64,000 bases of DNA, taken from contig NZ_CP010429.1 of the NCBI RefSeq assembly GCF_000974425.1, forward strand, positions 5,565,501-5,629,500. Direction: 5' to 3'. Each line of letters begins with the position of its first letter. Position 1 is the stretch's first letter. Source of the stretch: Spirosoma radiotolerans. Lineage in GTDB: Bacteria > Bacteroidota > Bacteroidia > Cytophagales > Spirosomataceae. The position numbers were made by a program, and so were the translations under genes. Shown piece by piece: positions 1-64,000 of the stretch. The notes beneath the pieces are model-generated. The model ran no database searches. It was not told the origin of the DNA and saw only the letters and a list, made by a program, of their open reading frames with translations.

Positions 1-897
1 CCTTCTGATCAATTTATTAAACTCTCGGTAGGGCCAACCGTTACGATTTTGGGTGGTGCGCCCAGCAACAGCGCGGGTATGAATGTGTACGAAAATTCGT
101 ATACAGCTACAAGTGCCAACCTGTTTGGAGCTGGTTTCGGAGCCGATGTAAACAAGGTGGGGCCGCAACAGGCGCTCTTGAACAACAAGGATAAACTGCA
201 GAAATCGAACGTACCGTACATAGCGCCCGAACGGGTCAATAGTTTCGAAATAGGGTACCGTGGTCTGCTCAATAGCCGCTTGTCGGTCGATGCCAATTAT
301 TACTACGGCGTTTATACCAACTTCATTCTCAACACGGTTGTGTTACGTCCTGATAGTCCGGTACTGGGGTCAGATGGCAAGCCCAATGCGGCAGCCGCCC
401 AGGAAATTCTGAATGGTAAGGCGCAGTTGTTCCAGCTTTATACGAACGCCCCCGACAAGGTATCGGCACAGGGGGCCACGCTCGGCCTGACGTATCGGAC
501 AGCGGGCGGCTACCAGATTGGAGCCAACGGTACGTGGTCATCGTTCAACATACGGAACGCAGATCCTAACAACGTAGCGGCTTTCAATACGCCCCGTTTC
601 AAAACCAACGTAACGCTCGGCCACCGCAATATTGCACCGAATATCGGTTTCAATGTTGCGTGGCACTGGCAGGAAAGTTTCGACTGGGTGAGTTCGTTCA
701 ACGCGCTCATTCCCGGACGCGTACCGGCTTACCACTTGCTCGACGCGCAGGTCAACTACCGGGTACCATCGTTGAAAACAGTTCTGAAACTTGGCGCGAC
801 AAACCTGACGAATCAGTATGTCGTGCAGGCCTATGGGTCTCCGGCGGTAGGCGGACTTTACTATGTATCAATCGTATTTGACCAGGGACTTAAATAA
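1..897 (+). CDS. TonB-dependent receptor, C-terminal fragment (5' end outside window)
   Basis: The reading frame is open from the first base, so the gene begins upstream; 298 codons are visible. The protein has the alternating polar/aromatic texture of outer-membrane beta-strands, with motifs typical of a TonB receptor barrel end: YIAPERVNSFEIGY, a late LDAQVNYRVP strand, LKLGATNLTNQY and a final VGGLYYVSIVFDQ strand. Such receptors import large ligands across the outer membrane using TonB energy. The plug and any N-terminal carboxypeptidase-like domain lie outside, so SusC type versus siderophore type cannot be decided. An MFS transporter follows 68 bases later on the same strand, which suggests one uptake operon. 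Confidence 0.88.
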   Translation, partial: PSDQFIKLSVGPTVTILGGAPSNSAGMNVYENSYTATSANLFGAGFGADVNKVGPQQALLNNKDKLQKSNVPYIAPERVNSFEIGYRGLLNSRLSVDANYYYGVYTNFILNTVVLRPDSPVLGSDGKPNAAAAQEILNGKAQLFQLYTNAPDKVSAQGATLGLTYRTAGGYQIGANGTWSSFNIRNADPNNVAAFNTPRFKTNVTLGHRNIAPNIGFNVAWHWQESFDWVSSFNALIPGRVPAYHLLDAQVNYRVPSLKTVLKLGATNLTNQYVVQAYGSPAVGGLYYVSIVFDQGLK

Positions 898-900
898 ACA

Positions 901-954
901 GTGAACGAGTGAAAGAGCGCCTGGCAAATGGTCTTCGCTCTTTCGCTCATTCAC
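901..954. repeat. Inverted repeat between receptor and MFS gene (GAGTGAATGAG family, copy A)
   Basis: A 19-base arm (901-919) pairs with 936-954 with two mismatches across a 16-base loop. It fills the gap between the receptor stop and the MFS start codon. Its arms share the words of three other hairpins at 5869, 25274 and 54858. A weak in-frame GTG at 909 lies inside this repeat, so it was not used as the MFS start. Confidence 0.8.
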
Positions 955-965
955 TCTTTCGCTAT

Positions 966-2192
966 ATGGAAACAATCGTAGCTAAACCCGAAACACTACA
1001 GGCCAACTGGTTCGCCTTTGGTCTATGTTCACTATCGTATTTGCTGGGTGGCACGGCCTCAACACTCATGGCTACGTTTCTACCGGTTGCCATCCCGGAG
1101 TTGCTGGGCCAATCGGCTTCTGCAACCCAGTTGGGCGATGTCGGGGCTTACATCAATGCGGCTTTTTTGTACGGCTGGATGGCGGGCGGGCTTTTGTTTG
1201 GCTTGATCGGTGATCGGCTAGGCCGGGCGCGGGCCGTAGCGTTCGTTACGTTCCTTTACGGCGCGGCCATGTTATGTACCGTTTTTGCGCCTAACTGGCC
1301 AGTGCTACTGTTCTGCCGATTTCTGACAGGTGCGGGTGTAGGTGGCGTGTTGTTGCTTACCACCGTTTATTTGTCGGAAATCTGGCCCGAGAAAAGTCGG
1401 GCGGTGGTACTGGGCATTCTGGCCGTCATGTTTCCGGTAGGTATTGTGGCGACAGGCGGGTTGAATGCCGGACTGGTTCCATGGCGGCAGGCCTTTTGGC
1501 TGGGTCTGATTCCCGTTCTGGTCGCCCTTCTGATGCTCGTTCGCTTACCTGAATCAGCCCACTGGGCACGTCTGCGCCAGCAACCGAACCCTGAAAAAAG
1601 CTGGACACGGACCGACCGGACCAATCTGCTAACGGGCGTCCTGGTTTTTGGAGCGGTGCTGATCGGGCTGTGGGGTACGTTCTCCTGGATTCCGACCTGG
1701 GTACAATCGCTCCTGCCAGCGGGCCAGACGGGTGGGCGGGAACGGGGGCTGACCATGATGCTGCTCGGTATGGGGGGCATTGTCGGTGGTCTGCTGTCGG
1801 GCGCGCTGATTGGGCGGCTCGGTTCACGAACAACGCTGCTGTTAACCTTCGCCGGATGCGCAGGCGGTTGTGCGCTGCTGTTTCTATCGAACCGTCAGTT
1901 TTCGCCGGTTATTTATGCCGAAACCGCCTTCGTCGCCTTGTTTTTTGGCATCAGCCAGGGCGCTTTGTCGAGTATTATCCCCGCTTTATTCTCGGTTCGG
2001 ATTCGCGCTACAGCGGCTGGTATCAGCTTCAACATCGGTCGTTTCTTTACGGCAACGGCCGTGTTCTTCGTCGGTATGATGGTCGCCGGGCTGGGCGGAT
2101 TCGGGAATGCATTACTGGTATTTTCCCTGGCGTTTCTGGTCGCCTGGCTTGCTGTTTTTATCCGGTATAAACCCGGTTCTCCTTCACTTTAG
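966..2192 (+). CDS. MFS transporter
   Basis: A 408-residue polytopic membrane protein with the usual two-halves layout of about twelve hydrophobic segments. The loop after helix 2 carries the MFS signature GLIGDRLGRARA, and helix 4 has CRFLTGAGVGG. A central hydrophilic loop (about residues 195-220) separates the halves, and the second half repeats the pattern with LIGRLGSR. It probably works as an inner-membrane secondary transporter; the substrate cannot be read from sequence. ATG at 966 was chosen because the in-frame upstream codons lie inside an inverted repeat. It follows a TonB receptor and precedes two AhpD-fold genes, so the four look co-transcribed. Confidence 0.88.
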   Translation: METIVAKPETLQANWFAFGLCSLSYLLGGTASTLMATFLPVAIPELLGQSASATQLGDVGAYINAAFLYGWMAGGLLFGLIGDRLGRARAVAFVTFLYGAAMLCTVFAPNWPVLLFCRFLTGAGVGGVLLLTTVYLSEIWPEKSRAVVLGILAVMFPVGIVATGGLNAGLVPWRQAFWLGLIPVLVALLMLVRLPESAHWARLRQQPNPEKSWTRTDRTNLLTGVLVFGAVLIGLWGTFSWIPTWVQSLLPAGQTGGRERGLTMMLLGMGGIVGGLLSGALIGRLGSRTTLLLTFAGCAGGCALLFLSNRQFSPVIYAETAFVALFFGISQGALSSIIPALFSVRIRATAAGISFNIGRFFTATAVFFVGMMVAGLGGFGNALLVFSLAFLVAWLAVFIRYKPGSPSL

Positions 2193-2245
2193 CCCGGTTC
2201 TACGTCATTAAACCAAACATTTTTCAGCTAAACAATTATTCACAA

Positions 2246-2800
2246 ATGGCTCATATTCAACTTAATAATGATGCGCCGGGTATTCGCAGTCTGGTTATGT
2301 ACCGGCCCGATACAGGTAAACCTCTCTATGAACTCGCTCAGGCGCTGCTTCGTGCGGGTTCGCCTGACAGTACGCTTTCTGATGCGGAACGCGAACTGAT
2401 TGCCGCGTTTGTATCGAATCAGAACTGCACCGATTTTTGCATGAACAGCCATGCGGCCGCTTCACGCTATCTTTTTGGCGAACAGGCCCATCTCGTCGAC
2501 CAGACGCTGCAAAACCCAGAAACGGCACCTATCTCGACCAAGCTTCGTGCCCTGCTCACTATTGCCGCACGTGTAACCGCCGATGCCCGCACGGTCACAG
2601 ACGATGTGGTCACGGCTGCCCGCACACATGGCGCTACCGATGGCGATATTCATGATACGGTCCTGATTGCCGCTTCGTTTTCAATGTATAACCGCTACGT
2701 CGATGGGCTGGCTACGCTCACTCCCAACGACCCGGCCGCCTACGAAGCTATGGGGGAACGCATGGGAACGCTGGGGTACGTCTTACCCAAACCAAACTAA
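2246..2800 (+). CDS. Carboxymuconolactone decarboxylase / AhpD-fold protein 1
   Basis: A 184-residue helical protein of the peroxidase-related CMD superfamily. The AhpD-type active-site stretch is seen at about residues 57-69 (VSNQNCTDFCMNSH), preceded by AERELIA. Family members use CxxC plus His for peroxide or disulfide chemistry. Here the cysteines are C61 and C65, a CxxxC spacing, with H69 in the usual place. The next gene is a paralogue with the normal CxxC. A conserved tail block (DGDIHDTVLIAASFSMYNRYVDG) is shared by both. The reaction is unknown. It lies 53 bases after the MFS gene. Confidence 0.85.
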   Translation: MAHIQLNNDAPGIRSLVMYRPDTGKPLYELAQALLRAGSPDSTLSDAERELIAAFVSNQNCTDFCMNSHAAASRYLFGEQAHLVDQTLQNPETAPISTKLRALLTIAARVTADARTVTDDVVTAARTHGATDGDIHDTVLIAASFSMYNRYVDGLATLTPNDPAAYEAMGERMGTLGYVLPKPN

Positions 2801-2815
2801 ACCAAACTGAATACC

Positions 2816-3391
2816 ATGCCTCATATCGATTTTCTCCCCGGACTGCCGGGTATTCGCGGACCTATGGCGTTTAGCCCCGAGACGGCCCGCCCCCTCAACG
2901 ACCTCGTTAACGTTCTGCTTCGCGCGAACGCAACCCATCCTGAATCAACACTTAGTGAAGGGGAACGGGAACTGATTGCCACGTACGTATCGGCCCGTAA
3001 CGATTGTTTTTTCTGCCAGACCATTCATGGCGCGGTAGCCAGTCATCACCTGGGCGACGCAGACTGGTCGCTGGTGCAATCGGTGAAACAGGACTATGCC
3101 CAGGCGGCCATTTCGGCTAAGTTAAAAGCATTGCTGGCCATTGCCGGAAGCGTACAACAGGGCGGCAAACAGGTAACTTCTGAGCAGATTGAAAACGCCC
3201 GAACCGAAGGCGCTACCGACCGCGATATTCACGATACGGTGTTGATTGCGGCCGCGTTCTGCATGTTTAACCGCTACGTCGATGGTTTGGATACATGGGC
3301 TCCTGAAAGTCCGGACTTATACCGTTATCGGGCTCAGAAAGTAGCCGAGTATGGGTACACCCACGAGGATCATTACATGCCACCAAGCTGA
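2816..3391 (+). CDS. Carboxymuconolactone decarboxylase / AhpD-fold protein 2
   Basis: A 191-residue paralogue of the preceding gene, only 15 bases downstream of it. It has STLSEGERELIATYVS followed by C64-F-F-C67 and H71, the canonical CxxC-x3-H arrangement, and ends with the shared DRDIHDTVLIAAAFCMFNRY block. CMD/AhpD-fold proteins act as small peroxidases, reductase partners or decarboxylases; which applies here cannot be told. The tandem arrangement suggests duplication and possibly a hetero-oligomer. A terminator-like chain of hairpins follows at 3450. Confidence 0.87.
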   Translation: MPHIDFLPGLPGIRGPMAFSPETARPLNDLVNVLLRANATHPESTLSEGERELIATYVSARNDCFFCQTIHGAVASHHLGDADWSLVQSVKQDYAQAAISAKLKALLAIAGSVQQGGKQVTSEQIENARTEGATDRDIHDTVLIAAAFCMFNRYVDGLDTWAPESPDLYRYRAQKVAEYGYTHEDHYMPPS

Positions 3392-3449
3392 CCCTCCAGC
3401 CCTCATCAATAGAATGGATTGCCGATAGGCACCGTTGTTGCTCCGTGAT

Positions 3450-3515
3450 GTCGGTTACTTATAACCGACTTGGGAGGTTTCTCAAAACCTCCCAAGTCAG
3501 GTTCTTAAACCTGAC
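3450..3515. repeat. Three consecutive perfect hairpins
   Basis: Three stems follow one another: 3450-3457/3462-3469 (8 bp), 3469-3480/3485-3496 (12 bp, loop CTCA) and 3496-3503/3508-3515 (8 bp, loop CTTA). Neighbouring stems share their boundary base. A related triple cluster lies at 32909-32988. The run is gene-free and sits after the AhpD-fold pair. Confidence 0.8.
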
Positions 3516-3522
3516 TTCACCG

Positions 3523-3610
3523 AACTAACAGATTGTACCCGAAAGTTTAAAAAGCCGCCCCTATTCAGTCAGGGGCGGCTTTTTAAACTTTCGGGTACAA
3601 TCTGTTAGTT
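3523..3610. terminator. 40-bp perfect hairpin, bidirectional terminator candidate
   Basis: Arms 3523-3562 and 3571-3610 are perfectly complementary over 40 bp, with an 8-base loop. The core is GC-rich (GCCGCCCCT) flanked by A and T runs, so either strand gives a stem followed by U-rich sequence. The right arm covers the stop codon (3605-3607) of the minus-strand gene. It separates two convergent transcription units. Confidence 0.85.
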
Positions 3611-4003
3611 GATTGCAACAAGGCGAGTGGGCGCTTCTGGCTGTTTGGTCGATAGCGTTACCTGGTGTTTTGTCGTTTCAACACCGTTTGTAATTTCGAC
3701 GACATACACGCCATCGGGCAGTTCACTCATATTCAGGCGGCTACGATAGATTTTTTCATTTTTGCCAAGATGCTGGCTGTAGTAAATCTTACCGTCAGTC
3801 CCTTTGAGCATAACATCAACCGGGCCTCCTTTTTCTTTATCGAGGCCAATGTTAAGCTTACCGTCGACCGATGTATAGATACCTGCCTTATAGGCAGCTA
3901 CCGTTGCTGGACGAGATCCGGGTTTACCTTCGGCAAAGGAAGCAACTGAGGAAAGAACACCTAGTGAAAGGGCAACTACGAATGTTTTAACGAGCGTTTT
4001 CAT
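3605..4003 (-). CDS. Small secreted beta-rich protein, function unknown
   Basis: 132 residues with a clear signal peptide (MKTLVKTFVVALSLGVLSSV, likely cleavage after ASFA). The mature part alternates short strands and turns (KLNIGLDKEKGGPVDVML, KIYYSQHLGK, LPDGVYVVEITNG). The LPDGVYVVEI style recalls the end strands of secreted Bacteroidota beta-sandwich domains such as C-terminal sorting domains, but no clear sorting signal is visible. It is probably periplasmic or exported. Its stop codon lies inside a 40-bp hairpin. No function is assigned. Confidence 0.75.
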   Translation of the reverse strand: MKTLVKTFVVALSLGVLSSVASFAEGKPGSRPATVAAYKAGIYTSVDGKLNIGLDKEKGGPVDVMLKGTDGKIYYSQHLGKNEKIYRSRLNMSELPDGVYVVEITNGVETTKHQVTLSTKQPEAPTRLVAIN

Positions 4004-4252
4004 GTTTGTATAGTTTTATCTTTTGGAGTAAATGCTGGTCGGGTCATTCCCGATTGGTGAAACAAAGATATGGGCCACAGACAGTACTATGCATTGCAAA
4101 CTACTGGAACGGTTCTTAGACAGGATGAATGGATGAAAGCTTGGCCGACTGAGCAAACGGCGCGGATAGCTTTAGTTAAACTTCCGTTAAAAGTGAGCCA
4201 GTTATGGCTCGTCGGTGTTAAATAGGGACTGTAAAGCCATTATCTATTCTAA

Positions 4253-5866
4253 ATGGACCTTATGGAAACGACCGAGACCGCCCTTCAGCTAGTGCCATTT
4301 CGTGGCAAATGGGACGACGAAGACGTAAAGCATTTGCTGAAGCGTACAACGTTTGGGGCCAGGCCCCAGGATGTTGCTCATCTGCGTACGCTCTCCATCC
4401 GCAAAGCCCTCAACGAACTGCTGACGGACGAACCGGCTCCTCCCCCACCCGTCAACAACTACAACGACGAGAAATATACCGACGACGAGATTCAGCCCGG
4501 CGAAACCTGGACAACATCCATCAATTACGACGGCATGAACAACGGTCGGCGCCGAAACTCGTTCAAAGCCTGGTGGCTGGGCTTAATGCTGAACCAGAAT
4601 CGGAGCCTGCGCGAGAAAATGGTGGTTTTCTGGCATAACCATTTCGTTACCGAGACCAACATGGTTGACAATGCGCTGATGTGTTACCGCCATAATGCGC
4701 TGCTGCGGCAACATGCGCTGGGAAATTTTAAGGAACTGGTGAAAGCCGTTACCAAAGACCCGGCCATGCTCAAATACCTGAACGGTACGGCCAGCAACAA
4801 AAAAGCCCCCGACGAAAACTACGGCCGCGAATTGCAGGAATTATTTACCGTAGGCAAAGGCCCCGGCTCGCACTACACCGAAGTCGATGTAAAAGAAGCG
4901 GCCAAAGTGCTGACGGGCTTCCGGAATGATACCATCACGTATGTGAGCCTCTTCGATCCGGGTCGGCATGACAGCAGCGACAAAACCTTTTCAGACTTCT
5001 ACGGGAATACCATCATAAAAGGACGGCGCGGACCAGAAGGCGAACAGGAATTAGATGATCTGCTCACGATGATTTTTGCCCAGGACGAGGTGGCGCGGTT
5101 CATCTGCCGAAAACTCTACCGTTTTTTTGTCTACCACCAGATCGACGCCGACACCGAAGTTAGCGTCATTACGCCCTTGGCGGCTGTTTTCCGGGCCAAT
5201 AAATACGAGATCAAACCGGTGTTGCGCGAGCTATTCGGAAGCCGCCATTTTTTTGAAGCCAATAATCGCGGGGCAATCATCAAAAGTCCGCTGGATTATA
5301 CCGTAGGCCTTTGTCGGGAGTTTGGCATCGCGTTTCCCGATGCCACAAACTACGCGGATCAATATGGGCTTTGGCTGGCGGTTCAAAATCAAGCCTCGGC
5401 CATGCAGCAAAACATCGGTGATCCGCCAAACGTGGCCGGTTGGCCAGCTTATTATCAGGAACCCATGTTCGACAAGATCTGGGTCAACTCTGATACGTTA
5501 CCCAAGCGCAACGTGTTTTCGGATGGCATGACAACCGGCAGCATTGGCCGTAATGGCAAAAAGCTACTCATTGATGTTATTGCCTTCACCCAAACGCTGC
5601 CCAATCCCGCCGACCCGGTCGCCCTGATCGATGATGCCGTTCGGCGATTGTATATGCTGGAACTGCCGGATAAAGACAAAGAGTACATTAAAACCAGCAT
5701 TTTGCTCTCGGGTCTACAGGATATGAAGTCGGACCATTACTGGACGCAGTCCTGGCAAAACATAACCGCCAAGCCCGACGACACGGTCAACAAAACCAAC
5801 GTGACCCGAAAACTGAAGAGTTTGTATAAGTACCTCATGAACTTACCTCAGTATCAACTCACTTAA
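4253..5866 (+). CDS. DUF1800 family protein
   Basis: 537 residues matching the DUF1800 family: an early HLLKRTTFGARPQDV block (about residues 25-39), then FKAWWLGLMLNQNRSLREKM and VVFWHNHFVTE, NYGRELQELFTVG, and a late GDPPNVAGWPAY motif. The family is widespread in Bacteroidota and Planctomycetes and is nearly always next to a DUF1501 gene, as here. Its biochemical role is not established. No obvious signal peptide is seen. A second ATG at 4262 is an equally possible start. An 87-base gap filled by a hairpin separates it from the DUF1501 gene. Confidence 0.9.
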   Translation: MDLMETTETALQLVPFRGKWDDEDVKHLLKRTTFGARPQDVAHLRTLSIRKALNELLTDEPAPPPPVNNYNDEKYTDDEIQPGETWTTSINYDGMNNGRRRNSFKAWWLGLMLNQNRSLREKMVVFWHNHFVTETNMVDNALMCYRHNALLRQHALGNFKELVKAVTKDPAMLKYLNGTASNKKAPDENYGRELQELFTVGKGPGSHYTEVDVKEAAKVLTGFRNDTITYVSLFDPGRHDSSDKTFSDFYGNTIIKGRRGPEGEQELDDLLTMIFAQDEVARFICRKLYRFFVYHQIDADTEVSVITPLAAVFRANKYEIKPVLRELFGSRHFFEANNRGAIIKSPLDYTVGLCREFGIAFPDATNYADQYGLWLAVQNQASAMQQNIGDPPNVAGWPAYYQEPMFDKIWVNSDTLPKRNVFSDGMTTGSIGRNGKKLLIDVIAFTQTLPNPADPVALIDDAVRRLYMLELPDKDKEYIKTSILLSGLQDMKSDHYWTQSWQNITAKPDDTVNKTNVTRKLKSLYKYLMNLPQYQLT

Positions 5867-5868
5867 TG

Positions 5869-5943
5869 GCGAAAGAGTGAATGAGTACAAGAGCGAATTT
5901 CGCTGATAGCAGTTTTCACTCTTTCGCTCATTCATTCTTTCGC
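5869..5943. repeat. Inverted repeat between DUF1800 and DUF1501 genes (GAGTGAATGAG family, copy B)
   Basis: An imperfect stem of about 29 bp starts 3 bases after the DUF1800 stop and ends 10 bases before the DUF1501 start codon. The arms share the words GAGTGAATGAG and CTTTCGCTC with copies at 901, 25274 and 54858. Confidence 0.8.
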
Positions 5944-5953
5944 TCTTTTTCTT

Positions 5954-7240
5954 ATGCAACGTCGAGACTTCCTGAAAAATACGGCTATTGCCGGGGTTGT
6001 GCTACCCCAATTTTTAAGCGGATTTTCCGTAAAAGCCATGGCGCAAACGTCGTTGATACCAGCCAGCGGCCATGATCTGACAAATGACCGGGTGCTGGTT
6101 CTGATCCAGTTGAACGGCGGGAACGACGGCCTGAATACCGTTATTCCAATCGATCAATACGGTGCCTATCAGGCCGCGCGATCCAACATTGCGCTACCGC
6201 AGAACAAAATCCTGAAACTAACCGGTGCCGACGCAACGGGGCTGCACCCGGCTTTGGCGGGCATTCAGCAGTTGATCAATGAGGGCAAGGCAGGCATTGT
6301 GCAGGCGGTAAGTTACCCGAAGCCAAATTTCTCGCATTTCCGGGCCACCGACATCTGGATGACGGGTTCTGACGCCGATAAGATACTGCCGACGGGCTGG
6401 GCAGGGCGTTACCTGAACGACATATTTCCAGGATTTCCCGATAAATACCCTAATGAAACCATGCCTGATCCGCTGGCCATTCAGGTCGGGTCGGTGGTGG
6501 CGTCGGCTTTTCAGGGACCGTCGTTTACCATGGGGCTGGCGATTAGTAACCCAGGCAATTTTTACAACCTGATCGAAGATAAGACCGATACTACCAGCAA
6601 CACGCGCTGGGGCGAACAGCTGGCTTACCTCGAAAAAGTATCCCGGAAAACCGACCAGTATGCGGGCGTCATCAGGAAAGCTGCCCTGAGCGTTACGAAG
6701 CAATCCGACAAGTATCCGGCAGCGGGCAAAAACGCTCTGGCCGATCAGCTAAAAATTGTTGCCCGGCTCGTGGCGGGTGGCCTTCGGACAAAAGTATACC
6801 TGGTGAGTACCGGCAGTTTCGACACGCACGCCAGGCAGGCCGAACCCGACGACACCACAACGGGCGTCCATGCTCAATTGCTGGGTCGGGTGGCAGAGGC
6901 CGTTAGCGCGTTTATGGACGATCTGAAGGGGCTTAATGTAGCCGATCGGGTGATGGGCATGACTTTCTCCGAGTTTGGTCGACGGATAAAATCCAACGCC
7001 AGCGGTGGTACAGATCATGGCGCAGCCGCCCCGGTTTTCTACTTTGGAAATGCCGTTAAAGCGGGCATTATCGGCACCAATCCGCAGCTACCCGCCAATG
7101 CTACCGTAAACGACAACATTGCCATGCAGCACGACTTCCGGTCGGTCTACGCTACCGTTCTACAGCAGTGGCTCAATTTGCCGCCCGACGATGTGCAGAA
7201 GGTATTAATGGGACAGTTTCCGTTATTGCCGATGGTATAG
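5954..7240 (+). CDS. DUF1501 family protein with Tat signal
   Basis: 428 residues. The N-terminus MQRRDFLKNTAIAGVVLPQF is a twin-arginine signal, so the folded protein is exported to the periplasm. The DUF1501 core is seen as VLIQLNGGNDGLNTVIP near the start, FSHFRATDIWMTGSDA, VSTGSFDTHARQ and MTFSEFGRRIKSNASGGTDHG. These resemble metal-binding positions of the alkaline phosphatase/sulfatase fold, to which the family is thought to belong; the substrate is unknown. The DUF1800 partner directly upstream is the standard neighbour. A tail-to-tail SDR gene follows. Confidence 0.92.
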   Translation: MQRRDFLKNTAIAGVVLPQFLSGFSVKAMAQTSLIPASGHDLTNDRVLVLIQLNGGNDGLNTVIPIDQYGAYQAARSNIALPQNKILKLTGADATGLHPALAGIQQLINEGKAGIVQAVSYPKPNFSHFRATDIWMTGSDADKILPTGWAGRYLNDIFPGFPDKYPNETMPDPLAIQVGSVVASAFQGPSFTMGLAISNPGNFYNLIEDKTDTTSNTRWGEQLAYLEKVSRKTDQYAGVIRKAALSVTKQSDKYPAAGKNALADQLKIVARLVAGGLRTKVYLVSTGSFDTHARQAEPDDTTTGVHAQLLGRVAEAVSAFMDDLKGLNVADRVMGMTFSEFGRRIKSNASGGTDHGAAAPVFYFGNAVKAGIIGTNPQLPANATVNDNIAMQHDFRSVYATVLQQWLNLPPDDVQKVLMGQFPLLPMV

Positions 7241-7267
7241 TGCGGACAAGATGTCCGCCTTACACGA

Positions 7268-8071
7268 TCAGCGCGTCAGCAGGCCAGCATCCAGTACAAA
7301 CTGCGAACCGGTCACATACCGGGACTTATCCGACACCAGAAACAGCACCATCGCCGAAACGTCTTCCGGTTCTACCCAGGGTACAGGCAGCAAGTTTCCC
7401 GCCGAGCGTTCGGCGATTTCCTGCGTGGTAGTGCCTTCCAGTTCAGCCAGTCCATCGTTCATCGGCGTATTAACGCCCGTCGGGTGAATCGAGTTGACCC
7501 GGATATTATGCGGAGCCAGTTCAATGGCCCATGACTTCGTCAGGCCGACCAGCCCCCACTTCGACGCGGCATAATGGCTCAGTCGGTTCATGCCGCGAAG
7601 CCCGGCAATGGATGAATTGTTGATGATCACGCCCGATTTCTGCTCCATCATGACTGGAATTATGCGCCGGGCTACCAGCCAAGCACCCTTCAAATTAATG
7701 TCGATCATGGCATCCCACTCGTCTTCGGGCAATTCATGAACGAGTCCATAGGCACAGATACCGGCATTATTGAACAGTATATCGATACGGCCAAAACGCG
7801 TCATAGCCGCATCGACGGCCTGTTTGATATCGGCATCGCGCCGGACATCGCCCTGGGCTGCCACACAGGACACTCCAAGGGCTTCCACCTCACGGATCAA
7901 CGAGTCGAGCTCACTTTCGGAGCCGAGCGCATAACCGGGATAGGCCAGCGGTTTGGCCAGATCGAAGGCTACGATGTGAGCACCTTCCCGGGCTAACGCC
8001 AGAGCCACCGCCCGCCCCTGCCCATGAGCAGCTCCGGTAATAAACGCGACTTCACCTTGTAATTCGGCCAT
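7268..8071 (-). CDS. SDR family NAD(P)-dependent oxidoreductase
   Basis: A 267-residue classical short-chain dehydrogenase. The cofactor motif TGAAHGQG is at residues 12-19, D37 after the second strand favours NAD(H), NNAG is at 101-104, and the catalytic Ser-Tyr-Lys set is around S153, Y167 and K171 (SHYAASK). TGxxxGQGR resembles the subgroup called mycofactocin-coupled SDRs, but no mycofactocin genes are visible, so only the general family is claimed. The start codon lies 3 bases after the stop of the upstream AhpD-fold gene, so the two are almost certainly co-translated. Substrate unknown. Confidence 0.93.
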   Translation of the reverse strand: MAELQGEVAFITGAAHGQGRAVALALAREGAHIVAFDLAKPLAYPGYALGSESELDSLIREVEALGVSCVAAQGDVRRDADIKQAVDAAMTRFGRIDILFNNAGICAYGLVHELPEDEWDAMIDINLKGAWLVARRIIPVMMEQKSGVIINNSSIAGLRGMNRLSHYAASKWGLVGLTKSWAIELAPHNIRVNSIHPTGVNTPMNDGLAELEGTTTQEIAERSAGNLLPVPWVEPEDVSAMVLFLVSDKSRYVTGSQFVLDAGLLTR

Positions 8072-8074
8072 TGG

Positions 8075-8623
8075 CTAGGGTTGAGTTTTGTTGGTTAAAG
8101 GCAGATACGGGTACAGATACTCATCAATGTTGACGTCGAGCACGTTGTTGAACACATTGGTCGCAATCATCTGGCCCGCAAATGCCACCAGCACCACAAT
8201 CTGCTGATCCGTGTAACGCTCCGCAATGGGGGCATACAGTTCATCCGAAACCTCACCTTTATGCTGCGCAATGGCACTGCCGAAATCAATAAGTGCCTGT
8301 TCGGAATCCGTTAGGTGAAGATCTTCGGGACGTTCGCCATTGTCGATGATGATTCGCCGGAAAAAGGTCGTGCACAACGGGCAGTTCGACCCTTCCGAAA
8401 TAGCGTGCGCAAATAGATACGCCTGCCGGTTTCCCACAATTTTCTTGACCTCTTCGTACAACGGGTACCATTGCATATACACCTGAAAGGCCAGCAGTGA
8501 GCGGCCCAGCGTGGCTTTCATATTGGTGATCCGGCTACCCGGATAATCCGTCACGTGGGCCTCAAAAGCCGCGTCAATAGCAGGGGTCACTTCGGTAGCT
8601 GACAGGGGCGTAATACGAGGCAT
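8075..8623 (-). CDS. Carboxymuconolactone decarboxylase / AhpD-fold protein 3
   Basis: 182 residues, third CMD-superfamily member in the window but only distantly similar to the first two. The active-site-like stretch is AISEGSNCPLCTTFF: C81 and C84 form CxxC, while position 88, where AhpD-type proteins carry histidine, is phenylalanine. It ends with IVVLVAFAGQMIATNVFNNVL, a helix typical of the family. It is translationally linked to the SDR gene downstream (3-base gap), which suggests the two act on one substrate or redox step. Chemistry unknown. Confidence 0.82.
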   Translation of the reverse strand: MPRITPLSATEVTPAIDAAFEAHVTDYPGSRITNMKATLGRSLLAFQVYMQWYPLYEEVKKIVGNRQAYLFAHAISEGSNCPLCTTFFRRIIIDNGERPEDLHLTDSEQALIDFGSAIAQHKGEVSDELYAPIAERYTDQQIVVLVAFAGQMIATNVFNNVLDVNIDEYLYPYLPLTNKTQP

Positions 8624-8692
8624 AGCTGGGTGAGTTAGAAAAGAGTTTGTGGTTTGTCGTCCCCGTTCAGAGGCAGGTCAACACATTCACTG

Positions 8693-8726
8693 CTTCCACG
8701 GTCCGTGTCCTCACGGACCGTGGAAG
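8693..8726. repeat. 15-bp perfect hairpin with TCCT loop
   Basis: Arms 8693-8707 and 8712-8726 are fully complementary around the loop TCCT. The core CCGTGTCCTCACGG recurs at 23514-23529, and a near copy is at 23453-23474. It lies between the aminotransferase gene's 3' end and the AhpD-fold gene's 5' end, so on the minus strand it could end the aminotransferase transcript. Confidence 0.75.
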
Positions 8727-8759
8727 AGGCTCTGCTGGCCTAAATCTATATAAGAGTCC

Positions 8760-9932
8760 TTACAACTTACTTAACCGATCGGCAGCTTCCTGCAAGACGG
8801 CGTCCTCTTTGGCAAAACAGAAACGCAGGATTTTGTAGTCGTTTTTCTGGTGATAAAACACAGAAACAGGAATGGCCGCAACCCCGATCTCATTGGTAAG
8901 CCGTATGGCCAGGTCGTAATCGGGTTCGTTGGTGATAGCTGCATACGAAACGGTCTGAAAAAAACTTCCTTCCGCTGGTTTGATCGTAAATCGTGAACTC
9001 CGCAACCCATCCAGAAACAAATCGCGCTTACGCTGGTAAAAAGCAGACAGTTGCTGGTAAGGCTCCGGTTGTTTCAGGTAATCGGCCAGCGCGTACTGAA
9101 TTGGGGTAACGGTACTAAAGGTCAGGTACTGGTGAATTTTACGAAACTCAACGCTGAGACTTTTCGGGGCCAGACAATACCCGATTTTCCAGCCGGTAAT
9201 GTGATACGTTTTTCCAAATGATCCCACCACAAACGTGCGCTCCTGCAACACCGGATGCGTCATAAGGGAGTGGTGGGTCCGGCCATCGAACAGGATGTGT
9301 TCGTATACTTCATCGCTCACAATCCAGATGTTGCGGTCGTAGATCAACTCTGCCAGTTTATTCAGGTCATCGGTGGTCCAGACGTGGCCCGTTGGATTGT
9401 GGGGTGTATTGACTAAAATCAGCCTTGTCTTGTCCGTAATTTTCTCACGAACGGCCTGCCAGTCAATGCTGTAGTCCGGTGGGGTTAGCGTCACATAAAC
9501 AGGAATGCCGCCATTGAGTTCGATGGCGGGCACATAACTGTCATAAGCGGGTTCAATGACCAGCACTTCGTCGCCGGGCCGCACGACTGCCGTAACAGCG
9601 GCAAAAATTGCTTCCGTTGCGCCCGACGTAACCGTCACTTCCGTATCCGGGTCGTAGGCTACGCCATACTGCTCAAACGTTTTCTGAGCCAGGGCTTCGC
9701 GCAGGACTGGCACGCCAGTCATCGGCGCATACTGGTTAAAGCCTTTCCGCATGTAGTGCTCAACCAGCGACACCAGTTCGGGCGCGCAGTCGAAGCCAGG
9801 AAATCCCTGCGATAAATTGATAGCGCCCGTTTCGGTTGCCAGTTTAGACATGACGGTAAAAATCGTCGTGCCTACGTTTGGTAGTTTGGAGGCAAGTCCG
9901 GCTCCTATCCTTTCTATTTTTTGTATACTCAT
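8760..9932 (-). CDS. PLP-dependent aminotransferase (methionine/kynurenine aminotransferase type)
   Basis: A 390-residue fold-type I aminotransferase of class I/II. Seen: INLSQGFPGFDC, typical of YbdL/kynurenine aminotransferases; TSGATEAIFAA for phosphate binding; NTPHNPTGHVW; VSDEVYEH; and GSFGKTYHITGWKIGY with the PLP lysine at about residue 241. It would transfer the amino group of methionine or an aromatic amino acid to a 2-oxoacid in the cytoplasm. ATG at 9932 is preferred over an in-frame GTG two codons upstream because AGGTGAG sits just before it. It appears monocistronic. Confidence 0.92.
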   Translation of the reverse strand: MSIQKIERIGAGLASKLPNVGTTIFTVMSKLATETGAINLSQGFPGFDCAPELVSLVEHYMRKGFNQYAPMTGVPVLREALAQKTFEQYGVAYDPDTEVTVTSGATEAIFAAVTAVVRPGDEVLVIEPAYDSYVPAIELNGGIPVYVTLTPPDYSIDWQAVREKITDKTRLILVNTPHNPTGHVWTTDDLNKLAELIYDRNIWIVSDEVYEHILFDGRTHHSLMTHPVLQERTFVVGSFGKTYHITGWKIGYCLAPKSLSVEFRKIHQYLTFSTVTPIQYALADYLKQPEPYQQLSAFYQRKRDLFLDGLRSSRFTIKPAEGSFFQTVSYAAITNEPDYDLAIRLTNEIGVAAIPVSVFYHQKNDYKILRFCFAKEDAVLQEAADRLSKL

Positions 9933-9968
9933 TCTCACCTGATTTACATGGCTTTCCCAGCGTCCCGA

Positions 9969-10925
9969 TCAATGATCCCCATAACGCTTTTCGCCAGCGG
10001 TTACAGCCAGCGCCAGCTTGTTTTGTTTAGGCGGTATGGGGCAGGTAGCGTAGGGTGTAAACGCGCAGGGCGGGTTAATGGCCTGGTTAAAATCAAGCGT
10101 TACCCATTCTTTCTCCGATGGTGAATTCCCGTTTCCGGCAGCAATTGGTTTATCGGCATACAGAAACCGGCCTGAACCGTAGGTTTCGTGCGCATTTGTG
10201 TTATCTCCGAACAGAATAAACAATTTTTCTCCTTCGCCAACGGCATCCAGCCGGTAGGTTTTGCCCGCCCGCTCAAACACCAGCGTACCTGCCAGTGGCT
10301 GTTGCGATACGATGCCTAATACGTCGATGATCGGAATGGTTTTTGGTGAAGCGGGTGCTTCGAAACGCGCCTTCACCCGCCAGCTTTCATCAACGGGGTA
10401 GCGGTCAATAGACTGAAATTCTTTCAGATAAGGGCTTTCCAGGTCGCGTAATCGAACGCCATATTTATCGCCCCGCTTAATAATGAACCACCGCAGCGAG
10501 CCATTAGCCAATACCGTTGGTTTCGTATTGGATGCAAAAATGACGAGTGGTTCGGTGACCGCCTTCCCATCGACCAGCACGGTTTTGTCTGCATTCGGGG
10601 CAAAGCGTACCTCGCCTTTTTCGAGGTAAAGTGTACCTAAATCGACGGAAGCATTGGCAGCCGGAAAAGCCAAATCGAAGTCAGATCCACGGCCGAGTGA
10701 GTTCTTACCCTCGGTCAGCCAGAACAATCCGGCAAGGTTCAGCCAGCCCGTTTCGCTTTTGAGGGAACTCACCCGATGCTGATGCCACTCATCAATTTGT
10801 GCCTTATACGATGGTTCGTCGGCGTGTTTCCACCCCACAGACGCGGCCATTGCCAGAAACCATACGCCGAAAAAACAGCGTGAGTAGCCATTCAGCGGTC
10901 TCGATACCTGCTTAATACGTTGCAT
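9969..10925 (-). CDS. DUF1684 family protein
   Basis: 318 residues. The family pattern is strong: TGWLNLAGLFWLTEG, a forkhead-like middle with VIKRGDKYGVRLRD, YPVDESWRVKARF, KTYRLDA, TYGSGRFLYAD and the hallmark NPPCAFTPYATCPIP near the end. Function is unknown. The N-terminus (residues 1-31) is hydrophobic and may be a signal or anchor. The ATG at 10925 was chosen because longer forms run deep into the upstream gene. It overlaps the end of the peroxiredoxin-like gene by 14 bases, implying translational coupling. Confidence 0.9.
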   Translation of the reverse strand: MQRIKQVSRPLNGYSRCFFGVWFLAMAASVGWKHADEPSYKAQIDEWHQHRVSSLKSETGWLNLAGLFWLTEGKNSLGRGSDFDLAFPAANASVDLGTLYLEKGEVRFAPNADKTVLVDGKAVTEPLVIFASNTKPTVLANGSLRWFIIKRGDKYGVRLRDLESPYLKEFQSIDRYPVDESWRVKARFEAPASPKTIPIIDVLGIVSQQPLAGTLVFERAGKTYRLDAVGEGEKLFILFGDNTNAHETYGSGRFLYADKPIAAGNGNSPSEKEWVTLDFNQAINPPCAFTPYATCPIPPKQNKLALAVTAGEKRYGDH

Positions 10926-11535
10926 GATGAACAGGATTAAGGTTGTCAATAACGGAAGAAATCGCTTCCGAGTCGAGGGTACGGTCAAAGTTTTCGTCCA
11001 GAAAATGGTAAGCAATCCGCCGATCCTGGCCAATGACATATAAAGCAGGTGTGAAGGCTTCTTCCGAAATACCCGACACGCGCTCCCAAACCGGATAATC
11101 TTCACTATAAACCCCAAACCGCTGCGCCACGCTCGATTCGGCATCGTAGGCTACCCGAAAGTCCAGGCTACCCACCTGCCGCGCCAGAATGCTGGGCGAT
11201 TCATTGGAAAACACAACTAACTCCGCATCGACCGCCAGTAATGACTGGTTGAGCCGGATGAGCGATTCCAGATAAGGCCGCGCGTAGCGTCCCCAACAAG
11301 GGCAGTAGAAACTGACCACCAACGGCCGTTCATTGACCAGATCGAGCAGCGACGTTTCGCCACCCGATAGTTTCTGACCAAAAACCGATGCCCGCCAATC
11401 GTTCGGCGCGCCAGACAGACTAAAAAACGGAGCCAGATCGCCCGTTTTTAATGGATTGGTCGGAACCGTTTTCGAGCGCTGCTGTGCGTTCACTGTACGA
11501 ATATCACCCAGTTCATTTTGAAATTCGAGCGTCAT
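10912..11535 (-). CDS. Peroxiredoxin-like (AhpC/TSA family) protein with displaced cysteines
   Basis: 207 residues with a thioredoxin-like fold: LKTGDLAPFFSLSG opens the AhpC/TSA domain, RPLVVSFY is the strand before the active site, and ELVVFSNESPSILARQ follows. In this peroxiredoxin-like family the catalytic segment is normally FYRGxWCPYC. Here it reads FYCPCWGRYA (C78, C80, then W81-G82), so the cysteine after tryptophan is glycine and two cysteines lie before it. The codons were checked. Peroxidase activity is therefore uncertain. It is coupled to the overlapping DUF1684 gene. Confidence 0.82.
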   Translation of the reverse strand: MTLEFQNELGDIRTVNAQQRSKTVPTNPLKTGDLAPFFSLSGAPNDWRASVFGQKLSGGETSLLDLVNERPLVVSFYCPCWGRYARPYLESLIRLNQSLLAVDAELVVFSNESPSILARQVGSLDFRVAYDAESSVAQRFGVYSEDYPVWERVSGISEEAFTPALYVIGQDRRIAYHFLDENFDRTLDSEAISSVIDNLNPVHHATY

Positions 11536-11600
11536 AGTTATACGTGTTTACTGGATTTTAGTTTTATACTACCCTATTCTGTTTTCGAGAATGGGTAAGC

Positions 11601-12827
11601 TTAGTGTACGCCATACACCAACTGGAAATAGCGCTTTTGAACGAGGGAAAAGTACGCCCAGATCGACAAGCTGCCGATGTAGGCCAGGACAATCAGCATG
11701 GGATTTCCCAAGGTCACATACAGCGCTATCCACAGCACCGCCAGCCGGCCAATTTCCAGGTACAGCACCCAGCGACGTTGCTCAAGCAACGCACCGCAGT
11801 TGATCACCGTCAGCAGTATAAATAAGCTGGTCAGTAGTTGAAGCGAAGCCGGTACGGAACGTTCAATCAGCAGAAAGACAAATAAAATGGCCAGCGTACC
11901 GGCCAACTGCCCACCCACATAGCCTCGAAACCGCCAGTTGCTGTTATGAACCGTCGAGCGGCCCGCAGCGTCGGCCGACAGGAACTGGCATTCCAGTCGG
12001 TCCCGAATAGCTGAATCAATAGAGTCGGGGCGATTAATTAACACCGCCAGTTTTGCCCGCCGGCTGGGTGCCCGTCGAACGGCAACGAACACTTCGAGCA
12101 AGCCATGAAAATGCTGCCACAGAAAACTGTGACTGTCCAGTGGTTTGGTCAGCCCGTAGACAGGCTCCTCCTGTTCTTCGGCAAACGTACCGAACAGTTT
12201 GTCCCAGATAATGAACATGTCGCCGTAGTTCTTGTCGAGGTATTGTGGGTTGCTGGCGTGGTGTACTCGGTGGTGAGACGGTGTTACAAGAATATATTCG
12301 AGCCACCCTAACTTGCCAATGGTGCGGGTATGAATAAAAAATGGATACAGTCCGTGAATCAGCAAGACACCCGTGATCATTTCGGCCGGAAATCCCACAA
12401 TGGGCAGGATAGCCCAGAAGCCCGTGCGCACAACCGCCTGGAATACCGTAATACGAGCCGAAACGGTATAGTTGAAATCGTCGCTTTGGTGATGCACCAC
12501 ATGCACGGCCCAGAATACATTGATTTCGTGAGCCAGCCGATGATACCAGTACCAGACAAAGTCCGTAGCGATCAGCAACGCCAGCCAGCCCCAAACTGTA
12601 GCCTTAATATCGAGCAGGGCATAATGGCGATGCAGGTACTCGTAAAAAAAGAAGAACGCACCGGTGGTAAACGTATCCAGCAACCGCTCGGCAATGCCGA
12701 CGTTAAGATTAGCCACCGAGTTGTTGAACCGAAAGTAGGATCTATTCTGCCGTTTCGCCACCAGGTATTCCAGTCCCATAAAGAAGAGAAACAGCGGAAC
12801 CGCGAGAGCCAGCCAGTTATAGTGCAT
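11601..12827 (-). CDS. Fatty acid hydroxylase / sterol desaturase superfamily membrane protein
   Basis: 408 residues, several hydrophobic helices. The di-iron histidine clusters are HRLAHE (residues 96-101), HVVHHQ (109-114) and HHRVHH (185-190). YPFFIHTRTIGKLGWLEYI and NYGDMFIIWDKLFGTF resemble alkylglycerol monooxygenase-like members. About 100 extra C-terminal residues add three to four hydrophobic segments, also as in that subgroup. It likely hydroxylates or desaturates a lipid in the inner membrane; the substrate is not known. A PhyH dioxygenase gene lies 55 bases upstream on the same strand, so a joint lipid-oxidation role is plausible. Confidence 0.88.
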   Translation of the reverse strand: MHYNWLALAVPLFLFFMGLEYLVAKRQNRSYFRFNNSVANLNVGIAERLLDTFTTGAFFFFYEYLHRHYALLDIKATVWGWLALLIATDFVWYWYHRLAHEINVFWAVHVVHHQSDDFNYTVSARITVFQAVVRTGFWAILPIVGFPAEMITGVLLIHGLYPFFIHTRTIGKLGWLEYILVTPSHHRVHHASNPQYLDKNYGDMFIIWDKLFGTFAEEQEEPVYGLTKPLDSHSFLWQHFHGLLEVFVAVRRAPSRRAKLAVLINRPDSIDSAIRDRLECQFLSADAAGRSTVHNSNWRFRGYVGGQLAGTLAILFVFLLIERSVPASLQLLTSLFILLTVINCGALLEQRRWVLYLEIGRLAVLWIALYVTLGNPMLIVLAYIGSLSIWAYFSLVQKRYFQLVYGVH

Positions 12828-12844
12828 ACGTCAATGCATTGTAG

Positions 12845-12864
12845 AGACGCAACACCTTGCGTCT
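12845..12864. repeat. Short hairpin AGACGCAA/TTGCGTCT
   Basis: Eight perfectly paired bases on each side of a CACC loop, between the PhyH and hydroxylase genes. The preceding word GTAGAGACGC resembles a short palindrome seen repeatedly in many bacterial genomes; that resemblance is from memory. Confidence 0.55.
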
Positions 12865-12882
12865 TCTGTCCTAGTAAACTGC

Positions 12883-13704
12883 TTACCGAAGAATCTTAGC
12901 CCCTAACCGATGATAAAATGGCGTTTTGCTGGCCGCATTTTTGGGCTGATAGTCACCCGTAACTAGCGGAATGTACATGACCCGACGGCGGCTCTCGGCC
13001 CCAATATTAGGCGACTGCTCTACCCGATGCCACAAGCTGCCGTTGTGAATGGTCAGGTCGCCAGCTTCGATATCGAACCCTACTTCGCGGGGATCGGGGC
13101 GGTGATCTATAAACTGACGTTTACGGAACAGCGTTAGCAACGTGTTTTGTTTGTGGGTACCCGGCAAGACGCGCAATCCTCCATTGCTCATCGGGCAGTC
13201 GTCGAGGTGAAGTCCCACGTTCAGCATAGGCCGGATTCGCTGTCCAAGAAACAAATCGCGCGGGCTATCTGTATGCCAGCCCATACGCGAGAAGTTGCTC
13301 TCAGGCGTGCGAACATAATGGTTTACCACCAGGCCATCCTTTTCTTCTTCGCCAATACGGCCACTATAGGGCTGCAGAAGACTGGTAAGGCCTTTCAGAC
13401 GCTCATCCTGTAAAAACTCGTGTAGTACAGGACTAAAGAGAGATGTAAACGCAAATCGCTGAACAATACGCTGCCCGTTTTCATCACGACCGTACTTAAT
13501 GGGAATACCATTGATTTTGTCAACGTCTTCGGCAATCCAGTCCGCTTCAACGCGCTGTAATTCATGGAGAAAAACCTGCACGGTATCACGGCTGACGAAG
13601 TTTCTAATGTGTAGAAACCCATTTTTTTCAAAGAAAGCGATTTCCTCTGCGCTTAGTATTTGTGCAGGAAGAACAGAAGCCAAATTACCAGATAATGCTA
13701 CCAT
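12883..13704 (-). CDS. Phytanoyl-CoA dioxygenase (PhyH) family protein
   Basis: 273 residues of the Fe(II)/2-oxoglutarate dioxygenase fold. H144-T-D146 (GWHTDSPRD) and H226 (LWHRVEQ) form the iron triad, and the arginines at about 239-241 (ESRRRVMY) would bind 2-oxoglutarate. Also present are a MSNGGLRVLPGTHK block and FEKNGFLHIRNF at the start. Family members hydroxylate lipids or secondary metabolites in the cytoplasm. The substrate is unknown. It is divergent from the SusC gene, with a dyad-containing AT-rich gap between them, and is followed by a lipid hydroxylase gene. Confidence 0.9.
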   Translation of the reverse strand: MVALSGNLASVLPAQILSAEEIAFFEKNGFLHIRNFVSRDTVQVFLHELQRVEADWIAEDVDKINGIPIKYGRDENGQRIVQRFAFTSLFSPVLHEFLQDERLKGLTSLLQPYSGRIGEEEKDGLVVNHYVRTPESNFSRMGWHTDSPRDLFLGQRIRPMLNVGLHLDDCPMSNGGLRVLPGTHKQNTLLTLFRKRQFIDHRPDPREVGFDIEAGDLTIHNGSLWHRVEQSPNIGAESRRRVMYIPLVTGDYQPKNAASKTPFYHRLGAKILR

Positions 13705-14187
13705 AGAGTTGAACGTTAGTGTCGTTTGAACTGATTTATTCTTATTTTCTATTTACTATACAGAATAAGTATAGTATTACTGCTAATAAAAAAGGCAACT
13801 AATTATTTGCCACAAAAAGGAGGAATTTACCGGGAGCCTATTCGGGCTCAGACAGGCTAGAAAGACTAATTTAACAACAACGCATACCCATCATCATAGT
13901 GAGATGATTGGTTACCAGATGGGTCACTGAGCACAAATAGGCTGGTTGTTGGTCAAATTTCATAAGCTAATGGACTATATAAGGCAATAGTCGCTTAGTT
14001 TGATAGGCAAAGGTGAATAATGATTTTTCTTTTTCCAAATTTTTATTGAGTGTTCTCAAAACTCATCCTATTGACTCCTAAAATTAAAGTAGATACAGCA
14101 AATAATACCCTTTAGACTTCTGTAATAAAAAAAAGATTATTTTGCACTTATTTGAACACATGAATCTAAAACCAACTTGCTACTTTT
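13705..14187. other. AT-rich divergent intergenic region
   Basis: 483 bases with no credible gene, between the PhyH gene (minus) and susC (plus). It must hold both promoters. No clean TAnnTTTG motif was found. One short dyad is listed separately. The 60 bases before susC are A-rich, which suits Bacteroidota leaders that lack a strong Shine-Dalgarno. Confidence 0.6.
13754..13776. promoter_or_regulatory. Operator-like dyad TACTATAC-N7-GTATAGTA
   Basis: Perfect 8-bp half-sites separated by 7 bases lie 50-72 bases upstream of the PhyH start codon, a usual place for a regulator site. It could equally be a chance dyad in AT-rich DNA. Confidence 0.35.
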
Positions 14188-17100
14188 ATGAAACATAATT
14201 TACAGACAAGGATTAGCGCCTGTCTAGCATACATCTGGATCTCATTCCTGATCAGTCAGGCAGCCTTTGCGCAAGATCACCGGCTTACGGGCCGGGTATT
14301 ATCCGGAAAAGACCAGCAACCCATACCAGGCGTTAACATCTTAGTAAGAAATACTCAATTAGGTACGACGACAGATGGCAATGGCAATTTTACACTGAAC
14401 GTTCCTGCCAAGGCTACGCTCGTTTTCAGCGCCATTGGGTATGCCGGAAATACCGTTGAAGTAAGCAATCAGACCCAGTTGACCGTTACACTTCAGGAAG
14501 CCGAGCAAAGCCTGGGCGAGGTCGTTGTGACAGCTTTGGGTATCAGGAAAGAAGCAAAACGCCTTGGCTACGCTACAGCCACTGTCAACCCTGAACAGGT
14601 AACCACAAACCGGTCCGTTAACTTTATAAATGCCCTGCAGGGTAAAATTGCCGGGGTAAACATTTCCAGCCTTGGTACGGGTGCTGCCGGTACGAGTAAA
14701 ATTCGTATCCGGGGTCAGTCATCTTTCTCAGGACAGAACTCGCCCCTCATCGTTATTAATGGTGTGCCGGTCGATAACACCAACTTCGGCCAGAACAATG
14801 GCAACAACGGCAGCGACAATTCCATTGGTAACCGTGACCGGAACTACTCCGATGGTGGCGACGGGCTATCGTCCATCAACCCGGACGATATCGAAGGCAT
14901 GACCGTTTTGAAAGGCGGTACGGCGGCAGCTTTATATGGCTCACGGGCAAAAGACGGCGCTATTCTGATTACTACCAAAACGAAAGGGACAGGTCAGGGA
15001 ATTGGTGTAACCTACAACATGAACTACACCAGCGACCATCCGTTGGACTACACCGACTATCAGTATGAATACGGTCAGGGCGAATATGGTGTTCGGCCAA
15101 CGGCCCCCAACCCAACCTCGGGCGTCTGGAGCTTCGGTGAGAAATTTGCCGGGCAAACACAGGTGCTGTTTGGTGGCATAACGCTGCCTTACGCACCGGT
15201 TCGGAATCGGATCAATGCCTTCTACCGGGATGGGTCAACGATGACCAACTCCGTTGCCGTTTCGTCGGGTAGCGACAAGGGGGGCTTCAACCTCTCCGTT
15301 TCTAACCTGGATAACAAGGGCATTACCCGCAACAACACCTTCAACCGGAAAACCATCAACCTGGGTTTCAGCTACAACCTGTCGACGAGACTGACGGTCA
15401 CGGGTACGATGAACTACTCGAACGAGTACAACAAGAACCCGCCCCAGATTGCTCAGCAGGACAACAGTACGCCTACCGTACTTTACACGCTGGCCAACTC
15501 CATGCCGCTCGACGTGCTGGAAGCCAACCAGATCAATCCGGCTACCGGCAACGAGTTTATTTATTCGCGGTTTATGAACCGGACAAACCCCTACTTTGTG
15601 CTCAACAACAAGTTTGAGAACATCCGCCGGGATCGTCTGTTCGGTAATATTTCAGCCCGCTACAACGTGACCGACTGGCTCTATATTCAGGGCCGGGTCG
15701 GGCAGGATTACTGGTCACGCGACCAGGATTATAACTTCCCCACGGGGCAGGCTTCCCTGGCGGCCGCTCCAGCCGGTTTTGTGAATGGGGCTTATGTGCA
15801 GGAAGCCCGCCGATTCCGCGAAGTCAATACCGACTTCCTGATTGGGGCTAACCACAAGTTTGGTGTTCTGGGCATCGACCTAACGCTGGGCGGGAACCAG
15901 CTCTATCGCCGGTCTGATCTGAACAGCGTTCTGGCTACTGATTTCGTTGTCCGGGGGCTTTATACACCACAGAATGGCCGGGTAAAAGACCCGCAGTACA
16001 GTTTGAGCGAACGCAAAGTAAACTCGCTCTATGCAGCCGCTGAATTTTCGTTTAAAGATGTTCTCTTCCTGAACGGAACCGTTCGGAACGATTGGTTCTC
16101 GACGCTATCTCCGGCAAACCGCAGTATCCTATATCCATCTGTAACGGGTAGTTTCGTCTTTTCGCAGGCCTTCAATAACTTACCCACCTGGCTGAATTTT
16201 GGTAAATTACGGGCCGCTTATGCAGAAGTGGGCAGCGACGGCGATGTAGGGCCGTATTCGAATAATCTGTTCTACGCGGTCAATGCCAATCTCTTCCCGA
16301 ATCCTGCCGGTAATGGCCAGCCCCTGGGCTATATTACGTCCAATACGGTTCCCAGTACTACACTCAAACCCAGTCGTGTCGCTGAAACCGAATTAGGGCT
16401 GGAATTGAAGATGTTTAACAACCGGGTGGGCCTGGATGTGGCGGTTTACAACAAGATTACCAGCGACCAGATTGTTGCCAAGCAATCGTCTGATGCGTCT
16501 GGCTATACAAGTTCGCTCATCAACAGTGGCCAAAGCCGCAATCAGGGCATTGAAGTATTGCTGAACCTGGCGCCCGTGCGGACCAAGGATTTCTCGTGGG
16601 ATATTACGCTGAATGGTTCGTACAATCAGACCAAACTGCTCCGGTTATTGACTGATGACGACGGGACACCGGGCAAAGACTATAACAACGATAAATTGCC
16701 CGAGCAAATCGTAGTCGGTACAGGCATTTACGTAGGTGAACTGCGCCAGGTAGTCGGCCAGCAGCTGGGCCAATTGTATACGTACGGCTATAAACGCAAT
16801 GAGCAGGGGCAACTTATTAATGGAAGTGATGGTCTTCCTGTACGAACAGATTCGCCTATCTCGTTCGGTTCAGCCCTGCCCCGTTATGTAGGCGGCATTA
16901 CCAACAGCTTCAATTATAAAGGCATAAGTTTATCCTTCCTGATTGACTTTAAACTGGGTGGAAAAATGATTTCAGGTACTAACCTGAATGCTTTCCGGCA
17001 TGGCTTGCAAAAAGAAACGCTAGTTGGTCGTGGCGATGCGGATAACAAAATGGTAGGGCCGGGTGTCAACGAAAAGGGTGAGGTCAATGCCGTTCGGGCG

Positions 17101-17409
17101 TTTGTACAGGATTACTATTCGGTGGGCCGGTCCAAAAGCCTGGGCGAGCAGGTCGTGTATGATGCCGGTTTATGGAAACTGCGCCAGATCAGCCTGGGCT
17201 ACGATTTCACTAAACTTCTACCCAAAACCCTGTTCATTAAAGGCGTACGCCTGAGTGCCGTAGCGAACAACGTGGCCATCATTAAAAAATGGGTACCCAA
17301 CATCGACCCCGAACAGTTTGGCTTTAGCTCGGATAACCTGATTGGTTTGGAATCGACGGGCCTACCCACCACGCGCAGTGTAGGCTTTAACCTGAATGTT
17401 AAATTTTAA
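14188..17409 (+). CDS. SusC/RagA family TonB-linked outer membrane protein
   Basis: 1073 residues. A signal peptide ends near residue 29 (FAQ). A carboxypeptidase regulatory-like domain follows at about 30-115 (LTGRVLSGKDQQPIPGVNIL). The plug contains LGEVVVTALGIRKEAKRLGY, the SusC-type NALQGKIAGVNIS and MTVLKGGTAAALYGSRAKDG. A long 22-strand-like barrel ends in GFNLNVKF with the terminal phenylalanine. It imports oligomers bound by the SusD-like lipoprotein encoded next. No glycosidase, sigma or anti-sigma gene adjoins, so the substrate is unknown. Confidence 0.96.
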   Translation: MKHNLQTRISACLAYIWISFLISQAAFAQDHRLTGRVLSGKDQQPIPGVNILVRNTQLGTTTDGNGNFTLNVPAKATLVFSAIGYAGNTVEVSNQTQLTVTLQEAEQSLGEVVVTALGIRKEAKRLGYATATVNPEQVTTNRSVNFINALQGKIAGVNISSLGTGAAGTSKIRIRGQSSFSGQNSPLIVINGVPVDNTNFGQNNGNNGSDNSIGNRDRNYSDGGDGLSSINPDDIEGMTVLKGGTAAALYGSRAKDGAILITTKTKGTGQGIGVTYNMNYTSDHPLDYTDYQYEYGQGEYGVRPTAPNPTSGVWSFGEKFAGQTQVLFGGITLPYAPVRNRINAFYRDGSTMTNSVAVSSGSDKGGFNLSVSNLDNKGITRNNTFNRKTINLGFSYNLSTRLTVTGTMNYSNEYNKNPPQIAQQDNSTPTVLYTLANSMPLDVLEANQINPATGNEFIYSRFMNRTNPYFVLNNKFENIRRDRLFGNISARYNVTDWLYIQGRVGQDYWSRDQDYNFPTGQASLAAAPAGFVNGAYVQEARRFREVNTDFLIGANHKFGVLGIDLTLGGNQLYRRSDLNSVLATDFVVRGLYTPQNGRVKDPQYSLSERKVNSLYAAAEFSFKDVLFLNGTVRNDWFSTLSPANRSILYPSVTGSFVFSQAFNNLPTWLNFGKLRAAYAEVGSDGDVGPYSNNLFYAVNANLFPNPAGNGQPLGYITSNTVPSTTLKPSRVAETELGLELKMFNNRVGLDVAVYNKITSDQIVAKQSSDASGYTSSLINSGQSRNQGIEVLLNLAPVRTKDFSWDITLNGSYNQTKLLRLLTDDDGTPGKDYNNDKLPEQIVVGTGIYVGELRQVVGQQLGQLYTYGYKRNEQGQLINGSDGLPVRTDSPISFGSALPRYVGGITNSFNYKGISLSFLIDFKLGGKMISGTNLNAFRHGLQKETLVGRGDADNKMVGPGVNEKGEVNAVRAFVQDYYSVGRSKSLGEQVVYDAGLWKLRQISLGYDFTKLLPKTLFIKGVRLSAVANNVAIIKKWVPNIDPEQFGFSSDNLIGLESTGLPTTRSVGFNLNVKF

Positions 17410-17427
17410 CCAAGTTTAAGGGGTCTA

Positions 17428-17506
17428 ATATTCAGTTTTCGGTATACAATTAGCTGACGCAAACACTCATCACGCACCAGCCAACCGTATACCGAAAACT
17501 GAATAT
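17428..17506. repeat. 20-bp perfect hairpin between susC and susD genes
   Basis: Arms 17428-17447 and 17487-17506 pair perfectly around a 39-base loop. The loop contains CCAGCCAACCGTA, a word also found in the hairpin at 34148. It may reduce read-through to the susD gene or stabilise the susC message. Confidence 0.8.
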
Positions 17507-17528
17507 CAGAACCACAAACACTCCAAAA

Positions 17529-19064
17529 ATGAAAAAGACACTCTTATATATACCACTGGTTGCGCTGCTTTTTACCACGAGTAGTTGCGACAAAGGGTTC
17601 GATGAGCTGAACGTCAACCCAACAGCAGCAACGACACTGAACCCCGTTTTTACGTTTAACAATGCCATGGTTGGTACGTCCTTTCCGGGTAGTATACTGA
17701 CCTTCGAGGAGCCCACGGTTCAGCAGATGTTCACACCGAACTCAGGCATCGTTGCCGGTGGTAATTTCAACATCGACAACCGGGGTCCATCTGGCGTGAA
17801 TGGGGGCATCTGGCGGCAATATTACCAGAACGTAGTTCGCTATCTGGTCGACGTGATCAACCAGACCAAATCTGATGCAAACCGGACAAATCTGTATAAT
17901 ATGGCTCGTATCTGGAAGGCCTACACCTTTCATGTACTAACCGATACCTACGGCGATGTTCCTTACAGTCAGGCTGGTGTAGGGTATATTTCGGGCAACG
18001 TATTACCGAAGTATGACACGCAGGAGAGTATTTACAACGATCTCATCAAGGAGCTAACCGAAGCAACAGCCGCTCTGGATGCATCCAAACCGACGGAAGC
18101 CGGTGAAATTACCTATGGTGGCGACATCACGAAATGGAAACGGTTTGGTAACTCGCTTCTGCTTCGGGTGGGTATGCGCCTGTCGAAAGTGAACCCAACC
18201 CTGGCCCAGTCAACCGTTCAGAAGGCCGTTGCAGGAGGCCTTATGCAATCGAACGCCGACAATGCACTGGTTCGGAACAACGCCAACTATACCAATGCCG
18301 TAGGCGCTACCGTTAACTCGACTGAAGCAGCCAACTACTACCTGACCAAGACGTTTGTGGATTACCTCAAATCAACATCCGACCCACGTCTGGTATCCAT
18401 TGCCGTACGGTATGTAGGTGCCAAAAGTGGACCGGAACAAACGGCGACCCTGGCCTCCCGCGACCCGGCCATGCAAATCGGGATGCCACTTGGCTACGAT
18501 AATGGCACTATTACGGCTCGCGCTACCACCGACCTTGGTATTCCATTTTTCTACGGTTATTCGCAGTTGGATCGTACCCGCATGGGCAGCCAGTTTGCTC
18601 CCTGCTATCTGGTCACGTATGCGCAAACTCAACTGCTACTGGCCGAAGCAGCTCAACGCACCTGGACAACCGGTAATGCGGCCGATTTCTACAATGCGGG
18701 TGTCACAGCACACATGAAACAGCTAGCCGACTATGGGTCTACATCGGCGGTAGCGGATGCCGACATTACCGCTTATTTAGCCAAGAATCCGTATTCGGCA
18801 GCTAAAGGGTTGGAGCTGATCAACACCCAGTACTGGATCGCTTCGTTCCTGAATGGCCCTGAAGTATTCGCTAATTTCCGGCGGAGTGGTTTCCCCGCGC
18901 TGACGCCTAACCCCTATCCGGGCAAGGAAATAAAGGGCAATTTCATCAATCGCTTGTCGTATCCCGATTCAGAGCAGTCGGTCAATACGGCCAACCGGCA
19001 GGAAGCCGTTACCCGGCAGGGAGCCGACAACCTCGACACCCGCGTTTGGTGGGACAAGCAATAA
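17529..19064 (+). CDS. SusD/RagB-like nutrient-binding outer membrane lipoprotein
   Basis: 511 residues. The lipobox TTSSC puts the lipidated cysteine at residue 20, followed by DKGFDELNVNPTA, the usual opening of the SusD-like_2 group. The helical body has ARIWKAYTFHVLTDTYGDVPYSQA and YNDLIKELTEA, typical TPR-like SusD elements, and the end has LSYPDSEQSVNTANRQEAV. It would sit on the cell surface as a lid on the SusC channel. It is 119 bases after susC, separated by a hairpin. A stem-loop terminator follows. Confidence 0.94.
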   Translation: MKKTLLYIPLVALLFTTSSCDKGFDELNVNPTAATTLNPVFTFNNAMVGTSFPGSILTFEEPTVQQMFTPNSGIVAGGNFNIDNRGPSGVNGGIWRQYYQNVVRYLVDVINQTKSDANRTNLYNMARIWKAYTFHVLTDTYGDVPYSQAGVGYISGNVLPKYDTQESIYNDLIKELTEATAALDASKPTEAGEITYGGDITKWKRFGNSLLLRVGMRLSKVNPTLAQSTVQKAVAGGLMQSNADNALVRNNANYTNAVGATVNSTEAANYYLTKTFVDYLKSTSDPRLVSIAVRYVGAKSGPEQTATLASRDPAMQIGMPLGYDNGTITARATTDLGIPFFYGYSQLDRTRMGSQFAPCYLVTYAQTQLLLAEAAQRTWTTGNAADFYNAGVTAHMKQLADYGSTSAVADADITAYLAKNPYSAAKGLELINTQYWIASFLNGPEVFANFRRSGFPALTPNPYPGKEIKGNFINRLSYPDSEQSVNTANRQEAVTRQGADNLDTRVWWDKQ

Positions 19065-19360
19065 CCATTTTCTTTCTATTCCACATGAACAGGCCCGACC
19101 GTAACTGGTTGGGCTTATTCGTTTCCAGCCTCTTAACCTGAGGGCTTTGCCATTGTGCTGTCAGTTTCTTAAAACCTGTTGAATGGGCGGTCAGCCTGCC
19201 GTCAAGCTAACGAGGTTTTGACCGGGCTGGCGTTCCAGAAACCCTTCTCCGTGGTCGTTAGGACACAACCCACTTCTCCAGATGGCGACTCCGTTGCTGA
19301 CGCCCGTGAGGGCTGTGATGACACAGTTCCTGTAGTACAAAGAGTACGCAATCCATTTAT
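19065..19360. other. Gene-free gap after susD with terminator and repeat word
   Basis: 296 bases with no convincing gene. It contains the SusD terminator (19091-19116) and a 27-base word at 19291-19317 that is 24/27 identical to 23493-23519, so it belongs to a dispersed repeat that also includes TCCT-loop hairpins. Confidence 0.6.
19091..19116 (+). terminator. Terminator-like stem-loop after susD
   Basis: AGGCCCGACC (19091-19100) pairs with GGTTGGGCTT (19107-19116) as RNA over 10 bp including two G-U pairs, with loop GTAACT and a T-rich continuation. It is 27 bases after the SusD stop. Confidence 0.65.
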
Positions 19361-20314
19361 TCAGAAAACCCGGTTTCTAATCCTGTTCAACATTACGGCT
19401 GGAATCAGACTTTTCGCTACGGAGAGCATCAAACCCCTAAAGGCCTGAGGTAAAATATTCTTTTGCATCAACAACAGATCGTGTGGCAGCAACGTGGACA
19501 CCGATGTTTGCGGCAGCGTGACATAATCCGATCGTGTGCCGAATCCTAAATAACGCAGGACTTCGGGACTTGTATCGTTCACAAAGGCGGGATTGATCAG
19601 CAGCCGCTCGCCATGACCAGCGTAGTTCTCCGACATCTCGTCTACCTGAAAAATAAACGTATACCGTCTGAAACCGGCGCATTTGAACGGCTCTGCCCGA
19701 TGGACTAGATGTGAATTGGATAAAATCAGCGTTCCTTTTGGCGCACGGACAGATACGATTTGATCCGCATAGTTGTCGTTGATGTATTTATCTGAAAAAT
19801 AACGATCCGTGCTGGTATCGGCCCAGGTATAGGACTCTGGAATTAATTGAAACGGATTGATGTCCGATACATCACTTAGGTAGAACAGAAAGACGAGCCC
19901 AGGCATGCTATGCTTAGCTTTGTATTTATTCTCCGCCAGCAGATTATTATCCGTATGCCACGGCAAGTGTGCCTGCGTATGCGTTTCGTATAAGCGCTGA
20001 CTACTTAACTTAAACGGTCCATCAAAATAGTTTCGACAGATAGCCCTTACCTGTTCGGACGTGATAATGTCATAACACTGTTGCGATACGGCTAGTGTAT
20101 GTGAGAGAAAGTTACTCCAGGACGAACGAACAACACCTACGTTGTTATTATTTATTAAATAATCTTTTATCTCAATTTTATTGACAATATCTGCCAATGT
20201 CCCTAGCGCTATAGCTTTTTCAAAAATACGATATCCTTTTTTAGTCCTAAGTTCATCGGCAATTTCCTTAGGGTCAGCTTCATTAAAAATAGGAGTGAAT
20301 AGTTGTGGAATCAT
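19361..20314 (-). CDS. Phytanoyl-CoA dioxygenase-like 2OG-Fe(II) oxygenase, AT-rich gene
   Basis: 317 residues from the ATG at 20314; an in-frame start 45 bases upstream would only add a hydrophobic tail. Iron-binding residues are H120-T-D122 (HLPWHTDNN) and H204 (HLVHRAEPF), with R215/R216 as the likely 2-oxoglutarate contact. The protein lacks the usual GALRVxPGSH block, so it is a distant PhyH relative. Base composition is more AT-rich than its neighbours, as is the 500-base upstream region, hinting at acquisition. Substrate unknown; it could belong to small-molecule hydroxylation. Confidence 0.8.
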   Translation of the reverse strand: MIPQLFTPIFNEADPKEIADELRTKKGYRIFEKAIALGTLADIVNKIEIKDYLINNNNVGVVRSSWSNFLSHTLAVSQQCYDIITSEQVRAICRNYFDGPFKLSSQRLYETHTQAHLPWHTDNNLLAENKYKAKHSMPGLVFLFYLSDVSDINPFQLIPESYTWADTSTDRYFSDKYINDNYADQIVSVRAPKGTLILSNSHLVHRAEPFKCAGFRRYTFIFQVDEMSENYAGHGERLLINPAFVNDTSPEVLRYLGFGTRSDYVTLPQTSVSTLLPHDLLLMQKNILPQAFRGLMLSVAKSLIPAVMLNRIRNRVF

Positions 20315-20834
20315 AGTCGTCAATAGTAAAATACAGTAAACAAGGAAGGGATATACCAAACTGACTAATAGCGCTATATACTTAGTAATTTCTACGCTGA
20401 AAGTACTACTATTTTTTAATACCTGAGGCAGGACAACTAACCGCTAAATATATTTACTGCTATAAAAATCAGCAATTAAATGCCTGATAATGAATAAACT
20501 ACCTAAATATATATCTTAACGCAATTTGAATAATTGGCTATAATATGTTCATAGTTTACCCAAATCTATAACTATCATTTTTAATTATTAATCAATAAAG
20601 TATAGGCCCTTTGTTACTTCACATTTTATGTTCACGAAAAGCATAATAAATAAATAGTTACTTTAGGTATTTCGAATAAAATATAAATAATTTCCACAGA
20701 CGGTTTTACACAAAATATCGCCTGAATTGCAACTACGAACGCTGCAATTCAGGCGATACACGCACTGCGCTATTTTATATGATTATTCGTATTTGACGGA
20801 CTGGCCAGCGACAAGTAAATTATCAACTTATAAA
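20315..20834. other. AT-rich gene-free region upstream of the dioxygenase gene
   Basis: 520 bases, strongly AT-rich, no plausible coding region. A TAnnTTTG match on the minus strand (20561-20568) lacks a properly spaced upstream TTG, so it is not called as a promoter. One strong hairpin at 20716-20758 marks the end of the egt transcript. Confidence 0.6.
20716..20758 (-). terminator. 16-bp perfect hairpin downstream of egtD
   Basis: Arms 20716-20731 and 20743-20758 pair perfectly around an 11-base loop, 77 bases beyond the egtD stop. On the minus strand the stem is followed by TTTTGTG, so it can end the egtBD message. Confidence 0.7.
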
Positions 20835-21866
20835 CTAACGTTCGAATACTACGTCAGCAAAATAACCTTGACTATCCGTAAACCAAGCCGTCACCGAGAA
20901 GCCTGTCTGTTGAGCTAGCTGCTCGATCTGTGTCCGGCTAAATTTGCGTGATATTTCAGTATGAATTATTTCACCGGGTTGAAAGGGCACCTGCATATCC
21001 AATGCCTTAATCGTTACGGTCTGCACTTTCTGGCTTACCAGATAGGACCGCGCTTCACCATTTTCAGGATTATAGGTCTCATAATGGTCAAAAGCATCCA
21101 GATCGAAATTGGCCTCCAGTTCACGGTTAATTCGCCGGAGGAGATTCAGATTGAACGCCTTTGTTAAGCCTTCCCGGTCATTATAGGCCGTATGAATTAT
21201 GGCAGGATTTTTTTGCAGGTCAAATCCCGTCAGCACAATGTCGCCGGGTTGTAACCGGTCATGCAGTTGCTGATAGAAATCAACGGCATCATCCGGCGCA
21301 AAATTGCCAATGTTTGAGCCCAGAAATAGAGCAACCTTGCGGTTATCTGTTTCCTGAGAAAGCAGTTCCAGCGCGCTGAAGTAATCATCGTGGCGCGGAT
21401 TTACCTGCAAATCAGGCCACTGTCTTCGCACGTCGGCAACCAGTCCATCCAGTGCATCGGCTGAAATGTCAATTGGCGCGTAGGTGAAATCTGCTTTCTG
21501 GCTTTCAAAAAAACCGAGCAGAATTTTTGTTTTCAGGCCATCGCCCGCCCCAAGTTCGACTAACTCGAAAGGCTGATTGCCGGGCGAAAACTGTCGCAAC
21601 ATGTCCGCTTTATGCGTTTCCAGAATTTCATACTCCGACCGGGTCAGGTAATAGTCCGGCGAGTGCATGATTTCAGCAAATAACCGGCTGCCTTCGGCGT
21701 CGTAAAAGAAACGCGACGATAAGCGCTTGGGTGTTGTCTGTAAACCTGTTCGTACTTCATCGGCAAGAGCTGCTGACTCTGGCAGTTGACTATCCACAAT
21801 AGCTGCTCCCATCCCAATTGGCCCGCTAACCCGCTCTAATTCAGCAGCACATTGCCCTATGCCCAT
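20835..21866 (-). CDS. egtD: L-histidine N(alpha)-methyltransferase EgtD
   Basis: 343 residues matching EgtD, which trimethylates histidine to hercynine with SAM in the cytoplasm. Seen: VRTGLQTTPKRLSSRFFYDAEG and MHSPDYYLTRSEYEIL at the N-terminal side, the SAM site ELGAGDGLKTKILL, FLGSNIGNF, LTGFDLQKNP and the ETYNPENGEARSYL strand. ATG at 21866 was chosen because it lies 5 bases after the egtB stop; a longer in-frame start overlaps egtB, and a shorter one at 21812 would fit family length. It forms an operon with egtB. Confidence 0.93.
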   Translation of the reverse strand: MGIGQCAAELERVSGPIGMGAAIVDSQLPESAALADEVRTGLQTTPKRLSSRFFYDAEGSRLFAEIMHSPDYYLTRSEYEILETHKADMLRQFSPGNQPFELVELGAGDGLKTKILLGFFESQKADFTYAPIDISADALDGLVADVRRQWPDLQVNPRHDDYFSALELLSQETDNRKVALFLGSNIGNFAPDDAVDFYQQLHDRLQPGDIVLTGFDLQKNPAIIHTAYNDREGLTKAFNLNLLRRINRELEANFDLDAFDHYETYNPENGEARSYLVSQKVQTVTIKALDMQVPFQPGEIIHTEISRKFSRTQIEQLAQQTGFSVTAWFTDSQGYFADVVFER

Positions 21867-21871
21867 TGCTT

Positions 21872-23053
21872 CTAGTTCTTCACTACACGTATTCCCGTAT
21901 ACTGCCATCGCTTGTCTGGTTGAAAAAAATTGCGGTAAGTGGCCCGTGAATGTCCCTCAGGCGTAGCTACAGATGCCCCGCGCAAAACCATCTGTCCACT
22001 CATAAATTTACCGTTGTATTCGCCCACAGCTCCTTCGGCAGTTACAAAGCCGGGATAAGGCAAGTAGGCTGAATTGGTCCACTCCCACCGCGCACCCCAG
22101 TTAAGTTGTGGAGCAGCCGCTTCCCACTCAAGTTCAGTTGGTAACCGCTGGCCTGTCCATCGGGCATAGGCATCAGCTTCATAATGGCTTACATGGCAAA
22201 CCGGTGCATTCAGATCAACGGGCCGCAGCCCGTCGAGGGTGTACTGCCACCACGCGCCATCGATCCGGTGCCAGTATAAAGGTGCCTGAATATCATTTGC
22301 TTTCACCCACGCCCAGCCGTCGGAAAGCCAGTGCCGGAAGTTTTGATAACCACCTGATTCGACGAAAGCAAGATACGCTTCATTGGTCACCAAATTTCCA
22401 TTAAGCGTCGTTTTGTTCAGATACACCTTGTGCGATCCCACCTCATTATCGAAGTAAAAAGAGCCGCCAGTCTGACTATCTGGTGAGTGATAACCAATCG
22501 TGTATATTCCTTCGGCAAGTACGGCATCGGGACTTGGCAACTGCGATTGGTGCTCCTGAAAAGGCATCTCGATAGCCGGTAGCAATGGGTTATGCCCCAG
22601 AATGTACTTGATGTCTGTAATGAGTAGCTCCTGATGCTGTTGCTCGTGGTTCAGCCCCAGCAGAATCAGCGCATGGAGGTCAGGCGATAGCTCAGCCGTG
22701 TCTAAAAAACGGCTCATCTGCTCGTCTACATAAGCCCGGTAGGCATACACGCCCGCTACCGTCGGGCGACTGAGATTTCCACGATCGGTACGTAGGACGC
22801 GTTTCCCAACCGTTTCATAATAACTATTGAAAACGTAGCTGAAATCGTCGTGAAAAATGCGATAACCGGGTACATTGGGTTTCAACACGAATGTCTCCCA
22901 AAACCAGGTTGTATGCCCCAGATGCCACTTTGGCGGGCTAACATCGGCAACAGGTTGTACGACATAATCTTCGGTTTCGAGACCCCGGCATATGGCCTCA
23001 GAATGCAACCGTACCCGATAGTATTGTTCGGTAAGCGTTTGTTCGGCAATCAT
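21872..23053 (-). CDS. egtB: Ergothioneine biosynthesis sulfoxide synthase EgtB
   Basis: 393 residues. The N-terminal DinB-like helical domain has H44/H47 (WHLGHTTWFWE) and H136/H140 (NHEQQHQEL), supplying the iron histidines. The C-terminal formylglycine-generating-enzyme-like domain has VSHYEADAYARWTGQRLPTE, WEWTNSAYLPYPGF and YRNFFQPDKRWQYTGIRVVKN. EgtB joins hercynine to a thiol substrate with oxygen. Neither egtA, egtC nor egtE is nearby, so it may use cysteine directly, or those genes lie elsewhere. egtD follows immediately. Confidence 0.94.
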   Translation of the reverse strand: MIAEQTLTEQYYRVRLHSEAICRGLETEDYVVQPVADVSPPKWHLGHTTWFWETFVLKPNVPGYRIFHDDFSYVFNSYYETVGKRVLRTDRGNLSRPTVAGVYAYRAYVDEQMSRFLDTAELSPDLHALILLGLNHEQQHQELLITDIKYILGHNPLLPAIEMPFQEHQSQLPSPDAVLAEGIYTIGYHSPDSQTGGSFYFDNEVGSHKVYLNKTTLNGNLVTNEAYLAFVESGGYQNFRHWLSDGWAWVKANDIQAPLYWHRIDGAWWQYTLDGLRPVDLNAPVCHVSHYEADAYARWTGQRLPTELEWEAAAPQLNWGARWEWTNSAYLPYPGFVTAEGAVGEYNGKFMSGQMVLRGASVATPEGHSRATYRNFFQPDKRWQYTGIRVVKN

Positions 23054-23128
23054 TCAGATTTGTCGTTATGAGCGCTCTAAAAGTCTATAGAGTGTACTAT
23101 TTGTTTAACGATAAATGAAGCACCTTGT

Positions 23129-23401
23129 TTAGTATTCAGCCATTTGTTCATCAGCATAGCACCAAAGCCAGCGCTCGCCGGGTTCGGCAGAAGCGACAAC
23201 CGGGTGTTCACTCGCCCGAAAATGCTTTGTTGCATGCTTATTGGGCGACGAATCGCAGCAAAGCGTTGTTCCGCAGGTCTGGCAAGTACGCAAATGAACC
23301 CACGAATCGCCCGTTTTGATGCATTCTTCACAAACATAATCACTGGCAACCCGGAGCTCCGTGATTGCGGATAAATGAGAGCAAATTGTTGGCTTAACCA
23401 T
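23129..23401 (-). CDS. UBP-type zinc finger protein
   Basis: A 90-residue protein made almost entirely of one UBP-type zinc finger. Ligand-like residues appear in order: C7 and H9 (TICSH), CEEC, CQTCG, CC, then two histidines in NKHATKHF and SEHP, and the usual closing WLWCYADE. In eukaryotes this finger binds the ubiquitin C-terminus; bacterial stand-alone forms have no established role. ATG at 23401 is preferred because upstream codons fall in low-complexity intergenic sequence. It is upstream of egtB on the same strand, 75 bases away. Confidence 0.85.
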   Translation of the reverse strand: MVKPTICSHLSAITELRVASDYVCEECIKTGDSWVHLRTCQTCGTTLCCDSSPNKHATKHFRASEHPVVASAEPGERWLWCYADEQMAEY

Positions 23402-23452
23402 AAGAAAGATATAGGATATGGGATGTAGGATGTATGGCAAAACGTCACTCCA

Positions 23453-23532
23453 AGGGCTATGTCCTCACAGCCCTCCCTACAGGATGGTTACCCCGTTGCT
23501 GACGCCTGAGAGGGCCGTGTCCTCACGGCCCT
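23453..23532. repeat. Two TCCT-loop hairpins with a shared spacer word
   Basis: AGGGCTATG/CACAGCCCT (23453-23461 and 23466-23474, one mismatch) and AGGGCCGTG/CACGGCCCT (23511-23519 and 23524-23532, perfect) both use the loop TCCT. Between them 23493-23519 repeats the word found at 19291. The architecture matches the hairpin at 8693. Confidence 0.75.
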
Positions 23533-23544
23533 TGGAGGATATGG

Positions 23545-23605
23545 GATGTATGGTGTAGGCTGTATGATGTATTTTGCCTATATCATACAGCCTACACCAT
23601 ACATC
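23545..23605. terminator. 24-bp perfect hairpin after the receiver-flavoprotein gene
   Basis: Arms 23545-23568 and 23582-23605 pair perfectly with a 13-base loop, ending 5 bases before the last codon position of the minus-strand gene. The arms are built from GTATG/CATAC words. It likely ends that transcript. Confidence 0.8.
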
Positions 23606-23609
23606 TCTT

Positions 23610-25271
23610 CTAACTCTCTGCCAGGTATTTATGAACGAAACTTACGGCCATGGCACCTTCGCCAACGGCCGATGCAACCCGGTTCATAGCCCCCGCCCGA
23701 ACATCGCCAGCGGCAAAAATTCCTGCGCTACAGGTTTCGAGCGAGAACGGCTCCCGATTGTATCGCCAGACTTGTTTGAAATCGGCATACTTGGCTAAGT
23801 CGCGGCCCGTGGCAATAAATCCTTTAGCATCTTTGATAATGTCCATTTCAATCCAATCGGTTAGGGGTTTTGTACCGATGAAAATGAAGAGGCCACCCGC
23901 CTGCACAGTCCGGCGTTCTTTGTTGTCCATGTTTTCCAACACCAGGCATTCCAGCCGCTCCTTGCCCAGCCCCTCCACGACTTCAGTACAACCCAATACG
24001 GTGATATTGGGGGTCTTGTCGATCTGATCAATCAAATACTGCGACATCGTTTCAGACAGATCGGGGCGACGTACACATATATATACTTCGGAAGCCGTTC
24101 GGGAGAGGTACATAGCCCCCTGCCCGGCTGAATTCCCTCCGCCAACAATATAAACAGGTTGCCCTTTAAAGGCAAAGGCTTCGGTAGTAGCGGCTCCGTA
24201 ATAGACACCCGCACCCGTGTATTTCTGAAGACTTTCGTTGTCCAACTGGTGATACGAAACACCTGTACTTAGGATAATGGACCGTGCGACAACTTCATTG
24301 CCCCCACCTAACGCGATGTGCTTGTATTGACCCTGCGACTTGATAGACACCACTTCCTGCGGAGCCAGAAACTCCACTCCGAACCGTTGTGCCTGCGTAA
24401 TAGCCCGCCGTGTCAGATCGGCCCCACTCAGGCCATTGGGGAAGCCCAGGTAGTTTTCAATCCGTGAGCTGGTGCCGGCCTGTCCACCAGGGGCCCGTTT
24501 ATCAATCAAAATTGTTTTTAAGCCTTCTGAACCGCCATATACGGCAGCTGCCAGCCCGGCGGGACCCGCGCCGATAATAGCCAGATCATAGAGCCCTTCC
24601 GATGCTTTGGGTTGTAAGCCAAGCTTTTCGCCCAGATCGGCCAGCGTCGGTTGTTGTAGCACCGCTCCACCCTCAAGGATAACAATGGGCAAATCACTGG
24701 CACTTAATCCGTGCAGGTCGAGCAGTTCCTGCGCCTGGGGATTGCCTTCAATATCAAACCATTGGTAAGGAAAGAGATTACCCGCCAAAAAGTCTTTTAA
24801 CTCGTGCGAACGGGGCGAAAACTGGTAACCAACCAGCTTCAACCCTGCGGAGGGTGGCCTGTAGTCTGAAAACCAGTCGCTCAGCAGATCGTCCAATACC
24901 GGGTACAGTTTTTCTTCGGGTGGGTCCCAGGGTTTGGCAATGTAATAGTCCAGTTGAACCTCGTTGATGGCCCGCACAGCCGCATCGATATCCGAGTAAG
25001 CGGTCAGCAATACCCGTTTGGCATTTGGAAATACCTTCCGGGCCTGGGTTAAGAATTCAACTCCCGTCATGCTTGGCATCCGCTGGTCGGACAGGAAGAG
25101 CGCAACCTCCTCCCCTTTTTTTTTCAACTCAGCCAATGAATCAAGCGCTTCCTGCGCCGAGCTGGTGCAAAGAATCCGGTATTTCTTTCGGTATTGCTGT
25201 CGTAAATCATGCTGTATCGCCTGCAAGACCTGCGGATCATCGTCAATAGAGAAAATAATGGGTAGCTTCAT
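23610..25271 (-). CDS. Response regulator receiver fused to Grx-like and thioredoxin-reductase-like flavoprotein domains
   Basis: 553 residues in three parts. Residues 5-125 are a receiver: acidic D10-D12, phospho-acceptor D62 (FLSDQRMP), T90 and K113 (IAKPWD). About 144-205 is glutaredoxin-like, but the CPxC site reads S152-P-R-S155. About 228-553 is an FAD/NAD(P) reductase with GAGPAG, PGGQAGTSSRIENYLGFP, GGGNSAGQGA and IFAAGDVR; the usual CATC reads GAAT (359-362). So it binds flavin but cannot be a standard disulfide reductase. It is downstream of a histidine kinase and probably its phosphorylation target. The ATG at 25271 excludes upstream repeat-derived codons. Confidence 0.92.
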   Translation of the reverse strand: MKLPIIFSIDDDPQVLQAIQHDLRQQYRKKYRILCTSSAQEALDSLAELKKKGEEVALFLSDQRMPSMTGVEFLTQARKVFPNAKRVLLTAYSDIDAAVRAINEVQLDYYIAKPWDPPEEKLYPVLDDLLSDWFSDYRPPSAGLKLVGYQFSPRSHELKDFLAGNLFPYQWFDIEGNPQAQELLDLHGLSASDLPIVILEGGAVLQQPTLADLGEKLGLQPKASEGLYDLAIIGAGPAGLAAAVYGGSEGLKTILIDKRAPGGQAGTSSRIENYLGFPNGLSGADLTRRAITQAQRFGVEFLAPQEVVSIKSQGQYKHIALGGGNEVVARSIILSTGVSYHQLDNESLQKYTGAGVYYGAATTEAFAFKGQPVYIVGGGNSAGQGAMYLSRTASEVYICVRRPDLSETMSQYLIDQIDKTPNITVLGCTEVVEGLGKERLECLVLENMDNKERRTVQAGGLFIFIGTKPLTDWIEMDIIKDAKGFIATGRDLAKYADFKQVWRYNREPFSLETCSAGIFAAGDVRAGAMNRVASAVGEGAMAVSFVHKYLAES

Positions 25272-25273
25272 AG

Positions 25274-25352
25274 GAAAGAGTGAATGAGTAAAAGAGCGAA
25301 AGAGCGAAAGAACCTGCCAGATGGCTTCGCTCTTGCGCTCATTCACCCTTTC
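25274..25352. repeat. Inverted repeat inside the kinase/receiver operon (GAGTGAATGAG family, copy C)
   Basis: Arms 25274-25300 and 25326-25352 (27 bases) pair with four mismatches. It fills the gap between the kinase stop and the downstream start codon. Words match the copies at 901, 5869 and 54858. Confidence 0.8.
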
Positions 25353-25357
25353 GCTCT

Positions 25358-26764
25358 TTAAACTGGTAAGCAAACACTGAATTCTGTGTGGCCGGGTTCA
25401 GACTGTACCTTGATGGAGCCGTTATGGTGTTTCATAATGCCCTGTACAATATCAAGACCGAGTCCGGTGCCCTTCCCAATTTCTTTGGTCGTAAAAAATG
25501 GGTCAAATATCTTATCCCGAATGTCTTCTGGGATACCAGCTCCATTGTCGATGATTTTGGTTAGTACAAACGCTTCGTCTTCCGACCGCTTGTCGGGTTG
25601 GCTGCTGATTTCGAGTTTACCACCGTCGGGCATCGCGTCGATGGCATTGTCGATCAGGTTGGTCCAGACCTGGTTCAATTCGCCGGGCCAGCCACAAATA
25701 ACGGGTAAATCGTCGGCAATTGTCAACGTCAGGTCAATGTGTTTGCTTTTAATTTTATGAGCCAGCAACGTAACCGTATTGCGAAGGCCTTCGGCCAACC
25801 TGACTTCCTGCTTGCCCACGCCCCTATCCATTTGGGTGTAGTTTTTGATGGAATCAATCAGCGTTGCTATCCGTTTCGAAGCCTCCCCAATATCAGACAC
25901 CAGCTTCTCGGTTACTAAATTATTGACCAGCCAATTGGCTACACCCGCCAGATTTTCATCGCCAATCTTTTCGAGTATCCAATCCAGATCGTCGACCGTA
26001 AACCCATAGCCGACCAATGGACCGGCCAGATCCATATGGTCTTCAACGCCATGATCGTCCAGCCAATCGGTCACATCATCTTCCAGGCTCGTCCGTTCGA
26101 GTAAGGTCAACCGATGTGTGTCAACGGTTGATTGCTGGTCAAGTTTTTTGAAGAATACGTCTGTCACACAATCGACCTGATCGCTTGTCAGATTGAGGTT
26201 CATAACGACTTTGAATGCTTCGGGAGTGGCCCGCAAATGCGTATTGAGCGTATCGACCGAGCGCACAACAGCTGCTACCGGGTTATTGAGTTCATGGGCC
26301 AACCCCGCCGACAAACGTCCCAGCGAGGCCATTTTCTCGTTTTGCTGCGTGAGTTTCGTATAGTCCCGAACACGGGTCGTCATTTGATGCACCAGCGATT
26401 CGGTAAGCTCATAGCAGTTTTTGGCCAAATCAGGCAGGTTGTCACGATGAAGCCGCAGAAGTGTTGTTGGCCGCTCAGTGATTAACCGGTTTGACAGGCT
26501 TTTCATCCGGGAAAACGGTAACACACCCAGAATAGAGTGATCGCCGTAGACAATCAATTCATCGTCGGCTCCATTCGCCCCGGCATCAATGCGAATACGG
26601 CCGTTCAGCAACAATAATAAGTGGTCGACTGGCTCGTGGGGTTTATAAAGTACCGTCTCTTTTGGGTAAGATACCTCTTCGCTCCGGTCAATAACCCATT
26701 GCAGTTGCGCATCCGGCACATTAGCGAAAGCCGGAAATTCGTGTAGCGTTTCTAACAGATTCAT
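25358..26764 (-). CDS. Histidine kinase with N-terminal cyclic-nucleotide-binding-like domain
   Basis: 468 residues. About 10-125 is a CRP-like sensor fold (SYPKETVLYKPHEPVDHLLLL, then GDHSILGVLPFS). The phospho-accepting helix has LGRLSAGLAHELNNP with H157. An unusual insertion of roughly 115 residues separates it from the second helix (SKRIATLIDSIKNYTQMD). The C-terminal ATPase has the N box QVWTNLIDNAIDAMPDGG, DNGAGIP, and KGTGLGLDIV. No membrane segment is seen, so it senses a cytoplasmic ligand. The paired regulator follows after a hairpin. ATG at 26764 gives the normal sensor length. Confidence 0.93.
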   Translation of the reverse strand: MNLLETLHEFPAFANVPDAQLQWVIDRSEEVSYPKETVLYKPHEPVDHLLLLLNGRIRIDAGANGADDELIVYGDHSILGVLPFSRMKSLSNRLITERPTTLLRLHRDNLPDLAKNCYELTESLVHQMTTRVRDYTKLTQQNEKMASLGRLSAGLAHELNNPVAAVVRSVDTLNTHLRATPEAFKVVMNLNLTSDQVDCVTDVFFKKLDQQSTVDTHRLTLLERTSLEDDVTDWLDDHGVEDHMDLAGPLVGYGFTVDDLDWILEKIGDENLAGVANWLVNNLVTEKLVSDIGEASKRIATLIDSIKNYTQMDRGVGKQEVRLAEGLRNTVTLLAHKIKSKHIDLTLTIADDLPVICGWPGELNQVWTNLIDNAIDAMPDGGKLEISSQPDKRSEDEAFVLTKIIDNGAGIPEDIRDKIFDPFFTTKEIGKGTGLGLDIVQGIMKHHNGSIKVQSEPGHTEFSVCLPV

Positions 26765-26856
26765 AAAAAGGAGGGCATTAACAGACAGACTGGTAACCAA
26801 TTATAAAACAGATTGGTTACAGCAGTACGTACGAACGGCCTACTTATACTTATCCA

Positions 26857-27750
26857 ATGCGTCTGACGATCCTGTTGCTTTGTTTATTGGCTTTCGCCTT
26901 TAGGGATGACAAACCTGCTTACCGTTTTTATACACCAGGCCTGAAGGCGACCAGTTACGCCAAATTGCTGCGCCAGGCAACGGAAGCCGATGTCGTTTTA
27001 TTCGGCGAACTGCACAACAACCCAATCTGTCACTGGCTGGAATTTCAGTTGGCAAAAGACTTACAATCTGCCAAAAAAGGCAATCTGGTGCTGGGAGCCG
27101 AAATGTTTGAAACCGATAACCAGCTGGCCCTCAGCGATTACGTGCAGGGTAAAACGACCAGCAAAGAACTGGCTACCCAGGCTCGTTTGTGGCCCAATTT
27201 CGATACCGACTACAAACCCATTACTGATTTTGCCCGTGAGCAGCACATTCCGTTCGTGGCCACCAACATACCGCGTCGGTATGCTCGTCTGGTCTCCCGG
27301 CAGGGTCTGTCAGCCCTCGATACGGTATCGGCTGATGCCAAACGTCAGATTGCGCCATTACCCATATCTGTTGACCTGACTTTACCCGGCTACAAAGCCA
27401 TGATGGAGATGATGGGCGGTACGGATAGCAAGGCCGGCACTAGTCCACACGGAGCGCAGCCCGACATGACGGCTAATTTTGCGCGGGCTCAAGCCGTTAA
27501 AGACGCCACGATGGCCTACTTCATTTTGCAGAACCTGAAACCCGGCCAGACGCTGCTGCATTTCAACGGCGACTACCATTCCAAGAACTTTGATGGAATT
27601 GTCTGGTATCTTCGCCAGCAACAACCTGCCTTGAAAATTCTGACCCTTTCTTCCGTCGAATTAGCCGACATCGAGAAGCCCGGCACCGATAATCGGAATC
27701 TGGCAGATTTCGTTCTGGCCATACCCGCCGACATGACGAAGACTTACTAG
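26857..27750 (+). CDS. ChaN family lipoprotein-like protein (haem/iron-related)
   Basis: 297 residues with a short hydrophobic start (MRLTILLLCLLAFAF), likely a signal or anchor. The ChaN/EreA-like core is clear: VVLFGELHNNPICHWLEFQL, LVLGAEMFETDNQLALSDYV, ATNIPRRYARLVSRQG and LHFNGDYHSKNFDGIVWYL. ChaN-type proteins bind haem and are linked to iron uptake in some bacteria. Whether it is lipidated is unclear because no clean lipobox is seen. It is transcribed divergently from the kinase operon and ends at a strong convergent hairpin. Confidence 0.85.
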   Translation: MRLTILLLCLLAFAFRDDKPAYRFYTPGLKATSYAKLLRQATEADVVLFGELHNNPICHWLEFQLAKDLQSAKKGNLVLGAEMFETDNQLALSDYVQGKTTSKELATQARLWPNFDTDYKPITDFAREQHIPFVATNIPRRYARLVSRQGLSALDTVSADAKRQIAPLPISVDLTLPGYKAMMEMMGGTDSKAGTSPHGAQPDMTANFARAQAVKDATMAYFILQNLKPGQTLLHFNGDYHSKNFDGIVWYLRQQQPALKILTLSSVELADIEKPGTDNRNLADFVLAIPADMTKTY

Positions 27751-27766
27751 GGAATTAACTTAATCG

Positions 27767-27848
27767 TTAACCACAGAGGCACGGAGAGCACAGAGATATG
27801 CATTATTGATTTGAGCTATCTCTGTGCTCTCCGTGCCTCTGTGGTTAA
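27767..27848. terminator. 32-bp perfect hairpin between convergent genes
   Basis: Arms 27767-27798 and 27817-27848 pair perfectly with an 18-base loop. Words such as ACCACAGAGGCACGGAG recur in many bacterial genomes by my recollection. Each strand continues with A/T-rich sequence, suiting a bidirectional terminator for the ChaN-like and glycosidase-like genes. Confidence 0.8.
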
Positions 27849-27973
27849 AAAGTAATTCAAGTTGTACATACCGATACTTTCTATCGTCAAAAGTGATTCG
27901 CTAGTCTGGTTTTACAATCGCTTCCATGATGGATAGGGCGTAATTTAACAGCCGGTGTTTATTTGTGTCAGGT

Positions 27974-30421
27974 TTATTGCAACTGCACACGTATTGAACT
28001 GCCGCTTAACTCAACAAAATCAGAATCGGTACCGCTCTGTACAGACACTTTTTTGCCATTTACCTGCCAGTTGCGGTACTTGCCTTTTGAAAAAGCCAGC
28101 CTCACGGTCCAGTTCGGTTGTTTTTGCCTAATCAACAACGTTAGCTGCTCGCCCGCTTTGGCATAATCCATCGATACCATATTGTCGCCTGTAGCCACTT
28201 TTTCAATACTGGCTTTGTCCCAGGCGCTGGGCATTTGGGGTTGAATAACAATTAATTTGCGGGACGCTTCCGGGCGAATACCAAAAAACTGTTTGATGAT
28301 TGGTACCGCATAGCTATACATATTCCAGGCCTGCGTGACCATGCCGTAGTCCGGCGATACTTCGTAAATAGAGCCCGGAAAGGCATAGCTAAACGTTTTA
28401 GTCATTCGTTTCAGATAGCCCAGTGCTTTATCAGGATGGCCGTACTTATTTTCACCAATCGTTGCTACACCCGTGGGCAGGGTCATCACCGCCCCTGTAT
28501 ACGTAAATATTTTTTTGTTCAGGGTAAATGACCCTTCGTCGGTTCCAGCCGATTCGTCTCGATCAATACCCGTTACAAACAGGCCAAATGGGTTCGTAAA
28601 TTTGCTGGCTGTCCGAAGCGCAATATCAGCCTTATCGGGATCAGCGACACCCGTTTCCATAGGGGTGTTAACCACCCAGTTATGGTGGAGTACAAAGCCT
28701 TTTTTGGTGTCGTCGGGCAATGCACGAAGTTTGCGCTGGGTTGCTTTCAGTTCCTCAACAGCCCAGGGTTTGTGCAGCGTATCGGCGCGAACAATGGCCC
28801 CTTCGACAAGCTGCAAAGCCTCGGCTTTTGTTCCGATAAAATCAGCATACGAACCGCTTTCGGGCACCCAGAAATCTGTATTTATTTTCGTTTTCAGAGT
28901 AGACGCTTTGCGCTGGTAATCCATCGCCAGCGTTTTGTCGCCGAGTTCGGATGCCATGTAGGCCGCATTGGCAAAAGCCTCCTGCGTATACACCGCCACA
29001 TCGATCATCTCGCTGTTCATGCCATGTATTTCCATCATGCCGAAACCGTCGGGAAGCAGGTTTTTATCCTTATCATTCTCGGCCAGCAACCAGCTCATCC
29101 CCTTTTTTACCGTCGGGAAGTACTTGCGAAGAAAGTTTTTGTCGCCTGTCCATCGGTAGACTGCAGCAATCATGCTGGCAAACTGGGGCACTTCGTTCAA
29201 ATTACCGGGATTGTACACCGCACCGTTCGTCGACACTTCATGGATAATTCGGCCGTTGCCATTTTCCTTTTCTGAGATTTTATTCAGCAGATCGACCGAA
29301 TCATACACCAGTTGCCGGTTTCCCGTTGTGATAAGACCCGATAAGGTGTAACAGCCATCAGCCCCAAACCACCACGGGTAATCGGGCAAACCCGCCGACA
29401 GACCCCGACCGATTTCGGGCACTTCCCGAATTAGCCAATCGGTATTGTATTTTACCCAGCGAAAGGCCTGCTCCAGCTTTTTGTCCGGCACATGCACCGA
29501 TGCCAACTGGTCGATGGTGGCGTACCGGTCTTTCTTGCTTTTCAGGTACACGTAAGCATTTTTCTGAACGTCAGCCAGGGTCCGCCTGGCCGCTTCAGCC
29601 GACTTGTATGAACCGGCAATGGTGATCGGCAATTGTGTTTTTCTGTTGGCGGGCACCGTAATCGTGTACACCAGCGAAGCCGCACACCCCTTCCCAGCCG
29701 ATACAAATTCGCAGCCTTTATTTTGATGATGCTGGCGGGCGGGAACATTGGCACCAAAAACAACGAACCAGTCGTTTTTTTGATCTTTAGCGACCCAGAC
29801 TTGGCTTTTTGCATCCCAGATAGCCTGGTCTGGAGCATCGACCATGTTGGTTCGTTCGCCCAGCCAGGTAGGACGAAGGTCCGTATGGGCTGTCCAGGTA
29901 AACTGAAGCGTGAGCGGCCTGGATTGCTTATTGATGAAGGTGTACTCCACCACCATGCTCTCTTTATTGTCGGGCACAAACTGGAAGCGCTCCATGTCCA
30001 GACCATCGGCAACCTGTTGATACAGGTGCTTATTGGCAAACGGATAGTTGATGAACGCATCGGCTTTATCGAGGCAAACCTCTTTTTGATCAATGGCGAC
30101 CGACGCTGTAAACCCATCCATTAATTTGATCGGATGATCCCAGATGCCGCCCATTTCGCCCGTTATGTGCCAGCCAAGATCCGGAAACCTACCGTCCTGA
30201 TGACCAACCATATACAACCGATTGCCAGCCGTTACGAAGGGCGATGCCAGGTATTCTTTTTTACCGGAAATAGACTCGACCTGCTTCACAAGCGCCTGAA
30301 GCGGTTGCTGAGCGACTGTTTGCTGCACACAAGTCGATAAAAGGACAAAGGCAGCAAAACCAGCTGTGATAAGCTTATTTCCAGGAAGAGTCAGCAAAGC
30401 CGACTGGCAATGTGTTATCAT
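27974..30421 (-). CDS. Secreted (alpha/alpha)6-barrel glycoside hydrolase, glycogen-debranching-like
   Basis: 815 residues. A signal-like hydrophobic segment ends near VAQQ (about residue 39). The N-terminal half is a beta-sandwich-like region. From about residue 310 a helical toroid follows, with PDYPWWFGADGCYTL, NEVPQFASMIAAVYRWTGD, GFGMMEIHGMNSEMIDVAVYTQEAFANAA and TGVADPDKADIALR, as in amylo-alpha-1,6-glucosidase and related toroid glycosidases. A short beta domain ends the protein (WQVNGKKVSVQSG). It probably acts on a glycan in the periplasm; the exact family and sugar are uncertain. It stands alone. Confidence 0.75.
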   Translation of the reverse strand: MITHCQSALLTLPGNKLITAGFAAFVLLSTCVQQTVAQQPLQALVKQVESISGKKEYLASPFVTAGNRLYMVGHQDGRFPDLGWHITGEMGGIWDHPIKLMDGFTASVAIDQKEVCLDKADAFINYPFANKHLYQQVADGLDMERFQFVPDNKESMVVEYTFINKQSRPLTLQFTWTAHTDLRPTWLGERTNMVDAPDQAIWDAKSQVWVAKDQKNDWFVVFGANVPARQHHQNKGCEFVSAGKGCAASLVYTITVPANRKTQLPITIAGSYKSAEAARRTLADVQKNAYVYLKSKKDRYATIDQLASVHVPDKKLEQAFRWVKYNTDWLIREVPEIGRGLSAGLPDYPWWFGADGCYTLSGLITTGNRQLVYDSVDLLNKISEKENGNGRIIHEVSTNGAVYNPGNLNEVPQFASMIAAVYRWTGDKNFLRKYFPTVKKGMSWLLAENDKDKNLLPDGFGMMEIHGMNSEMIDVAVYTQEAFANAAYMASELGDKTLAMDYQRKASTLKTKINTDFWVPESGSYADFIGTKAEALQLVEGAIVRADTLHKPWAVEELKATQRKLRALPDDTKKGFVLHHNWVVNTPMETGVADPDKADIALRTASKFTNPFGLFVTGIDRDESAGTDEGSFTLNKKIFTYTGAVMTLPTGVATIGENKYGHPDKALGYLKRMTKTFSYAFPGSIYEVSPDYGMVTQAWNMYSYAVPIIKQFFGIRPEASRKLIVIQPQMPSAWDKASIEKVATGDNMVSMDYAKAGEQLTLLIRQKQPNWTVRLAFSKGKYRNWQVNGKKVSVQSGTDSDFVELSGSSIRVQLQ

Positions 30422-30524
30422 GAGTTGGTTATTTACACGTTCGTAAAGTTACGGCTTTATACCTTGTTCGCTCACTCCATTCAGGGCCACTGCGTCCCAA
30501 AGCGACAGCCTCATAAACCCTACA

Positions 30525-31607
30525 TCATACATCATACATCATAACATATTCCGCCACCAGCGCCCAGCAGTGAGCCTCGCACTGCCAGCGCATCTGCATG
30601 AGCGGACGGTCGGCAAATTGACGTAGCCAGGGTTGCTCATAGGCCGTCAACAGACCCGCAATGAAGAAATGAAAAGTAGCGAAATCCTGTTCTATGCCAT
30701 TGAGGTTGATTTTGGGAACGTCCTCACCTAGTCGGTGCAGGGACGTTGCCAGTAACAGGTGCTCTACCCGGTTTTGGGAGGTCGTCAGCAGTGAGCGCGT
30801 ATCGGCAATCAGGCGCGGGCGAATCGGCTCCAGCTCGGCAATAGGAAAAGCCGCTATGAGTCTTGCTAAATGATAAATAATGAGCGACGTACGCGCGTAA
30901 TGGGGCGCACACTGAAATGGGGCGGCTACATACCGACCCGATTCGACAACAGACCGCAGGTAGGCCAGCGAATCCGTATCGTGCTCATTGCGGGGTAAGT
31001 CATACTGGTAGATGCAATACAGGATATTGCTTAATGCGCAGGCATCAAAATCGACGCCCATGTGCTTGCCAAACCAGGTCGAGTAAGCCCGCAACGAACG
31101 ATACTCCGGATAGGTATTCCGAATGCGCTGCGACTGACTCCCATTGGCGTGCTGGCTTAGTTTTTCTTTCAGCCAAAGGCGTTCGGCAGGAGCCGGCGGG
31201 GCGGTCAGGTACACCATGGCCGTATCGTCAATGTCGTCGGGAATACGAAAGTGTTCGAAATGACGAAACACATAGCCGTTGGAAAAGTGCTGCGAGGGGC
31301 GTGTAGGCCAGAAATTATACGTATTCAGCCCGTCTTTATTCCGAAAAATCGGGTAAGCCGTTGCGGCCCGACTGGCAATATGATCAATCAATTGCTGGCT
31401 TTCGGGTGATGCTGCCGAACGGATATGCTGCAACGTAAATACAGTTACAGCCGTAAAGAAAACATTGGTATCGGGACGCCGGTAAAAAATCGACGGATTA
31501 TGGCGAAACGACGGAAACAGACCCATTTCGGCCTGCAAATCAGCAATTCGCTGGATAATACTGTCGAGGGTTAGAACCGCCATATTTTCGCAAAAGTACC
31601 GTTTCAT
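30525..31607 (-). CDS. Uncharacterised helical protein with class II terpene-cyclase-like DIDDTA motif
   Basis: 360 residues, no signal peptide, predominantly helical. Residues 124-130 read DDIDDTA within FRIPDDIDDTAMVYL; DxDDTA is the acid motif of class II terpene cyclases, and DIDDTAM is exactly the plant copalyl diphosphate synthase version. The length is shorter than known bacterial cyclases, and QW repeats are not evident. It may be a toroid protein that shares only the motif. A second start at 31583 is possible. It is divergent from the GlmU-like gene with a 60-base gap. No function is assigned. Confidence 0.7.
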   Translation of the reverse strand: MKRYFCENMAVLTLDSIIQRIADLQAEMGLFPSFRHNPSIFYRRPDTNVFFTAVTVFTLQHIRSAASPESQQLIDHIASRAATAYPIFRNKDGLNTYNFWPTRPSQHFSNGYVFRHFEHFRIPDDIDDTAMVYLTAPPAPAERLWLKEKLSQHANGSQSQRIRNTYPEYRSLRAYSTWFGKHMGVDFDACALSNILYCIYQYDLPRNEHDTDSLAYLRSVVESGRYVAAPFQCAPHYARTSLIIYHLARLIAAFPIAELEPIRPRLIADTRSLLTTSQNRVEHLLLATSLHRLGEDVPKINLNGIEQDFATFHFFIAGLLTAYEQPWLRQFADRPLMQMRWQCEAHCWALVAEYVMMYDV

Positions 31608-31667
31608 TCGTTCTCTTTTTCCAGATTAAGGTTGGATATTTGCCGCCTGATTACCCTGATGCAATCA

Positions 31668-32855
31668 ATGCCAACTTTGATTTTATTCGACGATCCGGTC
31701 ATTCGCACGGCTTTATTACCCCTTACGTTTACGAGGCCGGTGGCAGGTATCCGTATCGGTACACTCACGCTGGCCGAAAAATGGGCGAATACACTAGCAC
31801 AAACGCCTTCGTACCTGACTGAAGCCTATTTGCAGGCCAAATTTCCGCAGAACGCAGGCGCTGATAACTGGTACGTGAATGGGGCCGTCTGCCCAACCGA
31901 TGCCCTGGCCGAAACTATATCGGCTCTGCCATCTGATACCGGTCTGATTACCCACGACGGATTGATTCTGGCTGTACGGACAACCCAAACGCTGTCGGAG
32001 CCGCCGACAGTAAACGACGGCTATCCGTTCCGTACGTTCATGGAGCCGCTAACCATTGTTCGCAACCTATGGGATATTTTCGTAAATAATGGCGATCAAC
32101 TCCGGGCCGACTTCGCCCGACTAACCGCCGGACGGACATCCGAACCAATTACCGATCCTTTTACCCGGTGTTACGCACCGGAAAACATCTTTATTGAACC
32201 CGGCGCTACCATTCGGGCGGCTGTTCTGAATGCAGAGGGCGGCCCCATTTACATTGGACGTGATGCCACGATCAGCGAAGGTTCCATCGTGATCGGGCCG
32301 TTTTCGCTCGGCGAAGGATCGACTGTCAACTGGGGCGGCAAGATGCGGAGTAACACCACCATCGGGCCCTTCTGCAAAGTAGGGGGCGAGGTTGGCAACT
32401 CCGTTTTTTTGGGCTATAGTAACAAAGCGCACGATGGGTTTCTGGGTAATTCGGTCATTGGCGAATGGTGCAATCTGGGCGCCAACGTCAACAATTCGAA
32501 TTTGAAGAACGATTATAGCAATGTGAAGCTTCACTCCTATGCTACAAACCGGCTGGAAGATACCGGACGGATTTTCTGCGGCCTGATGATGGGTGATTTC
32601 ACCAAAGCCGGTATAAGCACGATGTTCAACACAGGCACTGTGGTGGGTGTCAGTGCAAACGTGTTTGGCGCGGGTTTTCAGCACAAACACGTTCCCTCTT
32701 TTTCGTGGGGTGGTGCCGCCGAAGGCAGTACCCCTTACCGCATCGAGAAGGCGCTGCAAGTGGCAAAAGAAGCGTTTATCCGACGCGATAAGGCGTTCGA
32801 CGACGTAGAAGAAACAATCCTTCGATCCATTTTTTCAATGATCCATACTGAGTAG
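31668..32855 (+). CDS. GlmU-like sugar nucleotidyltransferase family protein
   Basis: 395 residues from MPTLILFDDP; an ATG three codons upstream is equally possible. The N-terminal nucleotidyltransferase-like half has LLPLTFTRPVAGIRIGTLTL and EKW, and the second half is a left-handed parallel beta-helix with hexapeptide turns (PIYIGRDATISEGSIVIGPF, STVNWGGKMRSNTTIGPF, NSVIGEWCNLGANVNNSNLKND). This architecture is the GlmU-related family of Bacteroidota. It probably attaches NMP to, or acetylates, an envelope sugar; the substrate is not known. holB follows after a hairpin cluster. Confidence 0.9.
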   Translation: MPTLILFDDPVIRTALLPLTFTRPVAGIRIGTLTLAEKWANTLAQTPSYLTEAYLQAKFPQNAGADNWYVNGAVCPTDALAETISALPSDTGLITHDGLILAVRTTQTLSEPPTVNDGYPFRTFMEPLTIVRNLWDIFVNNGDQLRADFARLTAGRTSEPITDPFTRCYAPENIFIEPGATIRAAVLNAEGGPIYIGRDATISEGSIVIGPFSLGEGSTVNWGGKMRSNTTIGPFCKVGGEVGNSVFLGYSNKAHDGFLGNSVIGEWCNLGANVNNSNLKNDYSNVKLHSYATNRLEDTGRIFCGLMMGDFTKAGISTMFNTGTVVGVSANVFGAGFQHKHVPSFSWGGAAEGSTPYRIEKALQVAKEAFIRRDKAFDDVEETILRSIFSMIHTE

Positions 32856-32908
32856 TTTCCATTTCCTGTGGCGTGGTTGTGGCGTCAGGTTCTTTAAGCT
32901 GAGACTGC

Positions 32909-32988
32909 AAGGTTTTGAGAAACCTCACCGAGTCAGATGTAAGCATCTGACACCACGGGCTAACATCTGACGCCACCGCAAGAGCGGT
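32909..32988. repeat. Triple hairpin cluster between GlmU-like gene and holB
   Basis: Perfect stems at 32909-32914/32919-32924 (AGGTTT, loop TGAG), 32931-32938/32943-32950 (GTCAGATG, loop TAAG) and 32973-32978/32983-32988 (CACCGC, loop AAGA). The first two resemble those at 3469-3515 (GAGGTTT and GTCAGGTT stems), so this is a second, diverged copy of that element. Confidence 0.7.
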
Positions 32989-33017
32989 GTTATAAATCAT
33001 TCATCACTGAAACCGAC

Positions 33018-34136
33018 GTGCAATTCTCAGAAATAATCGGTCTTGACGAAACCAAGCAGCTGCTGCTGCGGGCGGTGCAATCGAACCACCTGGCGCACGC
33101 CTTGCTGTTCGATGGCCCAACGGGTAGTGCCAATCTGGCGCTGGCCCTTGCCTTGGCGCAGTATGTCAACTGCGAAGACAAACAGCGCCAGGATTCCTGT
33201 GGCCGTTGTGCCTCGTGCATAAAGGTCCAGAAACTGGTGCACCCCGACCTGCACATGGTTTTCCCGGTTACCAATCAGGGAAAAGGGAAAACATCCGAAA
33301 CGTATTTGACTGACTGGCGGAAGTTTCTGCTCAGTTCGCCCTACCGTACGCTGCCCGACTGGCTCGAATCAGTTGGAGCCGATAATAAACAGGGCAACAT
33401 TTCGGCAGAAGAAGCCCGGAATATTTTGCAAAAGCTATCGCTGAAAGCCTACGAAGGAGCGTATAAAATTATGCTCATCTGGCTACCCGAACTCATGAAC
33501 GTGACGTCGGCCAATGCGCTGCTGAAGGTACTGGAAGAGCCCCCGGCGCAAACGCTGTTTCTGCTGGCAACTAACCAGTCGGATAAGTTGCTGATCACGA
33601 TTCTGTCAAGAACCCAGCGCGTAGCCGTCAGGGCATTCACGGACGAAGAAGTGGCCACTTACCTGCGCCAGCACCTGAATCTGGACGAAACGACGGCCCG
33701 ACGCCTGGCTTACCTCGCCGATGGTAACCTGGCCGAAGCCCTGCAGTTGGGTCAGCATGATACAAGTTCAACGGATCAGCACGTCTGGTTTGCCGAATGG
33801 ATGCGTACCTGCTATCGGCAGGATTTAATCGCGCTCGTTAAACAGGCCGACCAGTTTGATGGTTTCAGCAAGGAGAAGCAGAAAGGGTTACTCGACTATA
33901 GCATTCGCCTGTACCGCGATTTGTTTTTGTGGCAACAGGGAGCCGCTGAACTATTACGGTTGCCTGATGACGAGATGGCCTTTGTCAAAAACTTCGCCAA
34001 AATCCTTACCATCAACCACATCGAGCACATTGTACATGACCTTAACAAAGCCGCTTACCACCTCGAACGAAACGCCCGGGCTAAAATGATCATGCTTGAT
34101 ATGTCACTCACATTCAGCCGTTTGATACGCACGTAG
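33018..34136 (+). CDS. holB: DNA polymerase III subunit delta prime
   Basis: 372 residues of the clamp-loader AAA+ family. It has HLAHALLFDGPTGSANLALA, where the P-loop lacks the GK pair, as expected for a non-ATP-binding delta prime. A zinc site C52, C61, C64, C67 is seen (NCED...CGRCASC), then HPDLHMVFPV, ISAEEARNILQKLSLKAYEG, MNVTSANALLKVLEEPP and LLITILSRTQ with the sensor-1-like SRTQ. It loads the sliding clamp together with delta and DnaX. It appears as the first gene before a strong hairpin and the retropepsin-like/RimK genes. Confidence 0.95.
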   Translation: MQFSEIIGLDETKQLLLRAVQSNHLAHALLFDGPTGSANLALALALAQYVNCEDKQRQDSCGRCASCIKVQKLVHPDLHMVFPVTNQGKGKTSETYLTDWRKFLLSSPYRTLPDWLESVGADNKQGNISAEEARNILQKLSLKAYEGAYKIMLIWLPELMNVTSANALLKVLEEPPAQTLFLLATNQSDKLLITILSRTQRVAVRAFTDEEVATYLRQHLNLDETTARRLAYLADGNLAEALQLGQHDTSSTDQHVWFAEWMRTCYRQDLIALVKQADQFDGFSKEKQKGLLDYSIRLYRDLFLWQQGAAELLRLPDDEMAFVKNFAKILTINHIEHIVHDLNKAAYHLERNARAKMIMLDMSLTFSRLIRT

Positions 34137-34147
34137 TACGGTTTAGG

Positions 34148-34244
34148 GTTTGTGGTTTTACGGTTTGTGGTTTACGGTTGGCTGGCGCGTTAGCAACACT
34201 CGTGCGCCAGCCAACCGTAAACCACAAACCGTAAAACCACAAAC
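34148..34244. repeat. 41-bp perfect hairpin, longest in the window
   Basis: Arms 34148-34188 and 34204-34244 pair perfectly with a 15-base loop; a partial third copy of the word ACCACAAACCGTAAACC follows to 34266. The stem lies between holB (stop 34136) and the next start (34285). Its words GTTTGTGG and ACGGTTTGTGG are internally repeated, giving it a low-complexity look. Confidence 0.88.
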
Positions 34245-34284
34245 TAGCCAACCACAAACCGTAAACCAACTACCCATTCTCCTC

Positions 34285-34773
34285 ATGAAACCCCGTTCCC
34301 CCAAGCCCAAGCAAATTATTGGCATGACCGATCTGGTCGATTTTCCGGATCTGGGCTTGTTCGATATACAGGCGAAAGTCGATACGGGTGCGTTTACGTC
34401 GGCGCTCCATTGTAAAGATGTCCGGCTGGTAAAATCGGGATTGAAAACAAAGCTAAGTTTCTGGTTAATCGACAAAACGGGGCTACCAGCCCGAAAATTT
34501 CGCAGCGACCACTTCAGCCAGCGGATGATCCGGAACTCGTTTGGGGTGGCCGAATTACGGTATGTCATAACAACCCGTATCGTTTTATTCGGACGAACCA
34601 TTCGGGCAGAGTTTACTCTGGCTGACCGCGAACAACTAAAAAACCCTGTACTTTTGGGCCGAAAACTGCTCCGAAATCGATTTATCGTCGATGTGTCCGA
34701 GAAAAATCTGTCATACGAAGCCAAAATCGCCCGTAAAGCCTACACGTTAGCGACGCAGCCAGCAAACGAATAA
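34285..34773 (+). CDS. RimK-associated retropepsin-like protease (ATP-dependent Zn protease family)
   Basis: 162 residues. The aspartyl protease signature D33-T-G-A36 (AKVDTGAFTSALH) and the strand block NPVLLGRKLLRNRFIVDVS define the small retropepsin-like family usually annotated as ATP-dependent zinc protease; neither ATP nor zinc motifs are seen. Members are typically encoded next to RimK-type ATP-grasp ligases, as here, 54 bases upstream. Likely role: cleaving peptide tags added by the ligase (inference). The earlier in-frame starts lie in a 41-bp hairpin and were rejected. Confidence 0.88.
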   Translation: MKPRSPKPKQIIGMTDLVDFPDLGLFDIQAKVDTGAFTSALHCKDVRLVKSGLKTKLSFWLIDKTGLPARKFRSDHFSQRMIRNSFGVAELRYVITTRIVLFGRTIRAEFTLADREQLKNPVLLGRKLLRNRFIVDVSEKNLSYEAKIARKAYTLATQPANE

Positions 34774-34827
34774 ACCGCTCACCCCTACTCGCTGACAACT
34801 ACTCACGAATAACTGATCACTGAATCA

Positions 34828-35736
34828 ATGCGAATTGCCATTTTATCGGCCAATCCGAACTTATACTCGACGCAACGACTGCTCGAAGCCGCCAATCGGC
34901 GTGGCCATGAGGGCGTCCTTGTGAACCACCTGAACTGCCACGTCATGATTGAAGGCGGTAAACCCTCTGTGCTCTACGAAGGCAAGGAATTAGACTCGTT
35001 CGATGCAATTGTACCCCGCATCGGAGCTTCGGTAACGGACTATGGATGTGCGGTTGTCCGGCAGTTCGAGATGATGAATGTCTTCACAACGGGCAAATCG
35101 CAGGCAATCATGCGATCCCGCAACAAGCTCCGCAGTTTGCAGGTACTCTCGAAAGCGGGCGTTGGGTTGCCCAAAACCATGTTCGCCAATCACCCTAAAA
35201 ACGGCGACATTACGCAACTCATTCACCTCGTTGGCGGCCCGCCCGTTGTCATCAAATTGCTGGAAGGCACTCAGGGCATTGGCGTCGTACTCGCCGAAAC
35301 AACCAAAGCCGCCAAGTCGACCATCGAAGCGTTTTATGGCCTGAAAAAGAATGTATTGGTGCAGGAATTCATTGCTGAAGCCAAAGGGTCCGATATTCGG
35401 GCGTTTGTGGTGGGTGGCCGCGTGGTAGGGGCCATAAAGCGACAGGGGCTGGAGGGCGACTTCCGCTCCAACCTGCATCGAGGAGGCAACGCCGTTGCGG
35501 TCGAGCTGACCCCGCACGAAGAACAAACCGCCATTGCTGCTGCCCGCGCCCTCGGCCTGAAAGTGGCTGGTGTCGATATGCTTCCCTCCGACCGGGGCCT
35601 TCTGGTACTGGAAGTCAATTCGTCTCCAGGGCTGGAAGGCGTCGAAAATGCTACCGGCATCGACGTTGCCGCGCAAATCATCGCCTACATCGAAGACAAA
35701 ATTCGCACCGACGAAGGCGACACGGTAGGAGTTTAA
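34828..35736 (+). CDS. rimK: RimK-type alpha-L-glutamate ligase (ATP-grasp)
   Basis: 302 residues. RimK hallmarks are visible: [21 protein letters not shown] at the start, [35 protein letters not shown], then the ATP-grasp core [47 protein letters not shown] and the metal-binding [14 protein letters not shown]. RimK adds glutamates to the C-terminus of ribosomal protein S6 in enterobacteria; here the target may differ. It follows the retropepsin-like gene by 54 bases and is followed by an unknown gene across an imperfect hairpin. Confidence 0.93.
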
Positions 35737-35814
35737 TGAAGAATGTTGAGTGAATGGTTAAGAATAAATAATTTTACTAGTTCCTACCCTCTATTATTCA
35801 TTTCACATTCTTCA
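35737..35814. repeat. Imperfect inverted repeat after rimK
   Basis: TGAAGAATGT (35737-35746) pairs perfectly with 35805-35814, and pairing continues inward with mismatches for about 10 more bases. It begins directly after the rimK stop codon and ends 6 bases before the next start, like other gene-boundary hairpins here. Confidence 0.65.
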
Positions 35815-35820
35815 CTGAAA

Positions 35821-36375
35821 ATGCCCGCTCTCGATCCTGATCTCAAAAAAGCCATCGTTCGAATGTCGGGCGGGGAGAAAGATAAATTACTGCTTCGGCT
35901 GATCGCGAAAGATGCGGTATTGACCGAAAAGCTTCAATTTGAGCTGGTTGAAGAGGGCAAAACCATTGACGAACGGCGCAGCCTGATTCGGGAGTTCATT
36001 GATCGGACCTCCAGGCTGCATGCCGACACGCCCGGCTGGCTGATGATGGACATGCGAACCGCCAGCGGTTATATCAGCCGTCACCTTAAAGTCACTAAAG
36101 ACAAATATGGCGAAGTTGAATTGATGCTGTGTATGCTCAATACCTTCTACGAGCACAACGCCCACCTGTTGCAGAAGTACAATTCCCGCTCCGACAAAGC
36201 TGCCGAATACATTGCCAAACGCACCGATCAGGTGTTGAAAAAAGCGCTTAAGCTCGACCCTGATTATCATATCGAGTTTGCCGATGAGATCAATAAACTA
36301 CTCAGTTGGGTGCATTATACCGCCCCTGCGCACTACGCCCGGCAATTAGGTCTACCCAAAGAGTGGCAGGTCTGA
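35821..36375 (+). CDS. Conserved-looking helical protein, function unknown
   Basis: 184 residues, charged and mainly helical, without signal or membrane segments. Recognisable stretches are PDLKKAIVRMSGGEKDKLLL, FIDRTSRLHADTPGWLMMDM and the end SWVHYTAPAHYARQLGLPK. I do not recognise the family. It follows rimK in the same direction and may belong to that operon. Its last 56 bases (36320-36375) are repeated at 36923-36978 beyond a toxin-antitoxin module, with differences almost only at third codon positions; see the separate entries. Confidence 0.8.
   Translation: MPALDPDLKKAIVRMSGGEKDKLLLRLIAKDAVLTEKLQFELVEEGKTIDERRSLIREFIDRTSRLHADTPGWLMMDMRTASGYISRHLKVTKDKYGEVELMLCMLNTFYEHNAHLLQKYNSRSDKAAEYIAKRTDQVLKKALKLDPDYHIEFADEINKLLSWVHYTAPAHYARQLGLPKEWQV
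36320..36375 (+). repeat. Direct repeat, copy 1 (3' end of the host gene)
   Basis: 56 bases covering the last 17 codons and stop of the unknown gene. Copy 2 at 36923-36978 has the same length and about 50 identical positions. The period is 603 bases and the copies bracket the toxin-antitoxin module. Confidence 0.9.
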
Positions 36376-36411
36376 GATTTATAATTTATAGTTGATAAAA
36401 ACGTCAAGACC

Positions 36412-36651
36412 ATGATTACTGCTGATCTGAAGTCAATTTTACATGAGCAAATTGACCGCCTTGAAGACCCACAAGACGTTCAGGACCTGCTCTTGACCGT
36501 AAGTGAGTTTGTCAGCCAGCGTACGAATATCTTTACCGAAACACCAGCCTTGCTTGCCCAATTGGAACAAGCGTTAGCCTCAGTTCAGTCGACTAAGTTG
36601 ACAACCCACGACCAAGTGGCCAGCGAAGCAAAACAATGGATTACACAGTAG
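36412..36651 (+). CDS. Antitoxin-like protein of a ParE/RelE-type module
   Basis: 79 residues, acidic and helical (LHEQIDRLEDPQDVQDLLLT, later EQALASVQSTKLTTHDQVAS). No DNA-binding motif is certain. The start lies 36 bases after the host gene stop. Its last 16 bases overlap the start of the toxin frame, the usual antitoxin-before-toxin order. It would neutralise the ParE-like toxin by direct binding. Because the toxin frame is broken, the antitoxin may now be a remnant. Confidence 0.72.
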   Translation: MITADLKSILHEQIDRLEDPQDVQDLLLTVSEFVSQRTNIFTETPALLAQLEQALASVQSTKLTTHDQVASEAKQWITQ

Positions 36652-36922
36652 TCTGGTCGGAGGCAGCAAAAGAAAACTACCGGCGTATTGCCTTATACTT
36701 ATTGGATGCATTTGGTTTCGCAATAGCCGACCGGTTTACAGATACAATCAGTAGCAAACTGCGTATTCTAGAAACAATGCCCTTTATCGGACGGCGACTC
36801 GACACCTTAATGGCTGTTCGAAGCTGCCCCTTCAGCCTTATAACATGATCTATTATGCTGTGGTTGAACGGCAGGTTATCATCCTGAATATTCTTGATAG
36901 CCGAACGAGCGTCGTGTCTTAG
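36636..36922 (+). pseudogene. ParE/RelE-family toxin gene, frameshifted
   Basis: The first frame encodes MDYTVVWSEAAKENYRRIAL, then FGFAIADRFTDTISSKLRIL and MPFIGRRLD, typical of ParE. It stops early at 36848 with a foreign tail. From about 36818 another frame continues KLPLQPYNMIYYAVVERQV and IILNILDSRTSVVS to a stop at 36920-36922, which is the expected ParE C-terminus. Adding one base near CGAAG (36819-36823) would restore one open frame of about 95 codons. So a one-base deletion is likely; sequencing error or recoding are alternatives. Confidence 0.85.
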
Positions 36923-36978
36923 CCGCCCCTGCGCACTACGCCCGGCAATTGGGTTTACCTAAAGAGTGGCAGGTATAG
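36923..36978 (+). repeat. Direct repeat, copy 2 (orphan 3' end of the host gene)
   Basis: It begins one base after the toxin stop and encodes PAHYARQLGLPKEWQV plus a stop (TAG instead of TGA) in a frame with no start of its own. Compared with copy 1 the codons differ as TTA/TTG, CTA/TTA, CCC/CCT and GTC/GTA: all synonymous. Confidence 0.9.
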
Positions 36979-37050
36979 GCCACTGTTTGGCGAACACCAC
37001 ACCCCTTTGGTGTGTTATGTAGCTATACCCACCAATCAATTTGCTGACGT

Positions 37051-37962
37051 ATGAATCAAACTGTTTTAATAACAGGCGGCACTGGCTCTATTGGTCGTCG
37101 CCTAACGCAAATGCTCAGACAGGAAGGCTACCAGGTGTCCTTGTTGAGTAGGTCGCCCAAGTCTATTCCGGATGTGCGTGTGTATCAGTGGGATATCAAA
37201 AAGGGGCATATCGACCCGCAGGCCATTGCCACAGCCGATCATATCATTCATTTAGCTGGTGAAGCAATCGCCGATGAGCGCTGGTCAGACCAGCGGAAAG
37301 AAGACATTCTAAACAGCCGCACCCAATCGACTGACTTACTGGTGCAGGCACTGGCGAAGAACCCACATCATGTAAAATCGTTTGTGGGTGCTTCGGCGAT
37401 TGGTTATTACGGGGGCGACACCGCCGACCGGCCGCTTACGGAAACCAGTCAGGGTGGGTCCGACTTTCTGGCTCAGGTGGTGCGAGCCTGGGAGCGTTCG
37501 GAAGAGCAAATAGCCGCACTCGGTATTCGTACCGTAAAGCTTCGAATTGGGGTGGTGCTGATGGCGGAAGGAGGAGCGTTGCCCAAATTGGCGCAGCCCA
37601 TTCGGCTGGGCGCAGGTGCACCTATCGGTTCGGGTCAGCAATACATTTCCTGGATTCACCTCGACGACCTGTGTCGATTATTCAGTCGGGGACTTTCGGA
37701 CGAAACCTGGCAGGGCGTTTACAACGCGGTTGCTCCCAATCCCGTTACCAACGAAACCTTGACACGGGCTATTGCCGGGGTGCTTCACCGGCCTATTTTG
37801 TTGCCTAATATTCCAAATTTTGCCATTAAACTGCTCTACGGCGAAATGGCAATTGTTGTCACCGGTGGCAACTACGTGCTCAATAAACGAATCGCCGACG
37901 AGACAGACTTTGTCTATCAGCATTCCGATTTGAAAACGGCACTGCAGGATTTATTAACGTAA
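37051..37962 (+). CDS. TIGR01777 family NAD-dependent epimerase-like protein
   Basis: 303 residues of the extended SDR fold. The cofactor site is ITGGTGSIGRRL near the start; HLAGEAIADERWSDQRKEDI and SRTQSTDLLVQAL are typical of the YfcH/SulA-like TIGR01777 family, followed by FVGASAIGYYGG, LRIGVVL and YISWIHLDDLCRLF. Cytoplasmic; the substrate of the family is unknown. It converges with the enolase-superfamily gene, separated only by a 34-base perfect palindrome. A short stretch after the direct repeat (36979-37050) separates it from the toxin-antitoxin module. Confidence 0.92.
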   Translation: MNQTVLITGGTGSIGRRLTQMLRQEGYQVSLLSRSPKSIPDVRVYQWDIKKGHIDPQAIATADHIIHLAGEAIADERWSDQRKEDILNSRTQSTDLLVQALAKNPHHVKSFVGASAIGYYGGDTADRPLTETSQGGSDFLAQVVRAWERSEEQIAALGIRTVKLRIGVVLMAEGGALPKLAQPIRLGAGAPIGSGQQYISWIHLDDLCRLFSRGLSDETWQGVYNAVAPNPVTNETLTRAIAGVLHRPILLPNIPNFAIKLLYGEMAIVVTGGNYVLNKRIADETDFVYQHSDLKTALQDLLT

Positions 37963-37963
37963 A

Positions 37964-37997
37964 CGTAGCGTGGTGCGGCATGCCGCACCACGCTACG
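37964..37997. terminator. 34-base perfect palindrome between convergent genes
   Basis: CGTAGCGTGGTGCGGCA is followed at once by its exact reverse complement, giving 17 bp with no extra loop. It occupies nearly the whole gap between the stops at 37962 and 38004, so it can end transcription from both sides. Confidence 0.8.
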
Positions 37998-38003
37998 AAC
38001 TTA

Positions 38004-39440
38004 TTAACTCCACTCACGGTCGGCCGAATCTTTTGTATTCCAGATTTCGGTTGGCGCAAACCAGGTAGCGCCTTTTTTGAGAAATTTCTTGGCAACATCC
38101 TCATTCAGTTCAACGCCCAGGCCAGGCTTGTCGGGCACTTTAACAAAGCCTTTCTCAACGATTGGCTTCATGCCCGTAACCAAGTCTTCCCAACCAGCCA
38201 CGTCAACTCCATGGTGTTCAAGGGCTACGAAATTCTCGGTAGCAGCCGCACAGTGCACGTTAGCCATCATCGAGATGGGCGAACCGGCAAAGTGCATGGC
38301 CATGGGAATCCCTTTTTCTTCCGCATAATCGCCAATCTTCTTGGTTTCGAGCAAACCGCCTGACGTAGCCAGATCGGGGTGGATCATGTCGATGGCTTTC
38401 GCGTCTATGAGTTTAATAAATCCTTCTTTGAGGTAGATATCTTCGCCCGTCAGAGTTGGGGTATCAATAGCGTCGGTAATCTGTTTCCATTGGTCGGTAT
38501 AGAACCAGGGCACGAGGTCTTCGAGCCAGGCTAGTCGGAATGGTTCCATAGCCTTACCAATCTGGATAGCTGTGTTCACGTCGAAGTGGCCAAAGTGATC
38601 GGCCGCCAGGGGTGTATCGTAGCCGACGATGTCGCGCACTTTCCCTACGTGTTCGACCAATCTATCGAGGCCTTTTTTGGTGACCTGAATACGGGTAAAT
38701 GGATGCTTTGTGTTGGCATAGTTACCAAGCTTACCCGACTCTCTGTCATTCCATTGCTGCTTTACGCTCCAATTGTTAGCATTTACGAGCATACCCGGCT
38801 GATCGGCCAGCATCCCGATGCCGAAGTCCATTTTCAGGAAGGTATAACCCTGATCCCGGCGCTTCTTCATGTTTTCGGCAAACCCTTCGTAAGTGTTGGC
38901 CTCGGGTGTATCGGCATACAGCCGGATAAAGTCGCGGTATTTGCCCCCCATTAGTTGATACGCCGGGACGTTATAGGCTTTTCCGGCTAAATCCCAGAGT
39001 GCCATTTCAACGCCACAAACACCCCCGGCCGCACGGCTGTGGCCACCAAACTGCTTGATCTGCTTAAAAATCTGCTCTACGTTACAGGGATTCTTGCCCA
39101 GCAAACGGCTTTTCAGCATCAGCGCATAATTGGCGCTGGCTCCATCGCGTACCTCGCCCCAACCTACAAGCCCCTGGTTGGTGTCGATCCGAATAATTGG
39201 ACTACTAAAGGGTACGCCGTTCAGCACGGCAACCCGCATGTCTGTGATTTTCAGATCGGCGGGTTTTGAGTCACGAGGCACTTTTTGGGTGATGTATTCC
39301 ATTTCCTGTTCGGCAGCATACGCGGTCTGCTTATCGAACATGAAACCAAGAGATAAGCCGCCTAAGCCAGCATTTCGCAAAAAGTCACGGCGGTCAGACG
39401 ATTTATCGGAGGCCGACAATCGGGAGAAAATGTTCTTCAT
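38004..39440 (-). CDS. Enolase-superfamily protein (mandelate racemase/muconate lactonising type), Tat-exported
   Basis: 478 residues. SDRRDFLRNAGLGGLSLGF (about residues 15-33) is a twin-arginine signal. The capping domain begins at ITDMRVAVLNG with IIRIDTNQGLVGWGEV. The barrel carries FLKMDFGIG as the likely catalytic lysine motif and metal ligands in PLAADHFGHFD, AWLEDLVPWF and LTGEDIY, then MAMHFAGSPISMMANVHCAA near the end. It would be a periplasmic dehydratase or racemase of a sugar acid. The specificity is not readable. Two exported RraA-like genes lie divergently upstream. Confidence 0.9.
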   Translation of the reverse strand: MKNIFSRLSASDKSSDRRDFLRNAGLGGLSLGFMFDKQTAYAAEQEMEYITQKVPRDSKPADLKITDMRVAVLNGVPFSSPIIRIDTNQGLVGWGEVRDGASANYALMLKSRLLGKNPCNVEQIFKQIKQFGGHSRAAGGVCGVEMALWDLAGKAYNVPAYQLMGGKYRDFIRLYADTPEANTYEGFAENMKKRRDQGYTFLKMDFGIGMLADQPGMLVNANNWSVKQQWNDRESGKLGNYANTKHPFTRIQVTKKGLDRLVEHVGKVRDIVGYDTPLAADHFGHFDVNTAIQIGKAMEPFRLAWLEDLVPWFYTDQWKQITDAIDTPTLTGEDIYLKEGFIKLIDAKAIDMIHPDLATSGGLLETKKIGDYAEEKGIPMAMHFAGSPISMMANVHCAAATENFVALEHHGVDVAGWEDLVTGMKPIVEKGFVKVPDKPGLGVELNEDVAKKFLKKGATWFAPTEIWNTKDSADREWS

Positions 39441-39713
39441 GGCAAAAAAGGATTCAGGAGTTTATGGTGTTAATTGACAGTTTTTGCTCCAGGCTTACCC
39501 CCTATCAGGCAGGACGGATTACTACAACTTTTCCGATAGTTACATAAGTCTGTTTATAGCAGTATTTTACTTATGCTCACGTCTTTTTGACTAAAATTCC
39601 CTTAAAAACCCGTCTTCCGTTCATGCAAAAAGTGATGCTATATCCGCAGTGCACACTGCCTACTCAATCGAGCACGTCCTTGTCTCCTCAACTCATTAAC
39701 CTTTACTAACATC

Positions 39714-40652
39714 ATGCTAAAAAAAACGTTACTAATCGCTACGGCCATTACCCTTATGGGCGGCTTTGTAGCCCAGGCCCAACGCGTAGGCTCATCACCA
39801 GAATACGTTAAAGCGCTGACGGCCAACTGGAAAGGCGAACGCTTCCCCGACGGTCGGCCCAAGATTCCGGATATTGTTCTGGAACGGCTGGCCAATTGCA
39901 CGCTGGAGCAAATCTGGGGTTATCTGGGCCAGAAAGGGTACCGAAATCAGGTCGAGAAAAACTGGATCATCCTCAAACCCGGCGAGACCATGACCGGGCG
40001 TGCCGTTACGGCTCAGTTCATGCCGACCCGCCCAGACCTCGATAGCCTGGTACGGTCGCAGGGTAAAGCGGAAGGCCGCTCCCAGAAAGGAGGTATCAAT
40101 ATCTGGCCAATTGATGTACTGACAAAAGGCGATATTTATGTAGCGGATGGGTTCGGTAAAATTAAAGATGGCACCCTGATTGGGTCGAGCCTGGGCAATG
40201 CCATTTACGGCAAAACCGGAAAGGGCGTTATCTTCTACGGATCAGTACGGGATATGCAGGAACTCAAGGATACCAAAGGCTTCAATGCCTGGGTGAAGGG
40301 CCATGATCCGTCTTACATCAAAGACATGACGCCGACTTCCATCAATGCCCCAATTCGAATTGGTGATGTGACGGTAATTCCCGGCGATGCGGTGTTTGCC
40401 AATGAATACGGCACCGTATTTATTCCGTCTCACCTCGTAGAAGGACTAGTCTCGGCCTCCGAAATGACGGCTCTCCGCGACGAATTCGAACGGGTACTTT
40501 TGCAGCAAGGCAAATACCCATCGGGTGAGATTCATGGCGACTGGTCCGACAAAATCAAAGGGGAATTTAGAACCTGGGTTGGCAAATATCCTAAGAAGCT
40601 AGCCATAACCGATAAGGACCTGGAGGCTTATTTGGCCAAAGAAGGGCATTGA
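39714..40652 (+). CDS. Exported RraA-family protein 1
   Basis: 312 residues with a signal peptide (MLKKTLLIATAITLMGGFVA). The RraA/aldolase fold is seen in GRAVTAQFMPTRPDLDSLV, DIYVADGFGKIKDGTLIGSS, GKGVIFYGSVRDMQELKDTK, PIRIGDVTVIPGDAVFANEY and VFIPSHLVE. The G-x-x-x-G and RD positions correspond to metal and oxoacid binding in 4-hydroxy-4-methyl-2-oxoglutarate aldolases. The export signal is unusual because known RraA-type enzymes are cytoplasmic. A paralogue follows, and the divergent gene is a Tat-exported enolase-superfamily enzyme. Confidence 0.88.
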   Translation: MLKKTLLIATAITLMGGFVAQAQRVGSSPEYVKALTANWKGERFPDGRPKIPDIVLERLANCTLEQIWGYLGQKGYRNQVEKNWIILKPGETMTGRAVTAQFMPTRPDLDSLVRSQGKAEGRSQKGGINIWPIDVLTKGDIYVADGFGKIKDGTLIGSSLGNAIYGKTGKGVIFYGSVRDMQELKDTKGFNAWVKGHDPSYIKDMTPTSINAPIRIGDVTVIPGDAVFANEYGTVFIPSHLVEGLVSASEMTALRDEFERVLLQQGKYPSGEIHGDWSDKIKGEFRTWVGKYPKKLAITDKDLEAYLAKEGH

Positions 40653-40678
40653 TTTCGTTTATACGTCGTAAATTGGCC

Positions 40679-40747
40679 CGTTGCCGAATCGTAAATAGCC
40701 ACCGCGGAGCTACTACCCACGTGTCTGTTTCTTACGGTTCGGCAACG
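40679..40747. repeat. Hairpin between the two RraA-like genes
   Basis: CGTTGCCGAATCGTAA (40679-40694) pairs with 40732-40747 at 15 of 16 positions. It lies in the 141-base gap between the paralogues. Confidence 0.75.
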
Positions 40748-40793
40748 TTCGATTTTAGGCTTACTCACTTACCTCCATTAATTAACCGGACGA

Positions 40794-41726
40794 ATGAAAT
40801 TCAGAATTGCGTTTTTAGTATCGTGTATTACCGTATTCTGTACGGATCACTCCTTACGGGGACAAACCATCCCGAAAGACGAACTGGTCTTTTTAACCTC
40901 CGAGTGGAAAGGCGATCGGTTTCCGGATGGGCGTCCGAAAATTTCGGACGATCTGGTCGAACGGGCTAAACACATTGGCATTGATGATGCCTGGACGGTC
41001 TTAAAAAATGAAGGCTATACCAACCAATTTGAAGGAAACTGGAAATTGATACACGACGACGTGCCGGTTACAGGCCGGGCCGTAACCGCTATGTTTATGC
41101 CCAGCCGACCAGATGTCGAGAAAACGATTAAGGAACGGGGTATTTCTAAACAAGGCCGCAAAGGCAACACCAACACCTGGCCCATCGAAATACTGACCAA
41201 GGGCGATGTCTATGTGGCCGATGCTTTCGGCAAAATTGGCGGGGGAACGCTTATGGGCGCTACTCTGGGCAATGCCATTTTCAGCAAAACCGGCAACGGA
41301 GTCGTTTTTAATGGGGCAGCCCGAGACTTGCAGGAACTTCAGAACATTAAGGGGTTCAATGCCTTTGTTCGTGATTTTCATCCGTCCTTTCTGGAAGAGA
41401 TGGTTTTGATGGGTCTGAATGCGCCCATTCGCATAGGCAGCGTGATGGTGTTGCCCGGCGATCTGGTCATCGCTCAGCGGGAGGGGGTCCTGTTCGTACC
41501 TGCGCATATGGCCGAGCAGGTTGTCAGCACAGCCGAGTTTGTGACTCGGAAGGACCAGTTTGGCTTCGAAATGGTTAAATCGGGGAAGTACACCACCGGT
41601 CAAATCGACAGCCAATGGACCGATGAGATCAAAACGAATTTCCTTGCCTGGCTTGGTAAGCACCCTGAACTGGGCAGTATGACCAAACCGGAATTAGACA
41701 AAGTGATGAGCAAACGAACCTGGTAG
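40794..41726 (+). CDS. Exported RraA-family protein 2
   Basis: 310 residues, clearly paralogous to the preceding gene over its whole length: GRAVTAMFMPSRPDVEKTI, DVYVADAFGKIGGGTLMGAT, GNGVVFNGAARDLQELQNIK, PIRIGSVMVLPGDLVIAQRE and VLFVPAHMAEQVV. A signal peptide (MKFRIAFLVSCITVFCTDHS) is likely. In place of the first copy's GSVRD it has GAARD, keeping the Arg-Asp pair. Periplasmic aldol cleavage or a related step on an oxoacid is possible; the substrate is unknown. A stem-loop follows the stop. Confidence 0.88.
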   Translation: MKFRIAFLVSCITVFCTDHSLRGQTIPKDELVFLTSEWKGDRFPDGRPKISDDLVERAKHIGIDDAWTVLKNEGYTNQFEGNWKLIHDDVPVTGRAVTAMFMPSRPDVEKTIKERGISKQGRKGNTNTWPIEILTKGDVYVADAFGKIGGGTLMGATLGNAIFSKTGNGVVFNGAARDLQELQNIKGFNAFVRDFHPSFLEEMVLMGLNAPIRIGSVMVLPGDLVIAQREGVLFVPAHMAEQVVSTAEFVTRKDQFGFEMVKSGKYTTGQIDSQWTDEIKTNFLAWLGKHPELGSMTKPELDKVMSKRTW

Positions 41727-41744
41727 GAACGGGCAGAAGCCATT

Positions 41745-41796
41745 GAGTAATCAAGCATACGGATGTGTGAAAACGTTCTTCGTTGCTTGATTACTT
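41745..41796 (+). terminator. Stem-loop after the second RraA-like gene
   Basis: GAGTAATCAAGCA (41745-41757) pairs with 41784-41796 at 12 of 13 positions plus one G-U, 18 bases after the stop. Confidence 0.6.
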
Positions 41797-42320
41797 AAGC
41801 CGGATTTGTGTTTACATACATTAAGCCCTGGCCAAATTGATACACTAAGTTTATAGTTTTGCCGATTTTATCAATATTTAATATAATAAATTAATCATTC
41901 AATAAATTATCAGATGGAGTAATTCGATTGAGTTGTTACCAGTGTTGATTTTTTGATTAAAAAACTTAAAAATACTTTAAAAAACATACAAATTCTATTG
42001 ATATATTACTCATATCCATCTACAGTATATATTTAAATAATTATAAAGTAAATCCACATAGTGAAAGTATACGGCACCTACCGCTTGCTAAATATGAAGA
42101 CATGAAACGGGTTAAAGAGGGGCTAATGAAAAATTATAACAATATTGAATAAATACAAATATGCTTTATTTTAAGTATTTGACTGAATGGTACTATTCAC
42201 TGATTATGAATCAATTAAACAACAGAAAAAATTTATTTTATATTATTTACAAGAAAAATTTGTACAATTTAATGATATCTAAATAAATCTAAACTATCGT
42301 TCCGATAGATAAGCTACATA

Positions 42321-42350
42321 TTGATTTTATAGTTTGTCACTATACCTTTG
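42321..42350 (+). promoter_or_regulatory. Bacteroidota-type promoter, TTG-N19-TACCTTTG
   Basis: TTG at 42321-42323, exactly 19 bases, then TACCTTTG at 42343-42350, fitting the -33/-7 consensus TTG-N19-TAnnTTTG. Expected start of transcription is near 42357. It could drive the curlin cluster through a 630-base leader, or a short RNA ending at 42554. Confidence 0.65.
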
Positions 42351-42470
42351 ATTCATCCAAACGCGAAAGCTGTATCACTTGCTCTGAAAGTTTGACTTAA
42401 CAGCAAGTATTAACAAGGCTCACGTTAACTATCCACTTGACTATGCTAACACATTTCTCTCCCTACTTTA

Positions 42471-42498
42471 TCCGCAATTGTCAAGACTCCATTGCGGA
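42471..42498. repeat. 8-bp hairpin TCCGCAAT/ATTGCGGA
   Basis: Perfect 8-bp stem with a 12-base loop in otherwise gene-free DNA, 24 bases before the terminator-like hairpin. Confidence 0.6.
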
Positions 42499-42521
42499 TC
42501 TTAGTTTGTCTGTATTATCTC

Positions 42522-42552
42522 AAATAATCACCTGATTCTACGGTGATTATTT
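42522..42552 (+). terminator. Intrinsic-terminator-like hairpin in the curlin leader
   Basis: AAATAATCACC (42522-42532) pairs perfectly with 42542-42552 around a 9-base loop, followed by TTATCAATTTTTC. No gene ends upstream for more than 790 bases, so it must serve either a short RNA or attenuation of the curlin leader. Confidence 0.6.
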
Positions 42553-42989
42553 TTATCAATTTTTCTGAAGTGTAGCGAATAACGGGTTGTCTTACTCTTT
42601 ATCATACGCTGGCTTATTGCCCAAAAATTAACAGCACGATTAGCTGGCGATCTTCAGAAAAATAAACCAGACGACTTGTCCTTTATGGTGCAAGTACACC
42701 CATAAACATACCGATAGCGGGTTTGGATTATTCGACAAACCCAGGAAACTGTCATGTTTCCAAACGATGATTCGTGTGGCTGGGCATGATCTACATCAGG
42801 CTCGGGCTAAGGAATGTACCCACGGTGATTTCTGAATCAACGTTGGGTAACGCACGTACAACATGGTGGCAACGCTCGCTGGCCAGGAGACAGTCACCCA
42901 GCTGAACCGTACTACGACACACAAAGGCGTAAAGGCGCCAAAGACCTCATTTTCAATTCATTCTTTTTAATTTTTCTCTTTCATAAACC

Positions 42990-44027
42990 ATGAAAAAAAT
43001 AATTCTTTCCATCGTTGCCGTTTGTGCACTCACCACAACCTTCGCGCAAAACAGCGCTTCCCTAAGTCAGAATGGTACAAGTAACAGTTCTAACTCCGCT
43101 CAAGCTGGGCGGCTTCAAACAGTAACCGTGTCGCAAAATGGAACCGGCAACACCAACACCAACCAACAGTTCAGCCACTTTACCCAACAGGCCAATATTA
43201 CTCAAACCGGTCTGACGAATACGGCCAATACCTATCAGAACGCAGATGCGGGCCCAGGCAACTTTATCACGGTTACGCAGAATGGTACGGGTGCTGGCGG
43301 CAACACGGCCTTGGTCGATCAGTCTGATTTCTTTACTATCAACTCACAGGCTACCGTTCTTCAAAATGGACAAAACCTAAAATCGACGGTCGTACAGCAT
43401 TATGCCATCAATGATGTGGCTATTACCGATCAGACCGGTGCCAGCAACAATGCAACGATTACGCAGGGTAACGGCAGTCAGGGCAGCTCAAATAGCTATG
43501 CCTCTATCCAGCAGTACAGCGTGTTTGGCCCTCAGGATGCTACCATTAGCCAACTGGGTGATAACAACAACGCTCAGATTTATCAAAGCAATGACGCTGG
43601 TCCAAACAATGTGGCCACTATCAATCAGAATGGCAATAACAACATAGGCTTCCTGGATCAATCCGATTTCGCTACTGTATCTACCACTGGTTTCATTTCC
43701 CAGTTGGGTAACGGCAACCAGGCTTACCTCCAGCAGCGGGGTGGCGGTGCATTCACGAGCGGCTCGTCGGCAACCATCGGGCAGACAGGTAACGCCAACT
43801 ATGCTAACCTTACCCAATATGGCGGTGCCAACAACCAGGCAGCCATCAGCCAGACAGGTGATCTGAACGTTGTAACGGGTGTATCTGGTCCCGCTGGCCT
43901 GCAAATCGGCGTCGGCAACTCACTGACGGTAGCGCAAGCTTCATTAGCTGGTGGCCCTGGCCAATACGCTCAGGTTCAGCAACTTGGAACTGGAAACGTT
44001 GGTACAATCAACCAGACAGGCAACTAA
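42990..44027 (+). CDS. Curlin-repeat amyloid subunit 1 (CsgA/CsgB-like)
   Basis: 345 residues. The signal peptide ends at residue 19-20 (TTTFAQ). The mature part contains about a dozen curlin-type units of the form hydrophobic-x-hydrophobic-x-Q-x-G-x-x-N, such as ATISQLGDNN, ATINQNGNNN, GFISQLGNGN and ATIGQTGNAN, spaced about 20-25 residues, rich in Asn, Gln, Gly and Thr. Each unit would make one strand-turn-strand rung of a surface amyloid. It is more than twice the size of E. coli CsgA. A stem-loop follows the stop, as expected after a strongly expressed subunit gene. Confidence 0.92.
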   Translation: MKKIILSIVAVCALTTTFAQNSASLSQNGTSNSSNSAQAGRLQTVTVSQNGTGNTNTNQQFSHFTQQANITQTGLTNTANTYQNADAGPGNFITVTQNGTGAGGNTALVDQSDFFTINSQATVLQNGQNLKSTVVQHYAINDVAITDQTGASNNATITQGNGSQGSSNSYASIQQYSVFGPQDATISQLGDNNNAQIYQSNDAGPNNVATINQNGNNNIGFLDQSDFATVSTTGFISQLGNGNQAYLQQRGGGAFTSGSSATIGQTGNANYANLTQYGGANNQAAISQTGDLNVVTGVSGPAGLQIGVGNSLTVAQASLAGGPGQYAQVQQLGTGNVGTINQTGN

Positions 44028-44052
44028 TTACGCTAATCCAACCTAATCTAGC

Positions 44053-44098
44053 TTACCCTGGGTTAATACCGACAAACGTCAGGTATTGCCTGGGGTAA
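44053..44098 (+). terminator. Stem-loop after the first curlin gene
   Basis: TTACCC and AATACC blocks (44053-44070) pair with GGTATT and GGGTAA (44082-44098) with small internal mismatches. It may protect the subunit message or reduce read-through, setting subunit excess over assembly factors. Confidence 0.55.
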
Positions 44099-44191
44099 AT
44101 AGTTCAGAAATTAAGTTGCGTTCCCATCATCACTGACATTACAATCAACAGCTAAAGCGTTGACAAACGCAGTTGTTCAGTCTATCCCACA

Positions 44192-45220
44192 ATGAAAAAA
44201 CTTTTCCTTTCTGGCATTGCCTTCATGACTTTATCAGTGGTTGTTGCTCAAAACCAGGCTACCCTTAGTCAGGTTGGTACGCAGCAGACCAGCCAGCAGA
44301 GTCAGGCAGGTAGTCATCTAAACTCAGTAGTAACACAGGGAACTGGAACAAACACAACCATTAACGCCTACAATACAGCCTCCACCATTCAGATTGGTAC
44401 ATACCAAACGGCCGAAATTAATCAACGTAATCTGGCCGTCGACAACACCGCCCTTTTGTTTCAACACGGCAACAATAATCTGGCTACCAGTATTCAGCAA
44501 ACAAACACCAGCTTTAACAATAAGGCCTATTTGAATCAATATGGCGATAGTAACAACGAAACCCGCATCACTCAGTCGAATAACTCCTTCAATAATAAGG
44601 CGACAATTGACATGGGAGGAGACGGGCCAACCGGCATATACCCGGCTGGGTGGACACCCGTATATGGTGGAACGGCGATTATTGAGCAGAGTAACAATAG
44701 CCACGATAATATAGCCCGAATTGGTCAATCAGGCAATGGGCACGATGGACGTATATACCAAACCGGCAGCGTAGGCAATAGTGACGCCTACATCGATCAG
44801 TTCCCGTCTGGGCTGGCAAATACGGCGCTTATCCGACAAACCAATCAGGTGTCAGGAACGGCACGCGTCATACAAAACCAATTTAGTTTCGGTGGCAGCA
44901 ATGGAAACAACGTGGCCGAAGTAAGCCAGGGAAGCGGCAGTGCCGATGTGTCAGGCGGCAACTACACGATCGTCATTCAGGAAAACGCCAATAACATAAG
45001 CCGCAACGAACAAGTGGGCACCAACAATTTTGCCAGCATCAATCAGGCCGGAAACGGCAATATACTGGAAGGGCTGGGCGGTGATCCCGTTGCTCGTCAG
45101 ATCGGTTCTGGTAATCAGCTTTACATCACGCAGAATAGCGTGGGTGGAGCCGGAAACATAGCCCATGTCAGCCAAATGGGTACGAGTAACAAAGCGGTTA
45201 TCACCCAAACCAGCAACTAG
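44192..45220 (+). CDS. Curlin-repeat amyloid subunit 2
   Basis: 342 residues with signal peptide MKKLFLSGIAFMTLSVVVAQ. Curlin-like units continue through the protein (ATLSQVGTQQ, AEINQRNLAVDN, AIIEQSNNSHDN, ARIGQSGNGHDG, ASINQAGNGN, AHVSQMGTSN, AVITQTSN). Many units are looser than in subunit 1, with Ser-Asn-Asn-Ser insertions. A non-repeat stretch near residues 147-163 (GDGPTGIYPAGWTPVYGG) breaks the array. It may be a second major subunit or a nucleator; sequence does not decide. It is in series with the other curlin genes. Confidence 0.9.
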   Translation: MKKLFLSGIAFMTLSVVVAQNQATLSQVGTQQTSQQSQAGSHLNSVVTQGTGTNTTINAYNTASTIQIGTYQTAEINQRNLAVDNTALLFQHGNNNLATSIQQTNTSFNNKAYLNQYGDSNNETRITQSNNSFNNKATIDMGGDGPTGIYPAGWTPVYGGTAIIEQSNNSHDNIARIGQSGNGHDGRIYQTGSVGNSDAYIDQFPSGLANTALIRQTNQVSGTARVIQNQFSFGGSNGNNVAEVSQGSGSADVSGGNYTIVIQENANNISRNEQVGTNNFASINQAGNGNILEGLGGDPVARQIGSGNQLYITQNSVGGAGNIAHVSQMGTSNKAVITQTSN

Positions 45221-45285
45221 CCAACCGATCAGGAAACTACATCATTACGCTTTATTCCAATTTATTACGACAAGATAGCAGGCAT

Positions 45286-45681
45286 ATGAAAAAGGCCATT
45301 TTTTTAAGTTTTGCAGCGCTTGGTAGCGTAGCCGCTATGGCTCAAAATACCGCCGTTATTAACCAGCAAGGCAACACCCATGATGTATCGGTAGTACAAC
45401 GGGGGGCTGGAAACACGTCTGTTATCAGCCAGTCTGGCGCAGGCTCGTCGAATAGTGTGGTTATTTCTCAGTTGGGTGGCGGCAATGTAGCAACCATTAC
45501 GCAGGGGAGCATGCCGGATGGCACCACAGGACCAAAAAATTCAGTAGTAACCTCACAATCGGGCGAGGGCGAAACGATTGTCAACCAGACAAACGACGGC
45601 AATACAATCAGCGTTTATCAAACAGGCCCTGCCCCGACAGACCGGAAAAAGAGATCAGCGAAAAAACAGCCTAGAAATTAG
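45286..45681 (+). CDS. Short curlin-repeat protein with basic tail
   Basis: 131 residues, signal peptide to about residue 19 (AMAQ). Four to five curlin units follow (AVINQQGNTH, SVISQSGAGSSN, VVISQLGGGN, ATITQGSMPDG), so the size is close to E. coli CsgA/CsgB. The last residues, TDRKKRSAKKQPRN, form a strongly basic tail absent from the larger paralogues. E. coli CsgB also ends in charged residues needed for surface anchoring, so this is the best nucleator candidate in the cluster (inference). It lies 65 bases after subunit 2. Confidence 0.88.
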   Translation: MKKAIFLSFAALGSVAAMAQNTAVINQQGNTHDVSVVQRGAGNTSVISQSGAGSSNSVVISQLGGGNVATITQGSMPDGTTGPKNSVVTSQSGEGETIVNQTNDGNTISVYQTGPAPTDRKKRSAKKQPRN

Positions 45682-45698
45682 AGTGTTGACGTTGTACC

Positions 45699-45771
45699 CA
45701 CGGCTTCAGCCCGTGTATAATATGGGTCGGTGATATGGCCAGTTGATTTGACGTACATATCGGCTGAAGCC
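45699..45771. repeat. Palindromic words between curlin genes 3 and 4
   Basis: GGCTTCAGCC (45702-45711) pairs perfectly with GGCTGAAGCC (45762-45771); CACGG/CCGTG forms a smaller local stem at 45699-45715. The words ACCCACGGCTTCAGCCC look like a dispersed intergenic repeat. Confidence 0.6.
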
Positions 45772-45831
45772 CGCAGATACAACCACAGCTGAACGAAGTA
45801 GTAATTTCAACTAACTAAATATGAGTCGGTT

Positions 45832-46437
45832 ATGAAGCGCTTCTTCATATTTTCTTTCTGGATTGCGGGCATAGCAGCGCAGGCACAGAGCCAGTCAGGC
45901 ACCCGTAATACACAGGATGCTTTCTGGAACTTGACCTCCGTTCCGAGCCAGGTACAGGCAACGCTTAAACTAGGAACAAACAGCGTTTCCGATCCAGGAT
46001 CATCCTTAAACGATGTTACAGCTCGTCAGGATGGGGCCAACAATACAGCTTTATTATCTATCGTATCGGGGGCTCAAAATCGGCTGGAGGTGAACCAAAC
46101 CAATGGGCATAACTATAGCGACGTGACGCTGTCGGGCGTAAACAACAGCGTGCTGTTGAACCAGACGGGTGGCAACAACAGCACTTCATTTGGGCTGAGT
46201 GGTGCCAACAATCGATTCATGCTGACCCAGGATGGCGGTGATCGCCTACAGATGACCGGTCTTCAGCAATCGAATACCCGGCTTGAGGTTGCTCAAGGCA
46301 TTGGAAACAATACGTTGACCATTGACAATACCTCATTGTTCCGGGATGCGAGTGGAGTGGGGTTGCCCAACCTGCGAATTGAGCAAAGCGGAGGTGCCAC
46401 AGCAACGATTCAAAACGGACGACTTTTCGGAAACTAA
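45832..46437 (+). CDS. Divergent curlin-like protein
   Basis: 201 residues with a signal peptide (MKRFFIFSFWIAGIAAQAQ). After a non-repeat stretch, degenerate repeats appear: NRLEVNQTNGHN, NSVLLNQTGGNN, NRFMLTQDGGD, TRLEVAQGIGNN and LRIEQSGG. The Q-x-G-x-x-N core is kept but many units have lost one position. It may act as a minor subunit, cap or nucleator. Its stop lies 4 bases before the csgE start, so it is translated together with the assembly genes rather than with the major subunits. Confidence 0.82.
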   Translation: MKRFFIFSFWIAGIAAQAQSQSGTRNTQDAFWNLTSVPSQVQATLKLGTNSVSDPGSSLNDVTARQDGANNTALLSIVSGAQNRLEVNQTNGHNYSDVTLSGVNNSVLLNQTGGNNSTSFGLSGANNRFMLTQDGGDRLQMTGLQQSNTRLEVAQGIGNNTLTIDNTSLFRDASGVGLPNLRIEQSGGATATIQNGRLFGN

Positions 46438-46441
46438 TGCG

Positions 46442-46963
46442 ATGAAAAAGCTACGGGCGCTACTTATTGTCATGTTTGGGCTGCTGAGCGTTGCCACCTG
46501 GGCACAGGACCCGGAACTGGAAGGCAAACTCGAAGAGGAAATATTGACCGAAGCGGTTGTTGCGGAAGAAGGCACCGAGACGTTACTGCTGGATAATACG
46601 CGCTCAAAAATTGGGCGTGATTTTTACGAAGCCTTCTTTCGACACTACGTTGAGCTCCCCAAAGCCGTTTCGCCCGCTGCGCTGGCCGATACTACCCTTA
46701 AAATAAGCCCTAAACTCGAGCTTGACATCAACGCATTCATTGTTACTATCGATGAATTACCCGCGTTTGGCATCGGCACAAGCATCATTTCCGTATCGCT
46801 GAATGATCAGGTAGTGTGGCAGAATTATGTACAAATCCGACAGGAAATTCTTGAACAATATGCCTTCAATGCGGCCGAAGTGGTGAATCAGTATGTATTA
46901 AATTATCAGGATGTTCAGCGGTCTCTCGAAAATGAAGACCAAAAAGGCAGTGGTCTATTTTAA
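46442..46963 (+). CDS. csgE: Curli assembly chaperone CsgE
   Basis: 173 residues from MKKLRALLIVMFGLLSVATW (signal peptide). The CsgE core is seen: LLLDNTRSKIGRDFYEAFF, IDELPAFGIGTSIISVSLND and QVVWQNYVQIRQEILEQYAF. CsgE caps the periplasmic side of the CsgG pore and guides subunits. Upstream in-frame codons belong to the preceding gene's sequence, so this ATG is chosen. It is longer than E. coli CsgE at the N-terminal side (acidic stretch at 22-45). Confidence 0.93.
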   Translation: MKKLRALLIVMFGLLSVATWAQDPELEGKLEEEILTEAVVAEEGTETLLLDNTRSKIGRDFYEAFFRHYVELPKAVSPAALADTTLKISPKLELDINAFIVTIDELPAFGIGTSIISVSLNDQVVWQNYVQIRQEILEQYAFNAAEVVNQYVLNYQDVQRSLENEDQKGSGLF

Positions 46964-47011
46964 TGTACTGAAAGAAGCCATTGACTTACACATTCATCAA
47001 CCCTACTCATC

Positions 47012-47434
47012 ATGAAAAAAACGTTACTTCTCTTTCTTCTCTGCTTTGGTGTAAGAGCTCATTCGTCAGCTCAGGCGTTTGTGTATCACCCGAATAACCC
47101 AAATTTCGGGGGCAATACGTTCAATTACTCGTGGATGCTGAGCTCTGCTCAAGCGCAGGATAAAACCAAAGATCCAACGGCTACCACCGCGTCCCGAACC
47201 ACAGCCGGTGCCCCAAATTCCCTCAATAACTTTGCCCAGAGCTTACAAAATCAGCTACTCAACCGAATTACCAATAGCTTGGTTGGTAATCAGTTTGGCG
47301 AAGGCACGTTAAAGCCCGGCAATTACACGTTCGGCGATTATCAGGTTCAGATTAGCAATGGGACCGATGGCGTTGTCGTCCGTATTGTGGATGGGAAAGG
47401 GGGCGAAACGTCCATTACCATCCCCTATTTTTAG
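47012..47434 (+). CDS. csgF: Curli assembly factor CsgF
   Basis: 140 residues with a signal peptide (MKKTLLLFLLCFGVRAHSSA). The mature start QAFVYHPNNPNFGGNTFNYS matches the CsgF N-terminus that inserts in the CsgG pore. The rest includes a Q/N-rich linker (SLNNFAQSLQNQLLNRI) and a C-terminal strand pair (GNYTFGDYQVQISNGTDGV). CsgF connects secretion with nucleation at the cell surface. It lies 48 bases after csgE. Confidence 0.95.
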   Translation: MKKTLLLFLLCFGVRAHSSAQAFVYHPNNPNFGGNTFNYSWMLSSAQAQDKTKDPTATTASRTTAGAPNSLNNFAQSLQNQLLNRITNSLVGNQFGEGTLKPGNYTFGDYQVQISNGTDGVVVRIVDGKGGETSITIPYF

Positions 47435-47478
47435 TTCAAGTTGCGGGATACGCTCATGACTTAGTTCATTAGCGGCTC

Positions 47479-47509
47479 ATGTACAACGGATTACCAATCT
47501 GTTGTACAT
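47479..47509. repeat. Hairpin between csgF and csgG
   Basis: ATGTACAACGGATT (47479-47492) pairs with 47496-47509 at 13 of 14 positions plus one G-U, loop ACC. It lies 45 bases after the csgF stop. Confidence 0.65.
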
Positions 47510-47612
47510 AAGCCTGCCATCTCGCTACCTGAATTATTTTTAAGTACATCGTTTAGGATTTTAAATCATTAGCGGAAACTAATTGCGCTTATCCTTCCTC
47601 TTTTTTTACATC

Positions 47613-49076
47613 ATGAACGTACGTTTAGTTGCAGCCATCCGGGCCTGTATTCTGAGTAGTTTGGTTGGCAGTTTAGCCGGTTGCTCGGCTTTCTTCCACC
47701 AGCCTACACAGGCCCGGCGCGCCCGGCTGGGCGAAGAAACGCCCACCACGGTGTCGCTTCGTGAATTGCCCTTGGCTAAAGAAAAAATCGTGGCCGCTGT
47801 TTATAAATTCAGGGATCTGACGGGCCAGTATAAACAAACTGAAACGGGAACGGGCTTTTCAACAGCCGTTACGCAGGGAACTACGAACATCTTGCTTAAA
47901 GCGCTCGAAGAGAGTGGCTGGTTTGTGGCCATTGAGCGGGAGAACGTGAGCAATCTGCTCAACGAACGCAAGATCGTCCGTTCTAGTGTTGCGCAGTTTA
48001 AGGAAGGTGAAAACCTGCCTCCGCTCCTATTTGCCGGTATTATTCTGGAGGGTGGCGTTGTTTCGTACGACGCCAATATCATTACTGGTGGCGGGGGTGT
48101 GCAGTACTTTGGCGCTGGTGGTTCTACGCAATACCGCCAAGATCGCGTAACGGTTTACCTGCGGGCGGTCTCGACTAAATCCGGAAAAATTCTCAAAACA
48201 ATTTACACATCCAAAACCATTTTGTCTCAGACCGTTAATGCCAGCCTGTTTCGCTACGTAACCTTTAAGCGGCTACTCGAAACAGAAACGGGTCTCACAA
48301 CAACCGAGCCCGGTCAGCTGGCGGTGACCGAAGCCATCGAGAAAGCAGTCGAAGGGTTGATCATTGAAGGTGTTCGGGATGGCTTATGGGTGGCGGCTGA
48401 TAAATCGGCCGGAGCGATGAAAAAAACGCTCGATGCCTATGAACAGGAGAAAACGGTTATGAGCGAGACGGACGTATATGGCCTCCGCAAAGAAGTGGCT
48501 CCGCCATTCCTTAGTCTTCATACCTATGCCGGAGTCGTTCGTTATTACGGCGATTATGCCCGGCATACGCTTAAGGGAAGCTATGGCGCATCGCTGGATT
48601 TTCACATCACGCCCGCTTTTGGTATTCAAGTAAATGGCGCTACAGGCGTATTGGCCAGCGAGGGTGCCTTTTCCCGAAATATTTCTTCGTTGGAGGGTAA
48701 TCTAATTTTTCGGACAATGCCGTATGAACGCTGGACACCGTTGCTGTTTGTTGGGGCGGGGGCAGTAGCGCAAAGTGGGTCTACTCCCTTTCAGTTTCAG
48801 GGGGCCAGCTATTTGCAGGCGCAGGGAGGCTTAGGCGTGCAGTTCTCGGCCACTAAAGCCATTGGTTTCCGGTCGACTATATCCTACAACCAGCCCTTTA
48901 CCGATGCGTTGGATGGGCGGGTTGCGGGGGCGCGCAATGACTATTACCTGCGCGGCACATTGGGGTTGGTTATTCACATTGGCCGGTTCTCGCTACCAAA
49001 GTCCCGGCCGATTTCTTCTCCGCAGGCAGCACCTCAACAAAATGCCGTCCCTCCCCGCGTGACGCCCCAAAAGTAA
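47613..49076 (+). CDS. csgG: Curli secretion channel CsgG with C-terminal barrel-like extension
   Basis: 487 residues from the ATG at 47613. The lipobox LAGC sets the lipidated cysteine at 24. The CsgG domain spans about 50-280: KEKIVAAVYKFRDLTGQYK, ALEESGWFVAIERENVSNLL, ERKIVRSSVAQF, the transmembrane loop region, and ASLFRYVTFKRLLETETGLT. E. coli CsgG is 277 residues. Here about 190 more follow, with alternating strands (LHTYAGVVRYYGDYARH, AFGIQVNGATGVL, FVGAGAVAQSGSTPF, YYLRGTLGLVIHIGRF) resembling an eight-stranded outer-membrane barrel, and a Pro/Gln-rich tail. Confidence 0.93.
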   Translation: MNVRLVAAIRACILSSLVGSLAGCSAFFHQPTQARRARLGEETPTTVSLRELPLAKEKIVAAVYKFRDLTGQYKQTETGTGFSTAVTQGTTNILLKALEESGWFVAIERENVSNLLNERKIVRSSVAQFKEGENLPPLLFAGIILEGGVVSYDANIITGGGGVQYFGAGGSTQYRQDRVTVYLRAVSTKSGKILKTIYTSKTILSQTVNASLFRYVTFKRLLETETGLTTTEPGQLAVTEAIEKAVEGLIIEGVRDGLWVAADKSAGAMKKTLDAYEQEKTVMSETDVYGLRKEVAPPFLSLHTYAGVVRYYGDYARHTLKGSYGASLDFHITPAFGIQVNGATGVLASEGAFSRNISSLEGNLIFRTMPYERWTPLLFVGAGAVAQSGSTPFQFQGASYLQAQGGLGVQFSATKAIGFRSTISYNQPFTDALDGRVAGARNDYYLRGTLGLVIHIGRFSLPKSRPISSPQAAPQQNAVPPRVTPQK

Positions 49077-49118
49077 CCATGGCTTCATTACACACTTCGA
49101 ACTGATTCCTCACCATCA

Positions 49119-50651
49119 ATGAAACATTTGCGTTACCTACTTCTTCTTTTTTCGAGCCTGCTGGTTTTCTGGAGTTGCAACGAAGACACCTATGTCGATC
49201 CCATTCAACTGTCCACTGTTCGGGGACGGGTTCTGTATAGTGTTAACCAACAACCCATTCGGAATGCGACGGTAACGTTATCGCCAACTAGCCGGGTCGT
49301 CACCACGGACTCGTCCGGCAGTTTTCGCTTCGATAGCGTGCTGGTGGGGAGTTATACGATCCGGGCAGCCAAGGTCAACTACGGCACCGAATCGTCGACC
49401 ATTACCGTAACGGCCGATGCTTCGCCCCTGGTAACGATTCTGCTAACTGACGACCAAACTCAAAATCGCCCGCCAACCGCGCCAACGCTGGTTTCTCCGA
49501 ACTCTTCCACGGTCATTTCCTCAAACATGGTTACGCTCAAATGGACCGCCACAGACCCAAATAGAGACAGTCTAACCTACGATGTGCTGCTGTTTAAGTC
49601 CGGGAGCGCCACCCCTACAGCTTCGTATACGGGCCTGACAGTCGATACGCTGAACCTGTCGAACCTGCTTTATAACACCACCTATTTATGGCAAGTGATT
49701 GTTAAAGATGGGATCAATACCGTAAATGGTTCAATCTGGTCGTTTAGCACGGGTCCGGTGCCCGATTACAGTTTCGTGTTTGCCCGCCGGATCAATGGGC
49801 AATACCAGCTATTCACCGCGAATGCAACGGGGCCTATGGCTCAGCTTACGCGTGATGGCAGCAACTGGCGACCTATCGTTAGCCCCAACCGGCAGCAGAT
49901 TGCCTACATTTCCAACATCAATACTGACCTGCAATTGTTTGTTATGAACGCCGACGGCAGCAATAGCCGACAAGTGACGACCGTGCCAATTGCCGGATTG
50001 TATCAGACCGATTTATCCTTTTGCTGGTCGCCGGACGGTACACAGCTACTCTATCCAAACAACGACAGGCTCTTTGCCATACGAACCGACGGAACCGGCC
50101 TGAGGGTAGTGGCTCAGGCACCTTCCGGACGCATCTTTGCGGGTTGCGACTGGACTCCGCAGGGGAACCGAATGGCAGCCCGGACAACGGGGACCAGCGT
50201 GTACGACAATGAAATTACAACGTTCCTGGCCGATGGCTCTGGCGCAAAATCCGTTTATGTGCGGAAAGACAGCCGCGTCGGTAATCCAGTATTTTCGGTC
50301 GATGGCCGTCAATTGGTGTTCTCGGCTGATGTTAGTGGCTTTATGAACGAGCAAGGCCGCCAGTTGGACGCCCGGCTATACTTGCTCGACTTATCAACGA
50401 ATGGATTGACGGATTTATCGGTTACGCCAAGCTCGTCGTCGAACACAGGGCAAACGAATAAGCCGACCGGCACAAATGACATAGACCCACGTTTTTCGCC
50501 CAATGGATCACAACTGCTGTTTACCAATGTCGACAATACAGGCAACGGCACACGGTCGGTATACACCATTGAGTTGACTGGAACAGCCCAGCCCGCCCAA
50601 AACCGCAAACTACTCTTTACCTCGGCCGAAATGCCCTACTGGCGCCAGTGA
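49119..50651 (+). CDS. Surface-type lipoprotein: regulatory-like domain, Fn3-like domain and TolB-like propeller
   Basis: 510 residues. The lipobox LVFWSC puts the lipidated cysteine near 20. About 32-110 is a carboxypeptidase regulatory-like domain (VRGRVLYSVNQQPIRNATVT). About 118-210 is fibronectin type III-like (NRPPTAPTLVSPNSSTV, LLYNTTYLWQVIVKDG). From 215 propeller repeats of TolB/PD40 type appear (RPIVSPNRQQIAYISN, SFCWSPDGTQLLYP, DPRFSPNGSQLLFTN). It is 42 bases after csgG in the same direction, so it may be a curli accessory, though this placement is the only evidence. Confidence 0.87.
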   Translation: MKHLRYLLLLFSSLLVFWSCNEDTYVDPIQLSTVRGRVLYSVNQQPIRNATVTLSPTSRVVTTDSSGSFRFDSVLVGSYTIRAAKVNYGTESSTITVTADASPLVTILLTDDQTQNRPPTAPTLVSPNSSTVISSNMVTLKWTATDPNRDSLTYDVLLFKSGSATPTASYTGLTVDTLNLSNLLYNTTYLWQVIVKDGINTVNGSIWSFSTGPVPDYSFVFARRINGQYQLFTANATGPMAQLTRDGSNWRPIVSPNRQQIAYISNINTDLQLFVMNADGSNSRQVTTVPIAGLYQTDLSFCWSPDGTQLLYPNNDRLFAIRTDGTGLRVVAQAPSGRIFAGCDWTPQGNRMAARTTGTSVYDNEITTFLADGSGAKSVYVRKDSRVGNPVFSVDGRQLVFSADVSGFMNEQGRQLDARLYLLDLSTNGLTDLSVTPSSSSNTGQTNKPTGTNDIDPRFSPNGSQLLFTNVDNTGNGTRSVYTIELTGTAQPAQNRKLLFTSAEMPYWRQ

Positions 50652-50850
50652 GCGATTTTCCACACGAAAGCCGTTAAAAGGATAGTTTTGCTGTTTCATA
50701 AAAATTCGTCGCCTATCTAACATACAATTAAACTGACAGGCTATAATTTGTATGTTTTCCAGAGCTGTATTATAATTAGGATTATGTAAAGTGATTTAAT
50801 ATAGAGCCATATTTATAAAATGGCTGGTGTCGTTTCTAGCTTAAGTTCAA

Positions 50851-51297
50851 CTAGATTCGTTTTAATGCTTGTAATATTCCCGTTTCTTCAGAAAGTAAGT
50901 AAGGGCCACTGCGTAGGCAGACATTGGTATAAAAGGAGAAGCCTTTGACGTATGACTTTAGCCGATAAAAAGCCGCATCTTGTGCATAGATCAACACCTT
51001 TCTAGCCGCGAGTTTTAACCCACATGAGGTGTTTTCGCTAGGAGTCCAGATGATTACTGCATTCGATTTAACCTGGCCCTTAAAAAGTCTATCAATTCTA
51101 ATTTTATAAGCTACCCATCCCTTATTATCACTTTCCTTAACGGAAAGTACTGTTCCAGAAAAGACAATGGATGATACCTTTATATTGTCAAGAATAGAGC
51201 CCCTGTCTTGACAGCTACAGGCATAACCACTTACAGAGACTAATAGGCATATAGGTAAAACTATGGCTAACAAGCGCGGGTAGGTAATTGAGTGCAT
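50851..51297 (-). CDS. TIMP/NTR-like secreted protein
   Basis: 148 residues. A signal peptide ends before C27-S-C29 (SGYACSCQ). The C-x-C start after cleavage, SIVFSGTVLSV, FKGQ, NTSCGLKLAARKVLIYA and FYTNVCLRSG resemble the tissue-inhibitor-of-metalloproteinase/netrin fold, in which the N-terminal Cys can chelate an enzyme's zinc. A start four codons upstream is possible. The gene and its surroundings are AT-rich relative to neighbours. The target is unknown. Confidence 0.72.
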   Translation of the reverse strand: MHSITYPRLLAIVLPICLLVSVSGYACSCQDRGSILDNIKVSSIVFSGTVLSVKESDNKGWVAYKIRIDRLFKGQVKSNAVIIWTPSENTSCGLKLAARKVLIYAQDAAFYRLKSYVKGFSFYTNVCLRSGPYLLSEETGILQALKRI

Positions 51298-51540
51298 CGG
51301 TTGAGTCAAAATTAGATTCTACTCTTTTAGATGCCTGAAAGCTTACTATTGCATAGATTCATAGTTGTTATATAAGTGGCATGGCATTATAATAACACCA
51401 AGCATTAATTGAACAAGCTCTAACCTTTTGCGCAAGGTGATCTGTACTGCCCCAAACAGCAAACCAATCCACTAAATGCTCAGGGAGTATGAAGCTGGGC
51501 ACTTTTCCCGTTTGGCGTCAATGAGAGAGATTAAGTCCAA

Positions 51541-53196
51541 TCAGCTGGTTTCTACTGCTGACTGATTGGCCGTTAGGCCGGCCTGCCTGATAAACGACTC
51601 CAATAAGTTTTGATACGCTTGTATCTGCTCAATCCGGTAAGCATCGTCCCAGGCTAATTCATTGGCCATCAGACGAGCTACCTGTGGTGTTAGCTGAGCG
51701 GTTAGCTGCCAGTTGGAGAGTTCAAGTCGCCACCGACGAGCCAACACATCACGCAGGGTAACGGCCATTTCTTCGCGCACCTGGTACACTACTTCGGCCT
51801 TAATAAAGGGCTGGCTATCGGTTAGCTTTTCGGCCAGAAGGGATTGCTTGCTGGTGAGTTGAGCGACGCGTTCAGCCCGGTTTCCATACGTTTGCATCAG
51901 GTGCTGGCACACATCGGCGGGTAAGCCATACTGAGTTTGCAGGACCTGCCAATCTTCGAAGCGATAGGCTTCGCCCCCAATCAGGTAGTGCGTTTCCGTG
52001 CGGCCGGGAACCGTTCGTTTCAGGAGTTCACCCGCCCGGTCAACCGCGTCTTGGGCCATGAGCCGGTAGGTTGTCCACTTGCCACCCAGCAAACTCAGCA
52101 AACCCGACTCCGAGTCATGTTCAACTTCATGGTCGCGAAGCAGTGTTTTTGTATCGGCACGGCTACTCACGATCAGCGGCCGAATGCCCCCAAAACCAGC
52201 CTGTACCTCCGCCCCAAGTGGCGTTTTTGCCAAATAAGGCTTTACGGTTTCGAGTAGGTAATCGACCTCGTCCGGCTCCAGCACCGGTTCCTGCGCTAAA
52301 TCCGAATAATCGTTGTCAGTTGTTCCCACAAACACTTTATCGCCAAATGGAATGGCAAAAACGACCCGTCCGTCTGCCGTTTTCGGAATCAGTATGGCAT
52401 AATCACTTTGCAGGGTTTCGCGGGGCAGTACAATATGCACGCCCTTGCTGGGTCGAATGCGCGGTTCGAGGTCGGGGTTAGCCAGCAGTCGAATCCCGTC
52501 GGCATAAGGACCGGTACAATTCAAAAATACGGTTGCCCGAACGTTAATGATCTCTCCTGTCAGTTGATCCTCAACAACAGCCGTTTTGAGCTGGCCTTTT
52601 TCCCGCCCAAAGCCAGTAACAGCGGCATAATTAACAACCGCAGCACTCGCTTCGTCGGCCGAATGGGCCAGGGCTAGCGCGTAGCGCGCATCGTTAAACT
52701 GGCCATCGTAATAGAGTACCGCACTGTGCATCTGGCGCGTGAGCATCGGGCTTTTTTCCAAGGCCTGTACCTGATTAAGCCAGCGGCCTTTGGGGAAGGC
52801 ATCATGACCGGCAATGAAGTCGTAGAGTGACAGCCCAATGGTCATATACATACCCTCAAACCAACTGAATACGGGTGTTAAGATGGCCAGCGGGTGGGCT
52901 AAATGAGGAGCATTTCGAATGACGGTTCGGCGTTCGGCCAGCCCATGACGCACCTGCCGTAGTTGCGCCAGATCAAGCTTTTTAATGGCCTGTTCCAGAT
53001 AGCGGACCCCGCCATGAATCAACTTTGTGGAACGGGAGGAGGTTTCTCCGGCGAAATCACCCCGGTCAATGAGCGCTACGCGGTAACCGCGCAAGGCTGC
53101 GTCCAAAGCAGCACCAGCACCACTAGCGCCCGCCCCGATTATACAAATATCAAACGTTTCCTGCCGCAGCCGCTCCCAGTTTTTTTTCCGATTCAT
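51541..53196 (-). CDS. glpD: Glycerol-3-phosphate dehydrogenase/oxidase
   Basis: 551 residues from MNRKKNWERL. The FAD site is FDICIIGAGASGAGAALDAA, followed by GDFAGETSSRSTKLIHGGVRYLEQ, the hallmark of GlpD. Later come NCTGPYADGIR, KGVHIVLPRE, VVFAIPFGDKVFVGTTDNDY, LLGGKWTTYRLMAQDAVDRA and the C-terminal GlpA-like domain with VVYQVREEMAVTLRDVLARR. It oxidises glycerol 3-phosphate to dihydroxyacetone phosphate at the inner membrane and feeds electrons to quinone. No glpK or glpF is adjacent. Confidence 0.95.
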   Translation of the reverse strand: MNRKKNWERLRQETFDICIIGAGASGAGAALDAALRGYRVALIDRGDFAGETSSRSTKLIHGGVRYLEQAIKKLDLAQLRQVRHGLAERRTVIRNAPHLAHPLAILTPVFSWFEGMYMTIGLSLYDFIAGHDAFPKGRWLNQVQALEKSPMLTRQMHSAVLYYDGQFNDARYALALAHSADEASAAVVNYAAVTGFGREKGQLKTAVVEDQLTGEIINVRATVFLNCTGPYADGIRLLANPDLEPRIRPSKGVHIVLPRETLQSDYAILIPKTADGRVVFAIPFGDKVFVGTTDNDYSDLAQEPVLEPDEVDYLLETVKPYLAKTPLGAEVQAGFGGIRPLIVSSRADTKTLLRDHEVEHDSESGLLSLLGGKWTTYRLMAQDAVDRAGELLKRTVPGRTETHYLIGGEAYRFEDWQVLQTQYGLPADVCQHLMQTYGNRAERVAQLTSKQSLLAEKLTDSQPFIKAEVVYQVREEMAVTLRDVLARRWRLELSNWQLTAQLTPQVARLMANELAWDDAYRIEQIQAYQNLLESFIRQAGLTANQSAVETS

Positions 53197-53327
53197 ACGT
53201 AAAGGTACACGGTTATTGGCTAAGTTAATCAACAACGAACATCATCTGACCTCTGTCTAATTAGGTATAATACAGGACGTTTAGTTCACTGCATACCCAC
53301 ATGCGGCACCTCGCCCCAATCGCTTGC

Positions 53328-53945
53328 CTAGCCCGAAAAACTCCGGCTACGGCCACCAAAAAAACCGCTGCGGCCACCCGATGGCCGGACAGTTCGGGTT
53401 ACCCGCGATGTACGAATATTCTCGCCAACCTGCGTTGACCGCTGATAGAGGCCTGGATTCGCATACACACCAGCACCGTATCGACGTTGATCATCGCGGT
53501 ATTGAGAGGAATTGGAGCGACCCAGCATATAGCCCAGACTGCCCCAGAGCAACGCGTTGGCTAAACCATTGTGATGGTGCGCCTGATAACTATTGGGATT
53601 GTTAAAATAGGTGCTTGTTGACTGGTCTGTTTCAACAAGTTTCTTGGCGGCTTCAACGCTCAGTGTGTCCCGATGGCCATCGAAGTAACTAACGATAGCC
53701 CCCGCCTGGCCGGGGCCTGTTTGTACTTCGTCGGTAATTTTAAAGTTGCCGGGAGCCGTCTCAGTAATGTAGGTTCGAACGCCTTTCTGGAAGCTTGTTT
53801 CGGTTCGTTCACCCGCTTCGTCGGAATTATTGCTGCCGCAACTCTGCAACATAGCGGCCCCATTGAGGAGCGCCAGACTAAGAGTAGCACTGAGGGTAAT
53901 GTCTTTTACGCGCCGAAGAACGGCATGCTGACGAAGGGGTGTCAT
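53328..53945 (-). CDS. Lipoprotein, UPF0323-like
   Basis: 205 residues. A hydrophobic segment and lipobox AAMLQSC (C36) mark a lipoprotein. The body has APGNFKITDEVQTGPGQAG, LANALLWGSLGYMLGRS (a hydrophobic glycine-rich segment) and an Arg/Ser/Gly-rich end, GGRSGFFGGRSRSFSG. The order and the ending recall the UPF0323 lipoprotein family of unknown function; that match is from memory. It is likely attached to the outer membrane. ATG at 53945 gives a normal lipoprotein signal. Confidence 0.75.
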   Translation of the reverse strand: MTPLRQHAVLRRVKDITLSATLSLALLNGAAMLQSCGSNNSDEAGERTETSFQKGVRTYITETAPGNFKITDEVQTGPGQAGAIVSYFDGHRDTLSVEAAKKLVETDQSTSTYFNNPNSYQAHHHNGLANALLWGSLGYMLGRSNSSQYRDDQRRYGAGVYANPGLYQRSTQVGENIRTSRVTRTVRPSGGRSGFFGGRSRSFSG

Positions 53946-53984
53946 GGCCTGAATAATATGATGTTCAGCCACTAAACTACGGCG

Positions 53985-54029
53985 CTAAGCCGAGGGTTAC
54001 AACCCGATGTGGATGAACCGTCGGCTTAG
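53985..54029. repeat. Nested hairpins upstream of the UPF0323-like gene
   Basis: CTAAGCCGA (53985-53993) pairs with 54021-54029, and inside it GGGTT (53994-53998) pairs with AACCC (54001-54005). On the minus strand this lies just after the barrel protein gene (stop 54044), so it can end that transcript. Confidence 0.6.
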
Positions 54030-54043
54030 TCAATCAACGGTCG

Positions 54044-54796
54044 CTAGAAGGGACGGAAGCTGTTACCAAATAATATAGTTACACCGGCCGATACACTAAC
54101 GACGCTAACGACTCTATTGCTGCTATAAATCAAACTTTCTGAACGAATAGATCCGTTCGTAGCGGTCGACGTCAGGTTATTGAAGGTAAAATCGGCACGG
54201 CTGTAGTCGGCGTTGAGATTAAGCGCTGTGCTTCGGCCAAGGCGATACCGCAGGGTTAGGCCGCCCCCCAGCGACAACGCCGTACTCTGGGCACCGGTTG
54301 TCTTCACCGACATTTCAGTTGTTCCGAAGTTACCAGCCATTGCCGTATTGGGCAGCACCGCCAAAGCCCGGCCAGCCAGTAAGCGTCCATCTATGGAAAA
54401 GAGACCCATCGGAATAGAGATGTAGGGGCCAGCCATCACGCTGAGAACAGACCAGTTATCGGCTTTAGCCGTCCAGACATCGGAGTCGTTGCGGTAGAGC
54501 GCACTGAGCATGGCGCTGGTATTCACTGTATTTCTGTGCTGTTCTCCCCGAATCATAAGACCAATGGGGCCAGCAACCCGATAACCGGTTGATACGTTAA
54601 AGGCAAACCCTTGGCCGGCCATACAGGCCTGTCCATCAGCGGGTTCACAACTGGCATACCGTCCAACGGGGAGACTGGCTCCTGCCGACACGGAGAAAAA
54701 TCCTTTTTTATCCTGATGCGATAAAATAAACGTCTTCTGACAAAAAGCAGCGGTGGTCATACCAGCGGCCAACACCGTGATGAAGAGCTTTTTCAT
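54044..54796 (-). CDS. Small outer-membrane beta-barrel protein
   Basis: 250 residues with a signal peptide (MKKLFITVLAAGMTTAAFCQ). The rest alternates in strands: GFFSVSAGASLPVGRYASCE, GFAFNVSTGYRVAGPIGLMI, SVMAGPYISIPMGLFSIDG, LGGGLTLRYRLGRSTALNL and VVSVSAGVTILFGNSF. This is the pattern of an 8-10 stranded barrel. Two cysteines (CEPADGQAC) could form a loop disulfide. Function unknown. It is separated from the trehalase gene by a GAGTGAATGAG-family hairpin. Confidence 0.85.
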   Translation of the reverse strand: MKKLFITVLAAGMTTAAFCQKTFILSHQDKKGFFSVSAGASLPVGRYASCEPADGQACMAGQGFAFNVSTGYRVAGPIGLMIRGEQHRNTVNTSAMLSALYRNDSDVWTAKADNWSVLSVMAGPYISIPMGLFSIDGRLLAGRALAVLPNTAMAGNFGTTEMSVKTTGAQSTALSLGGGLTLRYRLGRSTALNLNADYSRADFTFNNLTSTATNGSIRSESLIYSSNRVVSVVSVSAGVTILFGNSFRPF

Positions 54797-54857
54797 GGCT
54801 AATTACTTATCGAGTAAGGTAATAAAGCTCACTCTACAAATTCAGTGCCATAAATAA

Positions 54858-54960
54858 TGAGTGAAAGAATGAATGAGTGAAAGAGCGCAAAATAGCCCGG
54901 CAGAAGGGATGCGCGCGTCTGCCTTATTCGCTCTTTCACTCATTAACTCTTTCGCTCTTT
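54858..54960. repeat. Inverted repeat overlapping the trehalase stop (GAGTGAATGAG family, copy D)
   Basis: Core arms 54872-54887 and 54929-54944 pair perfectly over 16 bp, and pairing extends outward with mismatches. The right arm covers the last nine codons and stop of the trehalase gene, whose protein therefore ends in repeat-encoded KSERVNE. Confidence 0.82.
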
Positions 54961-56483
54961 ACATCCTTCTCCATCGCCACATACACGCCATTCGTCCAGC
55001 CGAAGCCGTCCTGGTTAGGGTACTCACCCCCGCCGGTGGTCAGAGCCGCGTGAACAACATTATACTTTTCCATCATTTTGCCCGTGGCCCGAAATACTTT
55101 GTCATTTAAATCCATCCAGCGGTTTCGGCCTTCGCGCGCGGTTTCGACAAAGCCATAATTTATTAAGGCCTGATAAACAATCCATTGTAAGGGAGCCCAA
55201 CCGTTAGGCCAGTCCCATTGCTGCCCTGTTTGATGAAGTGTAGTGACCCAGCCACCCGGCTGCAGGAAGTCAGCTTTGAGCCGGTCATGAACGCGGGCTG
55301 CCTGCTGGGGCGTGGCAAGCTTGAAAAATAAAGGGAACACGCCCGCTAACGTTACGGCCTCCGTTTGACATCCTTCGACAACGTCGTAGTCATGAAAGAA
55401 TCCAGTGTCTTCGTTCCAGAACGTTTGCTGAATCGCCTGCGCACGCTGGTTACTCAATTCAGCAAATTTTTCGCTTGGAGGTCCTGCTGCATCAGGCTCG
55501 TCGGGTATCGTTTGCAGGGCTGTTTCCAGTGAATAGAGCAGGCAGTTCAAATCGACGGATAAAATGTGAGCCGTGTGAATACTGGTCATCGTTTTCTGAT
55601 CGCGAAACCAGCGGCTACTAAAATCCCAACCAGATTCGCAGGCCGACCGGATGTGATTGTATAGCTCGTCAGGTACAACCCCCAGTGGTTCGGCGCTGTG
55701 CGACAAGTCAACTTCCTGCCGGTAGGCTTCCGGTCGAGGCCGCGGGGTATCGTCCCAATAGCGATTCAGTACGTACTGACCGGCTACCTTCGCAACGCGG
55801 CTACCCATAGGCGTTTCATCAGAAAGTTTCTCCTGGTTTTGCATCCAGAAATCGTGTTCACGCAGCAATTGAGGCTTGTAGGTTGCCCATGTTTCAGGTC
55901 CCGCAGCCTCAGCCAGCAGACCCACCATCAATGCAAAATAGGGTGGCTGCGACCGGCTTAGAAAATAGGTTCGGTTCCCGTTCGGAATAAAGCCAAACTC
56001 ATCAATCAGAAACGCAAAATTATCGAGCATGGCCCGAATCAAATTGGCTCGTCCAGCTTCTTTCAGGCCAAGCATAGTAAAGTAGGTATCCCAATAGAAG
56101 ATTTCACGAAACCGCCCACCTGGCACAACATATGGATTCGGCAGCGGTATGCGCGAACTACCGTCGATTGATGCTCCATCGGCCTGGCGCGTGAGGTGAT
56201 CCCACAGTCGGTCGATATGTTCAGCCGTGCTGATGGATGTATCGCTTACATACTTATCCGCCACTTTTTCGGGCATAGTAAAATAAGCATGCACAAACGC
56301 ACTCAGATCAAAGTCAGGCTGGCTTTTCTGGCTCTCGTATTGCGCAACGACTTCGGCCGGAGCCTGTTTAGGCGTACAGTCTACAAATGTTTTGGAGTCG
56401 GCGAAAACACGGCTAAGTTGTACATCACTGAACAGATTACCGAACAGTTGATCGGGAGATTGAGGAAATGCTGAATTTGCCAA
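54936..56483 (-). CDS. Alpha,alpha-trehalase (GH37)
   Basis: 515 residues without a clear signal peptide, so possibly cytoplasmic like TreF. GH37 signatures are VPGGRFREIFYWDTYFTMLG and QQWDWPNGWAPLQWIVYQAL, plus FIPNGNRTYFLSRSQPPYFA, GWDFSSRWF and GGEYPNQDGFGWTNGVYV. It hydrolyses trehalose to two glucoses, relevant to osmotic or carbon metabolism. The final residues (EKDVKSERVNE) are encoded by an intergenic-type inverted repeat, which may have replaced the original C-terminus. Confidence 0.94.
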   Translation of the reverse strand: MANSAFPQSPDQLFGNLFSDVQLSRVFADSKTFVDCTPKQAPAEVVAQYESQKSQPDFDLSAFVHAYFTMPEKVADKYVSDTSISTAEHIDRLWDHLTRQADGASIDGSSRIPLPNPYVVPGGRFREIFYWDTYFTMLGLKEAGRANLIRAMLDNFAFLIDEFGFIPNGNRTYFLSRSQPPYFALMVGLLAEAAGPETWATYKPQLLREHDFWMQNQEKLSDETPMGSRVAKVAGQYVLNRYWDDTPRPRPEAYRQEVDLSHSAEPLGVVPDELYNHIRSACESGWDFSSRWFRDQKTMTSIHTAHILSVDLNCLLYSLETALQTIPDEPDAAGPPSEKFAELSNQRAQAIQQTFWNEDTGFFHDYDVVEGCQTEAVTLAGVFPLFFKLATPQQAARVHDRLKADFLQPGGWVTTLHQTGQQWDWPNGWAPLQWIVYQALINYGFVETAREGRNRWMDLNDKVFRATGKMMEKYNVVHAALTTGGGEYPNQDGFGWTNGVYVAMEKDVKSERVNE

Positions 56484-56761
56484 AATGCAAAAAGACGTTT
56501 CAGATAGTTTACCGCAAAAGGACTACGTAACCGTTTGGGTTCAATTAGAGTGAAAAATGTATGATATGGAAAGATCGTATAATATATTGGTACTATCCCA
56601 GAAAGGTACGAGAATCGTTACAATTGGTTCACCGGTGCGATCCACTGTTGCGATAGGGCTGCTTATAGGCTGTTTTGGCTAAGACAAAGGGCATTCTTAC
56701 TAAATCTGATTTCAATTGGTTGATGACATTTGCTTCATCAATTAACTAAAAGCGGATTGGT

Positions 56762-57724
56762 ATGAGAGCAGTGAGAATTCACGAATTTGGTGGACCAGAA
56801 GTCATGAAGTTAGAAGACATAGAGCGTCCTGTTCCAGCAGCTGATGAAATTTTAATCAACGTGTATGCCAGTGGCGTCAATCCTACAGATTGGGCAATTC
56901 GGGAAGGCGGCAACGACGTGTTAAGGCCTTATTTAACATTGCCTTTGACACTAGGCTGGGATGCAGCAGGCGTTGTCGAAGCAACAGGCAGCGACGTAAC
57001 CTCCTTGAAGAAAGGCGATGCTGTGTACGGTGTTCCTAATTTCCCCGGCGATGGTAGTTATGCAGAATATTGTGTGGCCAAAGCAAGTCAATTTGCCCTC
57101 AAGCCTGAAAGTATCAGTTTCAAGGAGGCTGCGGGTGTACCCCTGGCTGGGCTCACAGCTTGGACGGCTCTCTTCGAACACGGAAAGTTGCAGCCAGGAC
57201 AACGCATTTTAATTCAGGGTGCATCGGGGGGCGTTGGGGGGTTTGCAGTACAGTTTGCCAAGGCAAAAGGGGCTTATGTCATTGGGATTGCTTCGGCGAG
57301 CAACCTGAATTACCTAAGGCAGCTTGGTGCCGACGAGGTCATTGATTACCGGAGCCAGCCGTTTGACGAGTTGGTACACAATGTTGACGTTGTGTTCGAA
57401 GCGTCGCCACTGCGTGATAACCAGGAGCGATTGAAATCAGTGACCGTATTGAAGGAAGGAGGTATATTCGTAACCGCCAACATAGACTTGCCGTTTAATG
57501 ATACAGTGTTGGCAGCCTTGTCCAGGAAACAGGCTAAAGGCGAGCTTGCAGTTAACCAGCCCAGGCAGGACTGGTTAGCCGAAATGGCCCAGCTGATTGA
57601 CGAAGGCAAGGTGAAGGTTTTTGTCAGCAAGGTGTTTCCGTTGGAGCAGGTGGCCGAAGCTCACCGCGAAAGTCAAACCTGGCATGTTCGAGGCAAATTG
57701 ATTCTGGAAGTACGCCAGGAATAA
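56762..57724 (+). CDS. NADP-dependent quinone oxidoreductase-like MDR protein
   Basis: 320 residues of the zinc-less medium-chain dehydrogenase/reductase type. Seen: MRAVRIHEFGGPEVMKLEDI, SGVNPTDWAIREGG, PLTLGWDAAGVVEATG, AAGVPLAGLTAWTALFEHGK and the cofactor motif ILIQGASGGVGGFAVQFAKA. No structural-zinc cysteine cluster is seen. It probably reduces a quinone or enone with NADPH in the cytoplasm. An AraC-type regulator follows 8 bases later, so the two are co-transcribed and the regulator may control the enzyme. Confidence 0.93.
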   Translation: MRAVRIHEFGGPEVMKLEDIERPVPAADEILINVYASGVNPTDWAIREGGNDVLRPYLTLPLTLGWDAAGVVEATGSDVTSLKKGDAVYGVPNFPGDGSYAEYCVAKASQFALKPESISFKEAAGVPLAGLTAWTALFEHGKLQPGQRILIQGASGGVGGFAVQFAKAKGAYVIGIASASNLNYLRQLGADEVIDYRSQPFDELVHNVDVVFEASPLRDNQERLKSVTVLKEGGIFVTANIDLPFNDTVLAALSRKQAKGELAVNQPRQDWLAEMAQLIDEGKVKVFVSKVFPLEQVAEAHRESQTWHVRGKLILEVRQE

Positions 57725-57732
57725 CAGACACT

Positions 57733-58641
57733 ATGAAGCATTTTAAAACGATCAGCGAGTTTCATACTTTCAGAAATCTGCCTAAACCGCTGCATCCGCT
57801 GATCAGTCTCATCCATGTTGATCATGTGAAGCAATTACATCACGACGAACCGACGAGTCTGGTGTTTGATTTCTATAGCATTGCTCTAAAACGAGTATCT
57901 AATATAAAGATGAAATACGGGCAGCAATCCTTTGATTTTAATGAAGGTATTCTGTCGTTTATGGCGCCTGGACAGGTTATCAGCCTTGACCTTGTGAATA
58001 CCGATGATGAAGTCAACCAATCAGGATGGGTGTTAAACATCCATCCTGATTTCCTGTGGAATACGCCCCTGGCTAAAACCATCAGGCATTACGATTTCTG
58101 GAGTTACACCTTGCATGAAGCCTTGTTTCTGTCGGCAAAAGAAGAAGCCATGCTCAACAACATTAGTGAAACTATTGAGCAGGAATACCACGCTACCATT
58201 GACCGCTTCAGCAAGCAGATCATTATCTCACAACTGGAAACGTTGCTCAATTATTCCGATCGGTTTTATCATCGCCAATTCATTACCAGAGAAAAGGCGA
58301 ATCATCAGGTGTTGGAACGTTTGGAAGAATTGCTTGATGCTTATTTCGATAATGACTCCTGGGATAAAGGGGGGCTGCCAACGGTTCAGCATATTGCCGG
58401 CCAATTGAATCTTTCGCCGAAGTACTTAAGTAATCTGCTACGTACGCTGACCGGTCAAAACACCCAGCAACACATCCATGAAAAACTGATTGAAAAGGCC
58501 AAAGAAAAACTTTCAACCACGGACTTATCGGTTGGTGAAATTGCCTACGCATTAGGCTTCGAGCACTTGCCATCGTTCAGTAAATTGTTCAAGACAAAAA
58601 CGAATCAATCGCCTTTGGCATTCAGAGCTTCGTTTAATTGA
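57733..58641 (+). CDS. AraC family transcriptional regulator
   Basis: 302 residues. The N-terminal half has the cupin-like sensor texture (LVFDFYSIALKRVSNIKMKY, FMAPGQVISLD). The C-terminal half (about 200-302) is the double helix-turn-helix domain: VQHIAGQLNLSPKYLSNLLR and LSVGEIAYALGFEHLPSFSK followed by LFKTKTNQSPLAF. This is the YesN/HTH_18 style common in Bacteroidota. It is the only obvious transcription factor in the window and probably regulates the upstream oxidoreductase gene. The ligand is unknown. Confidence 0.94.
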   Translation: MKHFKTISEFHTFRNLPKPLHPLISLIHVDHVKQLHHDEPTSLVFDFYSIALKRVSNIKMKYGQQSFDFNEGILSFMAPGQVISLDLVNTDDEVNQSGWVLNIHPDFLWNTPLAKTIRHYDFWSYTLHEALFLSAKEEAMLNNISETIEQEYHATIDRFSKQIIISQLETLLNYSDRFYHRQFITREKANHQVLERLEELLDAYFDNDSWDKGGLPTVQHIAGQLNLSPKYLSNLLRTLTGQNTQQHIHEKLIEKAKEKLSTTDLSVGEIAYALGFEHLPSFSKLFKTKTNQSPLAFRASFN

Positions 58642-58787
58642 CAGAGATGGGTTTCTGCTGGCAAATGGGCGACGTAGCCTGTTCGTTTAGCCACTTGTTA
58701 CCTTGTGCTTTATCACATTCGCCAAACTATTGTATAATCAACCACACCTGCCTTAAATAGAAGTCTGGTAAAGTCATGGACCTCTTC

Positions 58788-60377
58788 TCACTTCACATAA
58801 CCCGGTCCCATGAGTAGCTGGCCCGGGCGCTGGCCGGTATGCCGGTTATTTTCAACAACGGGCGTGCCGTTCACTAATACCCAGGAAATACCCGTGGTGT
58901 AAGCATGAGGCTGGTCGTAGGTCGCTTTATCGGAAACTGTTTTTTCATCAAACAGGACGATATCGGCGGCATAACCTGGCCGGAGTAGCCCCCGATCTGT
59001 GAGCTTAAATCGCTGCGCGGGTAAGGAAGTCATACGCCGAATGGCTTCTTCCAGGGGAATAACATGCCGCTCGCGTACATAACGGCCTAATACACGGGCA
59101 TTGGTGCCATAGGCACGAGGGTGCGGCATGCCCGACCCCAGTTTAGCCACTCCGGCGTCCGACGCGATCATAGTATTTGGGTAGCGCATAATGGTTTCGA
59201 CATCCGTCTCCGACATGGTGTGGTATACCATCTGTATTCGTTTCAGGTTGGCGCGCTCCATCAACTCCATAATGAGATCGGCTTCCGTGGCTGCGGAATT
59301 CTTCCGGCCCAACTTCTGATTGATGGCGCTAATGCTCATTCCGTTGAAACTGGAATCGGGTTTATAGCTGGCAACCACGGCATATTCATAGTTCTTACGC
59401 AGGTTTTTCGCCAGACCATCCAGCATCTCAGCCCTGATTTTAGCACGGGAAACAGGATTCCTAAACCGGGCTAGCACCGCAGAATCGCCGTCGGCCAGCG
59501 CCCAGGAAGGAACAATACTCTCCAGCGACGTGCTGGAGGCCGTATAAGGATACTGGTCAACGGTCACATCGAGCCCCTCGCGACGAGCCGCTTCTACAAG
59601 TTCAACGGTCTCGGTGCTTTTCCCCCAGAGCGGTTTACTAGCGACTTTAAAATGCGATATCTCGACGGGAATCTTAGCTTCCCGACTAATCAGAATCGCT
59701 TCTTCAACCGCCTGTTTGACGTTCTGTCCCTCGTTGCGGATATGCGACGCGTAAACTCCGCCATAGCGCGAGACCATTTTGGCCAGATTGACCACTTCGG
59801 GTGTTCGGGCATAGGTGCCTGGGGTGTAAATTAGCCCCGTTGACAAGCCTACGGCCCCATCTTTCATTGCCTGCTCCACCCGGCTTTCCATCTCGGTTTG
59901 CTCGCGGGCGGTTGGCTCACGAAACGCCATTTTCATCACGTTCATCCGCACGGTATTATGCCCGATCAGCGACCCCAAATTCACCGAAATACCCTGCATT
60001 CGAAGGGTGTCGAAATACGTACGGAGATTCGTGCTTGAGCCCCCGCAATTGCCCGTGATCATCGTGGTTACACCGTCGAATATGAAATTGGGAGCGCCGG
60101 GCTGAGCTTCCAGACTGCCTTCTACATGGGTGTGTACATCAATAAAACCAGGAGCAACAATGAGCCCGGTGGCATCAATGGTCCGTTTGGCATCGGTTGG
60201 CGCGAAGGTACCTAGTCGAACAATTCGGCCATTCTGAACCGCTACATCGGCGTATATCCAGGGGTTACCCGTCCCGTCGACGACACGACCATTTTTGATA
60301 ATAAGATCATACGGCTGAGCATATATTAGACCGGAGACGAAAAACCATACGAAAAGAAGCAGGAAACGATAATGCAT
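58788..60377 (-). CDS. Exported N-acyl-D-amino-acid deacylase / D-aminoacylase family amidohydrolase
   Basis: 529 residues with a signal peptide (HYRFLLLFVWFFVSGLIYA). Amidohydrolase motifs: DLIIKNGRVVDGTGNPWIYA, APGFIDVHTHVEGSLEAQPG with the metal HTH, TMITGNCGGS, GGVYASHIRNEG, KIPVEISHFKVAS and MIASDAGVAKLGSGMPHPRA near the end. It would release D-amino acids from N-acyl derivatives, or cleave related cyclic amides, in the periplasm; peptidoglycan-derived substrates are plausible. It stands alone. Confidence 0.9.
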   Translation of the reverse strand: MHYRFLLLFVWFFVSGLIYAQPYDLIIKNGRVVDGTGNPWIYADVAVQNGRIVRLGTFAPTDAKRTIDATGLIVAPGFIDVHTHVEGSLEAQPGAPNFIFDGVTTMITGNCGGSSTNLRTYFDTLRMQGISVNLGSLIGHNTVRMNVMKMAFREPTAREQTEMESRVEQAMKDGAVGLSTGLIYTPGTYARTPEVVNLAKMVSRYGGVYASHIRNEGQNVKQAVEEAILISREAKIPVEISHFKVASKPLWGKSTETVELVEAARREGLDVTVDQYPYTASSTSLESIVPSWALADGDSAVLARFRNPVSRAKIRAEMLDGLAKNLRKNYEYAVVASYKPDSSFNGMSISAINQKLGRKNSAATEADLIMELMERANLKRIQMVYHTMSETDVETIMRYPNTMIASDAGVAKLGSGMPHPRAYGTNARVLGRYVRERHVIPLEEAIRRMTSLPAQRFKLTDRGLLRPGYAADIVLFDEKTVSDKATYDQPHAYTTGISWVLVNGTPVVENNRHTGQRPGQLLMGPGYVK

Positions 60378-60744
60378 TGATTGTCTGGCGAGGTTGTATA
60401 AAAGATAAATCGGTTATCAATGTGGCTGTTTTTCAGGTGAAAACAAAACCACTCTAACCTAATGTAGTGGAAATTTTGCAGCTGTACGAAGCACTCACCA
60501 GGCCAAAACTAGCTATCGCACAGCCTCGCCGGAAGAGCGATTATAAATTTTGGTTTTCGAAAAGAGTCAACTCCGATATAATTGGGCACCCAGAAAGCGA
60601 TCGTACACCAGCCATTCGGAAAACTGGGTGTGTGATCGATAAGCCTGCTCAACAGACGGCCATCTGGCATAGGCACCTCAGTTGTTGGTTGCAATCCCGC
60701 GTGGTTTTTCGGTACTTAGCCACTTGTACCGAATTAGCCCGGCT
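60378..60744. other. Gene-free divergent gap
   Basis: 367 bases between the deacylase gene (minus) and the M1 peptidase gene (plus). It must hold both promoters, but no clean TAnnTTTG motif was found. The open frames inside have no family resemblance. Only a weak 5-bp stem (CCACT/AGTGG) near 60451-60472 was seen. Confidence 0.55.
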
Positions 60745-62739
60745 ATGAATCAAATTTTGTCCCTGCTCCTGCTGGGTATGTCGTTGAGCAGCGTTGCGCA
60801 GCCAGCCAAGCCTATTTTCCCAACGCCCCTAAGCCCACGTCTGGCCAACTACCAGATTGACGTGACGCTGGACCCCGTTTCCAAGAAAATTAACGGCCGC
60901 GAAACGCTGACCTGGCGTAACCCTTCCAACGATGTTATCCGGGAGTTGCAGTTTCACCTCTACCTGAACGCGTTTCGCAATGAGAGATCAACCTTCATGC
61001 GGGAGTCGGGCGGGCAGTTGCGGGGTGCTGTGATTGACCGAAATGCGAAAGAAAATCCGTATGGCTCCATCGATATTGTTTCGATGAGCAGGCGCAGTGG
61101 CCAGTCGGCGGGGAACGCGCCGGGCACATCGGAGCCGCTGGCTTACCAGTTTATTCAGCCCGACGACCAGGCAGCCGGGACCCAAAACAAAGACGATCAT
61201 ACGGTTATTCGGGTACCATTGAGCAAGCCCGTTGGACCGGGCGAGACCGTAGTTCTTGACATTGCCTTTCAAGCTAAGCTCCCCAAAATATTCGCCCGCA
61301 CCGGTTTTAGCCGGGATTTTTTCCTGGTAGGACAGTGGTTTCCTAAAATTGGGGTTTACGAACCCGCCGGAACCCGGTATGCGAAAGTAGGCCAGTGGAA
61401 CTGCCACCAGTTTCACGCTAATTCTGAGTTCTATGCCGATTACGGCGTTTACGATGTGAACATCACCACACCCAAAGCGTATTGGGTAAGTGCCACGGGC
61501 TTGTATCAGTCCGAGAAACTGCATAGCAACGGGACCAAAACGATTCTGTACCATGCCGAAGATGTCGTTGATTTTGCCTGGACAGCCTCGCCCCATTTCA
61601 AGGTTATTGAAGACAAGTGGAAACGCCCCGATGGTGGTTTTGTCAGTCTGGAACTGGTGATGCAGCCGGAACACGCCCACCAGGCGCAGCGACATCTTGA
61701 TGCGATTAAAGCGGCATTAGCCTATTTTGACAAACACCTGGGCAAATACCCGTTCCCGAATCTGACCATCGTTGACCCGCCATTCCATGCGCAGGGTTCC
61801 TTCGGCATGGAGTATCCCACGTTTATTACCGCCGGAAGCGCCTGGTTCCTGCCGGCCGGCGCACGGTTTCCGGAGGAGGTGACCATTCATGAATTTGGGC
61901 ATCAGTACTTTATGCAGTTACTGGCAACCAACGAGTTTGAAGAAGCCTGGCTCGACGAGGGTTTCAACCAATATTATGAAGGGCGGATTATGGACGCTAC
62001 TTATGGCGCTCGCTCCTCGCAGATCGACTTGTTGGGTTTTGGAATGGGCGACCTGGAAAGCTCGCGGGATAGCTATGTGCATCAGGATAACCCGGCCATT
62101 GGATCGTCATTTGGCAATACCTGGCAATTGCCTGAAGGGCAATATGGCGTGCTGACCTACTCCAAAACGGCCACCTGGCTACGGACGCTCGAAGGCCTGG
62201 CCGGTCGGCCGGTGATGGACGAAATCATGCAGACGTATTTTAACCGGTGGAAATTTAAACACCCCGACGGCCAGAACTTCATCGACATCGTGAATGAACT
62301 TGTGCCTAAGCGCCTGGGCACTAAATATGGCCCTGATATGAACTGGTTTTTCGATCAGGTCTTATATGGCGACAAGGTGATTGATTACGAACTTATTTCG
62401 TTAAAAAACAGAACCCAGGCTGGCCGGAAACAGAGTGTCATCACGGTCCAACGCAACGGCGACGGAACAATGCCCGTTGATGTGCTGGTGCATTTTGACA
62501 ATGGGCGTGAGCTACTGTTGTTCTGGGACGGCAAGGGCCGTCAACGCCAGTTTACTGTAACTGAAAATGCTAAAGCAGTGTGGGCCAATGTCGATCCGAA
62601 ACAGAGGATTTACATGGATACCAACCTGAATAACAATAGTTTAACTTTAACGCCATCTTCAGCCCCAGCGGCTAAATTTGCCACTAAATTTTTGTTCTGG
62701 ATCGAAAACTGGATGCAATGGCTGGCCTGGCTGGCGTAG
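60745..62739 (+). CDS. Secreted M1 family metallopeptidase
   Basis: 664 residues with a signal peptide (MNQILSLLLLGMSLSSVAQ). The zinc site is H382-E-F-G-H386 with the third ligand E405 (EEAWLDEGFNQYYEG), an exact HExxH-x18-E. The exopeptidase motif reads GSFGMEYPT in place of GAMEN. The N-terminal beta domain (LANYQIDVTLDPVSKKINGR) and YSKTATWLRTLEGLAG also fit. It likely trims peptides in the periplasm or outside the cell. A short C-terminal hydrophobic run (WIENWMQWLAWLA) ends the protein. The nuoC start lies 26 bases after its stop. Confidence 0.93.
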   Translation: MNQILSLLLLGMSLSSVAQPAKPIFPTPLSPRLANYQIDVTLDPVSKKINGRETLTWRNPSNDVIRELQFHLYLNAFRNERSTFMRESGGQLRGAVIDRNAKENPYGSIDIVSMSRRSGQSAGNAPGTSEPLAYQFIQPDDQAAGTQNKDDHTVIRVPLSKPVGPGETVVLDIAFQAKLPKIFARTGFSRDFFLVGQWFPKIGVYEPAGTRYAKVGQWNCHQFHANSEFYADYGVYDVNITTPKAYWVSATGLYQSEKLHSNGTKTILYHAEDVVDFAWTASPHFKVIEDKWKRPDGGFVSLELVMQPEHAHQAQRHLDAIKAALAYFDKHLGKYPFPNLTIVDPPFHAQGSFGMEYPTFITAGSAWFLPAGARFPEEVTIHEFGHQYFMQLLATNEFEEAWLDEGFNQYYEGRIMDATYGARSSQIDLLGFGMGDLESSRDSYVHQDNPAIGSSFGNTWQLPEGQYGVLTYSKTATWLRTLEGLAGRPVMDEIMQTYFNRWKFKHPDGQNFIDIVNELVPKRLGTKYGPDMNWFFDQVLYGDKVIDYELISLKNRTQAGRKQSVITVQRNGDGTMPVDVLVHFDNGRELLLFWDGKGRQRQFTVTENAKAVWANVDPKQRIYMDTNLNNNSLTLTPSSAPAAKFATKFLFWIENWMQWLAWLA

Positions 62740-62765
62740 TGTTACAAGCTATATTTTTAACGATA

Positions 62766-63260
62766 ATGACCTTCGCTGAAATAACTAACCTCCTTTCGCT
62801 ACACTTCGGGCCTGATACCGTAGTAGACAACACCCAGAATCTGCAGCCTTATCTGACGGTCCCAACTGGTCAACTAGTCGATATTTGCCAGTTCTTGCGT
62901 GATGACGAACGACTCTTTTTCGACCTGCTGGCTTGTATTACAGCCATCGATAATGGGGCGCAGGCCAACACCATGGAAGTTATTTATAACCTTACGTCCA
63001 TTCCTTACGAGCACAACCTGATGCTCAAGGTAGTGGTGCCACGCACAACGAGTGGTGCAAAACTACCCGTTGTGCCCAGTGTAGCCCATGTCTGGCGAAC
63101 CGCCGACTGGCACGAGCGGGAAGCGTTCGACCTGGTTGGTATTCAGTTTGAAGGCCATCCCGATCTACGCCGGATTTTGCTACCCACCGATTGGATTGGC
63201 CATCCACTTCGCACCGATTATCAGGAAGAAGAGCAATACCATGGAATAAAAACAAAATAA
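62766..63260 (+). CDS. nuoC: NADH-quinone oxidoreductase subunit C
   Basis: 164 residues, the 30-kDa complex I subunit. Characteristic stretches: FFDLLACITAIDN, NTMEVIYNLTSIPYEHNLML, VAHVWRTADWHEREAFDLVG and GIQFEGHPDLRRILLPTDW followed by GHPLRTDYQ. It belongs to the peripheral arm next to NuoD. No other nuo gene is visible: an M1 peptidase precedes it and an unrelated exported protein follows. ATG at 62766 is chosen because an upstream start would overlap the peptidase gene. Confidence 0.95.
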   Translation: MTFAEITNLLSLHFGPDTVVDNTQNLQPYLTVPTGQLVDICQFLRDDERLFFDLLACITAIDNGAQANTMEVIYNLTSIPYEHNLMLKVVVPRTTSGAKLPVVPSVAHVWRTADWHEREAFDLVGIQFEGHPDLRRILLPTDWIGHPLRTDYQEEEQYHGIKTK

Positions 63261-63336
63261 GCTGTCGACATTTCAGCGCATTTGTTGACTGTTTTCGGTT
63301 TTCGGTTGTTATTGCTCTATCTGTATGCCTAAACCA

Positions 63337-64000
63337 ATGAAAAATCTTTCCCGGCCCTTTTGTAGTGGATTGTTAAGTACGCTCCTGTTCATTTCTTTTC
63401 TAAGCCCTGCCCAAACCGACTCGGTTATCGTGACGGGCCGAATTCGAAATCTGTCGGCCCGGCTGTACCGGGAGTCGCCTACGGTTTTGGTGAGCCGCAA
63501 TAACATTCTGCAGGCCAGCCGTGAGCTGGTTCGTCCGGCTCCCCTGGCTGTCGATGGCACCTTTCGGGTATCGCTGCCGCTTACTTATTCGCAGGAGGAA
63601 ATGTATTTTAACTACGGACGCATATCAACGGCGTTTCTGGCCGCACCCGGCGCTCTAACGATTGACCTAGATGCAGACTCGCTGTTTACGGCAGCCGTTC
63701 CCTTTCGATTTGGGGGTGTCAACGCCCAGGTGAACAGTCAGTTTGCCCGCTACAAAGCTTTTGAAGCGGCTTTTCCCGATAAGCCGGACGGCAAGAAACT
63801 CACGACACAAGTAGCTAGTTTGTCCAGCGAACGAGCGCTTGAGGTGCTCACCAAAGCCTATCAGGCACCTTTTGTGGCCTTTAGTCGAAAAGAAAAAGCG
63901 TTTCCGCTGGTTTCCCGCTGGATCACGTCGAGCAATCGTTACAATGCAGCCGCCTTCTTGTATGACAAAGCCGCTTATGAAGCCGAAAAGATCCCGGTTT
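63337..64000 (+). CDS. Exported protein, partial (3' end outside window)
   Basis: 221 codons are visible and the frame is open to the window end. A signal peptide (LLSTLLFISFLSPAQ) follows MKNLSRPFCSG; an ATG 12 bases upstream is also possible. The body begins with VIVTGRIRNLSARLYRESPT and FRVSLPLTYSQEEMYFNYGR, beta-rich, then turns helical (ALEVLTKAYQAPFVAFSRKE). This layout recalls Bacteroidota proteins with a DUF4369-like N-terminal domain before a TlpA/thioredoxin domain, but the diagnostic part is missing. Function not assigned. Confidence 0.7.
   Translation, partial: MKNLSRPFCSGLLSTLLFISFLSPAQTDSVIVTGRIRNLSARLYRESPTVLVSRNNILQASRELVRPAPLAVDGTFRVSLPLTYSQEEMYFNYGRISTAFLAAPGALTIDLDADSLFTAAVPFRFGGVNAQVNSQFARYKAFEAAFPDKPDGKKLTTQVASLSSERALEVLTKAYQAPFVAFSRKEKAFPLVSRWITSSNRYNAAAFLYDKAAYEAEKIPV

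Follow-up and report, generated by a model that had tools for sequence, protein, structure and literature searches.

A gap between the genes for a DNA polymerase III delta′ (HolB-like) subunit and an ATP-dependent Zn-protease of Spirosoma radiotolerans contains a hairpin with long, perfectly complementary arms (34148-34244), raising the question of how such stems arise at gene boundaries, what keeps their arms matched, and what they do there. The window analyzed was a stretch of 64 kb, bases 5,565,501 to 5,629,500 of the 7.03-Mb one-contig genome. Seven perfect stems had been listed in a sequence-only reading of the window, and all seven were verified in position and arm length, at 41, 40, 32, 24, 20, 17, and 16 bp (Table 1). 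Perfect stems did not exceed 12 bp in any of three third-order Markov nulls modeled on the window. When folded as RNA, 10 window hairpins gave z values from −6.0 to −21.3, with −79.4 kcal/mol and a z of −15.6 for the hairpin at 34148. No Rfam family matched within the window at the gathering threshold.

Table 1. Hairpins of the window, with positions counted from its first base
Positions	Hairpin	Sequence	Location
34148-34244	41-bp perfect stem, 15-nt loop	Arms of GTTTACGG/GTTTGTGG words, inner GGCTGGCGC core	
3523-3610	40-bp perfect stem, 8-nt loop	Mixed	Convergent gap
27767-27848	32-bp perfect stem	CACAGAG words	Convergent gap
23545-23605	24-bp perfect stem (extended: 27 nt, 96%)	GATGTATG words, period 7	Codirectional gap
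17424-17510	24-bp stem, one mismatch (20 bp perfect at 17428-17506)		SusC-like/SusD-like gap
37964-37997	17-bp perfect palindrome		Convergent gap
20716-20758	16-bp perfect stem, 11-nt loop	Mixed	
25275-25359	34-nt arms, 82% complementary	GAAAGAG words, period 8	Fills codirectional gap
54855-54961	Word hairpin	GAAAGAG/GAATGAG words, period 8	Codirectional gap
896-959	Word hairpin	GAGTGAA words	Codirectional gap, at stop codon of upstream gene
5869-5943	Word hairpin	GAAAGAGTGAA words	Codirectional gap
35732-35819	Weak hairpin, 24-nt arms, 79%		After rimK
40669-40757	26-nt arms, 81% complementary		
8693-8726	15-bp perfect stem, TCCT loop	GGTCCGTG TCCT CACGGACC type	

Abundance, position, and two classes of stems

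Inverted repeats were scored at +1 per match and −2 per mismatch, with a loop of up to 60 nt. In 464 kb of the S. radiotolerans genome, comprising the window and twenty 20-kb stretches, 78 scored at least 14, compared with 1 in one Markov null. They were distributed over codirectional (41), convergent (30), and divergent (4) gaps, with 3 inside called genes; genes were called with a simple script of our own, and start codons are rough. With sequence from other Spirosoma added (1,662 kb), a stem was held by 91/228 convergent, 155/886 codirectional, and 18/230 divergent gaps, an odds ratio of 7.8 for convergent versus divergent, and by 30/41 convergent gaps of 80 to 120 nt.

The density of stems scoring at least 20 was 8.6 per 100 kb in the S. 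radiotolerans genome, 14.0 in twenty Spirosoma neighborhoods, which represent a single orthologous region and not a random sample, and 5.9 to 7.8 in four samples of ∼220 kb. Other genera of the family gave 6.7, biased upward by the fact that four of the nine 20-kb stretches had been picked at word matches. The corresponding value was 0.6 in a small sample (167 kb) of other Bacteroidota and 0 in a similarly small one (150 kb) of Escherichia coli K-12, in which one stem of score 14 was found. Perfect inverted repeats have been reported to be enriched 3′ of stop codons across bacteria generally (PMC13155455); the terms Spirosoma, Bacteroidota, and template switch do not occur in the main text of that report. 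Another order of the phylum (genome G060, locus L176, positions 3423 and 11242) also contained hairpins of 8-nt AAATTCC units and of GTTTCAG words, hinting that word hairpins extend beyond the Spirosomataceae.

Two classes of hairpins were distinguished, one with mixed-sequence stems and the other with C-poor 5′ arms having a period of 7 or 8 nt. A set of 164 hairpins, consisting of the 78 from the S. radiotolerans genome and 86 from the twenty Spirosoma neighborhoods, contained 67 with a G-rich, C-poor 5′ arm, 10 with a C-rich 5′ arm, and 87 of mixed sequence. The G-rich hairpins were mostly in codirectional gaps (50/67), while the mixed ones were in both codirectional (35) and convergent (45) gaps. 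Among distinct 5′ arms of the 1,662-kb set, 96 were G rich and 17 were C rich; because the repeat is inverted, the G-rich 5′ arm occurs on both strands.

The G-rich arms contained 6% C and had a lag-7 identity of 0.51, against 0.32 after shuffling. Where these arms measured at least 20 nt (n = 71), the best period was 7 in 35, 8 in 18, and absent in 18, with periods 6 and 9 never found; any period was detected in 19/119 other arms. TGA greatly outnumbered TCA in G-rich 5′ arms (174 versus 8) and was about level with it in the others (72 versus 64), and stop triplets were present in all three frames in 29/71 G-rich arms, compared with 9.4 ± 2.5 in shuffles. In codirectional gaps (n = 66), the G-rich hairpin began a median of 7 nt past the stop codon, ended 16 nt short of the next called start, and spanned a median of 76% of the gap. 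The genes preceding G-rich hairpins ended in TGA in 25/112 cases and those without a hairpin in 231/1,005, showing no shift to TGA. Any GGG run was found in 17/96 G-rich arms and four such runs in 0/96. The motif GCTGRCGC was located at the apex of 18/118 G-rich stems (G-rich cut, 0.3; 0.36 expected) and 7/180 others (0.46 expected). An extended core, GCTGRCGCAYGRGTG, was considered as a widespread signature and discarded, having 8 exact matches in the S. radiotolerans genome and being present in only 10/61 family genomes.

These classes bear on the proposal in the sequence-only reading that each stem uses low-complexity words of its own and that no single element was copied to give the stems. 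The stems at 3523, 20716, and 37964 were of mixed sequence, the one at 3523 having a terminator-like core (AAAAAGCCGCCCCT / AGGGGCGGCTTTTT) of A-tract, GC-stem, and T-tract. The proposed independence was half right; it failed for the C-poor word class, which forms dispersed families. The words were not private to each stem either, as the GTTTACGG/GTTTGTGG and GAAAGAG families and the GGCTGACGC core were found again at many places.

Coordinated change of the two arms

Hairpins were compared between species pairs 90 to 93% identical and with a third species at 85 to 86%, giving 43 comparable hairpins. Mapping by flanks succeeded for 28/38, 19/31, 24/38, and 29/35, and unmapped hairpins were left out, as were those with orthologous arms less than 60% identical (18 in the count made in both directions); stricter cuts defined a set of 29 gap-free stems whose arms were at least 80% identical. 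Counting every pair once, with locus L102 compared against genome G021, both partners had changed in 58/953 pairs in register, compared with 10 to 18 of 698 to 913 when the partners were slid by 1 to 6 positions. The excess was present in word arms (20/306 versus 5 to 8 slid) and in other arms (38/647 versus 5 to 12), and on the same once-per-pair basis the 29 gap-free stems gave 17/642 versus 0 to 4. In the both-directions count, which includes four species pairs twice and L102 against two species, double changes that kept Watson-Crick pairing numbered 103, against 6.9 expected if the arms changed independently. The same count contained 127 cells with one-sided breaks, more than the 103 double changes, and some stems decay, such as that at 19271 of G021 relative to G001; copying would therefore be frequent but not constant. 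Conversion between arms had been suggested from the sequence alone, with a comparison of close strains as the check, and the co-variation of both arms across species supports it.

A two-step route through a G-U pair yields transitions only. Among 61 double changes, counted with L102 twice, 38 were transversions and 23 were transitions, while the flanks had 1,475 transitions and 629 transversions. Loop substitutions were transversion rich as well (43 transitions and 61 transversions), so part of the 38-to-23 excess may be misalignment. Of the Watson-Crick double changes in the 29 clean stems, 9 were transversions and 6 were transitions, against 7 transversions and 26 transitions for one-sided changes. 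G-U pairs resulted from 25/87 one-sided changes, about half of the 51 transitions, indicating no preference for G-U. Two of 29 loops were clearly inverted, with 17 in the same orientation and 10 undecided. Arm homogenization and spacer inversion are described as marks of template switching in PMC8604942 and PMC8794818, and published bacterial data are reported in the former to favor transversions. The coordinated arm change and the loop inversions seen here are, judging from the alignments, such marks of template switching during replication. Loss of nucleases that process hairpins found no support as a cause in the genome, where SbcD and ExoVII are present; the C-terminal family of ExoI was not found, a result that is uninformative given that the profile matched only 1/14 control genomes.

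It is somewhat probable that these are hairpins of gene boundaries which template switching builds and keeps perfect, with the presence of some of them selected. They would stand at gene 3′ ends, many of these being boundaries of transcription units and often bidirectional. A replicating polymerase would switch template within the inverted repeat and resynthesize one arm from the other, which would leave perfect arms and carry changes and small insertions into both at once; it could sometimes invert the loop or lengthen the stem into its flanks. Slippage of 7- to 8-nt units would then favor low-complexity words. At particular boundaries, selection would retain a hairpin of some kind, to terminate transcription or to block read-through, and would be nearly indifferent to its sequence, so that words turn over or give way to dispersed copies.

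Dispersed words and conserved places

With the 34148 sequence as the query, 78 BLAST matches were listed in its own genome, itself included, at many places on both strands. From these matches and the sampled stretches, 27 hairpins with its words were collected, 23 of them in codirectional gaps; many combine a variable loop with the inner core GGTTGGCTGACGC. Their own arms matched each other at 0.946 on average, compared with 0.861 for the closest other copy. The word GAAAGAGYGAAAGAGYG was found in 24/121 Spirosomataceae genomes, with 0 to 139 matches and with rich and empty species in one genus, and in 0/147 other sampled genomes of the phylum. As words and core recur at many loci, which template switching within a single stem cannot supply, dispersal is needed.

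Dispersal would follow if the word hairpins were mobile palindromic elements (MITE- or REP-like) inserted by a transposase, their perfect arms reflecting nothing more than recent insertion. The recurrence of word families and their patchy copy number among species fit this explanation, as do two insertion-like differences. In one convergent gap, a 13- to 14-bp stem of G001 encloses a 3-nt loop, while G021 shares this older outer stem, changed on both sides, with the loop replaced by an 80-nt palindrome (GAGTGAG words, GGCTGACGC core), an instance of the birth polymorphism anticipated by the sequence-only reading. In a second palindromic family, found in G004 and G005, the core GTGCCACGGTTA is near-constant and the outer arms differ yet stay perfect, and one G004 copy (joined position 84598), with TTCACT on either side, is missing in G005. 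However, target-site duplications were not in excess (at least 4 nt in 41/312 hairpins versus 34.6 in shuffled pairings). A RAYT/REP origin was rejected, since neither of the only two Y1-transposase matches in the genome sits between matched word hairpins, one of them having a GTTTACGG hairpin ∼170 bp downstream. Mixed-sequence stems outside any family co-vary alike (38/647 versus 5 to 12), and within the 34148 family the partner arm of the same hairpin was a better match than other copies in 19/27, with 4 ties. Mobility is thus considered unlikely to be the explanation. The G021 insertion and the G004/G005 family show that long perfect arms can arise without the copying of a fixed 40-bp element.

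Copies of the G004/G005 family (L143 to L162, L108, and L109) have ends like AGGACTTTCG, and their middle arm segments vary with complementarity kept. At L122 (G000:C1, ∼4.67 Mb), a Y1-transposase gene is flanked by GGTTTTGAGAAACC / GGTTTCTCAAAACC repeats; it resembles a RAYT accompanied by REPs of its own and seems to have no relation to the word hairpins.

Orthologous gaps were scored for stems of at least 14 where at least 9 orthologues were available; the species are related, and hence the counts are not independent. The gap after rimK (35736-35821) held a stem in 14/19 orthologues, with words that vary by species group (AAAGAGTG, GGATAATGTAGAATGAA, AATGATGAAT, TTGAATGG, and others), and the convergent gap at 37962 held one in 12/14, with different sequences. 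Further frequencies were 10/13 (25271), 4/9 (40652), 5/20 (32855), and 0/20 (34773), and three divergent gaps gave 1/15, 0/18, and 0/10. Since stems are present with differing words in orthologous gaps, some boundaries keep the hairpin but not the sequence. The gap of the 34148 hairpin itself (34136) had a stem in 2/20 orthologues, which hold unrelated words, so that unrelated orthologous gaps, named in the sequence-only reading as evidence against its proposal, were found in part at this place. The 25271 orthologue has a 39-bp stem in G001 and a 19-bp stem in G021; in an alignment by eye, the left arm of G001 is longer by 8 nt and its right arm by 16 nt, and a mirrored 8-nt unit is part of the additional sequence. 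The loops of rimK-gap orthologues in several species (L106, L107, L111, L113 to L115, and L120) contain, again by eye, TAnTTTTA/TAnnTTTG-like sequence, as though the hairpin loop housed the promoter of the following gene.

Purely mutational growth, in which spacers devoid of promoters fill with template-switch palindromes and slippage repeats that have no function, would produce the same marks of template switching. It agrees with the large share of codirectional gaps occupied by G-rich hairpins (the median of 76%) and with the missing G-U preference, which leaves no sign of selection on pairing. It does not account for the strong contrast among gaps that persists from species to species (14/19 and 12/14 at two gaps versus 0/20 at a third, in species that are not independent) or for spacers that do not fill in the small samples of other Bacteroidota and E. 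coli (0.6 and 0 per 100 kb), and it appears rather improbable. That the stems are ordinary intrinsic terminators, long by chance, with pairing kept through point mutation and selection, is very improbable: an A-tract and a T-tract together (simple rule) are found in 25/87 mixed stems and post-stop enrichment of perfect inverted repeats is general in bacteria (PMC13155455), but the signature occurs in only 4/67 G-rich stems, transversion-type double changes cannot pass through G-U, G-U pairs are not enriched, and loops are inverted.

Putative roles at gene boundaries and related systems

The motif TAnnTTTG is the −7 promoter element of Bacteroidota. It was found within 100 nt upstream of the gene in 25/155 cases behind codirectional hairpins, compared with 6 in a reversed control, and upstream of 19.1% of 430 divergent genes; behind gaps shorter than 20 nt, it was found in 4/150. 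Hairpin-free codirectional gaps of at least 60 nt had it in 55/479, not significantly fewer than those with a hairpin (P = 0.16), and the G-rich subset gave a weak signal (0.152 versus 0.061 reversed; n = 66). The counts fit boundaries of transcription units at some codirectional hairpin places but are no proof of them. The argument that several hairpins sit within operons, where a plain terminator would be hard to explain, becomes doubtful where a promoter element follows the hairpin, and it may hold for the SusC-like/SusD-like gap, which may be truly intraoperonic. For the hairpin in that gap (17424-17510), tuning of the SusD-like gene is, from its location, as plausible as termination. A GCTGACGC motif lies within the loop of this long hairpin.

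The positions of the hairpins suggest a role in termination or insulation. Predicted intrinsic terminators have been described for a Bacteroides (PMC7366714). Runs of at least four T's accompanied a minority of stems, the share ranging from 24% of the G-rich to 39% of the other stems in codirectional gaps, so that classic termination is no more than a putative role for the word class. A bolder and doubtful possibility is that the Spirosomataceae possess a sequence-free boundary module, in which a C-poor, stop-loaded 5′ arm of 7- or 8-nt period would halt ribosomes and RNA polymerase and insulate neighboring genes, its structure being inherited and its sequence rewritten by template switching and slippage. 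The bias for TGA over TCA (174 versus 8), the three-frame stops (29/71), the frame-cycling periods of 7 and 8, and the 96 G-rich versus 17 C-rich arms point toward such a module, whereas GTTTACGG and CACAGAG words have few or no stops, and the genes preceding G-rich hairpins show no shift toward TGA in their own stop codons.

Compensatory change is usually taken as proof of selection on RNA structure. Dozens of Spirosoma stems co-vary in a manner that points to copying, with double transversions, loop inversions, and no G-U preference, so the two processes can be separated in natural data. The system also allows one to ask how gene-end hairpins arise and are replaced while the boundary persists, and it raises the question of why intergenic repeats in unrelated bacteria favor 7-nt units, here joined by 8-nt ones. 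The copying process and heptamer repeats are already known. What look new are the scale and the combination, with many words per genome, perfect arms, conserved places, and stop-loaded 5′ arms. A literature search judged by title yielded no recognized paper on hairpins of Spirosoma.

Inverted repeats homogenized by template switching, as reported for yeast (PMC8604942) and RNA genes (PMC8794818), share the joint arm change, spacer inversion, and multibase double changes. Those accounts concern coding inverted repeats and RNA genes, whereas the present stems occur at gene ends genus-wide, with arms of 16 to 60 nt and low-complexity words. The G-rich heptamers of Xanthomonas and Nostoc (PMC4692102) are likewise intergenic 7-nt units near or overlapping stop codons, and 70 and 75 cases in two Xanthomonas species are described there as two convergent sites, i.e., as inverted repeats. 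In that account, each genus has one unit type, reported to form G-quadruplexes; Spirosoma, in contrast, has many words per genome, periods of both 7 and 8, four GGG runs in 0/96 arms, and arms that are kept complementary. TAACTGA heptamers of Beggiatoaceae, cyanobacteria, and five Bacteroidetes (PMC4679880) are also intergenic 7-nt repeats with stop triplets and a patchy distribution by species, but they are described as direct repeats, mostly before start codons, and inverted pairing is not among the features given there. Bidirectional intrinsic terminators resemble the hairpins in the post-stop stem, the convergent gaps, and, for part of the mixed class, the A- and T-tracts; they differ in that the present stems reach 20 to 40 bp and longer, T-runs are in the minority, and the word class lacks the signature. 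REP/BIME and MITE elements are similarly dispersed extragenic palindromes that are rare in divergent gaps, but here target duplications were not in excess, no fitting transposase was found, and arm sequence varies among copies.

A second hairpin type, built of GGTCCGTG TCCT CACGGACC units and often with GTGTCCTCAC, recurs in the genome. Besides the copy in Table 1, it was seen at 23448-23537 of the window and in sampled stretches L040 (17431), L055 (9048), and L057 (3183), and some copies adjoin a GGCTGACGC core.
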